Part shown: positions 1-42,682 of the stretch, one piece after another
Layout: every line of letters starts with the position of its first letter
How positions within the stretch are numbered: position 1 is the first letter of the stretch
DNA from: Richelia intracellularis
Lineage (GTDB): Bacteria > Cyanobacteriota > Cyanobacteriia > Cyanobacteriales > Nostocaceae
Length of the DNA: 42,682 nt
NCBI GenBank assembly: GCA_000613065.1
Contig: CBZS010000520.1
Location: 1-42,682, forward strand
Reading direction: 5' to 3'
The notes under the pieces: generated by a model
Seen by the model: only the letters and a program-made list of their open reading frames with translations
Databases searched by the model: none
Told to the model about the DNA's origin: nothing
Translations under genes and position numbers: made by a program

Positions 1-408
1 GATTCCCGGTATGATGAAATGCGCCATCGGGTAATGGAAGCCATGCGGACAAGTTTCCGTCCCGAATATCTTAACCGGATTGACGAAATTATTATCTTCC
101 ATGCCCTGTTAAAAGAGCAATTACAGCAGATTGTGCAGTTACAGGTAGAAAAGCTGCACTACAGACTAGCTGGCAGAAAAATGTCCCTCAAACTTTCCGA
201 TTCGTCCCTGGAATTTATTGCCGAAGTTGGATTTGACCCTGTATTTGGTGCTCGTCCACTCAAACGTGCCATTCAACGAGAGCTAGAAACCCAAATTGCT
301 AAATCTATATTGCGGGGTGAATTTAGTGATGGTGACATCATTTATGTAGATGTGGAAAATGAGCATCTTTCATTTAAGCGTTTACCAGTCGAGTTGATTA
401 CTACCTAG
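1..408 (+). CDS. clpB: ClpB disaggregase, C-terminal part (5' end outside window)
   Basis: The frame is open from base 1 and gives about 135 residues, the end of an AAA+ protein of roughly 870 residues. ClpB is a cytosolic hexameric ATPase that pulls proteins out of aggregates together with DnaK/DnaJ. Visible are the sensor-1 region around FRPEYLNRIDEIIIF and the C-terminal D2 small-domain signature GFDPVFGARPLKRAIQRELE, whose GAR arginine is the sensor-2 residue. The end (LPVELITT) is short and acidic as in bacterial ClpB. ClpC is less likely because the tail and spacing fit ClpB. The stop is at 406-408. No terminator is evident; a 91-bp repeat begins 66 bp downstream. Confidence 0.9.
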   Translation, partial: DSRYDEMRHRVMEAMRTSFRPEYLNRIDEIIIFHALLKEQLQQIVQLQVEKLHYRLAGRKMSLKLSDSSLEFIAEVGFDPVFGARPLKRAIQRELETQIAKSILRGEFSDGDIIYVDVENEHLSFKRLPVELITT

Positions 409-473
409 CTTGCAAACATGAGTTAATATTGCTAGGCAATTACCAATTCACGGTAGGAGCACAAAAGAATGTG

Positions 474-564
474 GGCGTTGCATAAGTGCGGGATGACTTA
501 GCGTTTGAAACCATTGATAAATCGTTGAAAATTTAGTAAGAACATCCCCGGATTCAGCAACGCC
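474..564 (+). repeat. MITE-1 copy 1 (91 bp, GGCGTTGC inverted ends)
   Basis: Starts GGCGTTGCATAAGTGCGGGA and ends CAGCAACGCC, the same length and ends as the copies at 12569, 17790, 19679, 20938, 37465 and 41569. The flanking 8-mers differ (AGAATGTG and TAATTTTT), so any target duplication has decayed. It lies downstream of clpB. Confidence 0.85.
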
Positions 565-723
565 TAATTTTTAAGTCTATTGTGTCCCTATAATTTTTAA
601 GTCTTATGTAGGGTCTGCTGAATAAATTTAAAACTCTTATCATGTAAATCTTTCAGGCTATTATTGAAAAATAAATTGGGTGCGACTCTTTTAGTAAGAC
701 AGGCAGTGGAACTTAGACAGGTA

Positions 724-1850
724 TTGGAAGAGATGGAGGGGTAGTAGAACAAAGAGCTTTGAGAAGTTGCTTCATCAAAGGAATACCACTAGAGTACAAA
801 GCCAGGTGATTGCATTTATGTTCTTGTTGTAGATGAAACTGCCAATACTCATCTCAATCGCCACTGATGTATAAAAAACCCAGGGGTAAAACAGCCTCAG
901 CACCCCTCATGGTCCATCTAGCCCCAGTGATATCGATCCTGTCATGAATCAGGTGGCGACAAGCACCCTCAATCACCCCCGTGGCCATGGGGAATCCAGC
1001 TTTTAAGTAATCATCATATTTGATACCATTATTATGTGAATAGCCATATAACTAGTACCAATATATAAGGCTTTTCCTCCATTAATTCTGTGCAGCTTCA
1101 CATAATAATGGTATGAAGTATTTGGTATTGTTAAGTAAATATCTAGCACAGGTATCCACGGGTTTACGTTCTTGTGGGGTCAGTTTGGGTAAAGTCGCAC
1201 TCCGGCGCATACCTGTGGCAACTGAACTTGATTTCCCTTCAAGGATAAGGTGTAAACGTTTGCTCCCCCAAGTTTCTGCCTGTGTTGAAGTCTGAGAATA
1301 AAAGACAAATGCAGCTTTCCACAAATACTCAATCACATGGATAATATCCCTATCTTACTCCATGAGAGAGAATATTGCTGTGCTGGTAGATTAAACTCCC
1401 CATCCAAAGGAAATAGCATATTTATCTTTCTTCCTCCATAACCGATTCTATTGGCGATTACTGTGCCAAATAATGTGGTCAATTTCCGCGACAATTTTTT
1501 CTTGTGTGTTCTGTTTACTGAGTCTGTGCCTGCACACTCTCCCTATATTTCATCTTGAGTGCGTTTATCAAAATATCTTTGTTTGTAACAACCGTCTCAA
1601 TAGTTCGTATCTATTCTCAAGTAACTTACTCTCGATCTGGGAGTGTTCTAACCCACAAATGCTGTCTGAATCTAACCAACTAACTATCTGTTCAAATAGT
1701 TATTGTGCTTGTGACCAAAACATACCTTGATTTGCTCTAGATCCTTGCATAGGGTGTGGAAACTTTGCTGTTTTTCACTTTTTAGAAGCCAATTCCATCA
1801 AGTACATTTTTGACTGTAAATACTACTCTGGTTGACTTCTCATTTATTAT
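724..1850 (-). pseudogene. ISKra4-family transposase, broken
   Basis: The remains of an ISKra4 transposase (about 400 residues when intact) on the minus strand. The longest readable block (1082-1336) has the family segment FVFYSQTSTQAE, GKSSSVATGMRRSATLPKL and TPQERKPVDTCARYLLNN. It ends prematurely because the MITE-2 insertion at 1024-1113 replaces the next codons with the element's own sequence ending CEAAQN. The remaining C-terminal part (KDRMDITGARWTMRG and so on) lies at 724-1020. Several further stops and frameshifts lie in the N-terminal half. No functional product is expected. Confidence 0.8.
1024..1113 (-). repeat. MITE-2 copy 1 (90 bp) inside ISKra4 copy 1
   Basis: Ends TACCATTATTATGTGA and TCACATAATAATGGTA are inverted repeats. 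The flanks are TGA (1021-1023) and TGA (1114-1116), a 3-bp duplication of the TNA type. The same insertion site is occupied in ISKra4 copy 2 and empty in copy 3 at 31141-31165. Confidence 0.88.
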
Positions 1851-1893
1851 TCTCATATCATAATCAGTACTACTAAAAGAGTCGCACCCAATT

Positions 1894-2175
1894 AAAATTT
1901 GGCAACTCAAAACTGGTAAATTAGTGTAAAGTCTCACAAGACATACAGGTGCCGTTAATTGTCTAGCTATTAGTCGTTTTCAAAACATCCTTATTAGTGG
2001 TAGTACTGATAAAACTGTGAAAATTTGGGAATTAACCACAGGAAAATTACTACATACTCTGATCGATCGAACATACAGATGCAGTTAACTCCGTTGCTGT
2101 TGCTTTCCAAGAGAAATGGCTTGCTAGTGGAAGCTCAGACAAAACCATTAAAATTTGGCAAATCACTAATTAGTT
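1894..2175 (+). pseudogene. WD40-repeat protein, C-terminal remnant
   Basis: Two degenerate WD40 blades can be read: LISGSTDKTVKIWELTTGKL (about 1990-2050) and, after a frame change, VNSVAVAFQEKWLASGSSDK followed by TIKIWQITN and a stop near 2175. The SGSTDKTVKIW type of blade ending is diagnostic. The upstream part is cut by ISKra4 copy 1 at 1889 and the sequence has frameshifts. The parent was probably one of the long WD40 proteins common in filamentous cyanobacteria, some of which are kinase fusions, but the N-terminal domain is missing so the type cannot be told. Confidence 0.7.
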
Positions 2176-2424
2176 AGCTACACGAGAAAGAAGAAGGAAG
2201 AAGGTAAAAATTCGACATCGCTCAACAATGGAGAGAGGCTGTAATATAATCGATGCTTACCGCTGATTTGTATTTGTGGGCAAATTTCAGTACTGGCTTT
2301 ATGGAAAAGCTGGAAGAGGGAGTAAATAAACGGGGTAATATGGCGTTCGCATAATAATTCTTATCTGTTAGAAATCGCGTTCGGTATCATAATATCTTTA
2401 TGAATGGTTATATTTGTTCTCTAA

Positions 2425-3348
2425 TTAGCATTTCCATTGCTCTAATAAATAAGTATAAAACCAACTTTTATCTACCTCATCCATAGCATAAATTTTCCTA
2501 CCACCAGATACTACTTTTGTATTTCCTTGACTAACTCCACTGGTAATAATTTCCGTTTCCCATCCTTTTAAATTAAAAGCATCTGGATTACCTAAATAAG
2601 TAGTTGCTAATACATCCCAGGCATAATAATCTTGGGTAATTACTAAGGCATAACACTGTCCTGCTAAATCAGAAATGGGATATTTTCTTTGTCGGCCAAT
2701 TTTTTGTACAAACTCGGAAGTTACAGGCACAGTATTAGTAATATCCAAAGGACACATAATAATTTCAATTCCACTTTGCCATACTCTTGCTGCGGAAATA
2801 GGATCCCAATATACATTCCATTCAGCAGAACCATCCTGTCCTGGTTCCCAATTTTTCTCCACATTGCCAGGGACATTCAACGCACCACCCATCCAAACAA
2901 TTTTGGCAATTTTCTCTTCAATTTCTGGTGCTTGATCTAAGACAAAAGCTACATTAGTTAATGGTCCTGTTACCATCAGTGTTACTGGTTCCAGTGCTTT
3001 TTGCAACACCCCAAGCATAAAATTTTCACCGGGTTCTGTAACTAAAGGAGTTGCAATTGTATCCCTTTCATTCAAAATTGGTAAATGATCGACCACAAAG
3101 GAATCACGACGATAAAGATTGGGAAAAGGATTAGTACCCCGTACTTTACTTTCTGCCACTGGGATATGGAAACCCCCCATTAAGTCTAAAATTTTACGGG
3201 TAGCAGCAACAGCAGGTTGGATATAACAATCTGCAGGAGTGACGACAACACCCATAAGTTCCACATCTTCCATGGTCATTAGTAACATAGTAGCGAGGTA
3301 ATCATCTACACCACCGTCGTGATCCATTAACACGAGTTGTTTTGACAT
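2425..3348 (-). CDS. Nucleoside hydrolase (inosine-uridine preferring type)
   Basis: Intact, 307 residues, the usual family length. The enzyme cleaves the N-glycosidic bond of a ribonucleoside to give the base and ribose, in cytosolic nucleoside salvage. The calcium-binding aspartate cluster is at residues 9-16 (DHDGGVDD). The motif VTGPLTNVAFVL and the metal-ligand segment WMGGAL follow, then a second block with EWNVYWDP. It is transcribed away from a dead cytosine-deaminase-like gene that starts only 19 bp from its own start codon, so the two genes must share promoter space. Base preference cannot be read from sequence. It is the only intact gene between the two inverted ISKra4 copies. Confidence 0.88.
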   Translation of the reverse strand: MSKQLVLMDHDGGVDDYLATMLLMTMEDVELMGVVVTPADCYIQPAVAATRKILDLMGGFHIPVAESKVRGTNPFPNLYRRDSFVVDHLPILNERDTIATPLVTEPGENFMLGVLQKALEPVTLMVTGPLTNVAFVLDQAPEIEEKIAKIVWMGGALNVPGNVEKNWEPGQDGSAEWNVYWDPISAARVWQSGIEIIMCPLDITNTVPVTSEFVQKIGRQRKYPISDLAGQCYALVITQDYYAWDVLATTYLGNPDAFNLKGWETEIITSGVSQGNTKVVSGGRKIYAMDEVDKSWFYTYLLEQWKC

Positions 3349-3367
3349 AAGTTAGGAGAAATTAAAC

Positions 3368-3758
3368 ATGGACGAATTTATGCAAGCCGCGAACGCAGAC
3401 GGAGAACAAGCTAGACTAACGGGTGGTATACCCATTGGTTCCGTACTTGTCAAGGAAGGCAAGATTATCGGCAGAGGACACAAAAAGCGCGTCCAAGATG
3501 GCGATCCTATCACCCATGCGGAAATCGATTGCGTCCGTAATGCTGGTAGAATCAGGAACTAACAAGGTACAATACTTTACTCCACACTGATGGCATATTA
3601 TATGTGTGCAGGAGCTGTAGTGCAGTTTGGCATCAAAAAAGTACTTGCTGAGTAATCAGCTAATTTACCCGGTACAAAGGAGTTTATGGAATCCCATGAT
3701 GTGGAGGTAGTTGATTTAGATTTGGATGAATGTAAGCAGATGATGAGTGAATTTAGGC
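3368..3758 (+). pseudogene. Cytosine/nucleoside deaminase, dead copy
   Basis: One reading frame continues from ATG 3368 to about 3758 and matches the zinc deaminase family closest to yeast-type cytosine deaminase: GGIPIGSVLV, GRGHKKRVQDGDPITHAEID with the HAE zinc/proton-shuttle motif, then STLMAYYMCAGAVVQFGIKK and ESHDVEVVDLDLDECKQMM. Two in-frame stops (TAA at 3560 and TAA at 3653) break it. The zinc motif PCxxC has become AYYMC, losing one cysteine, and the last dozen or so codons are replaced by sequence resembling a MITE-1 end (GGCGTTGC at about 3758). AGGAG stands upstream of the start. In life it would have turned cytosine into uracil, a natural partner of the adjacent nucleoside hydrolase. 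Confidence 0.83.
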
Positions 3759-4078
3759 GTTGCGGGATTATACTAAAAGATTTTCCCACCCTCACTGTAT
3801 TATCCCACATTTCGCACTTCAATTTGAAGTACAAATAAATTACAAGCAAAATAAAAACACCAGAATCAGAATTATTAATAAATAGACTACAGAACGAATA
3901 TATTTTAAAAATCAATTGGGTACGACTCTTTGGGTAGTACGCAGTATGATATAAGAATAATAAATAACAAGTCAACCAGAGTAGTATTGACAGCCAAAAA
4001 TGTACTTGATGGAATTGGCTTGTAAAAAGTGAAAAAACAGGAACAGTTCCATACCCTATCCAAGCATCTACATAAAAT

Positions 4079-5091
4079 CAAGGTATGTTTTGGTCACAAG
4101 CACGAGAACTATTTGAACAGATAGTTAGTTGGTTAGACTCACACAGCATTTGTGGGTTAGAACACTCCCACATAGAGAGTAAGTTACTTGAGAATAGATA
4201 CGAACTATTGACACGGTTGTTACAAACAAAGATATTTTGATAAACGCACTCAAGATGAAATAGAGGGAGAGTGTGCAGGCACAGACTCAGTAAACAGAAC
4301 ACACAAGAAAAAATTGTCGCGGAAATTGACCACATTATTTGGCACAGTAATCGCCAATAGAATCGGTTATGGAGGAAGAAAGATAAATACGCTATTTTCT
4401 TTGGATGGGGAGTTTAATCTACCAGCACAGCAATATTCTCATGGACTAAGACAGGGATATTATCCATGTGATTGAGTTTTTGTGGAAAGCTGCATTTGTC
4501 TTTTATTATCAGACTTCAACACAGGCAGAAGCTTGGAAGAGCAAACGTTTACAGCTTATCCTTGAAGGGAAATCAAGTTCAGTTGCCACAGGTATGCGCC
4601 TGAGTGCGACTTTACCCAAACTGACCCCCCAAGAACGTAAACCCGTGGATACCTGTGCTAGGTATTTACTTAACAATACGAAATACTTCATACCATTATT
4701 ATGTGAAGCTGCACAGAATTAATGGGGAAAAAGCCTTATATATTGGTACTAGTTATATGGCTATTCACATAAAAATGGTATCAAATATAATGATTACTTA
4801 AAAGCTGGATTCCTCATGGCCACGGGGGTGATTGAGGGTGCTTGTTGGCACCTAATTAAAGACAGGATGGATATCACTGGGGCTAGATGGACCATGAGGG
4901 GTGCTGAGGCTGTTTTTCCCCTGGGTTCTTCATACATCAGTGGCGATTGGGATGATTATTGGCAGTTTCGTCTACAACAAGAACATAAACCCAATCACCT
5001 GGCTTTCTACTCTAGTGGTATTCCTTTGATGAAGCAAGTTATCAAAGCTCGTTGTTCTACTACCCCTCCACCTCTTCCAATACCTGTCTAA
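4079..5091 (+). pseudogene. ISKra4-family transposase, broken
   Basis: The N-terminal part reads GMFWSQARELFEQIVSWLD, then LEHSHIESKLLENRYELLTR with a stop after TKIF, then frame changes, then GEFNLPAQQYSHGLRQGYYP and a TGA. The open block 4468-4722 (IEFLWKAAFVFYYQTSTQAE) is cut by MITE-2. The last block, 4816-5091 (MATGVIEGACWHLIKDRMDI, then GARWTMRGAEAVFPLGSSYI), is the conserved C-terminal region with the final catalytic glutamate in VIEGA. At least four lesions are visible, so it is inactive. Confidence 0.82.
4691..4780 (+). repeat. MITE-2 copy 2 (90 bp) inside ISKra4 copy 2
   Basis: Begins TACCATTATTATGTGAAGCT and ends TCACATAAAAATGGTA. The flanking TCA triplets at 4688-4690 and 4781-4783 form the target duplication. 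The empty target in ISKra4 copy 3 reads AATACCTCAAATATGAC, which confirms the ends and the 3-bp duplication. Confidence 0.9.
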
Positions 5092-5825
5092 GTTCCACTC
5101 CCCGTCTTACTAAAAGAGTTGCACCCAAATTATTTACGAAATTAATCGCCGTTTTCTCGATCAAGTAAGGATAAAGTACATTGGCGATATAGATAAGGTT
5201 TCGCGTTTATCCCACATTCGGCAAATACGATCGCAAAATATTGTATTTTTGAAGTATGAGTTTTTCAGAACCACAAATAAAAGTACAATATATCGATAAC
5301 TTAGGCATAGTGGCAGGGATTATTGATGAAATCAGTTTGGTTGATTTGTTTAACCAACTGCTTGAAAATCATCCCCAAGAAATAATCAGCGCAGGCCAAG
5401 TGGTCAAAGCAATGATTCTCAATAGCTTAGGCTTTATCAGTGCACCACTATATTTATTTGAGAAGTTCTTTTCAGGGATTGCAACGGAACATTTATTGGG
5501 AGAGGCAATACAACCAGAACATTTGAACGATGAACCCTTGGGCAGAGTCGTAGACAAACTATATGATGCAGGATTAATGGAAATTTTTATCCGAGTCCCA
5601 CTATCAGCAGCAGATAGATTTGGAGTAAAAATGGACAGCTTCCACTTGGATTCAAGTTCATTTCATGTACATGGGGATTATGGAACTGGTACTGATGATG
5701 AAGCATCAGCACAATCAGGATTAATCACAATTACATATGGTTATTCTGAAGACCACCGACCAGATTTGAAACAATTTATCCTTGACTTGATGTGGAGTGG
5801 TAATGGAGATATTCCTTTATATTTA

Positions 5826-7173
5826 GGTGATTGTTGAAAAATAAATTACCTTAAAAGCGGTTGAATCAAGATATCCCATTTGGGCAACAGTGGATTTTAC
5901 TGTAATGTAGACTCCACTTATTTCCTAGCTTTCTTTGTTAGAGAAATCCCTTTTTGGTAAAGAGTTTTACTTAAACTCAAGATAGGATATAAGGCTTTCC
6001 AAGTCATACTCGAAGGCCAGGAAAGCATGACTTCAACATCAACAAGCTTCGCCCCCCCCATTCCAATGCTGGTCAATAATACCCCAACAACCCTCTATAG
6101 GATTGTATTTACTATGGTAAGGAGCATAGTAAAGCAATTTAATTGGTATATTTAGCAGATCAACAAACTTAACCATCCTTTTTAAAAATTGAGTTCTTAC
6201 TCCACTACTTTCCGGACCATTATCAACTTTAATTTGTATCAGTTCGTTATCCTGCTTTTGTTCTGGTGTCATTGTCTTTTACCATTGAATTAGAGTATCA
6301 ACAATAAAATCCCTGGTTTTATAAGAAGAACTACCAAAGTTCATATAGAATAATTGCCCACTATCTTCATCAAGAATCCCACAAGGAGTATATTTTTCTG
6401 TGGATCCCATATCATGATCCTCACCTTGATTGTCTCCTCTGATTTTTCCACCACGAAAATAACCCTCGATATTAACGGTAGCTTTGCAATCCATGCTTAA
6501 TCGTTTGAGTTTGAGGCTTGTTTGTTGATTGCTGCTCAAATTCTTTGATGTTGTTGAAGATATCATCCGTTTGTGCAATTTTTTTTGAGGTTTGGCTTTT
6601 ACGACTTTACGAAGATCATAGCCCATTCGATTCAATACTTGTGCCATTGTACTGGCGCAAGGCAATTGCTCCTGGCTAAATCCCTGTTCTTTGAGTTTTT
6701 CTAGTGCGGATGTTGCTGTTAACCGGGTATAGGCTAAGGAAGTTTTAAATGTTGGCTCTTGTTGAAAATGAGATCCTGCAATTTGTCCCAGGGATAATGC
6801 CACAACAGAAGAGGTTGTTTCTCCTGGCAACGCTTTGCTGTGCTAAAGGCTGATTGTAATCCCACACAGATTATCCCTGTTCTTTTTTCCCCTAACCCTA
6901 ACTCTATATTTTCTCTACCCCAACCCAATACTGTTTGTGCTAAGCTTGCTCTACCTTGGCAATATTTCAACGTCATCTGAGCTTGAAAGCCCCGACGTTC
7001 TACTCCATTTATTTTCGATGCTGCCAACCGCAAGTCTTCTATTTGTTTGTGATCTTGTTAATGATTTGGGTTACTCTGCTGGGTCTAGCATACTCCAAAA
7101 TACTTGCCCCTGTTTTTTTACTCATCAACATTACATCTTACTTCCATTGGTAAATTCTTTCTTATAAATCACC
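5826..7173 (-). mobile_element. ISAzo13-family element, nested in IS1634 copy A
   Basis: Ends GGTGATT and AATCACC with TTA on both sides (5823-5825 and 7174-7176). Comparison with the uninterrupted IS1634 copy B (TATATTTAAGAGTTG) fixes the boundaries. Length 1348 bp. Confidence 0.8.
6039..7125 (-). pseudogene. ISAzo13-family transposase, broken
   Basis: Reading on the minus strand from ATG 7125: MSKKTGASILEYARPSRVTQ, a frame change, AQTVLGWGRENIELGLGEKR, a further frame change, then LPCASTMAQVLNRMGYDLRK, LSMDCKATVNIEGYFRGGK with a catalytic aspartate region, a stop, and finally KVDNGPESSGVRTQFL and HSKYNPIEGCWGIIDQHWNG with the last catalytic glutamate. The order of motifs fits the ISAzo13 family (about 400 residues). 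At least three breaks make it inactive. Confidence 0.82.
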
Positions 7174-9171
7174 TTAAGAGTTGCAGATGGTAATGAAGTC
7201 GATTCTGCCATGTTTGGAACACTTCTGGCAGATTTCCACAAACAATGGCAAGGCAAATTGATGCTTTATTTGTTGCGGATGCAGCCCTTTAGACTGAAGA
7301 CAATTTGCAGATGATAGTCTAACTAAGATGGGTATATCGAGTTCCTGCAACCCTAACTGCCGCAAAATAACTATTAGAAAAGAACAGTATTGATGCATTT
7401 GTACCAAGTAAAATTCCAGGATATCGTATTGCCCCCTGTTGTAATGATTCTGGTGGTGTGCGACAACGGTCGCTAGTGATAGAAAGTGAACCCCGTAAAG
7501 AATCTGACTTCAAACAACTGGAAAAACAAACGTCTGACCAAAAAATAGACCCAGGCACAATCCCAACTACGAAAATTGTGTCAACAGGAATTTGCATGTG
7601 CCGAAGATTCATTCAACGCAGCCAAATTACTGGAGAGTCAGTTGCCATTTCATCAACTTGCATGCAAATATTGAAGTTATTAAATATGGCTAACAGCGGG
7701 GAGGTGGTAGACATCGCAAGGATTCTCAACCTACCCTAATTTCCCATATTCAAGCCGAAATTTTACCCAAATGAACTGCAATTACCATTGCCACAGAACA
7801 GGCTGGCAGGTTTATTCTTGCCACCAATGTTCTTGATGCCGACAAACTTAGCAACGAAGATGTTTTACCTGAATATAAGGCACAACAATCTACAGAACGT
7901 GGTTTTCGGTTTCTCAAACACCCATTGTTTTTTACTTCCACTGTGTTTCTAAATTAAAGGAAAAGAGTGCCGGCTTTGGCAATGATTATGGGTTTGTGTT
8001 CGTTAGTTTACAGGCTAGGTCACAGGGCATTACGCCAATGTCTAAAAAGAGGATCCCAAACAATTCAAAATCAGTTAGGTAAACCAACTGCCACTCCTAC
8101 TTTAGGTTGGGTGTTTCAATGTTTCCTGTCAATTCATTTATTAACGTTGGCTTCTTTGAAACAGATTTCCAACCTCAGTGAACAGGGGTGCTGAATTATA
8201 CAGTTTTTTGGTGCCCCCTGTCGTAAATATTATCTTCTTTGCTAACTAACCTGCGGAATATGGATTTATCTCTGATTGACGAGAATCGTGACAAATATGT
8301 CGGCATGGCAAATCTAGCTTGTGTGGGTAGTCATGCCATAAATGGGGTAGCCAAGTTAAATAGCAAACTATTAAAACAAACTATCCTCAATTCTTTTTAC
8401 GAATTATACCCAGAAAAATTTAGTAACACAACTAATGGGGTAACTCCACGACGGTGGATAGTGTTGAGTAATCCTAAATTATCTAATTTGATTACTGAGA
8501 AAATTGGGAATAACTGGATTACCCACCTAGAAGATTTAAGGAAGCTAGAAGCATTTGCAGACGATTCCCAATTTGAAGCAGCGTGGAGGCAGATTAAGCA
8601 AACTAAAAAGCAGCAACTAGCTGCAATTATTCTCCAACGCACTGGTATTTCAGTTGATCCCACCTCTATGTTTGACATTCATGTAAAGCAGATTCACGAA
8701 TATAAACGACAGCATCTCAACATGCTACATATTATTACCCTTTACCATCGCCTGAAGCAAAATCCTCACTTATATATAACACCACGGACATTTATCTTTG
8801 GTGGTAAAGTTGCACCAGGTTATTTTATGGCTAAGTTGATAATTAAGTTAATTAACTCCGTGGGAGAAATGGTGAATAACGATCCTGATGTTGGGAATCG
8901 CTTAAAGCTAGTATTTATACTAGATTGCAATGTTACAAATAGTCAACTATTATACCCAGCAGCGGATCTTTCCGAACAAATATCTACTGCTGGAAAAGAG
9001 GCTTCTGGTACTAGTAACATGAAGCTATCTATGAATGGAGCATTGACAATTGGCACACTAGATGGTGGAAAGATTGAAGTTCAAGAAGAGGTAGGAGAAG
9101 AAAACTTCTTCCTATTTGGATTGATGGCACAAGAAGTACAAGAATTAAAAAACAAAGGATATCATCCTTGG

Positions 9172-10060
9172 TTCTATCCCACTAATAGTGGAAGTTGATA
9201 ATATGCCTGTTGAGTAAGATGGGTTATATTTTCTCATGGCTGGACGTTTTGAAGGACTGAGTAATTTGGAGTGGTCTTTGTTTAAGGGTATTTTTCTGAA
9301 ACCGCCAGAGAAACGCGAACCAGGAATGCCACATTCTTCATTTCGTTATGTACTCACGAACTTACTGTATATATTAATATCAGGGTGTCGTTGATGTGAA
9401 GTTCCAAAAGGAGAAATATGGGCATCAAACAGCTCTGCACATCGATGGCTCAAACGTTGGCAGTTGCACGGGACCTTAGAGGCTTGACAAGCACGAATAT
9501 TGGGGATTGGACAAGATAAAGGGTTAATCAACTGGAGTTATGGCGCAGTGGACGGGTATTTTTCCCCCTGGGAAGGGTGGTGGTGATGCTGTTGCTTACG
9601 GTGGAAAAGGAAAGGGTATTTTTATACACACTATTACTGAAGGAACAGGAATGACTTTATCCAATTGCACCACACCTGCCAATGGTAGTGAAACAGATCA
9701 GGTGATACCACTTCTAGACAGTGTAAAGATTAAGACCAACAAATCCGATAGACCCCGTAAACCCCTGAAAGCGCTTGCTGCTGACAAAGCCTACGATTCT
9801 AAGGATAAGGGCGCTGCTTTACCTAGACGTAGGATTAGGCCGCAATGGCCCAAGTGGGTTTGGAAGAGAAAGAAGAACAAGGGCAGACCCATTAAAATTT
9901 CCGTCCCATCTGACAACAAGAACCTTGTTTCCCATGATTTCAAAAAAAATATCGTTGTCTTGTTGTCAGATGGGAAAGATTTTCAGCTTGTTTTGATGCT
10001 TTTTTTCCTCTTGGAACAATCCATATTTGGATTAACAAAATCATATTATTGGGATGAGGT
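9172..10060 (+). mobile_element. IS5-family element, copy A, inserted in glgP
   Basis: Left end TTCTATCCCACTAATAG, right end ATTATTGGGATGAGGT, degenerate inverted repeats. CTTGG stands on both sides (9167-9171 and 10061-10065), and joining the flanks restores glgP residues HPWDYYQNN. The length of 889 bp matches the other copies. Confidence 0.82.
9237..10035 (+). pseudogene. IS5-family transposase, copy A
   Basis: The N-terminal part reads MAGRFEGLSNLEWSLFKGIF and KPPEKREPGMPHSSF, then a TGA where a tryptophan codon is expected (about 9394). The first catalytic aspartate region is GAVDG at about 9543-9557. After a C run at 9564-9568 the frame changes to PGKGGGDAVAYGGKGKG, then KPLKALAADKAYDSKDK with the second catalytic aspartate. 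A deletion near 9908 removes part of the segment read as PGFQQERCFPWF in other copies. It is inactive. Confidence 0.8.
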
Positions 10061-10407
10061 CTTGGGATTACTATCAAAATAACCAGCAGTTAAGGGAAGT
10101 TATTAATGTAGTTATTTCTGGATATTTCTCTAACGGAGATACAAATTTATTTAAACCCTTAGTTGGTTCATTGCTTTATGATGATCATTATATGCTTTTA
10201 GCAGATTATCAATCCTATATTGATTGTCAAGATCGGGTAAGTCAAAATTATCATGATCAAAACAGTTAGACTCGCATGTCTACCTAAAACACTGCTCGTA
10301 TGGGTAAATTTACCTCTGACAGAGCCATCCAGGAATATTGTCAAGATATTTGGGATGTGAAAGCAGTTACTGTCGAACTTCGAGAATACACAGATCTCTT
10401 AGGCTAG

Positions 10408-10475
10408 AAACCCCGATGAGACAAATCATCGGGTTTATTCAATGATTCCCACAGGGTTACAATAAGACCCTGTGG
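10408..10475 (+). terminator. Hairpins behind glgP
   Basis: Directly after the ancient glgP stop (TAG 10405-10407) comes an imperfect stem AACCCCGATGA/TCATCGGGTTT with a 6-nt loop followed by TTATTC, a plausible intrinsic terminator (10408-10437). A second 9-bp stem, CCACAGGGT/ACCCTGTGG, lies at 10449-10475 without a T run. Confidence 0.6.
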
Positions 10476-10936
10476 CTATAGATGCCATGTCTCTTTACAC
10501 AGATTAATTATCTACATTCTTAAATGGCGTCAAACTTTTTAGCACAATAAAAATCTGCCAAAGAATCAAACCATTCTAAACATGAAAATATATTACGCTT
10601 TGTTACAAGACTAATTGAGTTTCTCCAATCCTGAAAATTCTTCAACAGGAGAATCATTTAACTTGGCATAGAGCTCATACGTAAGTTTGATTGCCAAAGC
10701 AAATAAGATAACCTTATTCCCAATTTTATTAGTTAAGGAGTTTTACCCTCTGCATCCCATCTTTATTCATATTTTGAATTATATTTGGATTTTCGATTAG
10801 ACTTTATCTCCTATTTTCAGCATAGCCACAAGGGTTATCCCTACTCTCTGCTTCCTTGCCCTTCCCTAACTGAGAGCATCAGCCTATTATGGAAACAAGA
10901 TACCCTTGTTGATCTTGTGGACTGAGAAACAAAAGT
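10476..10936. other. Intergenic stretch with a possible minus-strand protein remnant
   Basis: No complete gene. On the minus strand 10611-10742 is open for 43 codons (NKVILFALAIKLTYELYAKL, then NDSPVEEFSGLEKLN and a stop) but has no start codon and an in-frame stop just upstream, so it looks like the tail of a lost gene. The family is not recognised. The part nearest 10937 should hold the promoter of ndhL, but no clear boxes are seen. Confidence 0.4.
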
Positions 10937-11149
10937 ATGGTTGTAGCATTACTCTATCTGATGTTGGCTGGAACTTATTTGCTGGTATTACCTGTAGCTG
11001 TATTGTTTTACCTCAAACAGCGATGGTATGTAGTAAGCTCCATTGAGCGGGGATTTATGTACTTCTTAGTATTTTTCTTCTTCCCCGGTTTATTGCTCCT
11101 GTCGCCGTTTGTCAATCTACGACCCAAACGACGACAAATTGAAGTTTAA
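10937..11149 (+). CDS. ndhL: NDH-1 subunit L
   Basis: 70 residues with two membrane helices (about 3-25 and 38-59), the usual size. NdhL is a small membrane subunit of the cyanobacterial and plastid NAD(P)H dehydrogenase-like complex in the thylakoid, which takes part in cyclic electron flow and CO2 uptake. The segment [20 protein letters not shown] is characteristic. The gene is followed after 27 bp by a DUF3007 gene and then trpA, an arrangement I know from other cyanobacteria. A T/A-rich leader precedes it and no strong Shine-Dalgarno sequence is seen. Confidence 0.93.
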
Positions 11150-11176
11150 TCTTAAAATTGGTAGGTCATTGTTCTC

Positions 11177-11488
11177 ATGCGACGTATTGATGCGATTGCG
11201 ATCGTTTTCGGTGTTTTTGTTGCGGGTGGTTTGGTATACCTGGCATTACAGTTATTGGGTTTAGATAGCGAAAATTCTGGAATATGGAGCCAAACATTAC
11301 TTGTGTGTGGATTGATAGGTTGGTTATTTACCTATGTATTTCGCGCAGTGGGCAATCAAATGACCTACCATCAACAACGGGAAAATTATGAAAAAGCCTT
11401 TCTGCAAAAACGCTTGGATGAGCTTTCTCCAGAAGAATTAGAACGTATTCAAGCAGAAATAGAACAAGAGCGGAATTCACAGCTTTAA
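11177..11488 (+). CDS. DUF3007 family membrane protein
   Basis: 103 residues with two membrane helices (about 7-27 and 38-56), then a cytosolic, charged, probably helical tail (YHQQRENYEKAFLQKRLDEL and on to SPEELERIQAEIEQE). The family is restricted to cyanobacteria and plastid-bearing eukaryotes and has no firmly assigned role. It lies 27 bp behind ndhL, likely in one transcript, which makes a link to the thylakoid NDH complex tempting but unproven. Confidence 0.85.
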   Translation: MRRIDAIAIVFGVFVAGGLVYLALQLLGLDSENSGIWSQTLLVCGLIGWLFTYVFRAVGNQMTYHQQRENYEKAFLQKRLDELSPEELERIQAEIEQERNSQL

Positions 11489-11700
11489 GAATTGAAATCT
11501 AACTATAAACGCATACCTTGTATCTTATAGATAATATTAGGGTGGGTACTGCCGCCTCACAAAAGCATAAGTCTTTCAGCACTAGCATTAATGTAAGTGG
11601 TCATTTGATAGATATTTATAGCGATCGCAAATAACTATTTAGACATGGTGTATACCAATAGGGTAATCTAAAATCCAAAATAATTTTCTTCATAACTGAA

Positions 11701-12501
11701 ATGGCTGCGATTTCCGATTGTTTTGCTAAACTCAAGCAAAATCAACAATGTGCTCTAATTCCTTTTATCACTGCAGGCGATCCTAATTTAGAAACCACCC
11801 CACTAGCACTACAAGCTCTCGCTCGCAATGGTGCGGATATGATTGAGTTGGGTGTACCTTACTCTGATCCCCTTGCCGATGGACCAGTAATTCAAGCAGC
11901 AGCTACCCGTGCTTTAGAAAAGGGTACAACCTTAGACAAAGTGCTGGCAATGCTAAAACAAGTAATTCCCAGCTTAAATACACCTATTATCCTATTTACT
12001 TATTACAACCCCATTTTAAACCGAGGAATTGAACCTTTTCTACGACAAATTGCTGAAATTGGTGTAGCCGGATTGGTAGTACCGGATTTACCCCTAGAAG
12101 AAGCAGCTAATTTACTTGAACCAGCACAAAAAATCGGGATTGAAGTTATTTTACTCATTGCTCCTACAAGTTCTAGCGAACGCATGGCTGCTATTGCCCG
12201 TGCTTCCCAAGGTTTTATTTACCTGGTCAGTGTTACTGGAGTCACAGGAATGCGAACAAAAATACAATCACGGGTATCAGATTTAATATTGCAACTTCGT
12301 GATCTAACTGACAAATCAATTGGTGTGGGCTTTGGTATTTCAAAACCAGAACAGGCAAAGCAAGTAAAAGATTGGGGTGCTGACGGTGTGATTGTTGGTA
12401 GTGCTATAGTTAAGCAATTAGCACAGGGAACTCCCGAGCAAGGAGTAAATGCGATCGCAACTTATTGTGGTCAGCTTAAAGATGCTCTATCAAAATCTTA
12501 A
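11701..12501 (+). CDS. trpA: Tryptophan synthase alpha chain
   Basis: 266 residues, full length. It is a cytosolic TIM-barrel enzyme that splits indole-3-glycerol phosphate into indole and glyceraldehyde-3-phosphate and passes indole to TrpB. Both catalytic acids are in place with the classic numbering: Glu49 in [11 protein letters not shown] and Asp60 in PLADGP. The phosphate-binding motifs [11 protein letters not shown] and [11 protein letters not shown] are intact. No other trp gene is adjacent, as is common in cyanobacteria. A HIP1 site lies inside (12451). The gene stands 212 bp behind DUF3007 and probably has its own promoter. Confidence 0.96.
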
Positions 12502-12863
12502 GTAAAATTAATTACTGATTTAAATAAAATCAGGGAAGGTAAATTCAAAAAGTGTAACAGCTAGTTTTGGCGTTGCATAACTGCGGGATGAATTAGCGTT
12601 TGAAACCATTGAAAAATCGTTGAAAATTTAGTGAAATCATCCCCTGATTCAGCAACGCCCTAGTTTTTTTTCACCTTCCTTAGTAGACAATTTAACGGAT
12701 ATCGTTTTGAATAGATAAAGCACATAGCAGTGGTTTAACAAGTAGTCAATACCAACATATATATTTGAATATTATATAAAGAGCATTAGGGCATTAAGTT
12801 TATGAGTGTGAGAGAGTCTAAATTATCTGTTGTATTGATGTCGCAGTCTAGAGGCAAGGGACG
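12502..12863. other. Intergenic region with one MITE-1
   Basis: Apart from the MITE-1 copy at 12569-12659 no gene is seen. The stretch 12700-12863 is A+T rich and presumably carries the promoter of the following unknown gene. Confidence 0.5.
12569..12659 (+). repeat. MITE-1 copy 2 (91 bp) with perfect 8-bp duplication
   Basis: Starts GGCGTTGCATAACTGCGGGA and ends TTCAGCAACGCC. CTAGTTTT flanks it on both sides (12561-12568 and 12660-12667). This copy fixes the element boundaries and the duplication length. Confidence 0.93.
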
Positions 12864-13508
12864 ATGAGCGAAAGTATGGCATTTGTCGGCGGAGTAGCCG
12901 TAGCAGGACTGGCGGCACTATTATTACTTAAGGGCGCAGGAAATACTCCCGCGCAACCAAACTTTACCGTACCTCCACCTATGCAATCACCTGTGGTAAC
13001 TCCTATGGTGCCACAAGTAGGAACATATCCCTATGCCCAGCCACATCCTAATGTACCTTTGCCGGTAGACCCCAACACCAGTCAAAAATTAGCACAATTA
13101 GAAAAATATAAAGTTCTGAGTGAGAGATTGCAGCAGGAAATCAATCAGTTGAAAGCTCAATCCCAACAGATGCAGTTTCAAATGCAACAAATGCAGTTGA
13201 CTGTTCAAAATGATAAGCAATGGGTTCCCACACCAGCTGAATTAAACCGGGCTGAAAATACTTTACTGTCCTCACCCATAATCTGGGCAGTGGGAGGAAT
13301 GAGTCTGGCAATTGGTGGGGGGATTGTAGTAGCTGGAGTTTTAGCCTTAGTTTCTCCTAAGGAGCGTAATAGTCGTACAGTCCAAGTATTACACCCTTAT
13401 CCCAATCCTAATCAACATATACCTCCTGTACGTAGGGCTGAATTTTTACCCCCTCACAAAGAGGTAAGAAGGGTAAAAAATCATCACCAATATGACGATA
13501 TCCATTAA
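12864..13508 (+). CDS. Unknown two-TM protein with Q-rich coiled coil
   Basis: 214 residues, not recognised. An N-terminal membrane helix (about 5-23, FVGGVAVAGLAALLLL) is followed by a proline-rich linker (about 29-70, many PP, PM and PV) and a glutamine-rich coiled coil (about 74-120, LQQEINQLKAQSQQMQFQMQ). A second glycine-rich membrane helix (about 138-165) and a basic, histidine- and proline-rich tail (to NHHQYDDIH) complete it. The ATG at 12864 overlaps no better start, and GGCAAGGGACG lies just upstream. The architecture suggests an envelope or scaffold protein with both ends anchored. The reading frame is clean, unlike its decayed surroundings, so it is probably under selection. Confidence 0.7.
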   Translation: MSESMAFVGGVAVAGLAALLLLKGAGNTPAQPNFTVPPPMQSPVVTPMVPQVGTYPYAQPHPNVPLPVDPNTSQKLAQLEKYKVLSERLQQEINQLKAQSQQMQFQMQQMQLTVQNDKQWVPTPAELNRAENTLLSSPIIWAVGGMSLAIGGGIVVAGVLALVSPKERNSRTVQVLHPYPNPNQHIPPVRRAEFLPPHKEVRRVKNHHQYDDIH

Positions 13509-13566
13509 GAAAATGACCAAAGGATTGTCATATCGGCGTTGCAGAGTACGCAATTATGATTTTAAA

Positions 13567-15270
13567 CCAACATTTCGCAGGTGCGATCGCAAAATGTTGT
13601 ATTTTTGAAATATGAGTTTTTCTGGATCACAAATAAAAGTACAAGATATCGAGCACTTAGGCATAGTGGCAGGGATTATTGATGAAATGAGTTTGGTTGA
13701 TTTGTTCAACCAACTGCTTGGAACTCATTCCCAATAAATAATCAGCGCAGGCCAAGTGGTCAAAGCAATGATTATCAATGGCTTAGGCTTTATCAGTGCA
13801 CCACTCACTATATTGATTTGAGAAGTTCTTTTAAGGAATTGCAACGGAACATTTATTGGGAAAGGGAATACAACCAGAACATTTGAACGATGAACGCTTC
13901 TTGGGCAGACTGTTAGACAAACTATATGATGCAGGATTAACGGAAATTTTTATCCGAGTCCCACTATCAGCAGCAGATAGATTTGGAGTGAAAATGTACA
14001 GCTTCCACTTGGATTCAAGTTCATTTCATGTACATGGGGATTATGGAACTGGTACTGATGATGAAGCATCAGCACAATCAGGATTAATTACAATTACATA
14101 TGGTTATTCTAGAGACCACCGACCAGATTTTAAACAATTTATCCTTGACTTCATGTGGAGTGGTGATGGAGATATTCCTTTATATTTAAGAGTTGGACAT
14201 GGAAATAAAGTCGATTCTGCCATGTTTGGAACACTTATGGCACATTTCCACAAACAATGGCAAATTGATGCTTTATTTGTTGCGGATGCAGCCCTTTAGA
14301 CTGAAGACAATTTGCAGATGATAGTCTCATTCAAATGGGTATATCGAGTTACTGCAACCCTAAGCCGCAAAATAACTATTAGAAAAGAACAGTATTGATG
14401 CATTTGTACCAAGTAAAATTCCAGGATATCGTATTGCCCCCTGTTGTAATGATTCTGGTGGTGTGCGACAACGGTGGCTACTGATAGAAAGTGAACCCCG
14501 TAAAGAATCTGACTTCAAACAACTGGAAAAACAAACGTCTGACTAAAAAATATACCCAGGCACAATCCCAACTACGAAAATTGTGTCAACAGGAATTTGC
14601 ATGTGGCGAAGATGCATTCAACGCAGGCAAATTACTTGAGAGTCAGTTGCCATTTCATCAACTTGCATGCAAATATTGAAGTTATGGAATGTGGCCAACA
14701 CCGGGGAAGTGGTAGACCTGGCAAGGATTCTCAACCTACCCTAATTTTCCATATTCAAGCCGAAATTGTACCCAAATAAACTGCAATTACCATTGCTACA
14801 GAACAGGCTGGCAGGTTTATTCTTGCCACCAATGTTCTTGATGCCGACAAACTTAGCAACGAAGATGTTTTACGTGAATATAAGGTACAAGAATCTACAG
14901 AATGTGGTTTTCGGTTTCTCAAAGACACATTGTTTTTTACTTTCACTGTGTTTCTAAATTCAAGGGAAAGAGTGGCGGCTTTGGCAATGGTTATGAGTTT
15001 GTGTTTGCTAGTTTACAGCCTAGGTAACAGGGCATTACGCCAATGTCTAAAACGAGGCTCCCAAACAATTCAAAATCAGTTAGGTAAACCAAATGCCACT
15101 CCTACTTTACGTTGCGTATTTCAATGTTTCATGTCAATTCATTTATTAACGTTGGCTTCTTTGAAACAGATTTCCAACCTCAGTGAGCACCGGCGCTGGA
15201 TTCTACAGTTTTTTCGTGCTTCCTGTGGTAAATATTATCTTCTTTCCTAACTAACCTGCTGAATATGGGT
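13567..15270 (+). mobile_element. IS1634-type element, copy B
   Basis: Ends CCAACATTTCGCA and its imperfect complement TGCTGAATATGGG. TTAAA flanks it at 13562-13566 and 15271-15275. About 1.7 kb, colinear with copy A but without the ISAzo13 insertion. Confidence 0.82.
13612..15249 (+). pseudogene. IS1634-type transposase, copy B, decayed
   Basis: It starts MSFSGSQIKVQDIEHLGIVA, then has an in-frame TAA at about 13735 (after LGTHSQ) and a frame change near 13805. The block 13856-14299 (IQPEHLNDERFLGRLLDKLY, then FHLDSSSFHVHGDYGTGTDD, to VDSAMFGTLMAHFHKQWQID) ends in a stop after VADAAL, exactly where copy A also stops. More breaks follow; the last good block is VAALAMVMSLCLLVYSLGNR to HRRWILQFF (about 14960-15249). 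The stop after VADAAL in both copies predates their separation. Confidence 0.83.
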
Positions 15271-15340
15271 TAAATTGATGCCAATAGATGTTCCTGCCGT
15301 AGAATATCAATAAACCGTTGCAATTTATCTCAAGTTGTTT

Positions 15341-15868
15341 TCAACTTAAGTTATTTTGGAGATATTTGCTTACACCCTGACTCATATTTAATAGGTTGGG
15401 TTTAATCTTTTCCCCCAAAAACTCTTCCACTACATGGGCTATTTGACCTGTGAGAAAATGTGGTACTCCTTTAATGCCTTTAGGATCGATTATTAATTCA
15501 CCACGGCTTTCAATTAGTGTACTACCATTCTTTTCTAGGAAGCGATTAATGCCAGAACATTGCACAGCTTCAGTAAAAGCGTGGGTTTCAATAGACCATT
15601 CCAGAGTAAAATCTTTTTCCTTCCAGGTATTATACTCAGTCCAATAGAGCATTTCCTGACTGAGAATAGCCCTTGCTGCCATGGGAATATCACCGCCACC
15701 ATGCCACTCATTCACACAATATATTTTTCCATATTCTTCCCGACGGGACTTTACCTTAATGTCACACACATTAGGCATATAGGGAACCAATTCCACCAGT
15801 TTATCCCGGAAGGTAGCATAAACCAAGGAACGAGCAAAGGAGATACTACTATTATTTGAGATATTCAT
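15341..15868 (-). CDS. SRPBCC-like (START-fold) conserved cyanobacterial protein
   Basis: 175 residues, clean frame. Strand-rich segments such as VCDIKVKSRREEYGKIYCVN and FTLEWSIETHAF, the pattern of a lipid-binding-type beta sheet, then a long C-terminal helix (LTGQIAHVVEEFLGEKIKPN), fit the SRPBCC superfamily. The beginning SFARSLVYATFRDKLVELVP is like the first strand and helices of that fold. No catalytic motif is visible and ligand and role are unknown. No signal peptide is seen, so it is cytosolic. The gene stands alone between a dead IS and a methyltransferase gene. Confidence 0.7.
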   Translation of the reverse strand: MNISNNSSISFARSLVYATFRDKLVELVPYMPNVCDIKVKSRREEYGKIYCVNEWHGGGDIPMAARAILSQEMLYWTEYNTWKEKDFTLEWSIETHAFTEAVQCSGINRFLEKNGSTLIESRGELIIDPKGIKGVPHFLTGQIAHVVEEFLGEKIKPNLLNMSQGVSKYLQNNLS

Positions 15869-16213
15869 CCTCAGATCTTATTCATAATTGTCAAAACTAT
15901 AACAGTAACTTGAAATGAATGCATAAAAGAAAAGGATAAATACTAGAAATTCAGCTAATCACTCTATTTTGCAACTCCGTTCTCGTTTGCTAAGGCTTGA
16001 ATAGAGCAAATTGGAGTATAGATTAATTTGATCTTTCCTCGCATTGCGCTTAAAGGTTAAGACTAATTGAACTTATTCTATCTAATACAAAAATGCCTAT
16101 GTTTTCAATTCACATATGTTGGAAAATATTGATTTTTCATTTTTTATTTGGGCGTTGCATAATAGGGAGATAGATTCTAATTGAGAATTCGGAATTAAAG
16201 TATAGCAAGCTTT
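15869..16213. other. Intergenic, A+T rich, with a MITE-1 fragment
   Basis: No open frame of note. A truncated MITE-1 end, GGCGTTGCATAA, is found at 16151-16162; the rest of that copy is missing. Confidence 0.5.
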
Positions 16214-17266
16214 TTACTCTTTTATTGTGTCTTCTTCCTTCCGCCTGCTACTAAATATTCCTGTAAACAAGGGTAACCTGTCTCCATAATTATCTAACAT
16301 GATTTTTTGATAGGTAAGGCGTAGTTGACTTTCATCTGCATCACTTGCCATAAAGCGGAAAGAAGATGTAGCAAGATATTGAAGTTCATTATCAAAAGCC
16401 AACCAATAGCGTTCTTCCTTTTCAGCAACAAAGCCAGTTGTATTTGAGCCGGCGAATATATCAACAACAATATCACCAGGTTCTGTTAAAAAACGGATAA
16501 AAAATTCTGGGAGTCTGGTTGGGAATCTTGCTGGATGTGCTTTTAACCCTAAAGTCTTACATCGTCTAAGATATTGACTATTTGATTCTGAGTTAGGTAT
16601 TTGCAGAAGGTTGGAAGGAATTGCCCCACCGTTATCCTTACCAAATTTATTACTGATATCATGACCAGAAGGACGCTTTTTGGGATCGTAATATTTTTCT
16701 GGGTTTTTGAGTAATTTCTTCATGCGATCGCTATACTCAGTTAAAACTTTTGTGGCATCTGACTTGGGAAATTCTGATTTGCTGAACCACCAGACTGTAT
16801 TAACTGCATCCTTTACCCTAATTTTTCGTTTATTAACCCACTCAATGGGGCTGGGTAACTTGGAAGGATTGAACCAGTAAAAGTCTTCTGCTAAGAAAAA
16901 ACCTATTTCATCGCAGAAATGAATGGGAATTCTAAAATTATATAAACTTCTAACTGGCTTTCCCTTTTCATAAGAACCGCCTAAATCCAGTACAAAGCTA
17001 CCATCATTTTTTAACTTCTGATAGACAATTGCTGCAAATTGTCCTAACCATTCTACATATTCTTCTTGATTCTTATTCCCATATTCTTTCTTTCTCTGAA
17101 GGGGAAATGGAGGACTAGTTAATACTAAATTAATGCTTTGGTCCGGAAGTTGTTTTAATAGTTCCAGAGAATCTCCTAAGAATGCAGCCCCTAAAGCAGT
17201 TTGATAAATGGAGTGAAAACCTATATTCTCAATGTCTAGCGGGAAGTTGATTTGCTGTCGGGACAT
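16214..17266 (-). CDS. N4-cytosine DNA methyltransferase, probably GGCC-specific, no restriction partner
   Basis: 350 residues. The order of motifs is beta-class: the catalytic motif IV TSPPF is at 50-54 and the AdoMet motif I VVDIFAGSNTTG at 267-278, with FIRFLTEPGD before it. TSPPF favours exocyclic N4-cytosine methylation. The middle (AEDFYWFNPSKLPSPIEWVN and NGGAIPSNLLQIPNSESN) closely resembles my memory of the cyanobacterial orphan enzymes that modify GGCC (Anabaena DmtB, Synechocystis M.Ssp6803II); specificity is inferred from that. The start lies 5 bp after the stop of the upstream CNNM gene, with AGGTAGGG as ribosome site, so the two are probably co-transcribed. No endonuclease gene is near. 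Confidence 0.85.
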   Translation of the reverse strand: MSRQQINFPLDIENIGFHSIYQTALGAAFLGDSLELLKQLPDQSINLVLTSPPFPLQRKKEYGNKNQEEYVEWLGQFAAIVYQKLKNDGSFVLDLGGSYEKGKPVRSLYNFRIPIHFCDEIGFFLAEDFYWFNPSKLPSPIEWVNKRKIRVKDAVNTVWWFSKSEFPKSDATKVLTEYSDRMKKLLKNPEKYYDPKKRPSGHDISNKFGKDNGGAIPSNLLQIPNSESNSQYLRRCKTLGLKAHPARFPTRLPEFFIRFLTEPGDIVVDIFAGSNTTGFVAEKEERYWLAFDNELQYLATSSFRFMASDADESQLRLTYQKIMLDNYGDRLPLFTGIFSSRRKEEDTIKE

Positions 17267-17271
17267 AAACC

Positions 17272-18711
17272 CTACCTAACTTGATCTAACTTTTCTTCCT
17301 GTGACTCAAGAGAATCACTTTCTGCAAGGGGAGCTACCCATACCTTATCTACCCGATTCCTGTCCATATCCATAACCTCAAACCGCATTTCTTGCCATTG
17401 AAATGATTCTGCCGCTGCAGGTATGCGACCAAAATTGGTAATAATAAAACCACCTAAAGTGTGATAGCTCTCTTTCTCTTCCTCTGGTAACTTGGTAAGT
17501 TTAAACAACTGTAAAAACTGATCTACTGCTAACATTCCATCCAGTAGCCAAGAACCATCTTCCCGTTGTACTCCTTGAGGTTCCTCATTCTCGTCAGCAT
17601 CAGGAAGATCCCCTACAATTTCAATCATCACATCATTTAGAGTGACTAATCTTTGAATCACCCCATATTCATCCACAATAAAAGCCATATGCCTCAGGGT
17701 TTGTTTAAATACCTCTAATACTTTTAACCCATGGGTATTTTCTGGTATAAGGACTGATTGTCGCAGACCAACTGTTAAGTCAAAATTTTGGCGTTGCATA
17801 AGTGCGGGATGAATTAGCGTTTGAAACCATTGAAAAATCGTTGAAAATTTAGTTAAATCATCCCCTGATTCTGCAATGTCAAAATTTTGACCGTAAAGAC
17901 TACGTTCCAAGAAATCCGTAACAGGAACAATCCCCACAACATTGTCTAATTCTTCCTGACACACTGGATACGGGGAATAGCGATTCTCTATAATCTTTTG
18001 ACGATTTTTGTCTGGGGAATCTTCCAAATTTAACCAAACAATATCTAAACTCGGTGTCAGAAATGAGCTAATAGGGCGATCGCCTAAAGGAAATACCCGC
18101 TCCACCATATCCTGTTCTGCAGCTTCAAATGTACCCTCTTCCGTTCCTTGTTCGATTAATACCCGAATTTTTTCTTCTGTAATCTGTGGTCCAGCGGCAG
18201 CTTTAATCCCTAAGACCCTGAGAATGAATACAGTGGAAATACTTAGTATATTGACAATGGAAGCACTAATTATAGATAGCTGTTGCATAGGTATGTCAGC
18301 CATACCAGCAATAGGTTCAGGATGGTTTAATCCTAAGCGTTTAGGTACAAGTTCCCCGATGGTGAGGGTTAAATAAGTAATCAGCAGAATGGCAAGAACA
18401 TTTGCTAATCGTTGGGCACTATCTTGTTCTATATTAATTGCTTGAAAAATCGGGATTATCCTTTTAGACAGGGTACTCTCACCATAGGCACCAGAAAGAA
18501 TAGTTCGTAGGGTAATACCAATTTGTACAGTTCCCAAGAAGCGATTGGGAGCAGACGCTTTTAATGCGACTTTAGCCTTGGCATCTCCTTGTTCGGCTAT
18601 TTGCTGTAGTATCACCTTGCCTGCAGATACAATTGCCAACTCAGACATGACAAACAGAACATTTCCAAGGATGAGTAAGAAAATAATTAAGAGTTCGAGG
18701 GTTGGATGCAT
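17272..18711 (-). CDS. CNNM/CBS-domain membrane protein (HlyC/CorC family) with an in-frame MITE-1
   Basis: Chosen start 18711 (MHPTLELLIIFLLILGNVLF) puts the first membrane helix at the N-terminus as in the family; a longer frame begins at 18798. The order is a CNNM membrane domain with four hydrophobic segments (about 1-175), then a CBS pair, then a CorC_HlyC C-terminal domain (ending VMDMDRNRVDKVWVAPL). Members are thought to move or sense divalent cations such as Mg2+. Within the CBS region, 33 extra residues (about 275-307, containing AESGDDLTKFSTIFQWFQ) come from MITE-1 at 17790-17880 plus its 8-bp duplication; without it the sequence reads LYGQNFDLTVGLRQ. No stop or frameshift results, so a lengthened protein can be made. 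It leads the methyltransferase gene by 5 bp. Confidence 0.88.
   Translation of the reverse strand: MHPTLELLIIFLLILGNVLFVMSELAIVSAGKVILQQIAEQGDAKAKVALKASAPNRFLGTVQIGITLRTILSGAYGESTLSKRIIPIFQAINIEQDSAQRLANVLAILLITYLTLTIGELVPKRLGLNHPEPIAGMADIPMQQLSIISASIVNILSISTVFILRVLGIKAAAGPQITEEKIRVLIEQGTEEGTFEAAEQDMVERVFPLGDRPISSFLTPSLDIVWLNLEDSPDKNRQKIIENRYSPYPVCQEELDNVVGIVPVTDFLERSLYGQNFDIAESGDDLTKFSTIFQWFQTLIHPALMQRQNFDLTVGLRQSVLIPENTHGLKVLEVFKQTLRHMAFIVDEYGVIQRLVTLNDVMIEIVGDLPDADENEEPQGVQREDGSWLLDGMLAVDQFLQLFKLTKLPEEEKESYHTLGGFIITNFGRIPAAAESFQWQEMRFEVMDMDRNRVDKVWVAPLAESDSLESQEEKLDQVR
17790..17880 (-). repeat. MITE-1 copy 3, in frame inside the CNNM/CBS gene
   Basis: Reads GGCGTTGCATAAGTGCGGGA at the left and ends TCTGCAATGTC (decayed CAGCAACGCC). 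AAAATTTT flanks it at 17782-17789 and 17881-17888, an 8-bp duplication. 91 + 8 = 99 bp, 33 codons. Read on the gene's strand it is in the only one of its six frames that lacks stops. Confidence 0.9.
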
Positions 18712-18826
18712 TCTCAGGATTGCTGATATCAGCAGCAGACTGTCTTTAAGAGAATGTTTTAAAAAGTGGGAGGTATCATAAAAAAGCTCACAAGGCATAT
18801 GCTGATAATTATAGAAAACAGCACCC

Positions 18827-19628
18827 CGTGAGCAAATGACTAAGAATTATCCTAGCAATTTAACGTGAGAACAGTGGGAGTTAATCCCAGAGCTGTTACC
18901 AGAGGCAAAACCAGGTGTCGTCCAGGTACAACAACATGTATATACGTAGTAGTGCGATTTTATACCTACTGTACCAAGGATGTACATGGCGGGCATTACC
19001 AGGAGATTTAGCACCTTGGTCTACACTCTATGGCTATTTCAGAAGATGGTGCAAAGACCGTACTTGGCTTCAGGTGCATGACAAACTATATCAATGGGTT
19101 CGGGTAGCAGCCAGTCGAGAACCAAGTCCATCGGTAGCAACCTTTGATAGCCAATCAGTTGAAACCGCAACCATGATTTGTACGGATGTTGATTTCGACG
19201 GAGGAAAACAAATACATGGACGTAAGCGATTTATTACGGTTGACTTGTTAGGGCTAGTTTTGGGAGCCACGTTTAGCCCCTGCAAGTTTGCCAGAACTTG
19301 CAGGGGCTAAACGTGGACGTTATCGCAGGTTTATCAGATGAAAGATAAAGTTAAAAGACTGCACACTATCTGGATGGATGAAGGATATCGGAGGGAAGAT
19401 TTTGCTCACTGGATAATCGATGTTTTTCGTTGGATTGTGGAAGTGGTTCTCAGACCCTTAGAAAAGAAGGGTTTTACCCTTTTACCAAAACCTTGGGTTG
19501 TACAACGAACTTTCGGGTGACTCAATTGGTGTAGAAGATTAAGTAAGGACTATGAAAGGCTACCTGAAACTTCTGAGACTTTAATCTATATTGCAATGAT
19601 ACGTATCATGGTCAGGCTACTTGCATGA
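18827..19628 (+). pseudogene. IS5-family (IS427-like) transposase, decayed
   Basis: The frame opens with MTKNYPSNLT, then TGA, EQWELIPELLPEAKP, a frameshift (missing G near 18916), then RYNNMYIRSS and LYQGCTWRALPGDLAPWSTL. The catalytic regions are VATFDSQSVETATM (first aspartate) and HTIWMDEGYRREDF (second). Between them, at about 19271-19310, a +1 change inside a perfect palindrome shifts the frame; corrected, it reads SPASLPELAGAKRGRYR. A stop replaces the tryptophan after RTFG, and the tail ends SKDYERLPETSETLIYIAMI and MVRLLA. This is a different IS5 subgroup from the copies at 9172, 30100, 36605 and 42181. Element ends were not resolved. Confidence 0.82.
19267..19316. repeat. Perfect 22-bp inverted repeat with 6-nt loop
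   Basis: The left arm is 19267-19288 (starts CCACGTTTAGCCCC), the loop TGCCAG, and the right arm 19295-19316 (ends GGGGCTAAACGTGG). It lies inside the coding part of the dead IS5 transposase at the position of its frameshift. Confidence 0.92.
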
Positions 19629-19973
19629 TTTGTAACTCACTTCGACTTTTAAAAGATCCTCTAAGTATAACTTTTTAGGGCATTGCATAAGTGCGGGATG
19701 AATTAGGGTTTGAAACCATTAAAAAATCCTTGAAAATTTAGTGAAATCATCCCCTGATTCAGCAACGCCCTTTTTAGTATTTAGTATCTTGGTTATGCAA
19801 GAGTCTAAATGCAGATAAAATAGTGAAATAAAAAATATTCTGTTACTTCGAAACAAAGCCTAAAGGCTAGCGTTCCCATAGCAGTTCCTAGGAAACATCG
19901 CTCTACAATAATCCACAACTACTGAGAATGGTGTGTTATAAATTTGGCATAAAAGAAGAAAATAGAGGAAGCA
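19629..19973. other. Intergenic region with one MITE-1
   Basis: Apart from the MITE-1 at 19679-19769 nothing coding is seen. The last 100 bp should hold the promoter of the VWA gene; GAGGAAGCA directly before ATG 19974 is a usable ribosome site. Confidence 0.5.
19679..19769 (+). repeat. MITE-1 copy 4 (91 bp) with perfect 8-bp duplication
   Basis: Begins GGCATTGCATAAGTGCGGGA and ends TTCAGCAACGCC. CTTTTTAG stands at 19671-19678 and again at 19770-19777. Confidence 0.92.
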
Positions 19974-20579
19974 ATGACAAGCGATCGCGATTACACACTC
20001 ATCATCGACAAAAGTGGTAGTATGTCCACTACAGACCAAGTGGGCGGAAAAAGCAGATGGGAAATCATGCAGGAATCAACCCTTGCTTTAGCCAGAAAGT
20101 GCGAACAGTTTGACCCTGATGGTATTACTGTTTATTTGTTCTCTGGCAAGTTTAAGCGCTACGATGACGTCACTTCCCAGAAAGTAACACAGATATTCCT
20201 GGAAAATGATCCTGTAGGCACAACCAACTTAGGTAGTGTATTACAAGATGCAACGAATAATTACTTCCAACGCAAAGCCGCAGGAAAAACTAAACCCAAT
20301 GGTGAAACGATTGCAGTCGTTACTGATGGAGAACCAGATGATCGCCGTGCTGTATTTGAGGTAATAATTAATGCTTCTCGGCAAATGGAAAAAGATGAAG
20401 AGTTGGGAATTACCTTTATTCAAGTTGGTGCTGATGTACAAGCAAGTAAGTTTCTCAAAGCCTTGGACGAGAAATTACAAGACGTGGGGGCAAAATTTGA
20501 TATCTGCGACACCATCACTCTTGATGATATGGAAGATTTAACCTTTGCTGAGGTATTAATGAATGCTGTTAGTGATTAA
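19974..20579 (+). CDS. Von Willebrand factor type A domain protein
   Basis: 201 residues, a single VWA domain without signal peptide or membrane segment, so cytosolic. The metal-ion-dependent adhesion site is complete: DKSGSMS at 12-18, Thr83/Thr84 in VGTTNLG and Asp118 in VVTDGEPDD. Such domains bind a partner through a bridging divalent cation; stand-alone bacterial forms occur in tellurium-resistance-like and MoxR-linked systems, but no such neighbour is seen here. GAGGAAGC precedes the ATG, and a HIP1 site overlaps codons 3-5. The frame is clean. The partner and process are unknown. Confidence 0.85.
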   Translation: MTSDRDYTLIIDKSGSMSTTDQVGGKSRWEIMQESTLALARKCEQFDPDGITVYLFSGKFKRYDDVTSQKVTQIFLENDPVGTTNLGSVLQDATNNYFQRKAAGKTKPNGETIAVVTDGEPDDRRAVFEVIINASRQMEKDEELGITFIQVGADVQASKFLKALDEKLQDVGAKFDICDTITLDDMEDLTFAEVLMNAVSD

Positions 20580-20775
20580 TTCAAGGGATCACCTAAGACT
20601 TTAATAATCTCTGTTTTCCTCATATTGTATTTTATCTCAAGCTTGATGATGGGATTCAAGTTCTGAGGATACTTCATCAATCTAGGGATAGCAATCGCAA
20701 ATTTGCGGAGTAAGATAAGTCTTTGTGCGATGTCTCAATCTTCTAGGCTAGTTAAAAAAAGTAACAAGATACAGA

Positions 20776-20820
20776 GGCGTTGCTGAATCAAGGGATCAAT
20801 TAGCATTTGAAACCATTGAA
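20776..20820 (+). repeat. MITE-1 fragment
   Basis: GGCGTTGCTGAATCAAGGGA at the left, then ATTAGCATTTGAAACCATTG, and then unrelated sequence. About half of the element remains. It looks like the left arm of one orientation joined to the middle of the other. Confidence 0.65.
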
Positions 20821-20937
20821 GGGAAAGTTGCCACCATCTGTGTCATAGAAGCAGTTATAGCTATACAATATCAGCCTACCCCTATGAAGTTCATAGAACA
20901 GCATACTCTGATCGCAAATAGGTTATATAACCAATAT

Positions 20938-21028
20938 CGCGTTGCTGAATCAGGGCATGATTTCACTAAATTTTCAACGATGTATGAATGGTTTCAAACC
21001 CAAATTCATCCCCTGATTCAGCAACCCC
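20938..21028 (-). repeat. MITE-1 copy 5 upstream of mfd, perfect 8-bp duplication
   Basis: Begins CGCGTTGCTGAATCAGGGCA and ends CAGCAACCCC. ACCAATAT is found at 20930-20937 and 21029-21036. Orientation is opposite to copies 1, 2 and 4. Confidence 0.92.
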
Positions 21029-21082
21029 ACCAATATTAGGTTGCCTAATAAGTAACTCAACATCCATCTCAGCTAGAAAATC

Positions 21083-24000
21083 ATGGCTTTTTCCTCCATT
21101 GTCCGTGCTTTGGGACGTTCATCTCTGTCAAATGAATTCCTTGCCAAGCTAGAACGAGAGCAAAGTATCCATTTAAATGGGGTTCCCCGGTTACCCAAGG
21201 GGTTGGTAGCTTCAGCTTTAGCCACTGCTGGGGAGAAAAATTTGTTTGTGGTTTGTCCGACTTTGGAAGAAGCTAGTCGCTCGACTTCTCTGTTAGAAGC
21301 CATGGGATGGAAAACTGTCCATTTTTACCCTACTTCTCAAGCTTCCCCCTACGAACCATTTGACCCAGAAATTGAGATGATTTGGGGACAAATGCAGGTT
21401 CTGGCAGATTTGGTACAGGAAGACGGGTTAACTAACTTAGCGATTGTGGCTACCCATGCAGCACTACAACTACACTTACCCCCAAAAGATGCGTTTATTT
21501 CCTTCTGTATGACTCTTAAACGGAGGAACGAATCTGATTTTGAAGTTTTTAGCCAACAAATGGCCCGTCTGGGTTACGAGCGAGTTTCCATGGTGGAAAT
21601 GGAAGGGCAATGGAGTCGTCGTGGGGATATTGTGGATGTGTTCCCTGTCTCTTCGGAGTTACCTGTGAGGTTGGAATGGTTTGGGGATGAAATTGAGCAA
21701 ATTCGCGAGTTTGACCCTTCTACCCAACGTTCGGCTTTGGATAAGATTGAGCAGTTAACTTTGACCCCCACTAGCTTTTCACCAATTTTAATGGCAGAGA
21801 TAGGGGATATATCAGCCATTGAGTCCTACTTGTCTACAGAAGAATTGGATACGTGGAAAAATAAGCAAATTTTGGAAGGAAGTCGCCGGTTTTTAGGGTT
21901 AGCTTTTGACAAACCGGCTTCCTTAATTGATTATTTACCAGAGAATACCCTAGTTGCCGTTGATGAACTAGAACAATGTCATGCCCATAGCGATCGCTGG
22001 GTGGAAAATGCCCAGGAGCAATGGGAAGTTATTGATAATGAGGGCAATACTTTACCTTGTATTCACCGGGTGCTGGATGATTGTTTAGGGAATTTCACAA
22101 GCTTTAAAACTATATACTTATCGGAGTTGGCAGAGGAAAATAATGGTACAAATTTAGCTAGTCGTTCCTTACCTGTAACTCCTCATGCTTTTGCCAAGAT
22201 TGCCGAAACATTAAGACAAGAACGCCAACGCAATTTTTCTGTTTGGATTATATCTGCACAACCTAGTCGCTCCGTATCTCTGTTGCAAGAACACGATTGT
22301 CCGGCTCAGTTTATCCCTAATCCCCGAGATTATCAAGCGATCGATAAGTTACAAATTAATCATACCCCGGTCGCTCTCAAATATTCTGGTTTGGCGGAGT
22401 TGGAAGGGTTTATTTTACCTACATTCCGTCTGCTTCTAATTACGGATAGAGAATTTTTCGGGCAGCATTCTTTAGTGACTCCGGGTTATATCCGCAAGCG
22501 TCGGAAAGCTGCTTCTAAACAAGTCGATCCGAATAAGTTGCGTCCTGGGGATTACGTGATTCACAGGAACCACGGTGTGGGGCAATTTATCAAGCTGGAA
22601 AGTTTAACTTTAAACTACGAAACCCGCGATTATTTGGTTCTTCAGTATGCCGATGGATTGTTACGGGTAGCAGCAGATCAAGTAGGTGCATTATCCCGGT
22701 TACGTTCTACCACATCCAAAGCACCCCAATTAAATAAAATGACGGGTAAGGTATGGGAAAATACCAAAAATAAAGTCCGTAAAGCCATTAAAAAATTGGC
22801 AGTGGACTTACTCAAATTATATGCAGCCCGTGCCAAAAGAGAAGGGTTTACCTACCCCGTAGATATGCCTTGGCAAGAGGAGATGGAAGAATCATTCCCC
22901 TATCAACCCACCACAGAACAACTGAAAGCCGTTCAGGATGTGAAGCGGGATATGGAAAGCGATCGCCCCATGGATCGGTTAGTATGTGGAGATGTGGGTT
23001 TTGGTAAAACTGAGGTGGCAATTCGAGCTATTTTCAAAGCCGTCACCGCAGGAAAACAGGTCGCATTACTTGCACCCACAACTATTCTTACCCAACAGCA
23101 CTACCACACCATTAAAGAACGGTTTGCCCCCTACCCCGTGCACGTTGGTTTGCTTAACCGCTTCCGCAGTGCCGAAGAACGGCGAGGAATTCAGAAAAGA
23201 TTGGCTTCTGGAGAATTAGATGTGGTGGTAGGCACTCACCAACTCTTAGGTAAAAGCGTCAGCTTCAAAGACTTGGGACTGTTGGTCGTAGACGAAGAAC
23301 AGCGATTTGGGGTGAACCAAAAAGAAAAAATAAAATCCCTGAAAACCCAGGTAGACGTACTCACCCTTTCCGCTACCCCCATTCCCCGCACCTTATATAT
23401 GTCCTTATCTGGGATTCGGGAAATCAGCTTAATTACTACCCCACCCCCATCCCGTCGTCCCATAAAAACCCACCTTTCTCCCATGATTTCCGAAACCATC
23501 CGCAGCGCTATTCGTCAAGAATTAGACCGGGGAGGACAAGTCTTTTACGTAGTTCCTCGAGTGGAAGGAATTGAAGAGAAATCCGCAAGGATTCGGGAAA
23601 TGATTCCTGGGGTAAAATTAGCGGTCGCTCACGGACAAATGGATCCAAGCGAGTTGGAATCGATTATGCTCACCTTTAGTAATGGGGGAGCAGATGTGTT
23701 AGTTTGTACCACCATTATTGAGTCTGGTTTGGATATTCCCCGGGTCAACACCATCTTAATTGAAGATGCCCATCGCTTTGGTTTATCACAGTTGTACCAA
23801 TTACGGGGGCGGGTCGGACGTGCTGGTATTCAAGCCCATGCTTGGTTATTTTACCCCCAACAGCGAGCATTATCTGATACTGCTAGAAAACGATTGCGGG
23901 CAATTCAAGAATTTACTCAACTCGGCTCCGGCTATCAACTGGCAATGCGGGACATGGAAATTCGTGGGGTGGGTAGCTTACTCGGTGCAGAGCAGTCAGG

Positions 24001-24553
24001 ACAAATGGATGTGATTGGTTTCGACTTATACATGGAAATGTTAGAAGAAGCCATACGGGAAATCCGGGGACAAGAAATACCCCAGGTTGACGATACCCAA
24101 GTCGATCTCAACCTGACCGCCATGATTCCCAGCGATTATATTCCCGACATCGATCAAAAGATGAGTGCCTATCGCGCCGTAGCTGTAGCCAACTCAAGGC
24201 AAGAATTAGCATTGATTGCAGCAGAGTGGAGCGATCGCTACGGAACAGTACCCAAAGCAGCAACACAACTGTTACGAGTTATGGAACTTAAACAAATGGG
24301 GAAGAAGCTCGGATTTAGCCGGATCAAGCCAGAGAATAAGCAGCACGTTGTCTTGGAAACACCCATGGAAGAACCTGGCTGGAATCTATTAGCAGAGAAC
24401 TTACCAGCCAGGTTCCGCAGCCGTTTCGTTTACTCTCCTGGCAAAGTAACGGTACGTGGTTTAGGGGTATTCAAAGCCGATCAACAATTACAGACATTAA
24501 TCGATGCCTTAGAAAAAATGTCATCGAGCGTTCCAGATGCAACAGGGGTTTGA
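21083..24553 (+). CDS. mfd: Transcription-repair coupling factor Mfd
   Basis: 1156 residues, full length. Mfd pushes RNA polymerase stalled at a DNA lesion off the template and recruits UvrA. The UvrB-homology region is at the N-terminus, and the RNA-polymerase-interaction (CarD-like) domain is near 480-560 ([16 protein letters not shown]). The ATPase/translocase domains follow: Walker [12 protein letters not shown] (about 635), DEEQ box VVDEEQRFG (about 733), then [15 protein letters not shown] and [20 protein letters not shown]-terminal domain ends the protein. No breaks. It contains three HIP1 sites. A MITE-1 copy sits 54 bp upstream. Confidence 0.97.
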
Positions 24554-25111
24554 AATTACTTTAGGGTCTACTTAATAACTTTGAAAATATTGTATTACAA
24601 ACTTATCAGAGCCAAATGTAGATACTGAGTAAATCATTATTATCTCATTTTTCTATAAATCTGATTTCAAAGCCTCATCCCTATCAAAAAATGGATCAAG
24701 TTGAGCTAACATATTCTACAGCCTCCCAGAAATTCTCTCCTGTATAAACTAAATGTTTGGAAGTCACATATTTTTTTATACTAGCTATTTGTCTGTACTG
24801 AATATAGGTTCATGCACTTTACTCTAAAGTCTAGTAATTAACGGCAACAACTAATACTAAATTACATATTTTTATGAATTAAATAATATTTAATTCAGCT
24901 TTATAGTTTTTTTACAACTAGAGCTATTTAATTCATTAACTCTTTATCTCACTAGGGAAAATAGCATTTAAATTGTGTAGTATGGCAACGATTAAACCTC
25001 ATGACTCAGGCATATTTGTATAGCAAATTGATTAGTACAAGTATAAATATTTTTGCCATCAAAAAGTTGTATATATCTACCTACCCATCTTCATAAATTA
25101 GATGAAAGAGC
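24554..25111. other. Intergenic, A+T rich, no gene seen
   Basis: 558 bp between mfd and rfbF, very A+T rich with many short poly-A/T runs, no inverted repeat of note and no frame that resembles a protein. It likely holds the promoter of the sugar gene cluster. AGATGAAAGAGC precedes the rfbF start. Confidence 0.5.
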
Positions 25112-25885
25112 ATGAAAGCAGTTATTTTGGCAGGTGGTCTGGGTACGCGTTTAAGTGAAGAAACAAGCGTTAGACCAAAGCCAATGGTTAACATTGGCGG
25201 TAAGCCTATACTATGGCATATCATGAAAATTTACGCATCACATGGTATTCATGATTTTGTAATTTGTTGCGGTTACAAAGGTAACGTAATTAAGGAATAT
25301 TTTGCTAACTATTTCTTATATATGTCTGATATTACCTTTGATATGCGATTTAATCAGATGAACATACATTCTGGTTATGCAGAACCTTGGCGTGTCACTT
25401 TAGTAGATACTGGTGATAAAACAATGACTGGAGGTAGATTAAAACGGGTTCAAGAACATATTGGTAATCAAACTTTTTGCTTTACTTATGGTGATGGGGT
25501 AAGTGATATAAACATCACTGAAGCTATTAAATATCACCAAGAACAAAAGACTTTAGCAACTTTAACTGCTGTACAGCCTCCAGGACGTTTTGGTGCTATT
25601 CTTCTAGAAAATCAACAAACTAAAATTACTAACTTTAGAGAAAAGCCCCAGGGTGATGGTGCTTGGATTAACGGTGGTTATTTTGTCCTAGAACCAGAAG
25701 TAATTGATTTAATTAGTGATGATTCTACTATATGGGAGAAAGAGCCCCTAGAAAAATTGGCAGATATGCATCATTTATCTGCTTATAAACATCAAGGTTT
25801 TTGGCAACCTATGGATACTTTACGGGATAAAAATTATTTAGAAAAGCTGTGGCAAGAGAATCAGGCTCCTTGGAAGGTATGGTAA
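25112..25885 (+). CDS. rfbF: Glucose-1-phosphate cytidylyltransferase
   Basis: 257 residues, the usual length. It makes CDP-glucose from CTP and glucose-1-phosphate, the entry to CDP-deoxysugars and branched sugars. The nucleotide-binding start AGGLGTRLSEETSVRPKPMV is intact, and the family segments KPILWHIMKIYASHGIHDFV, FTYGDGVSD (metal aspartate) and NGGYFVLEPE follow. It is the first of four genes in the same direction (rfbF, LhgO-like, SDR, GT2). The usual CDP-glucose 4,6-dehydratase (rfbG) is not adjacent. Confidence 0.95.
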   Translation: MKAVILAGGLGTRLSEETSVRPKPMVNIGGKPILWHIMKIYASHGIHDFVICCGYKGNVIKEYFANYFLYMSDITFDMRFNQMNIHSGYAEPWRVTLVDTGDKTMTGGRLKRVQEHIGNQTFCFTYGDGVSDINITEAIKYHQEQKTLATLTAVQPPGRFGAILLENQQTKITNFREKPQGDGAWINGGYFVLEPEVIDLISDDSTIWEKEPLEKLADMHHLSAYKHQGFWQPMDTLRDKNYLEKLWQENQAPWKVW

Positions 25886-25948
25886 TTAATAGATTTTAGT
25901 CGCGAAGTATATCTAAATTTGACAAAACTAAAAGGAGCAACAAACGCC

Positions 25949-27163
25949 ATGTATGATTTTGCAATTATTGGGGGAGGAATAGTCGGACTTTCTACGGGTA
26001 TGGCTTTAACTCAACGCTATCCCCATGCCAAAATTTTAGTATTGGAAAAAGAAAGTCGTTGGGCTTTTCATCAAACTGGTAACAATAGTGGCGTAATTCA
26101 TTCCGGTATTTACTACAAACCAGGTAGTTTTAAAGCGAAATTTTGCCGGGATGGTTGTCGCTCCATGGTAGAGTTTTGTCAAGAGCATGGTATCGAACAT
26201 GAAGTTTGCGGCAAGGTAATTATTGCTACTAGTGAGCAGGAATTACCTCGTTTAGAGAAGCTATTTCAGCGTGGTTTAGAAAACGGAATTGAAGTTAAAC
26301 GTATCAGTCCAGAGGAAGTCAAGGAAATTGAACCCCATGTTCGTTGTGTGGGGGGCATTCAAGTATTCTCTACTGGTATTGTCAATTACAAGCAAGTTTG
26401 CCTCAAGTATGCAGAGTTAATTCAGCAGCAAGGAGGAGAACTAAGACTGAATACTAAGGTAGAAAAAATTATCAATAGTGGAAATCACCAAGTATTAGAA
26501 ACCAATAGTGGTAATTTCAATACCCGATTTGTAATTAACTGCGCGGGATTATATAGCGATCGCATGGCAAAATTGGGTAAAGTCGATCCTAAGGCAAAAA
26601 TAGTACCTTTCCGGGGAGAATACTACGAACTAACCCCGGAAAAACGCTATCTTGTCAAGGGTTTAATTTATCCGGTTCCCAATCCTGAATTTCCCTTCTT
26701 GGGGGTTCATTTCACCCGCATTATTGATGGTAACGTCCATGCTGGACCAAATGCTGTTCTGAGTTTAAAGCGGGAAGGATACAAAAAAACAGATTTTAAT
26801 ATCCGTGATTTAACTGAGATAATGACCTATCTTGGATTTTGGAAATTAGCAGCAAAACACGCTGATGAAGGGATTCAGGAAATTATTCGTTCTTTTAGTA
26901 AAGCAGCCTTTACCAGAAGTCTGCAACAGCTAATACCAGAAGTGCAAGCAGAGGATTTAGTGCCTACCCATGCGGGGGTTCGCGCTCAAGCTTTGATGGA
27001 TGATGGCAAATTAGTGGATGACTTTTTGATTATTCATGGGGATAACTCTGTCCATGTTTGCAATGCGCCTTCCCCAGCTGCGACTTCTTCCATTGAAATT
27101 GGTAAAGCAATTGTTGATCAAATTCCTCACCAGGAGCATCTATCGCCTACCACCATTCCTTAA
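25949..27163 (+). CDS. lhgO: LhgO-type FAD oxidoreductase (L-2-hydroxyglutarate oxidase family)
   Basis: 404 residues from ATG 25949, preferred because AAAGGAG lies 11 bp before it and the FAD-binding motif then falls at residues 6-14 (IIGGGIVGL); an upstream TTG would add 10 residues. The active-site region NNSGVIHSGIYYKPGSFKAK and the C-terminal THAGVRAQAL fit the L-2-hydroxyglutarate oxidase/dehydrogenase family, which oxidises the 2-hydroxy acid to 2-oxoglutarate. Here the gene is embedded between a cytidylyltransferase and a nucleotide-sugar epimerase, 15 bp before the latter, so it may act on a sugar acid or an oxidised sugar instead. The gene symbol follows the family only. Confidence 0.85.
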   Translation: MYDFAIIGGGIVGLSTGMALTQRYPHAKILVLEKESRWAFHQTGNNSGVIHSGIYYKPGSFKAKFCRDGCRSMVEFCQEHGIEHEVCGKVIIATSEQELPRLEKLFQRGLENGIEVKRISPEEVKEIEPHVRCVGGIQVFSTGIVNYKQVCLKYAELIQQQGGELRLNTKVEKIINSGNHQVLETNSGNFNTRFVINCAGLYSDRMAKLGKVDPKAKIVPFRGEYYELTPEKRYLVKGLIYPVPNPEFPFLGVHFTRIIDGNVHAGPNAVLSLKREGYKKTDFNIRDLTEIMTYLGFWKLAAKHADEGIQEIIRSFSKAAFTRSLQQLIPEVQAEDLVPTHAGVRAQALMDDGKLVDDFLIIHGDNSVHVCNAPSPAATSSIEIGKAIVDQIPHQEHLSPTTIP

Positions 27164-27177
27164 TATAGATACAAAAT

Positions 27178-28200
27178 ATGAAAGTACTGGTAACTGGAAC
27201 AGAAGGTTATCTTGGTTGTTTATTACCTCCCCTATTAATGGAAAGGGGATATGAAGTTATTGGTGTGGATACTGGCTTTTATAAAGTTGGTTGGTTATAC
27301 AACGATACTGGTGTAACAGCGAAAACCTTAAATAAAGATATCCGCCATATTAGTGCAGAAGATTTGCAAGATGTGGAAGCTATTGTACATATGGCGGAAC
27401 TTTCTAACGATCCTACAGGACAATTAGCCCCCCAAATTACCTACGAAATCAACCATCAAGGTTCTGTGAGGTTGGCTAAATTGGCGAGACAAGTGGGAGT
27501 ACGTCGGTTTATCTATATGTCGTCTTGTAGTGTTTATGGTGTTGCGACTGAAGGGGATATAATAGAAAGCTCCCCAGTTAATCCCCAAACCGCATATGCT
27601 GAGTGTAAAACTCTGGTAGAAAGGGATGTGCAACCCCTAGCGGATGATGACTTTTCTCCCACCTTTATGCGGAATGCCACAGCCTTTGGTGCTTCCCCCA
27701 GAATGCGCTTTGATATTGTGTTAAACAACCTCGCCGGTTTAGCATGGACAAGCAAAGAGATTAAAATGACCAGTGATGGTACACCATGGCGACCCTTAGT
27801 TCATGGTTTGGATATTTGTAAAGCGATCGCTTGTGCTTTAGATGCTCCCCGAGATATCATCCACAATCAGGTCTTTAATGTAGGGGATACGGCAAATAAT
27901 TATCGAGTCAAGGAAATAGCAGAGATCATTGCCGATATTTTTCCTGATTGTAAATTAATTTTTGGCAATAACGGTGCAGATAATCGCAGTTATCGAGTTT
28001 CTTTTGCAAAGATAAATACTGTTCTTCCTGGTTTTAAATGTGATTGGAATGCTCGACAAGGTGCACAACAATTATTTGATGTATTTCGTCACATTGATAT
28101 GAGTGCAGACACTTTTATGTTTAGGGGATTTACCCGTATCAAACAGTTAGAATATCTGATTCGTACCCAACAAATTGACCAAAGTTTCTTCTGGAAATAA
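27178..28200 (+). CDS. NAD-dependent epimerase/dehydratase (extended SDR)
   Basis: 340 residues. The Rossmann motif TGTEGYLG is at 6-13, the active-site serines SSCSVYG at 115-121, and the Tyr-Lys pair YAECK at 140-144, so it should be catalytically complete. Extended SDR enzymes of this type epimerise, dehydrate or reduce nucleotide-linked sugars. Its place directly behind rfbF and the LhgO-like gene suggests a CDP-sugar as substrate. Overall it resembles the short 'NAD-dependent epimerase' proteins of O-antigen clusters rather than RfbG, whose N-terminus and length differ. A hairpin follows 24 bp after the stop. Confidence 0.9.
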   Translation: MKVLVTGTEGYLGCLLPPLLMERGYEVIGVDTGFYKVGWLYNDTGVTAKTLNKDIRHISAEDLQDVEAIVHMAELSNDPTGQLAPQITYEINHQGSVRLAKLARQVGVRRFIYMSSCSVYGVATEGDIIESSPVNPQTAYAECKTLVERDVQPLADDDFSPTFMRNATAFGASPRMRFDIVLNNLAGLAWTSKEIKMTSDGTPWRPLVHGLDICKAIACALDAPRDIIHNQVFNVGDTANNYRVKEIAEIIADIFPDCKLIFGNNGADNRSYRVSFAKINTVLPGFKCDWNARQGAQQLFDVFRHIDMSADTFMFRGFTRIKQLEYLIRTQQIDQSFFWK

Positions 28201-28223
28201 GGTATTTACCCATAGTTATATTC

Positions 28224-28256
28224 ATATCCCCGATTTGTTTACAAAGTCGGGGATAT
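28224..28256 (+). terminator. Hairpin between the SDR and GT2 genes
   Basis: Stem ATATCCCCGA/TCGGGGATAT, 10 bp, loop 13 nt. It lies 24 bp after the stop of the epimerase gene. No T run follows, so it may only attenuate read-through. Confidence 0.55.
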
Positions 28257-28291
28257 AGACAACGTATATTTTTACCAATGCTCTCTTCAAA

Positions 28292-29251
28292 ATGACTAGA
28301 AAATTACTCACAATTGCTATTCCTACTTATAATCGTGCCGAATTACTCGATAAACAATTGGCATGGCTAGCTCAAGCTATTCAAGGTTTTGAATCAGAAT
28401 GTGAAATTATTATTTATGATAACCGTTCGTCCGATAATACCCAGGAAATTATTCATAAGTGGCAGCTACACTTTATGAATATTGTTCCGTTTCAAAATAA
28501 TATAAATCATGCCAATATTGGTGTGATGAGAAATATTGCCCACTGTATCAACACCGCCAACGGTCAATATTTATGGATGATTGGTGATGACGATCCCATT
28601 CAAAATAGAACCTTAGCCTATGTAATTAGTCAACTCAAGCAGTATCCAGAATTATCATTACTCACCCTCAATTTTTCTTGTCGTTATCAACCAACAGGTA
28701 AAATAATCTATGAACGTTGTTTCGATATAAAACAAGAAGAAATTAATCCTGATGGTCAAGCTGTATTCCAGCATTGCTTAGAAGAAAATCATTCTGGTAT
28801 TGGCTTTTTAAGTGCCCAAGTATATCGGACAAAAACCATTCAAAATGCATTAGCTAATTGGCCAGAAAGTATTAATAATATGGAAGCACAGGTATATTGG
28901 GCCGGTTACTGTGCACTGCACGGCAGCGTCAAAGTCACTGAAGATGTCTATTTAGAAAGTGCCTTTGGTAGTAGCTACTGGATGAAACAGCCAAAAGTTC
29001 TACTAAAGATGCAATATATAGATTTACCAACTATATATGCCAAAATTGAAGAAATTGGATATCCTAGTCAGTACTGTCGCAATTTGATTTTAAAACACTT
29101 TACCCATAATAACTGGAAAGTGTTTTTTGGAGCTTTAAGAAGATGGCCCATCATTGCACTCAACACTATTATTCCTTACCTAGCCTTGGTAGTTACATCA
29201 GTATGGGAGATTTTACCCCTACCAAAACCCATGGAATCTAGAAGCCATTAA
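28292..29251 (+). CDS. Family 2 glycosyltransferase (GT-A fold)
   Basis: 319 residues. The N-terminus IPTYNRAELLDKQLAWLAQA is the nucleotide-binding start, DNRSSDNT the second conserved loop, and WMIGDDDPI holds the DxD metal and sugar-nucleotide site at about 107-109. After about residue 230 a probable membrane-associated helix follows (NTIIPYLALVVTSVWEILPL), so it likely works at the cytosolic face of the membrane. It would transfer an activated sugar to a growing polysaccharide or glycolipid. Donor and acceptor cannot be read from sequence. It is the last gene of the sugar set. Confidence 0.88.
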   Translation: MTRKLLTIAIPTYNRAELLDKQLAWLAQAIQGFESECEIIIYDNRSSDNTQEIIHKWQLHFMNIVPFQNNINHANIGVMRNIAHCINTANGQYLWMIGDDDPIQNRTLAYVISQLKQYPELSLLTLNFSCRYQPTGKIIYERCFDIKQEEINPDGQAVFQHCLEENHSGIGFLSAQVYRTKTIQNALANWPESINNMEAQVYWAGYCALHGSVKVTEDVYLESAFGSSYWMKQPKVLLKMQYIDLPTIYAKIEEIGYPSQYCRNLILKHFTHNNWKVFFGALRRWPIIALNTIIPYLALVVTSVWEILPLPKPMESRSH

Positions 29252-29256
29252 ATTAT

Positions 29257-29280
29257 CCTCTCAAGCGATCGCTTGAGAGG
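29257..29280. terminator. 24-nt perfect palindrome built around a HIP1 site
   Basis: CCTCTCAA, then GCGATCGC, then TTGAGAGG: a perfect palindrome 6 bp after the GT2 stop. As RNA it can fold with a tight loop. No T run follows, so its role as terminator is uncertain. A further 8-bp stem (TATGGTGG/CCACCATA) lies at 29337-29358. Confidence 0.55.
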
Positions 29281-30162
29281 CAAAATATGATTGGAGCGGT
29301 TGCACCCACAACCAACCCAGGAAACTACCAACAAAATATGGTGGAAAATCCCACCATATAAATGAATTTAGGTGGGACTCTTTTGGTAGTACGGAGTATG
29401 ATATGAGAATAATAAATGACAAGTCGACCAGACTAGTATTGACAGCCTAAAATGTACTTGATGGAATTGGCTTGTAAAAAGTGAAAAAACAGGAACAGTT
29501 CCACGCCCTATCCAAGGATATACATAAAATCAAGGTATGTTTTGGTCACAAGCACGAAAACGATTTGAAGAAAGAGTTAGTTGGTTAGAGTAAGACAGCA
29601 TTTGTGGGTTAGAACACTCCCACATAGAGAGTAAGTTACTTGAGAATGGATACGAACTATTGAGACGGTTGTTACAAACAAAGATATTTTGATAAACGCA
29701 GTCAAGATGAAATACAGGGAGAGTATGCAGGCACAGACTCAGTAAACAGAACACACAAGAAAAAATTGTCGCGGAAATTGACCACATTATTTGGCACAGT
29801 AATCGCCAATAGAATCGGTTATGGAGGAAGAAAGATAAATACCCTATTTCCTTTGGATGGGGAGTTTAATCTACCAGCACAGCAATATTCTCATGGACTA
29901 AGACAGGGATATTATCCATGTGATTGAGTATTTGTGGAAAGCTGCATTTGTGTTTTATTATCAGACTTCAACACAGGCAGAAGCTAGGCAGAGCAAACGT
30001 TTACAGCTTATCCTTGAAGGTAAATCAAGTTCAGTTGCCCCAGGTATCCCCCGGAGTGCGACTTTACCCAAACTCACCCCCCAAGAACGTAAACCCGTGA
30101 ATCTATCCCACTAATAACAGAAGGTGATAATATGCCTGTTGAGTAAGAGGGGTTATATCATC

Positions 30163-31045
30163 TGATGGCTGGACGTTTTGAAGGACTGAGTAATTTGGAG
30201 TGGTCTTTGTTTGAGGATATTTTTCCGAGTTTGAGGATATTTTTCCGAAACCGCCAGACAAACGCGAACGAAGAATGCCACATTCTTCATTTCCTTATGT
30301 ACTCAATAGCTTATACCAATTTTTTATGAAGTAGCATAGACCTAGTAGGTATATATAAGCTTTTTACCCCATTAATTCTGTGCAGTTTCACATAAGAATG
30401 GTATTACTGTATATATTGATTACAGGGTGTCGTTGGTGTGAGGTTCCAAAAGGAGAAATATGGGCATAAAAGAGCTCTGCACATCGATGGCTCAAACGTT
30501 GGCAGTTGGACGTGACCTTAGAGGCTTTACAATCAGGAATATTGGGGATTGGACAAGATAAAGGGTTAATAAACTGAAGTTATGGCGGGGTGGACGGGTC
30601 TTTTTCCCCCTGGAAAGGGCGGTGGTGATGGTGTTGCTTACGGTGGAAAAGTAAAGGGTATTTTAATACACACTCTTACTGAAGGCTGAGGAATGCCTTT
30701 ATCCAATAGCACCAGACCTGCCAATGGTAGTGAAAGAGATCAGGTGATACCACTTCTAGACAGTGTAAAGGTTAAGACCAACAAACGGGGTAGACCCCAT
30801 AAACCCCTGAAAGTGCTTGCTGCTGACAAAGGCTACGATTCTAAGGATAAGGGCACTGCTTTACCTAGACATGGTATTAGGCCGCAATGGGCCAAGCGGG
30901 TTTGGAAGAGAAACAAGAACAAGGCCAGACCCATTAAAATTTCCGTCCCAGGTTTTCAACAAGAACCTTGTTTCCCATGGTTAAAAAAAATATCGTCGTC
31001 TTGTTTGTTGTGAGATGGGAAAGAATTTCAGCTCGTTTTGATGTT
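30163..31045 (+). pseudogene. IS5-family transposase, copy B
   Basis: The start MAGRFEGLSNLEWSLFEDIF is followed by a tandem duplication, then KPPDKRERRMPHSSFPYVLN, then the MITE-2. The same C run as in copies A and C (30606-30610) marks a frame change between the segment with the first aspartate (VDG) and PGKGGGDGVAYGGK. The block 30693-31013 (VIPLLDSVKVKTNKRGRPHK, then VLAADKGYDSKDK) carries the second catalytic aspartate. It is inactive. Confidence 0.8.
30314..30403 (-). repeat. MITE-2 copy 3 (90 bp) inside IS5 copy B
   Basis: Begins TACCAATTTTTTATGAAGTA and ends TCACATAAGAATGGTA. TTA flanks it at 30311-30313 and 30404-30406. The uninterrupted sequence at this point is seen in the IS5 copies at 9172 and 36605. 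Confidence 0.87.
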
Positions 31046-31484
31046 TTTTTGTCTCTTGCAACAATCCATATTTGGATTAACAAAACGATATTAGTGGGAT
31101 AGATTAGTGGATACCTGTGCTAGATATTTACTTAACAATGCCAAATACCTCAAATATGACGATTACTTAAAAGCTGGATTCCCCATGGCCACGGGGGTGA
31201 TTGAGGGTGCTGATTAAAGATAGGATGGATATCACTGGGGCTAGATGTACCATGAGTGGTGCTGAGGCTGTTTTACCCCTGGGTTATTTATACATCAGTG
31301 GCGATTGGGATGAGTATTGGCAGTTTCATCTACAACAAGAACATAAACCCAATCACCTGGCTTTGTACTCTAGTGGTATTCCTTTGCTCAAGCAAGTTCT
31401 CAAAGCTCGTTGTTCTACGATCCCTCCACCTCTTCCAATACCTATCTAAGTTCCACTCCCCGTCTTACTAAAACAGTCGCACCC

Positions 31485-32164
31485 TAATGATTTAGATGAT
31501 CAACCTCAACGATTTCGCCAGTCTCTGAATTGTTTGTCCTGTACTTAGGTTTCCAGAGGCTCTGCTTTAAGGTGGACTTTGTGCTTTTTTTGAGGATATG
31601 TGAACTACTGCTTAACTTGTTCCTTGACTCTGGCAAAGAATACAGGGGCTACACCTCCAAATCCAGGCAGAGACTCACACCACACATACCAAGGCGGAAC
31701 CTTGCCACTAGAAAGAACACTTCTTAGGTGCAAGCATGATGCTTTCAATAACTGTTTTACTGGGAAATCCATCACTTATTTTCGTGAGGGAAAAATTATG
31801 AGGCAACACTACAAAAAATACAGGTCGGATTTCCACACCCGAAAGTACGGCTAGCCCCAATCTTGAAATGAGGGAGTTTTCTCGTATACGTAGCACAATT
31901 GTAAGAGAGAAACTTAATCTCACCACACCTATATATTACTCTCCCACAAGAAAAACACCTAATATTCGGTGAACTACCGATGATTTTTGTCAAAGGTAAA
32001 AGGTAAAATCAAGTATTAACAAAATTTAATTTTTGCCTTCTGCCTATTTGCAGTTGTCTATACAGAAAGAATCTGGTGGGCGATCACCCCAGTCAGTTAA
32101 TCTTTCCCCAAGGCACTGCCCTCCGCTTTGTATATTCTTTGACTTTTAACTTTCCTATTGCTAT
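31485..32164. other. 680 bp without a recognised gene, before dnaJ
   Basis: No family can be assigned. The only protein-like open frame is on the minus strand at 31605-31772. The region just before dnaJ is A+T rich and should hold its promoter. Short plus-strand frames at 31530-31854 overlap each other without family features. Confidence 0.4.
31605..31772 (-). CDS. Possible small protein, 55 residues
   Basis: ATG 31772 to TAG 31605. It starts MDFPVKQLLKASCLHL, the middle is GKVPPWYVWCESLPGFGGVA, and it ends VFFARVKEQVKQ. The aromatic and glycine-rich middle with a charged end looks more like a protein than random frames around it. There is no clear ribosome site and no recognised family. It may be a real small gene or the tail of a lost one. 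Confidence 0.3.
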   Translation of the reverse strand: MDFPVKQLLKASCLHLRSVLSSGKVPPWYVWCESLPGFGGVAPVFFARVKEQVKQ

Positions 32165-33304
32165 ATGGCCCGCGACTATTATGAAACTCTGGGTGTCTCT
32201 CGTGACGCCGACAAAGAAGAACTCAAACGTGCTTACCGCCGATTGGCAAGGAAGTATCACCCGGATGTGAATAAAGAACCGGGTGCTGATGAGCAATTTA
32301 AGGAAATTAACCGCGCCTATGAAGTGCTCTCCGAGCCGGAAACTCGCGCTCGCTATGACAGGTTTGGAGAAGCGGGAGTCTCTGGTGCTGCAGGTGCTGG
32401 GTTCCAAGATATGGGAGATATGGGCGGTTTCGCTGATATCTTTGAGAGTATTTTTAGTGGCTTTTCTGGTAGTGGTGGTATGGGGGGTCCAAGCCAAAGA
32501 AGGCGCAGCGGACCTGTACGAGGAGATGATCTACGCCTAGACCTAAAGCTAGATTTTCAGGAAGCAGTTTTTGGTGGGGAGAAGGAAATTCGAATTTCCC
32601 ACTTAGAAAGCTGTGAGGTTTGTAATGGAACAGGAGCGAAGCCAGGAACCCGTCCCCAAAATTGTTCTACCTGCAGTGGCTCGGGTCAGGTGAGAAGGGT
32701 AACTAGAACGCCTTTTGGTAGTTTTACTCAAGTTTCTACCTGTCCCACCTGTAATGGTACAGGTATGGTAATTGAGGATAAGTGTGATGCTTGTGGTGGA
32801 AATGGCGCTAATCAAGTTACTAAGAAACTAAAGGTCACCATTCCTCCTGGGGTTGATAATGGCACTCGTCTACGGATATCAGGAGAAGGTGATGCGGGAC
32901 AACGTAATGGTCCTGCGGGTGATTTGTATGTATATTTATTTGTAAATGAGGATCGTGAGTTTCAAAGGGATGGTATAAATATCATCTCTGAGATTACTCT
33001 TAGTTATCTGCAAGCAATTTTAGGTTGCCGTTTAGAGGTAAATACAGTGGATGGCCCGGTAGAAATGATTATTCCTCCAGGTACTCAGCCAAATACGGTG
33101 ATGGAGTTGGAAAATCATGGCGTTCCCCGTTTGGGTAATCCAGTGAGTCGGGGAGACCATATGATTACGGTTTTAATTGATATTCCCACCAAGATTGCAC
33201 CAGAAGAGCGGGAATTATTAGAAAAACTCGCTAGTATAAAAGGTGAGCGTACTGGTAAAGGTGGTATAGAAGGTTTTTTGGGTAATTTATTTCACCAACG
33301 ATGA
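32165..33304 (+). CDS. dnaJ: Chaperone DnaJ (type I Hsp40)
   Basis: 379 residues, complete. The J domain with HPD is at 32-34, followed by a Gly/Phe-rich linker to about 118. The zinc-finger domain with four CxxCxGxG-type repeats spans about 150-215 ([32 protein letters not shown]), then come the C-terminal substrate-binding domains. It delivers unfolded proteins to DnaK and stimulates its ATPase. The last four bases ATGA are also the start of the next gene, so dnaJ and tusA are translationally coupled. grpE and dnaK are not directly upstream; a dead ISKra4 element and unassigned sequence lie there. Confidence 0.96.
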
Positions 33305-33558
33305 GTGTATCTTCCATTTCAAATCCTGATGCTCAATTGGACTTACGGGGTACTCCCTGTCCAATTAATTTTGTGCGGACAAAAATCCAGTTAGAACAGA
33401 TGACACCAGGTAGCTTATTAGAAGTATGGTTAGATCCAGGAGAACCAATTGAGCACGTTCCTGAGAGCTTGACAGTGGCAGGCTATGAGGTAGAAAAAAT
33501 TATAGACTGCGCTGACTACTTTTCCATGTTAGTGAGATGTTCTGTGACTTCTGCATGA
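33301..33558 (+). CDS. tusA: TusA-family sulfur carrier/transferase
   Basis: 85 residues, a small cytosolic two-layer alpha/beta fold. The cysteine that carries sulfur as persulfide is C20 in [14 protein letters not shown]; the common CPxP motif is here CPIN. TusA-like proteins hand sulfur on for tRNA thiolation, molybdenum cofactor or other pathways. The start overlaps the dnaJ stop by ATGA, and its own stop overlaps the rsgA start the same way. The cyanobacterial subgroup's precise partner is not known to me. Confidence 0.88.
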
Positions 33559-34649
33559 CAGAAAAATTTTTAGCTACTGAGGGACAGTTAAGGGGTACGG
33601 TGCTAGCCGTACAAGCGAATTATTATCAAGTACAACTAGATTTGGAGAATCGGGATAAGCTAAATTCTGTTTCTTCTATTATTCTTTGTACCCGCAGGAC
33701 GCGATTAAAAAAGGTGGGACAACAGGTAATGGTTGGCGATCGCGTTATGATTGAGGAAGTAGATCTAACCGAGGGACAGGGGGCTATCGCTGAGGTATTA
33801 CCTCGTTCTAGTGAGTTAGATCGTCCTGCGATAGCTAATGCTAACCAAATTCTTTTATTATTTGCTGTCGCGGAACCGCCTTTAGAACCTTACCAGTTGA
33901 GTCGATTTTTGGTGAAGGCTGAGTCTACTGGTTTAAATGTAATTTTATGCTTGAATAAGAGTGATCTCATTTCTCCGACTGAGCAGAAAGAGGTAGAGAA
34001 GGATTTATCTGAGTGGGGTTATCAAGCTTTATTTATCAGTGTTTATCAGCAACAAAATATTGAAATATTAACTCAACATCTGCAAAATCAAGTGACTGTT
34101 ATTGCTGGCGCTTCTGGAGTAGGTAAATCCAGTTTAATTAATTTATTGATTCCTAATGTACACTTGCGGGTAAGAGAGGTTTCTGGTAAGTTAGCCCGCG
34201 GTCGTCATACTACTCGCCATGTTGAGTTATTTGAGTTACCCCACAGTGGTTTACTGGCAGATACCCCTGGCTTTAATCAGCCAGATTTAGATTGTAGCCC
34301 CAATGAATTAGCTCACTTTTTTCCAGAGATTCGACACAGATTAGCAAATGCTAGTTGTCGTTTTAGTAATTGTTTACACCGAGATGAACCTGACTGTGTG
34401 GTTCGGGGGGATTGGGGAAGGTATGAGCATTATTTGGATTTTTTGGAATTAGCGTTCGCTCGTAAAATCCATTTGCAACAACAAAGCGATCCAGAATCGA
34501 AAGTAAAGCTGAAAACTAAGGGTAAGGGTAAAAAGCAGTATGAACCGAAACTAGAAAGTAAAAAGTATCGCCGTATTTCCCGAAAAACTCAATTACAGGA
34601 GTTACAGCAAATTTATCAAGATACGGATGATTTGGATGAAATAGATTAA
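33555..34649 (+). CDS. rsgA: Ribosome small subunit biogenesis GTPase RsgA
   Basis: 364 residues from ATG 33555, chosen over 33537 because it forms an ATGA overlap with tusA. RsgA is a circularly permuted GTPase that checks late 30S maturation and releases RbfA. An OB-fold domain comes first. The G motifs occur in permuted order: G4 NKSD (134-137), G1 GASGVGKS (185-192), G3 DTPG (236-239). The zinc site is C268, C273, H275, C281. The C-terminal tail is lysine-rich (KTKGKGKKQY). It is the third gene of the dnaJ-tusA-rsgA operon. Confidence 0.95.
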   Translation: MTEKFLATEGQLRGTVLAVQANYYQVQLDLENRDKLNSVSSIILCTRRTRLKKVGQQVMVGDRVMIEEVDLTEGQGAIAEVLPRSSELDRPAIANANQILLLFAVAEPPLEPYQLSRFLVKAESTGLNVILCLNKSDLISPTEQKEVEKDLSEWGYQALFISVYQQQNIEILTQHLQNQVTVIAGASGVGKSSLINLLIPNVHLRVREVSGKLARGRHTTRHVELFELPHSGLLADTPGFNQPDLDCSPNELAHFFPEIRHRLANASCRFSNCLHRDEPDCVVRGDWGRYEHYLDFLELAFARKIHLQQQSDPESKVKLKTKGKGKKQYEPKLESKKYRRISRKTQLQELQQIYQDTDDLDEID

Positions 34650-34895
34650 ACTTACTTAATTTAATCTTCCGAATGCTATGCTGACCCTTGGGAACCCTTA
34701 AGCTGAAATTCCCCCGGAGCATATGTACTAAACAGACCTTTAAGCTTTTACCTTCCAAAGCTTGAGAGTTTTTACAGAAAAGACCTGTACCCAGGTTATC
34801 AAAGATTGACTTAATATTTTGAGGCGATAAGTCTGACATAATTGTAGTCATGTATCTATAACGTATTCCTAACAGAAACTCTCCCCCAGCCGTTC
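34650..34895. other. Spacer behind rsgA with a short minus-strand frame
   Basis: Minus-strand frame from ATG 34851 (MTTIMSDLSPQNIKSIFDNL) runs into the rsgA coding region and ends at 34516. The first 60 residues look protein-like but are not recognised. It may be a leftover of a mobile gene. No terminator is clear for the rsgA operon. Confidence 0.35.
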
Positions 34896-36527
34896 TGCTT
34901 CGCTAGTCATACCGTGAGGACGGAAAAGTTTGTAAACGTACGCTTGCCAATGTTTCAAAACTGCCTTCGGAAACCGTAGATCATTTAAAAATTCTGCTTA
35001 AAGGAGGTAAAGCAGTAGAAGATTTAGAAGAAATATTTACAATCATTCGTAGCCGTCCTCATGGTCATGTGACGGCTACACTATCAAGCTTAATGAAATT
35101 AGGATTACATACCTTAATTGATAGTTCAAACAGCAAAATAAGAAGAATAATTGAGGCTATGATAGTGGCGCGTATTGTCAAACCAGCTTCTAAACTAGCA
35201 ACAGCAAGAAGGCTAGATGGAGAAACTTTTTTCTCCAGTTTAGGGGAAGTTTTAGGATTAGAAGGAGCAGATGAGGATGAATTATATTTGGCGATGTATT
35301 TTTTATTATAACGACAAGGATAAATTGAAAAGAATCTTGCCAAACTTCATCTGAAGGAAGGATGTTTGGTTCTATATGACGTTAGTTCTACATATTTAGA
35401 AGAAAAAGCTTGTCCGTTAGCAAAATATGGTTATAACCGTGAGAAAAAACGTGGTAAATTACAAATAGTATTTGGGCGATTATGTAATGAGAAGGCTTGT
35501 CCAATAGCAGTAGAAGTCTTTGAGGTAAAAAATACATCCGATCCAAAGACATTTACTAATCAAATAGATAAGATTAGCTCGAGATTTGGTATTAAGATAT
35601 TAGTCTGGGTCGGAACCCGTCGAATGATTACTCAAGCAAGGATTCGAGAAGAGTTAAAAGATAAAGAATGTTTAGACTGGATTAGCGCTTTAAGAGCGAG
35701 CGTCTCAAATCAAGAAATTAGTATAACAATCAGCGATTCAATTATCTCTTTTTGATGAACGAAATTGAGCATCAATTACAAGCGAAGATTATCCAGGGAA
35801 AAGATTAATAGCTTGTCTAAATTCTTTATTCGCAGGATAAAGAAAGAAAAATAGAGAATAATTATAACAAGCAAAAGAAAATAAATTAGATAAAATTGTT
35901 GCAGCAAATTCGATAAAAGCTCTTCCACTAAAAGCCGAGGATAATATTGGTGTAAGAGTTCTCTTCTATCTCAGAGAAATCAATCAAAAATTGATACAGA
36001 AGCAGTATTGGATGGTTTATATATTATAATTAGTACATCTTTGGATGAAGAAACTTTATCTGCTACGGATACGGTAAAAGCCGATAAAAATCTCTCACAA
36101 GTAGAACAAGCTTTCCGTAGTTATAAAACTGTTAATTTAAAATTTCGTCCAATTTACCACTATACAGCCGAACGTGTAAAAGCCCATATATTTCTATGTA
36201 TTTTGTCTTATTATTATGTAGAATGGCATATGGGATAACTTTTAGCTCCAATACTTTTTGATGAAGATGATTTGGAAGCAGCAGCAGCGAGAAAAGAGTC
36301 TGTTGTATCTCCTGCCAAAAAGAGCGAAAAAGCTAAAAATCAAGCGAACAAAAAGCGTACCTCAGAGAATTTGCCCGTTCATAGCTTCCAAACTTTATTG
36401 GATGATTTAGCTACAATTGTAAAAAATACAATTTCTACAACAATTGGTAGTAAATCCTTCGTTTTTTAGAAGATTACTCAGCCTACAGCTATACAACAAA
36501 GAGCAATAGATTTACTCTGAATTAGCA
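34896..36527 (+). pseudogene. IS1634-family transposase, second type, decayed
   Basis: Readable from LRxSYREDGKVCKRTLANV, with a stop in the first block, through DHLKILLKGGKAVEDLEEIF, SLMKLGLHTLID and LYDVSSTYLEEKACPLAKYG (catalytic aspartate region). The parts WVGTRRMITQARIREEL, VEQAFRSYKTVNLKFRPIYH (with the final glutamate) and TAERVKAHIFLCILSYYY follow, to QPTAIQQRAIDLL. At least five stops or frameshifts (35309, 35756 and others). It differs from the DUF4277 copies A and B. Clear element ends were not found. Confidence 0.82.
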
Positions 36528-36604
36528 TGATTTTTACCCAGTAAGCTTGGACTTTAAATATCTGTAAGTCTCACTTTGCATAGATTTCGTTTTTAGTCAA
36601 AGGG

Positions 36605-37307
36605 TAACTTCAGTTTAATGGGTCTGGCCTTGTTTTTCTTTGTCTTCCAAACCCGCTTGGGCCATTGCGGCCGAATAGCACGTCTACATAAAGCAGCGCG
36701 CTTATCCTTATAATCCTAGGCTTTGACAGCAGCAAGCACTTTCAGGGGTTTACGGGGTCTACCGCGTTTGTTGGTCTTAACCTTTACACTGTCTAGAAGT
36801 GGTATCACCTGATCTCTTTCACTACCATTGGCAGGTGTAGTGCGATTGGATAAAGGCATTCCTGAGCCTTCAGTAAGAGTGTGTATTAAAATACCCTTTC
36901 CTTTCCCACCGTAAGCAAGACCATCACCACCGCCCTTTCCAGGGGGAAAAAGACCCGTCCAACGCGCCATAACTCCAGTTGATTAACCCTTTCTCTTGTC
37001 CAATCCCCAATATTAGTGCTTGTAAAGCCTCTAACCTCCCGTCCAACTGCCAACGTTTGAGCCATCTATGTGCAGAGCTTTTTGATGCCCATATTTTTCC
37101 TTTTCGAATGTCACACCAACGACACCCTGTTATCAATATATACAGTAATGTATTGAGTACATAAGGAAATGAAGAATGTGGCATTCCTGGTTCGCGTTTC
37201 TCTGGCGGTTTCGGAAAAATATCCTCAAACAAAGACCACTCCAAATTACTCATTCCTTCAAAACGTCCAGCCATCAGATGATATAACCCCTCTGACTCAA
37301 CAGCCAT
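36605..37307 (-). pseudogene. IS5-family transposase, copy C, truncated
   Basis: From ATG 37307 (MAVESEGLYHLMAGRFEGMS) the frame is clean to the first catalytic aspartate (GALDGSFSP). At the C run 36952-36956 it shifts to PGKGGGDGLAYGGKGKGILI, then TTPANGSERDQVIPLLDSVK, and hits a stop after VLAAVKA where the second aspartate (ADKGYD) should be. The rest is out of frame and the C-terminus is lost. This is the best preserved N-terminal half of the four copies. Confidence 0.82.
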
Positions 37308-37340
37308 ATTATCACCTTCTGCTATTAGTGGGATATATTC
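36605..37340 (-). mobile_element. IS5-family element, copy C, 3' truncated
   Basis: The left end of the element (on the minus strand) is at about 37340 (GAATATATCCCACTAATAG). The sequence runs colinear with copies A and B and stops at about 36605, where the last fifth of the element is missing. Confidence 0.78.
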
Positions 37341-37464
37341 AATCATCTGAAGTGTTTTGTGGCAGCTTCTAGGCAATTGATGGTTTGGGAAGGCAAAAGT
37401 TAATAATTCTTATAAGCGATGTACTTAGACGTCTCTTTGGATAAGATGTAGGACTTCAGCTACC

Positions 37465-37555
37465 GGTGTTGCTGAATCAGGGGATCATTTCACTAAAATT
37501 TCAATGATTTCTCAATGGTTTCAAATCCTAATTCATCCCGCACTTATGCAACGCC
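37465..37555 (-). repeat. MITE-1 copy 6 (91 bp)
   Basis: Begins GGTGTTGCTGAATCAGGGGA and ends TTATGCAACGCC. The flanks are CAGCTACC and CGGCTACC, a 7 of 8 match, so a slightly decayed 8-bp duplication. Confidence 0.88.
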
Positions 37556-37574
37556 CGGCTACCCTTCTTTAATA

Positions 37575-37605
37575 GGACCCCGACTTTTCGAAAAAGTCGG
37601 GGTTC
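37575..37605 (-). terminator. Terminator hairpin
   Basis: A 14-bp stem, GGACCCCGACTTTT with its complement (one G-U type pair), and a 3-nt loop CGA. It lies 39 bp behind the stop of the minus-strand membrane protein gene and most likely ends its transcript. Confidence 0.7.
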
Positions 37606-37643
37606 TATTTGTAAATCTGTCTATGAAACTATATTCCTCTAAA

Positions 37644-38018
37644 TTAACTCAAAGAATCTAAATCTAAGGACTTCATGCCTTGACTTTCCATATAGGTCAG
37701 CATACTACCTAACTGCGACCATACTAACCAGCAAGTTCCCAAGGTGATTGGTAAACCAATACCATATGCCAAGACGGGAGGAAAACCAAATACCCCTAAA
37801 CCAGAACACAAAAACGTCCCTAAACCCACGGTGACTCCCACAAATGGTAGGGTCGATTGCTTTGTTGATAGGCGAGAATCTGATTTTTCTCCACCAGCAG
37901 CTTGCCATTGCTTGACAATTAATTTTAAGGTGGCATTTAATGCTAGCCCAGAGGTAAAAGCTGCAAATAAACCAAAAACTACCAATAAATAAGGTGCTTG
38001 GGGAGGATAATAGTACAT
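37644..38018 (-). CDS. Small conserved membrane protein, unknown
   Basis: 124 residues with three hydrophobic segments (about 9-30, 56-77, 80-103). The start MYYYPPQAPYLLVVFGLFAA and the segment ALNATLKLIVKQWQ are reminiscent of small thylakoid or plasma membrane proteins found throughout cyanobacteria, but I cannot name it. No signal peptide cleavage site is evident. The frame is clean and a strong terminator follows, so it is probably a working gene. It is monocistronic here. Confidence 0.75.
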   Translation of the reverse strand: MYYYPPQAPYLLVVFGLFAAFTSGLALNATLKLIVKQWQAAGGEKSDSRLSTKQSTLPFVGVTVGLGTFLCSGLGVFGFPPVLAYGIGLPITLGTCWLVWSQLGSMLTYMESQGMKSLDLDSLS

Positions 38019-38033
38019 AGTTGGGATTTTACT

Positions 38034-39089
38034 TTAAACGGGTAAAACTTGAACTTGTTTAAATATCTGAAATTCGAGAGTCAATAAGCTGTTTAACTTC
38101 TTCTGCTTATCACTATTAGCGGTAACAATGCAGTTAGAGATTGCTGCCGCTAATACTGCAAATTTAGCATAGTACTTAGAGTATAAACATTCAGTTATAA
38201 GAAATTTCCAAAATCTTTCAATCAAATTTAATTGTGGAGAATTGCAAGATAAATAACATAGTTGTATACGTACTTGTGTCCCATATTCTTTTACTAATTT
38301 ACACTTCTGATATCTGGCATTATCTAGTACAATAACAATTGGTTTATTTAGCCCCAAATTAGCTCATTTAAATAACAACTGGCACAGACTTTCTGAATTA
38401 ATATAAGTTTCATTTGTAATTGTAATTATTTCCTTAGTAACTGCATTAACTGCTCCTAAAACATTAAATTGTTTTCCACCGGAAGGTGAACAAATAAATG
38501 TTATTGTAACATATCATAAAAGTCCTAAGTATGCTCGATGTACAAAGTGGGCTGCATCAACAAAAAAAACTACTTACTTTCCGCTAATAGCTTATTCCAG
38601 TAATGGTTATAGCTGTTATTGTCTATATTTTTCTACCTCTTCAATCTTTTCTGGGTCTACTGACTTTCCCGGCACATACCCCACTTTTAAGCAACGCAAA
38701 CCTGTTCTGAGCAGAAATTCTCTTACCTGAGTTGGACTGCGCTTAATACCAGTTATTTTTTCAATGGCATCACTCGCTTCTGCAATACTTGTAGCTGCAT
38801 GTTTCTCAAAATATTCTTTCAAAATATCACTATACTGATTTAATTCACTTGGCTGTCCCTTGTGGTGTATTTTTTTTAGTTCTTCTACTCCTCCTGATTG
38901 ATATTGTCTAATGTAAACTATTAATGTTGTTTTTGATATTTTACACAAACTACAAATATCTTTATGTTTTATCCCCTGACTTTTTAGATACAGAACTTCC
39001 ATCTTTTTCTGTACTAATGGATGAGGATAATAATATCTTTCATAATGAAGTTTATCAATGTCTTCTTGCGTAAAATCTATTTTTAACAT
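38034..39089 (-). pseudogene. IS630-family transposase, killed by point nonsense mutations
   Basis: One reading frame of 352 codons without net frameshift. The N-terminal helix-turn-helix part has SQGIKHKDICSLCKISKTTL and GQPSELNQYSDIL (to 38619). A middle part with six in-frame stops between 38380 and 38618 still reads VVFFVDAAHFVHRAYLG (catalytic aspartate) and FNVLGAVNAVTKEIITITNE. The C-terminal part reads IVIVLDNARYQKC (second aspartate) and SPQLNLIERFWKFL (glutamate). Decay is by base substitutions only, so it is a young death. Element ends were not resolved. Confidence 0.85.
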
Positions 39090-39239
39090 CAGACTTTACC
39101 TGGTTTATCAAGTAATATTGTTTATTAATTTATAATACTTGTTATTACCGCTATACAAAAGTCGAGCTTTTAACCGTTATTAGTATAGTCAAATTGCTAA
39201 TGGCTGATATGTAAATTATGATCAACCATTAACACCATA

Positions 39240-40955
39240 TTACTTATTTTGTGCTGTGGGGAAAAAAGATGTGGCTTTGGGTAGCATGGCAGCTGCCCCT
39301 TCTCTAGAAAATTCTGTGAGCATACTGAATGCTACATCTAATATTCTATTGGGTTGCAAGTCATCTTTCACTAGTTCCCACAGTCTTTGCACTTGTTCCG
39401 TATGCAGTCTGTCGTCTTCGGTGAGTGCCAAGACTAATTGTCGCCGCAGAAATTGCCCTTCTTTTGAGAGTAAGTACTCTATACCTAATCTAGCGGTGGG
39501 TAGTACATCAAAACTACTATCAGTGCGAGCGATCGCAATTAGGTTTTCTAGTCTCTCCCACTGGAATTTACCATCTTTGAAGAGGATATTGAGTAATCTT
39601 CGCCGTAATTGGCGAGATTCCCCAGTTAATAATCTACGAGCAACATAGGGATATGCCACCTCGACAATTTTAAAATTCCTGTTGAGGCTGAGGGCAATTC
39701 CTTCTTGGGTTACCAGGGAACGAATAATTAAAGCAAATTTGGCAGGAACTCGGAAGGGATAGTCATACATTAATTCCGAGAATTGATCGGTAATGATTTT
39801 AAAGTTAAAATCGCCGACGTTTTGACTGATGGCATTACCCAGCAATATTTCTAATGCTGGTACTATGGGACGAATATCTGTATTGGGTGCAAGAAAACCT
39901 AACTTTACATAATCTTCGGCTAGGTCATTGTAATCTTGGTTAACTAGGTCTACTACCGCATCTACCAAGGTTTCCTTGGTATTTTCATTTAACTGATCCA
40001 TCATCCCAAAGTCGATGTAACCCATTTTGCCATCGGGCATAGCAAATAAGTTTCCTGGGTGAGGATCTGCATGGAAGAAGCCATGCTCCAATAGCTGTTG
40101 TAACCCGGAAGTAACCCCAATTTTGATTATTTCTTCTGGATCTAAACCTGCGGCGCGAATATTCTCGGTGTCGTTGAGTTTAAATCCGTTCAACCATTCT
40201 AAGGTAAGAACGTTATTAGAAGTGTAACGCCAGTAGATTGCTGGTACTTTTACCTGTGGATCGTTACGGAAGTTGGTAGCAAACTTCTCAGCGTTGCGTC
40301 CCTCATTAAGATAGTCAATTTCCTCAAACAGCTTAGTGCCAAATTCGTCCACAATCATGGTGAGATCATGCCCTAAATTTAGTGGTAGCCAGGGACTTAA
40401 CCAACTCGCCGCCCACCGCATTAAATACAAATCTAGGCTCAGTGTGGGTCGTAAGTTAGGGCGTTGTACTTTGACTGCGACCTCTTCTCCACTGTGTAAG
40501 CGACCACGATATACTTGACCTAAACTAGCTGCTGCTACTGCCTTGGGGGATAACTCACTAAAGATCTCTTCGATGGAGCGATCAAGTTGTGTTTCTATAA
40601 TTCTATAGGCAATCGCATTGTCAAAAGGTGGTAATTGGTCTTGTAATTTTACCAACTCTTCTAGGAAATCCTTACGAATCAAATCTGGTCTAGTTGATAG
40701 GGCTTGACCAACTTTGATGAAAGTAGGACCCAGACGGGTCAACAATTGCCGCAATTGGGTCGCTCTTTTCCCTTGATGTCCGGGTTTATTAAACCATTCA
40801 TCCCATTTAAGACTGAGGACAAATTTACCTAAACCCCCAATAACTCTCAAGGCTCTCGCCCAAGCGGACCAGGGACGATGGCGATAATAGCTAGCGATCG
40901 CTTGGGGATCGTAGCGTAGTTTTTCTCTGCTGTGTGTAAGGGTTTGCGGACTCAC
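39240..40955 (-). CDS. ABC1/UbiB-family atypical protein kinase
   Basis: 571 residues, full length. The hallmark KxGQ motif is at 81-84 (IKVGQALSTRPD). The alanine-rich nucleotide loop is at 140-151 (AAASLGQVYRG), the ATP-site lysine 162 in VKVQRP, the catalytic HADPHPGN at 295-302 and the metal DFG at 315-317. The family supports isoprenoid-quinone and tocopherol metabolism; cyanobacteria and plastids have several paralogues (ABC1K) and I cannot say which this is. A hydrophobic stretch near 180-195 (WAASWLSPWLPL) is compatible with membrane association. ATG 40955 stands before MSPQTLTHSREKLRY. Monocistronic. Confidence 0.92.
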   Translation of the reverse strand: MSPQTLTHSREKLRYDPQAIASYYRHRPWSAWARALRVIGGLGKFVLSLKWDEWFNKPGHQGKRATQLRQLLTRLGPTFIKVGQALSTRPDLIRKDFLEELVKLQDQLPPFDNAIAYRIIETQLDRSIEEIFSELSPKAVAAASLGQVYRGRLHSGEEVAVKVQRPNLRPTLSLDLYLMRWAASWLSPWLPLNLGHDLTMIVDEFGTKLFEEIDYLNEGRNAEKFATNFRNDPQVKVPAIYWRYTSNNVLTLEWLNGFKLNDTENIRAAGLDPEEIIKIGVTSGLQQLLEHGFFHADPHPGNLFAMPDGKMGYIDFGMMDQLNENTKETLVDAVVDLVNQDYNDLAEDYVKLGFLAPNTDIRPIVPALEILLGNAISQNVGDFNFKIITDQFSELMYDYPFRVPAKFALIIRSLVTQEGIALSLNRNFKIVEVAYPYVARRLLTGESRQLRRRLLNILFKDGKFQWERLENLIAIARTDSSFDVLPTARLGIEYLLSKEGQFLRRQLVLALTEDDRLHTEQVQRLWELVKDDLQPNRILDVAFSMLTEFSREGAAAMLPKATSFFPTAQNK

Positions 40956-41568
40956 TCCCTTATTTACCTCTTCAATTTGAACTCAAATTTTGCTTGCCTG
41001 AGACAATATTTTTGTTAATCCACAAAAATGTAACCCCACTTTTTGGCTAGTTTTTTTTTATTAATAAAAATTAATTGAAATTCATCAACTCATTTATTTT
41101 ATCTTAATACGCAAAAAGTATATATACTTAATATTATTTTTTTGTAGTCTATTGAAAGTATATATTTGTATTCCGTAATCCCTAGCTATCGCTTGTAACA
41201 TTTTTACTAGACAACAACCATAAAAAGTTATAAACATCAGGATGCATATGAACTTTTATGAGATGTTTTTATGCTTTACCCTGAGGAAAATTCAATGGCA
41301 ACCATAATAAGTTTGGGAAATAATCTCCTTGCGTAAAAAAGCGAATTTAGATGTATTATCCAAAATTCAATATAGCCACTCAACACTTAGTATAGTATTC
41401 GTGGATAGGAATTACTGCGCGTTTGCTTGCTTGAGATAATATTACTTTTGTGTAACAAAGTACAATGTTTTGTTATTAATTTAAAAATTTCTTAACAAAT
41501 GGAGAGAAAATAAAGTGATCTTATAAATAAAAAATAAAGATTATCTTCTTTTACTCTTAAAAATATAA
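40956..41568. other. Intergenic, A+T rich, no gene seen
   Basis: Long A/T tracts and no protein-like frame on either strand. Presumably holds the promoter of the ABC1 kinase gene near 40960-41050. Confidence 0.5.
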
Positions 41569-41659
41569 GGCGTTGTTGAATCAGGGTATGAATTAGGGTT
41601 TGAAGCCATTGAAAAATCATTGAAAATTTAGTGAAATCATCCCCTGATTCAACAACGCC
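41569..41659 (+). repeat. MITE-1 copy 7 (91 bp)
   Basis: Begins GGCGTTGTTGAATCAGGGTA and ends TTCAACAACGCC. The flanks are AAATATAA and AAATATCA, 7 of 8 the same. On the minus strand its open frame (ESGDDFTKFSMIFQWLQTLI) extends into neighbouring sequence as a 67-codon frame, which is not a gene. Confidence 0.88.
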
Positions 41660-42180
41660 AAATATCAAATTCCTATAGTTGTACTTGCTATGCAAATTTC
41701 ATAGCATAGACAGAAAAAATAGCCTTTGTAGCTTTGCATAAATCAGAAACTTCATAGCTAAGCAATACATATTAAATACACTTAAATCTGATCTACTTTG
41801 ATACTTTTCTTTTTATAAAATTAATTTGGTATTGCTAACCCATACAATCAGGGTAAGCGCATCTAATTTTGTAGTGAAAATTACAGATTTTTGTACATAA
41901 TTGTGGATTATGTCTTGATTGTCAAGTGCGAACGCCAACGCCCTTTGGGGGGTACTGGAGGGACATCGCCAAAAAAAGTTGACGCTACTGGGGAAGGCTT
42001 CGCTAGATTGGGTCGTGCCAGGTACGGGCATCAAGACCTTGAGTAAACGCAAGAAACACTCATAGCTCCAGATGGCACTCTGCGACGCCACCGAATCTTC
42101 CCCAGTTGCTGGAACACCCCTGGGGCAGAAAAATGGAGATTTAAAGAAGTTAAGTAGTATGCTGGGGAACTAAAGGATGA
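41660..42180. other. Unassigned stretch, partly G+C rich
   Basis: About 41920-42130 is clearly richer in G+C than its surroundings (for example GCCAACGCCCTTTGGGG and CCAGGTACGGGCATCAAGAC). On the minus strand a frame reads SQSAIWSYECFLRLLKVLMP and then VPGTTQSSEAFPSSVNFFWR, with no family recognised. It looks like a fragment of foreign or repeated DNA. Confidence 0.4.
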
Positions 42181-42682
42181 ATCTATCCCACTAATATAAT
42201 TTTGTGAATCCAAATATGGATTGTTGCAAGAGACAAAAAAGCATCAAAACAAGCTGAAATTCTTTCCCATCTGACAACAAGACGACGATATTTTTTTTGA
42301 AACCATGGGAAACAACGTTCTTGTTGAAAACCTGGGACGGAAATTTTAATGGGTCTGGCCTTGTTCTTGTTTGTCTTCCAAAGCTGCTTGGGCCATTGCG
42401 GCCTAATACCACGTCTACGTAAAGCAGCGCGCTTATCCTTAGAATCGTAGGCTTTGTCAGCAGCAAGCACTTTCAGGGGTTTAGGGGGTCTACCGCGTTT
42501 GTTGGTCTTAACCTTTACACTGTCTAGAAGTGGTATCACCTAATCTCTTTCACTACCATTGGCAGGTGTGGTGCTATTGGATAAAGGCATTCCTGAGCCT
42601 TCAGTAAGAGTGTGTATTAAAATAGCCTTTACTTTTCCACCGTAAGCAACACCATCACCACGGCCCTTTCCAGGGGAAAAAA
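42181..42682 (-). mobile_element. IS5-family element, copy D, runs off the window
   Basis: The right end of the element is at 42181 (ATCTATCCCACTAATAT). On the minus strand the transposase C-terminal half reads KGKAILIHTLTEGSGMP, KPLKVLAADKAYDSKDK, GIRPQWPKQLWKTNKNKARP, PGFQQERCFPWFQKKYRRLV and VRWERISACFDAFLSLATIH, with the second catalytic aspartate (ADKAYD) and the glutamate (RWERI). Only a stop near 42540 (at the QVIP segment) disturbs it. The C-terminal half is the best preserved of the four copies; the N-terminal half is outside. Confidence 0.82.

Follow-up and report, generated by a model that had tools for sequence, protein, structure and literature searches.

MITEs in mcy genes were reportedly described by Fewer in 2011. 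The Nezha MITE of Anabaena and Nostoc (Zhou et al. 2008, cited in PMC10969869) is by its title a short non-autonomous inverted-repeat element of cyanobacteria, as is the element described here. For Anabaena sp. 90, which belongs to a related genus, 147 MITEs were reported, some complete and some partial, with lengths of 77-541 bp; the authors found no insertion sequence (IS) with matching ends, and the table of named ISs holds no IS1-family entry, with 16 ISs left unassigned (PMC3542288). The MITE described here, in contrast, has an IS1 partner. A 187-bp MITE of Microcystis PCC 7806, present in 31-33 copies, has the ends GGCTCTTCG and a partner of the ISL3 family (PMC11448079). It resembles our element in having 8-bp duplications and a partner deduced from matching ends, and differs from it in the partner's family, the ends and the copy number. 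The IS1-family ISs of the Nostocales (NF033558; PF03400) have ends GGCGTTGCATAA..GGGATGAAT and 8-bp target duplications (TSDs), as the MITE does; their zinc-ribbon insA frame and insB frame overlap at an A8C run or, in some, form one fused frame, whereas the MITE is 91 bp long, has no gene and shares with them only the outer ~26 bp.

The literature searched, which included excerpts of PMC3542288, PMC10969869, PMC11448079, PMC11412076 and PMC4369082, contained no description of a 91-bp IS1-linked MITE (an earlier one may exist under another name), and no occurrence of the 18-letter MITE end as text. As far as this search reached, the element is of a known kind and constitutes a new, abundant family; it is set beside Nezha and the Anabaena sp. 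90 MITEs by description only.

Copies of the 91-bp element in the window

The window, that is, the whole stretch of 42,682 nucleotides of Richelia intracellularis DNA that was analysed, contains the following features:

474 to 564, plus strand: MITE copy, 91 bp; TSD not recognisable (3/8)
12561 to 12568, no strand: left TSD copy of the MITE at 12569, CTAGTTTT
12569 to 12659, plus strand: MITE copy, 91 bp, exact 8-bp TSD CTAGTTTT
12660 to 12667, no strand: right TSD copy of the MITE at 12569, CTAGTTTT
16151 to 16171, plus strand: IS1-end fragment, 21 bp, 90% identical to the left end of the 755-bp IS1
17272 to 18798, minus strand: ORF of 508 aa with CNNM, CBS and CorC_HlyC domains, reading through the MITE at 17790
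17790 to 17880, plus strand: MITE copy, 91 bp, exact TSD AAAATTTT, in frame within the CNNM/CorC ORF
19679 to 19769, plus strand: MITE copy, 91 bp, exact TSD CTTTTTAG
20776 to 20819, plus strand: truncated MITE, positions 1-44, 82% identity
20938 to 21028, minus strand: MITE copy, 91 bp, exact TSD ACCAATAT
37465 to 37555, minus strand: MITE copy, 91 bp, TSD 7/8
41569 to 41659, plus strand: MITE copy, 91 bp, TSD 7/8; its two outer arms are TGAATCAGG-type

A sequence-only reading of this DNA had proposed seven copies, four exact 8-bp duplications and two further ones matching at 7 of 8 positions. All seven were found at the starts that it gave, each exactly 91 bp long, and the duplications were as claimed, the two imperfect ones belonging to the copies at 37465 and 41569. 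The three fragments that it listed fared differently: that at 20776 is a real piece of the MITE, that at 16151 is real but matches the left end of IS1 over 21 bp and is therefore better named an IS1-end fragment, and that at 3758 was dropped, as blastn (E <= 0.05) matched neither the MITE nor IS1 there, although the 8-mer GGCGTTGC is present. The statement that the window holds no full-length IS with these ends agrees with our finding that the IS1 consensus matches the window only over 21-26 bp.

The copy at 12569 is separated by 67 bp from the end of the trpA ORF (12501), and the copy at 20938 lies 54 bp before an mfd-like ORF that begins at 21083 (UvrB-interaction, CarD/TRCF, DEAD and TRCF domains). 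A search of the window against Rfam gave no match at gathering level. Another short inverted-repeat sequence (ATACCATTATTATGTGAA...) is present at 1016-1114, 4683-4781 and 30306-30404 of the window, at the first two of these sites inside longer repeated, perhaps IS, DNA.

Abundance and structure of the family

The genome-wide search that the sequence-only reading had named as a check revealed a larger family than it had reported. In the assembly (5.49 Mb, 857 contigs), a two-arm pattern with 91-bp spacing and at most three mismatches occurred at 527 sites, and its backwards-read control at none; since this pattern is its own reverse complement, every site shows up on both strands. By arithmetic this amounts to one site per 10.4 kb, or about 0.9% of the genome. 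The element thus has the attributes of a MITE: it is short, lacks a transposase gene and exists in many copies. Among 150 distinct arm pairs lying 50-160 bp apart in the stretches examined, 144 measured 91 bp; the remainder were of 102 bp (two), 113 bp (one), 137 bp (two) and 139 bp (one). Each 137-bp pair consists of a MITE with an IS1 end attached, and the three pairs of 137 and 139 bp, being chance or MITE-IS1 pairings, were not counted as single elements.

The 8-bp TSD was exact in 62 of the 144 91-bp copies and matched at six or more positions in 98, while repeats of any other length from 4 to 12 bp were exact in none or one of the 144. The middle of the duplicated 8-mers is rich in A and T. 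Divergence was not significantly lower in copies with an exact TSD than in those without (p 0.16), which counts against the explanation that we prefer below. Five groups of sequence-identical copies were present at different sites, some of which could be segmental duplicates.

Each copy is laid out as two imperfect ~23-bp terminal inverted repeats flanking a 45-bp core. In the 144 copies, arm positions 1-8, 11-12 and 17-23 were complementary in 85-100%, and positions 9-10 and 13-16 in 32-35%, which is low because two arm types exist; these types combine nearly independently. Conversion of one arm by the other was considered and rejected (five mirrored rare changes versus 1.6 expected, and 164 changes in one arm only). 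The core has an 11-bp quasi-repeat (its lag-11 match was reached by 0 of 2000 shuffles, and by 11 of 1000 when any lag from 3 to 19 was allowed), which suggests how the two 102-bp copies and the one 113-bp copy could simply have arisen (+11, +11 and +22). DNA bending was rejected as the cause of the fixed length, since a wedge model puts the consensus straighter than most shuffles. The rare variants have an unusual spectrum: C>G transversions were second only to C>T, with 87 of 331 in the MITEs and 120 of 578 in IS1.

Insertion sites in relatives

The sequence-only reading had held that the same copies at orthologous loci of many distant species would mark old fixed repeats. We compared two sites, that next to trpA and that in the CNNM/CorC gene, and both are empty in relatives; together with the TSDs, this supports a mobile MITE family that duplicates 8 bp of its target. 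No MITE copy lay within 600 bp downstream of trpA in any of 80 loci. Just two of these, from Calothrix MAGs (L153 and L154), aligned along the full length of the joined flank (82% and 83%), and in these two nearest relatives at the site the sequence is uninterrupted and the target single-copy. The nearest TrpA loci are those of the Calothrix MAGs MO_167.B12 and MO_192.B10 (82% and 81%). At L153, 1898 bp past the end of trpA, there is an element of 132 bp whose outer arms are similar but whose core differs.

The copy at 17790 adds 33 in-frame codons to the CNNM/CorC gene. Some match to this protein was found in all 60 genomes searched (own included), and in the 29 orthologous loci compared, all from other genomes, the alignment showed in every case one gap of exactly 33 residues at the insertion. 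This copy is therefore a natural example of a mobile element that lengthens a conserved transporter-type protein by 33 residues with the frame unbroken.

An IS1-family partner

The sequence-only reading had suggested a search for an IS that has GGCGTTGC ends and is flanked by 8-bp duplications. Such an IS exists elsewhere in the genome and belongs to the IS1 family. The genome has 53 PF03400 matches, fragments included, and from their flanks we derived an IS1 of 755 bp that starts with GGCGTTGCATAATAGAGGGATGAATT and whose end, reverse-complemented, reads GGCGTTGCATATTTGCGGGATGAATC. Among 23 candidates of 740-770 bp, the TSD was exact in eight and matched at 7/8 in four more; one candidate (L042) is a truncated IS1 adjoining a MITE. 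The IS1 carries an insA-like frame, an A8C run and then insB, and in some relatives the frame is fused; an intact relative matched NF033558 'IS1 family transposase' with an E of 1.1e-79. The DDE domain, zinc ribbon and frameshifted or fused frame of the IS1 family were recognised from PF03400 in the genome, from PF03400 and NF033558 on the relative L282 and from A8C or A9C runs.

The left end of the MITE is identical to the two IS1 ends at 23 of 25 and 23 of 26 positions, and the two elements agree in ends and TSD length, as a type I MITE does with its IS partner. The MITE core had no match to the IS1 sequences compared, and likeness to the consensus stops after ~26 bp. Judged from these features, the element would work like an IS1 MITE, while descent of its core from IS1 by internal deletion finds no support in the comparison. 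In relatives, the IS1 right ends occur in two forms that resemble both MITE arm types, with the TGAAT form in 6 of 29 loci.

We scanned 787 kb, comprising the window and 40 stretches from contigs already known to bear the elements. Pairs of GGCGTTGC ends with a TSD of at least 7/8 were 35 bp (one), 91 bp (68), 750-760 bp (five, all IS1), 800 bp (one) and 854 bp (one) long. Of 257 arms, 209 belonged to 91-bp elements and 34 were IS1 ends; the 14 others included six in 102- or 113-bp copies and two truncated where a stretch ended. With the arms accounted for in this way, the sample gave no sign of a further IS with such ends. The 35-bp element (L124:3663-3697) is palindromic, has a 7/8 duplication and may be an even shorter derivative; L124:2105 has another, degenerate one.

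The 800-bp element is a hybrid, in which half a MITE with its left end is followed by IS1 up to the right end, with AATAAAAA exact on both sides. The simplest source of this TSD would be transposition that used one MITE end and one IS1 end, and we regard the hybrid as the best hint of one transposase for both elements; against this, it is a single case, and an A-rich TSD could match by luck. The two elements are also nested in each other. Five loci have IS1 inserted in the centre of the MITE. The reverse, a MITE inside IS1, occurs in five loci at position 717-720 and once each at positions 569 and 638. Both orientations occur at both hot spots, and some of the nested loci may be one composite that was copied.

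A common amber codon in the IS1 copies

In all 42 distinct IS1 copies of the genome that span it, the codon at 199-201 of the 755-bp IS1 is TAG (for example, L046:1334-1336). This count leaves out nine of the 53 PF03400 matches that stop short of the codon, and counts once both L090, which was listed twice, and L334, a duplicate contig of L084; among the 52 loci, no pair other than L334/L084 had both flanks in common. In 29 relatives, the same codon encodes Tyr in 27, and is TAA in one and TAG in one. An intact IS1 transposase was thus not found in the assembly, which counts against our preferred explanation. The copies displayed no sign of purifying selection (omega-like values of 1.26, 2.12 and 1.64, with 12, 25 and 64 new stops, in three segments). 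It would appear that IS1 spread while its frame was already dead: the amber codon in every copy that spans it implies that the amber-bearing IS1 itself was multiplied, most simply with transposase supplied in trans.

Distribution in the host family

Of 145 genomes of the family, the source genome among them, 110 had some match to the MITE, in many cases to its ends only. Of the 144 other genomes, at least 60 had a match with E <= 1e-11 and at least 49 a match over positions 1-91; these are lower bounds, as at most six candidates per genome were scored. Among the matches listed over positions 1-91, 75 of 89 were exactly 91 bp. One other genome of the same genus (88% complete) had no MITE match. 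Among 291 genomes drawn from the whole order, the whole-element matches among those listed all fell in the same family, and those listed outside it were partial (21-72 bp), mostly to one end. Relatives of the MITE were found on 12 plasmid records (Nostoc, Calothrix, Aulosira, Brasilonema, Anabaena and Tolypothrix), while phage records gave no MITE match and viral contigs no exact pattern match. The plasmid hosts, like the nearest TrpA loci, point to Nostocaceae as the family. Among nine copies taken from other genomes or plasmids, of which L054 and L057 are the same plasmid copy, the duplication was 7/8 or 8/8 in seven and 3/8 in two.

We also compared the occurrence of the MITE (E <= 1e-11, among the matches listed) with that of PF03400 in the 144 other genomes. 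Both were present in 42, the MITE only in 18, IS1 only in 37 and neither in 47 (odds ratio 3.0, p 0.002, uncorrected for kinship). The 18 of 60 MITE genomes with no PF03400 match speak against the explanation preferred here. The corresponding DNA-based comparison (53/7/55/29) is confounded because the MITE and IS1 have shared ends.

Mechanism and alternative explanations

With the near-fixed length, the 8-bp TSDs, the empty sites, the shared ends, the one hybrid with a TSD and the nesting in both directions, we consider it very probable that the MITE is moved in trans by an IS1-family transposase that binds the shared ends, into AT-rich 8-bp targets. The element would be a non-autonomous DNA transposon with imperfect ~23-bp terminal inverted repeats, whose ends would be bound in trans by the transposase of an IS1-family IS with the same ends (755 bp here), and its insertion into an AT-rich 8-bp target would duplicate that target. 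We infer the IS1 transposase as the enzyme from sequence, and its action in trans from the amber stop in the insA-like frame of every codon-spanning IS1 copy. A very abundant bacterial MITE family now has a concrete candidate for its partner transposase family, across a family-wide set of genomes.

Could another, unseen transposase of a family with 8-bp TSDs move the MITE, its IS1-like ends having arisen by convergence? The IS6, ISL3, IS256 and IS1595 families make 8-bp TSDs too, the core is unrelated to IS1, and both the missing intact gene in the assembly and the 18 MITE genomes with no PF03400 match would fit. However, the 787-kb sample contained no full-length gene-sized element with such ends other than IS1, 25-26 bp of end and the TSD length are in common, and the hybrid has an exact TSD, so that we think this quite improbable. 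It is also unlikely that the 755-bp copies are active themselves, with their amber codon read through or suppressed. The TAG of all 42 copies would be expected then, and its 123 bases in 41 copies carry no change, versus ~3.8 expected by arithmetic at the mean rate (the local rate is lower); against it stand the lack of visible purifying selection and the incomplete set of 35 tRNA genes detected, among which a CUA anticodon does not occur.

An old fixed palindromic repeat, such as a REP-like sequence or a regulatory hairpin, would account for the hairpin potential seen when three copies were folded (z -4.1 to -8.7) and for the MITE relatives throughout the family. REP and REPIN sequences are not known to make a target duplication, whereas the MITE has exact 8-bp TSDs; the orthologous sites are empty, which refutes a fixed repeat at both sites examined, and the other genome of the genus has no match. 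We give such a repeat almost no credence. The length could also be kept since 91 + 8 = 99 bp adds 33 in-frame codons, in a coding element like the Rickettsia palindromic elements. The copy at 17790 behaves exactly so, and one reverse frame lacks a stop in 85 of 144 copies. Yet only 25 of 98 TSD-supported copies lie inside an ORF of at least 100 aa, compared to 863 of 1500 random and 723 of 1500 AT-matched positions, so ORFs are avoided; of these 25, 22 break the ORF and three leave it open, close to what one open frame in six would give by arithmetic. With ORFs avoided and no enrichment, selection for in-frame insertion as a general rule was rejected, and a coding element is very unlikely.

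Returning to movement in trans by an IS1-family transposase, the spreading IS1 master copy would already have had the amber stop, and both layers may on that account have depended on a foreign enzyme. We put at somewhat under an even chance a two-layer parasite system with no visible engine, in which the MITE and the 755-bp IS1 both multiplied on transposase from elsewhere, the intact enzyme having been lost, missed by the assembly or brought in on mobile DNA. The common amber codon makes it a testable question who moves a family of dead elements. A relative of the MITE is present on a Nostoc plasmid typed as conjugative.
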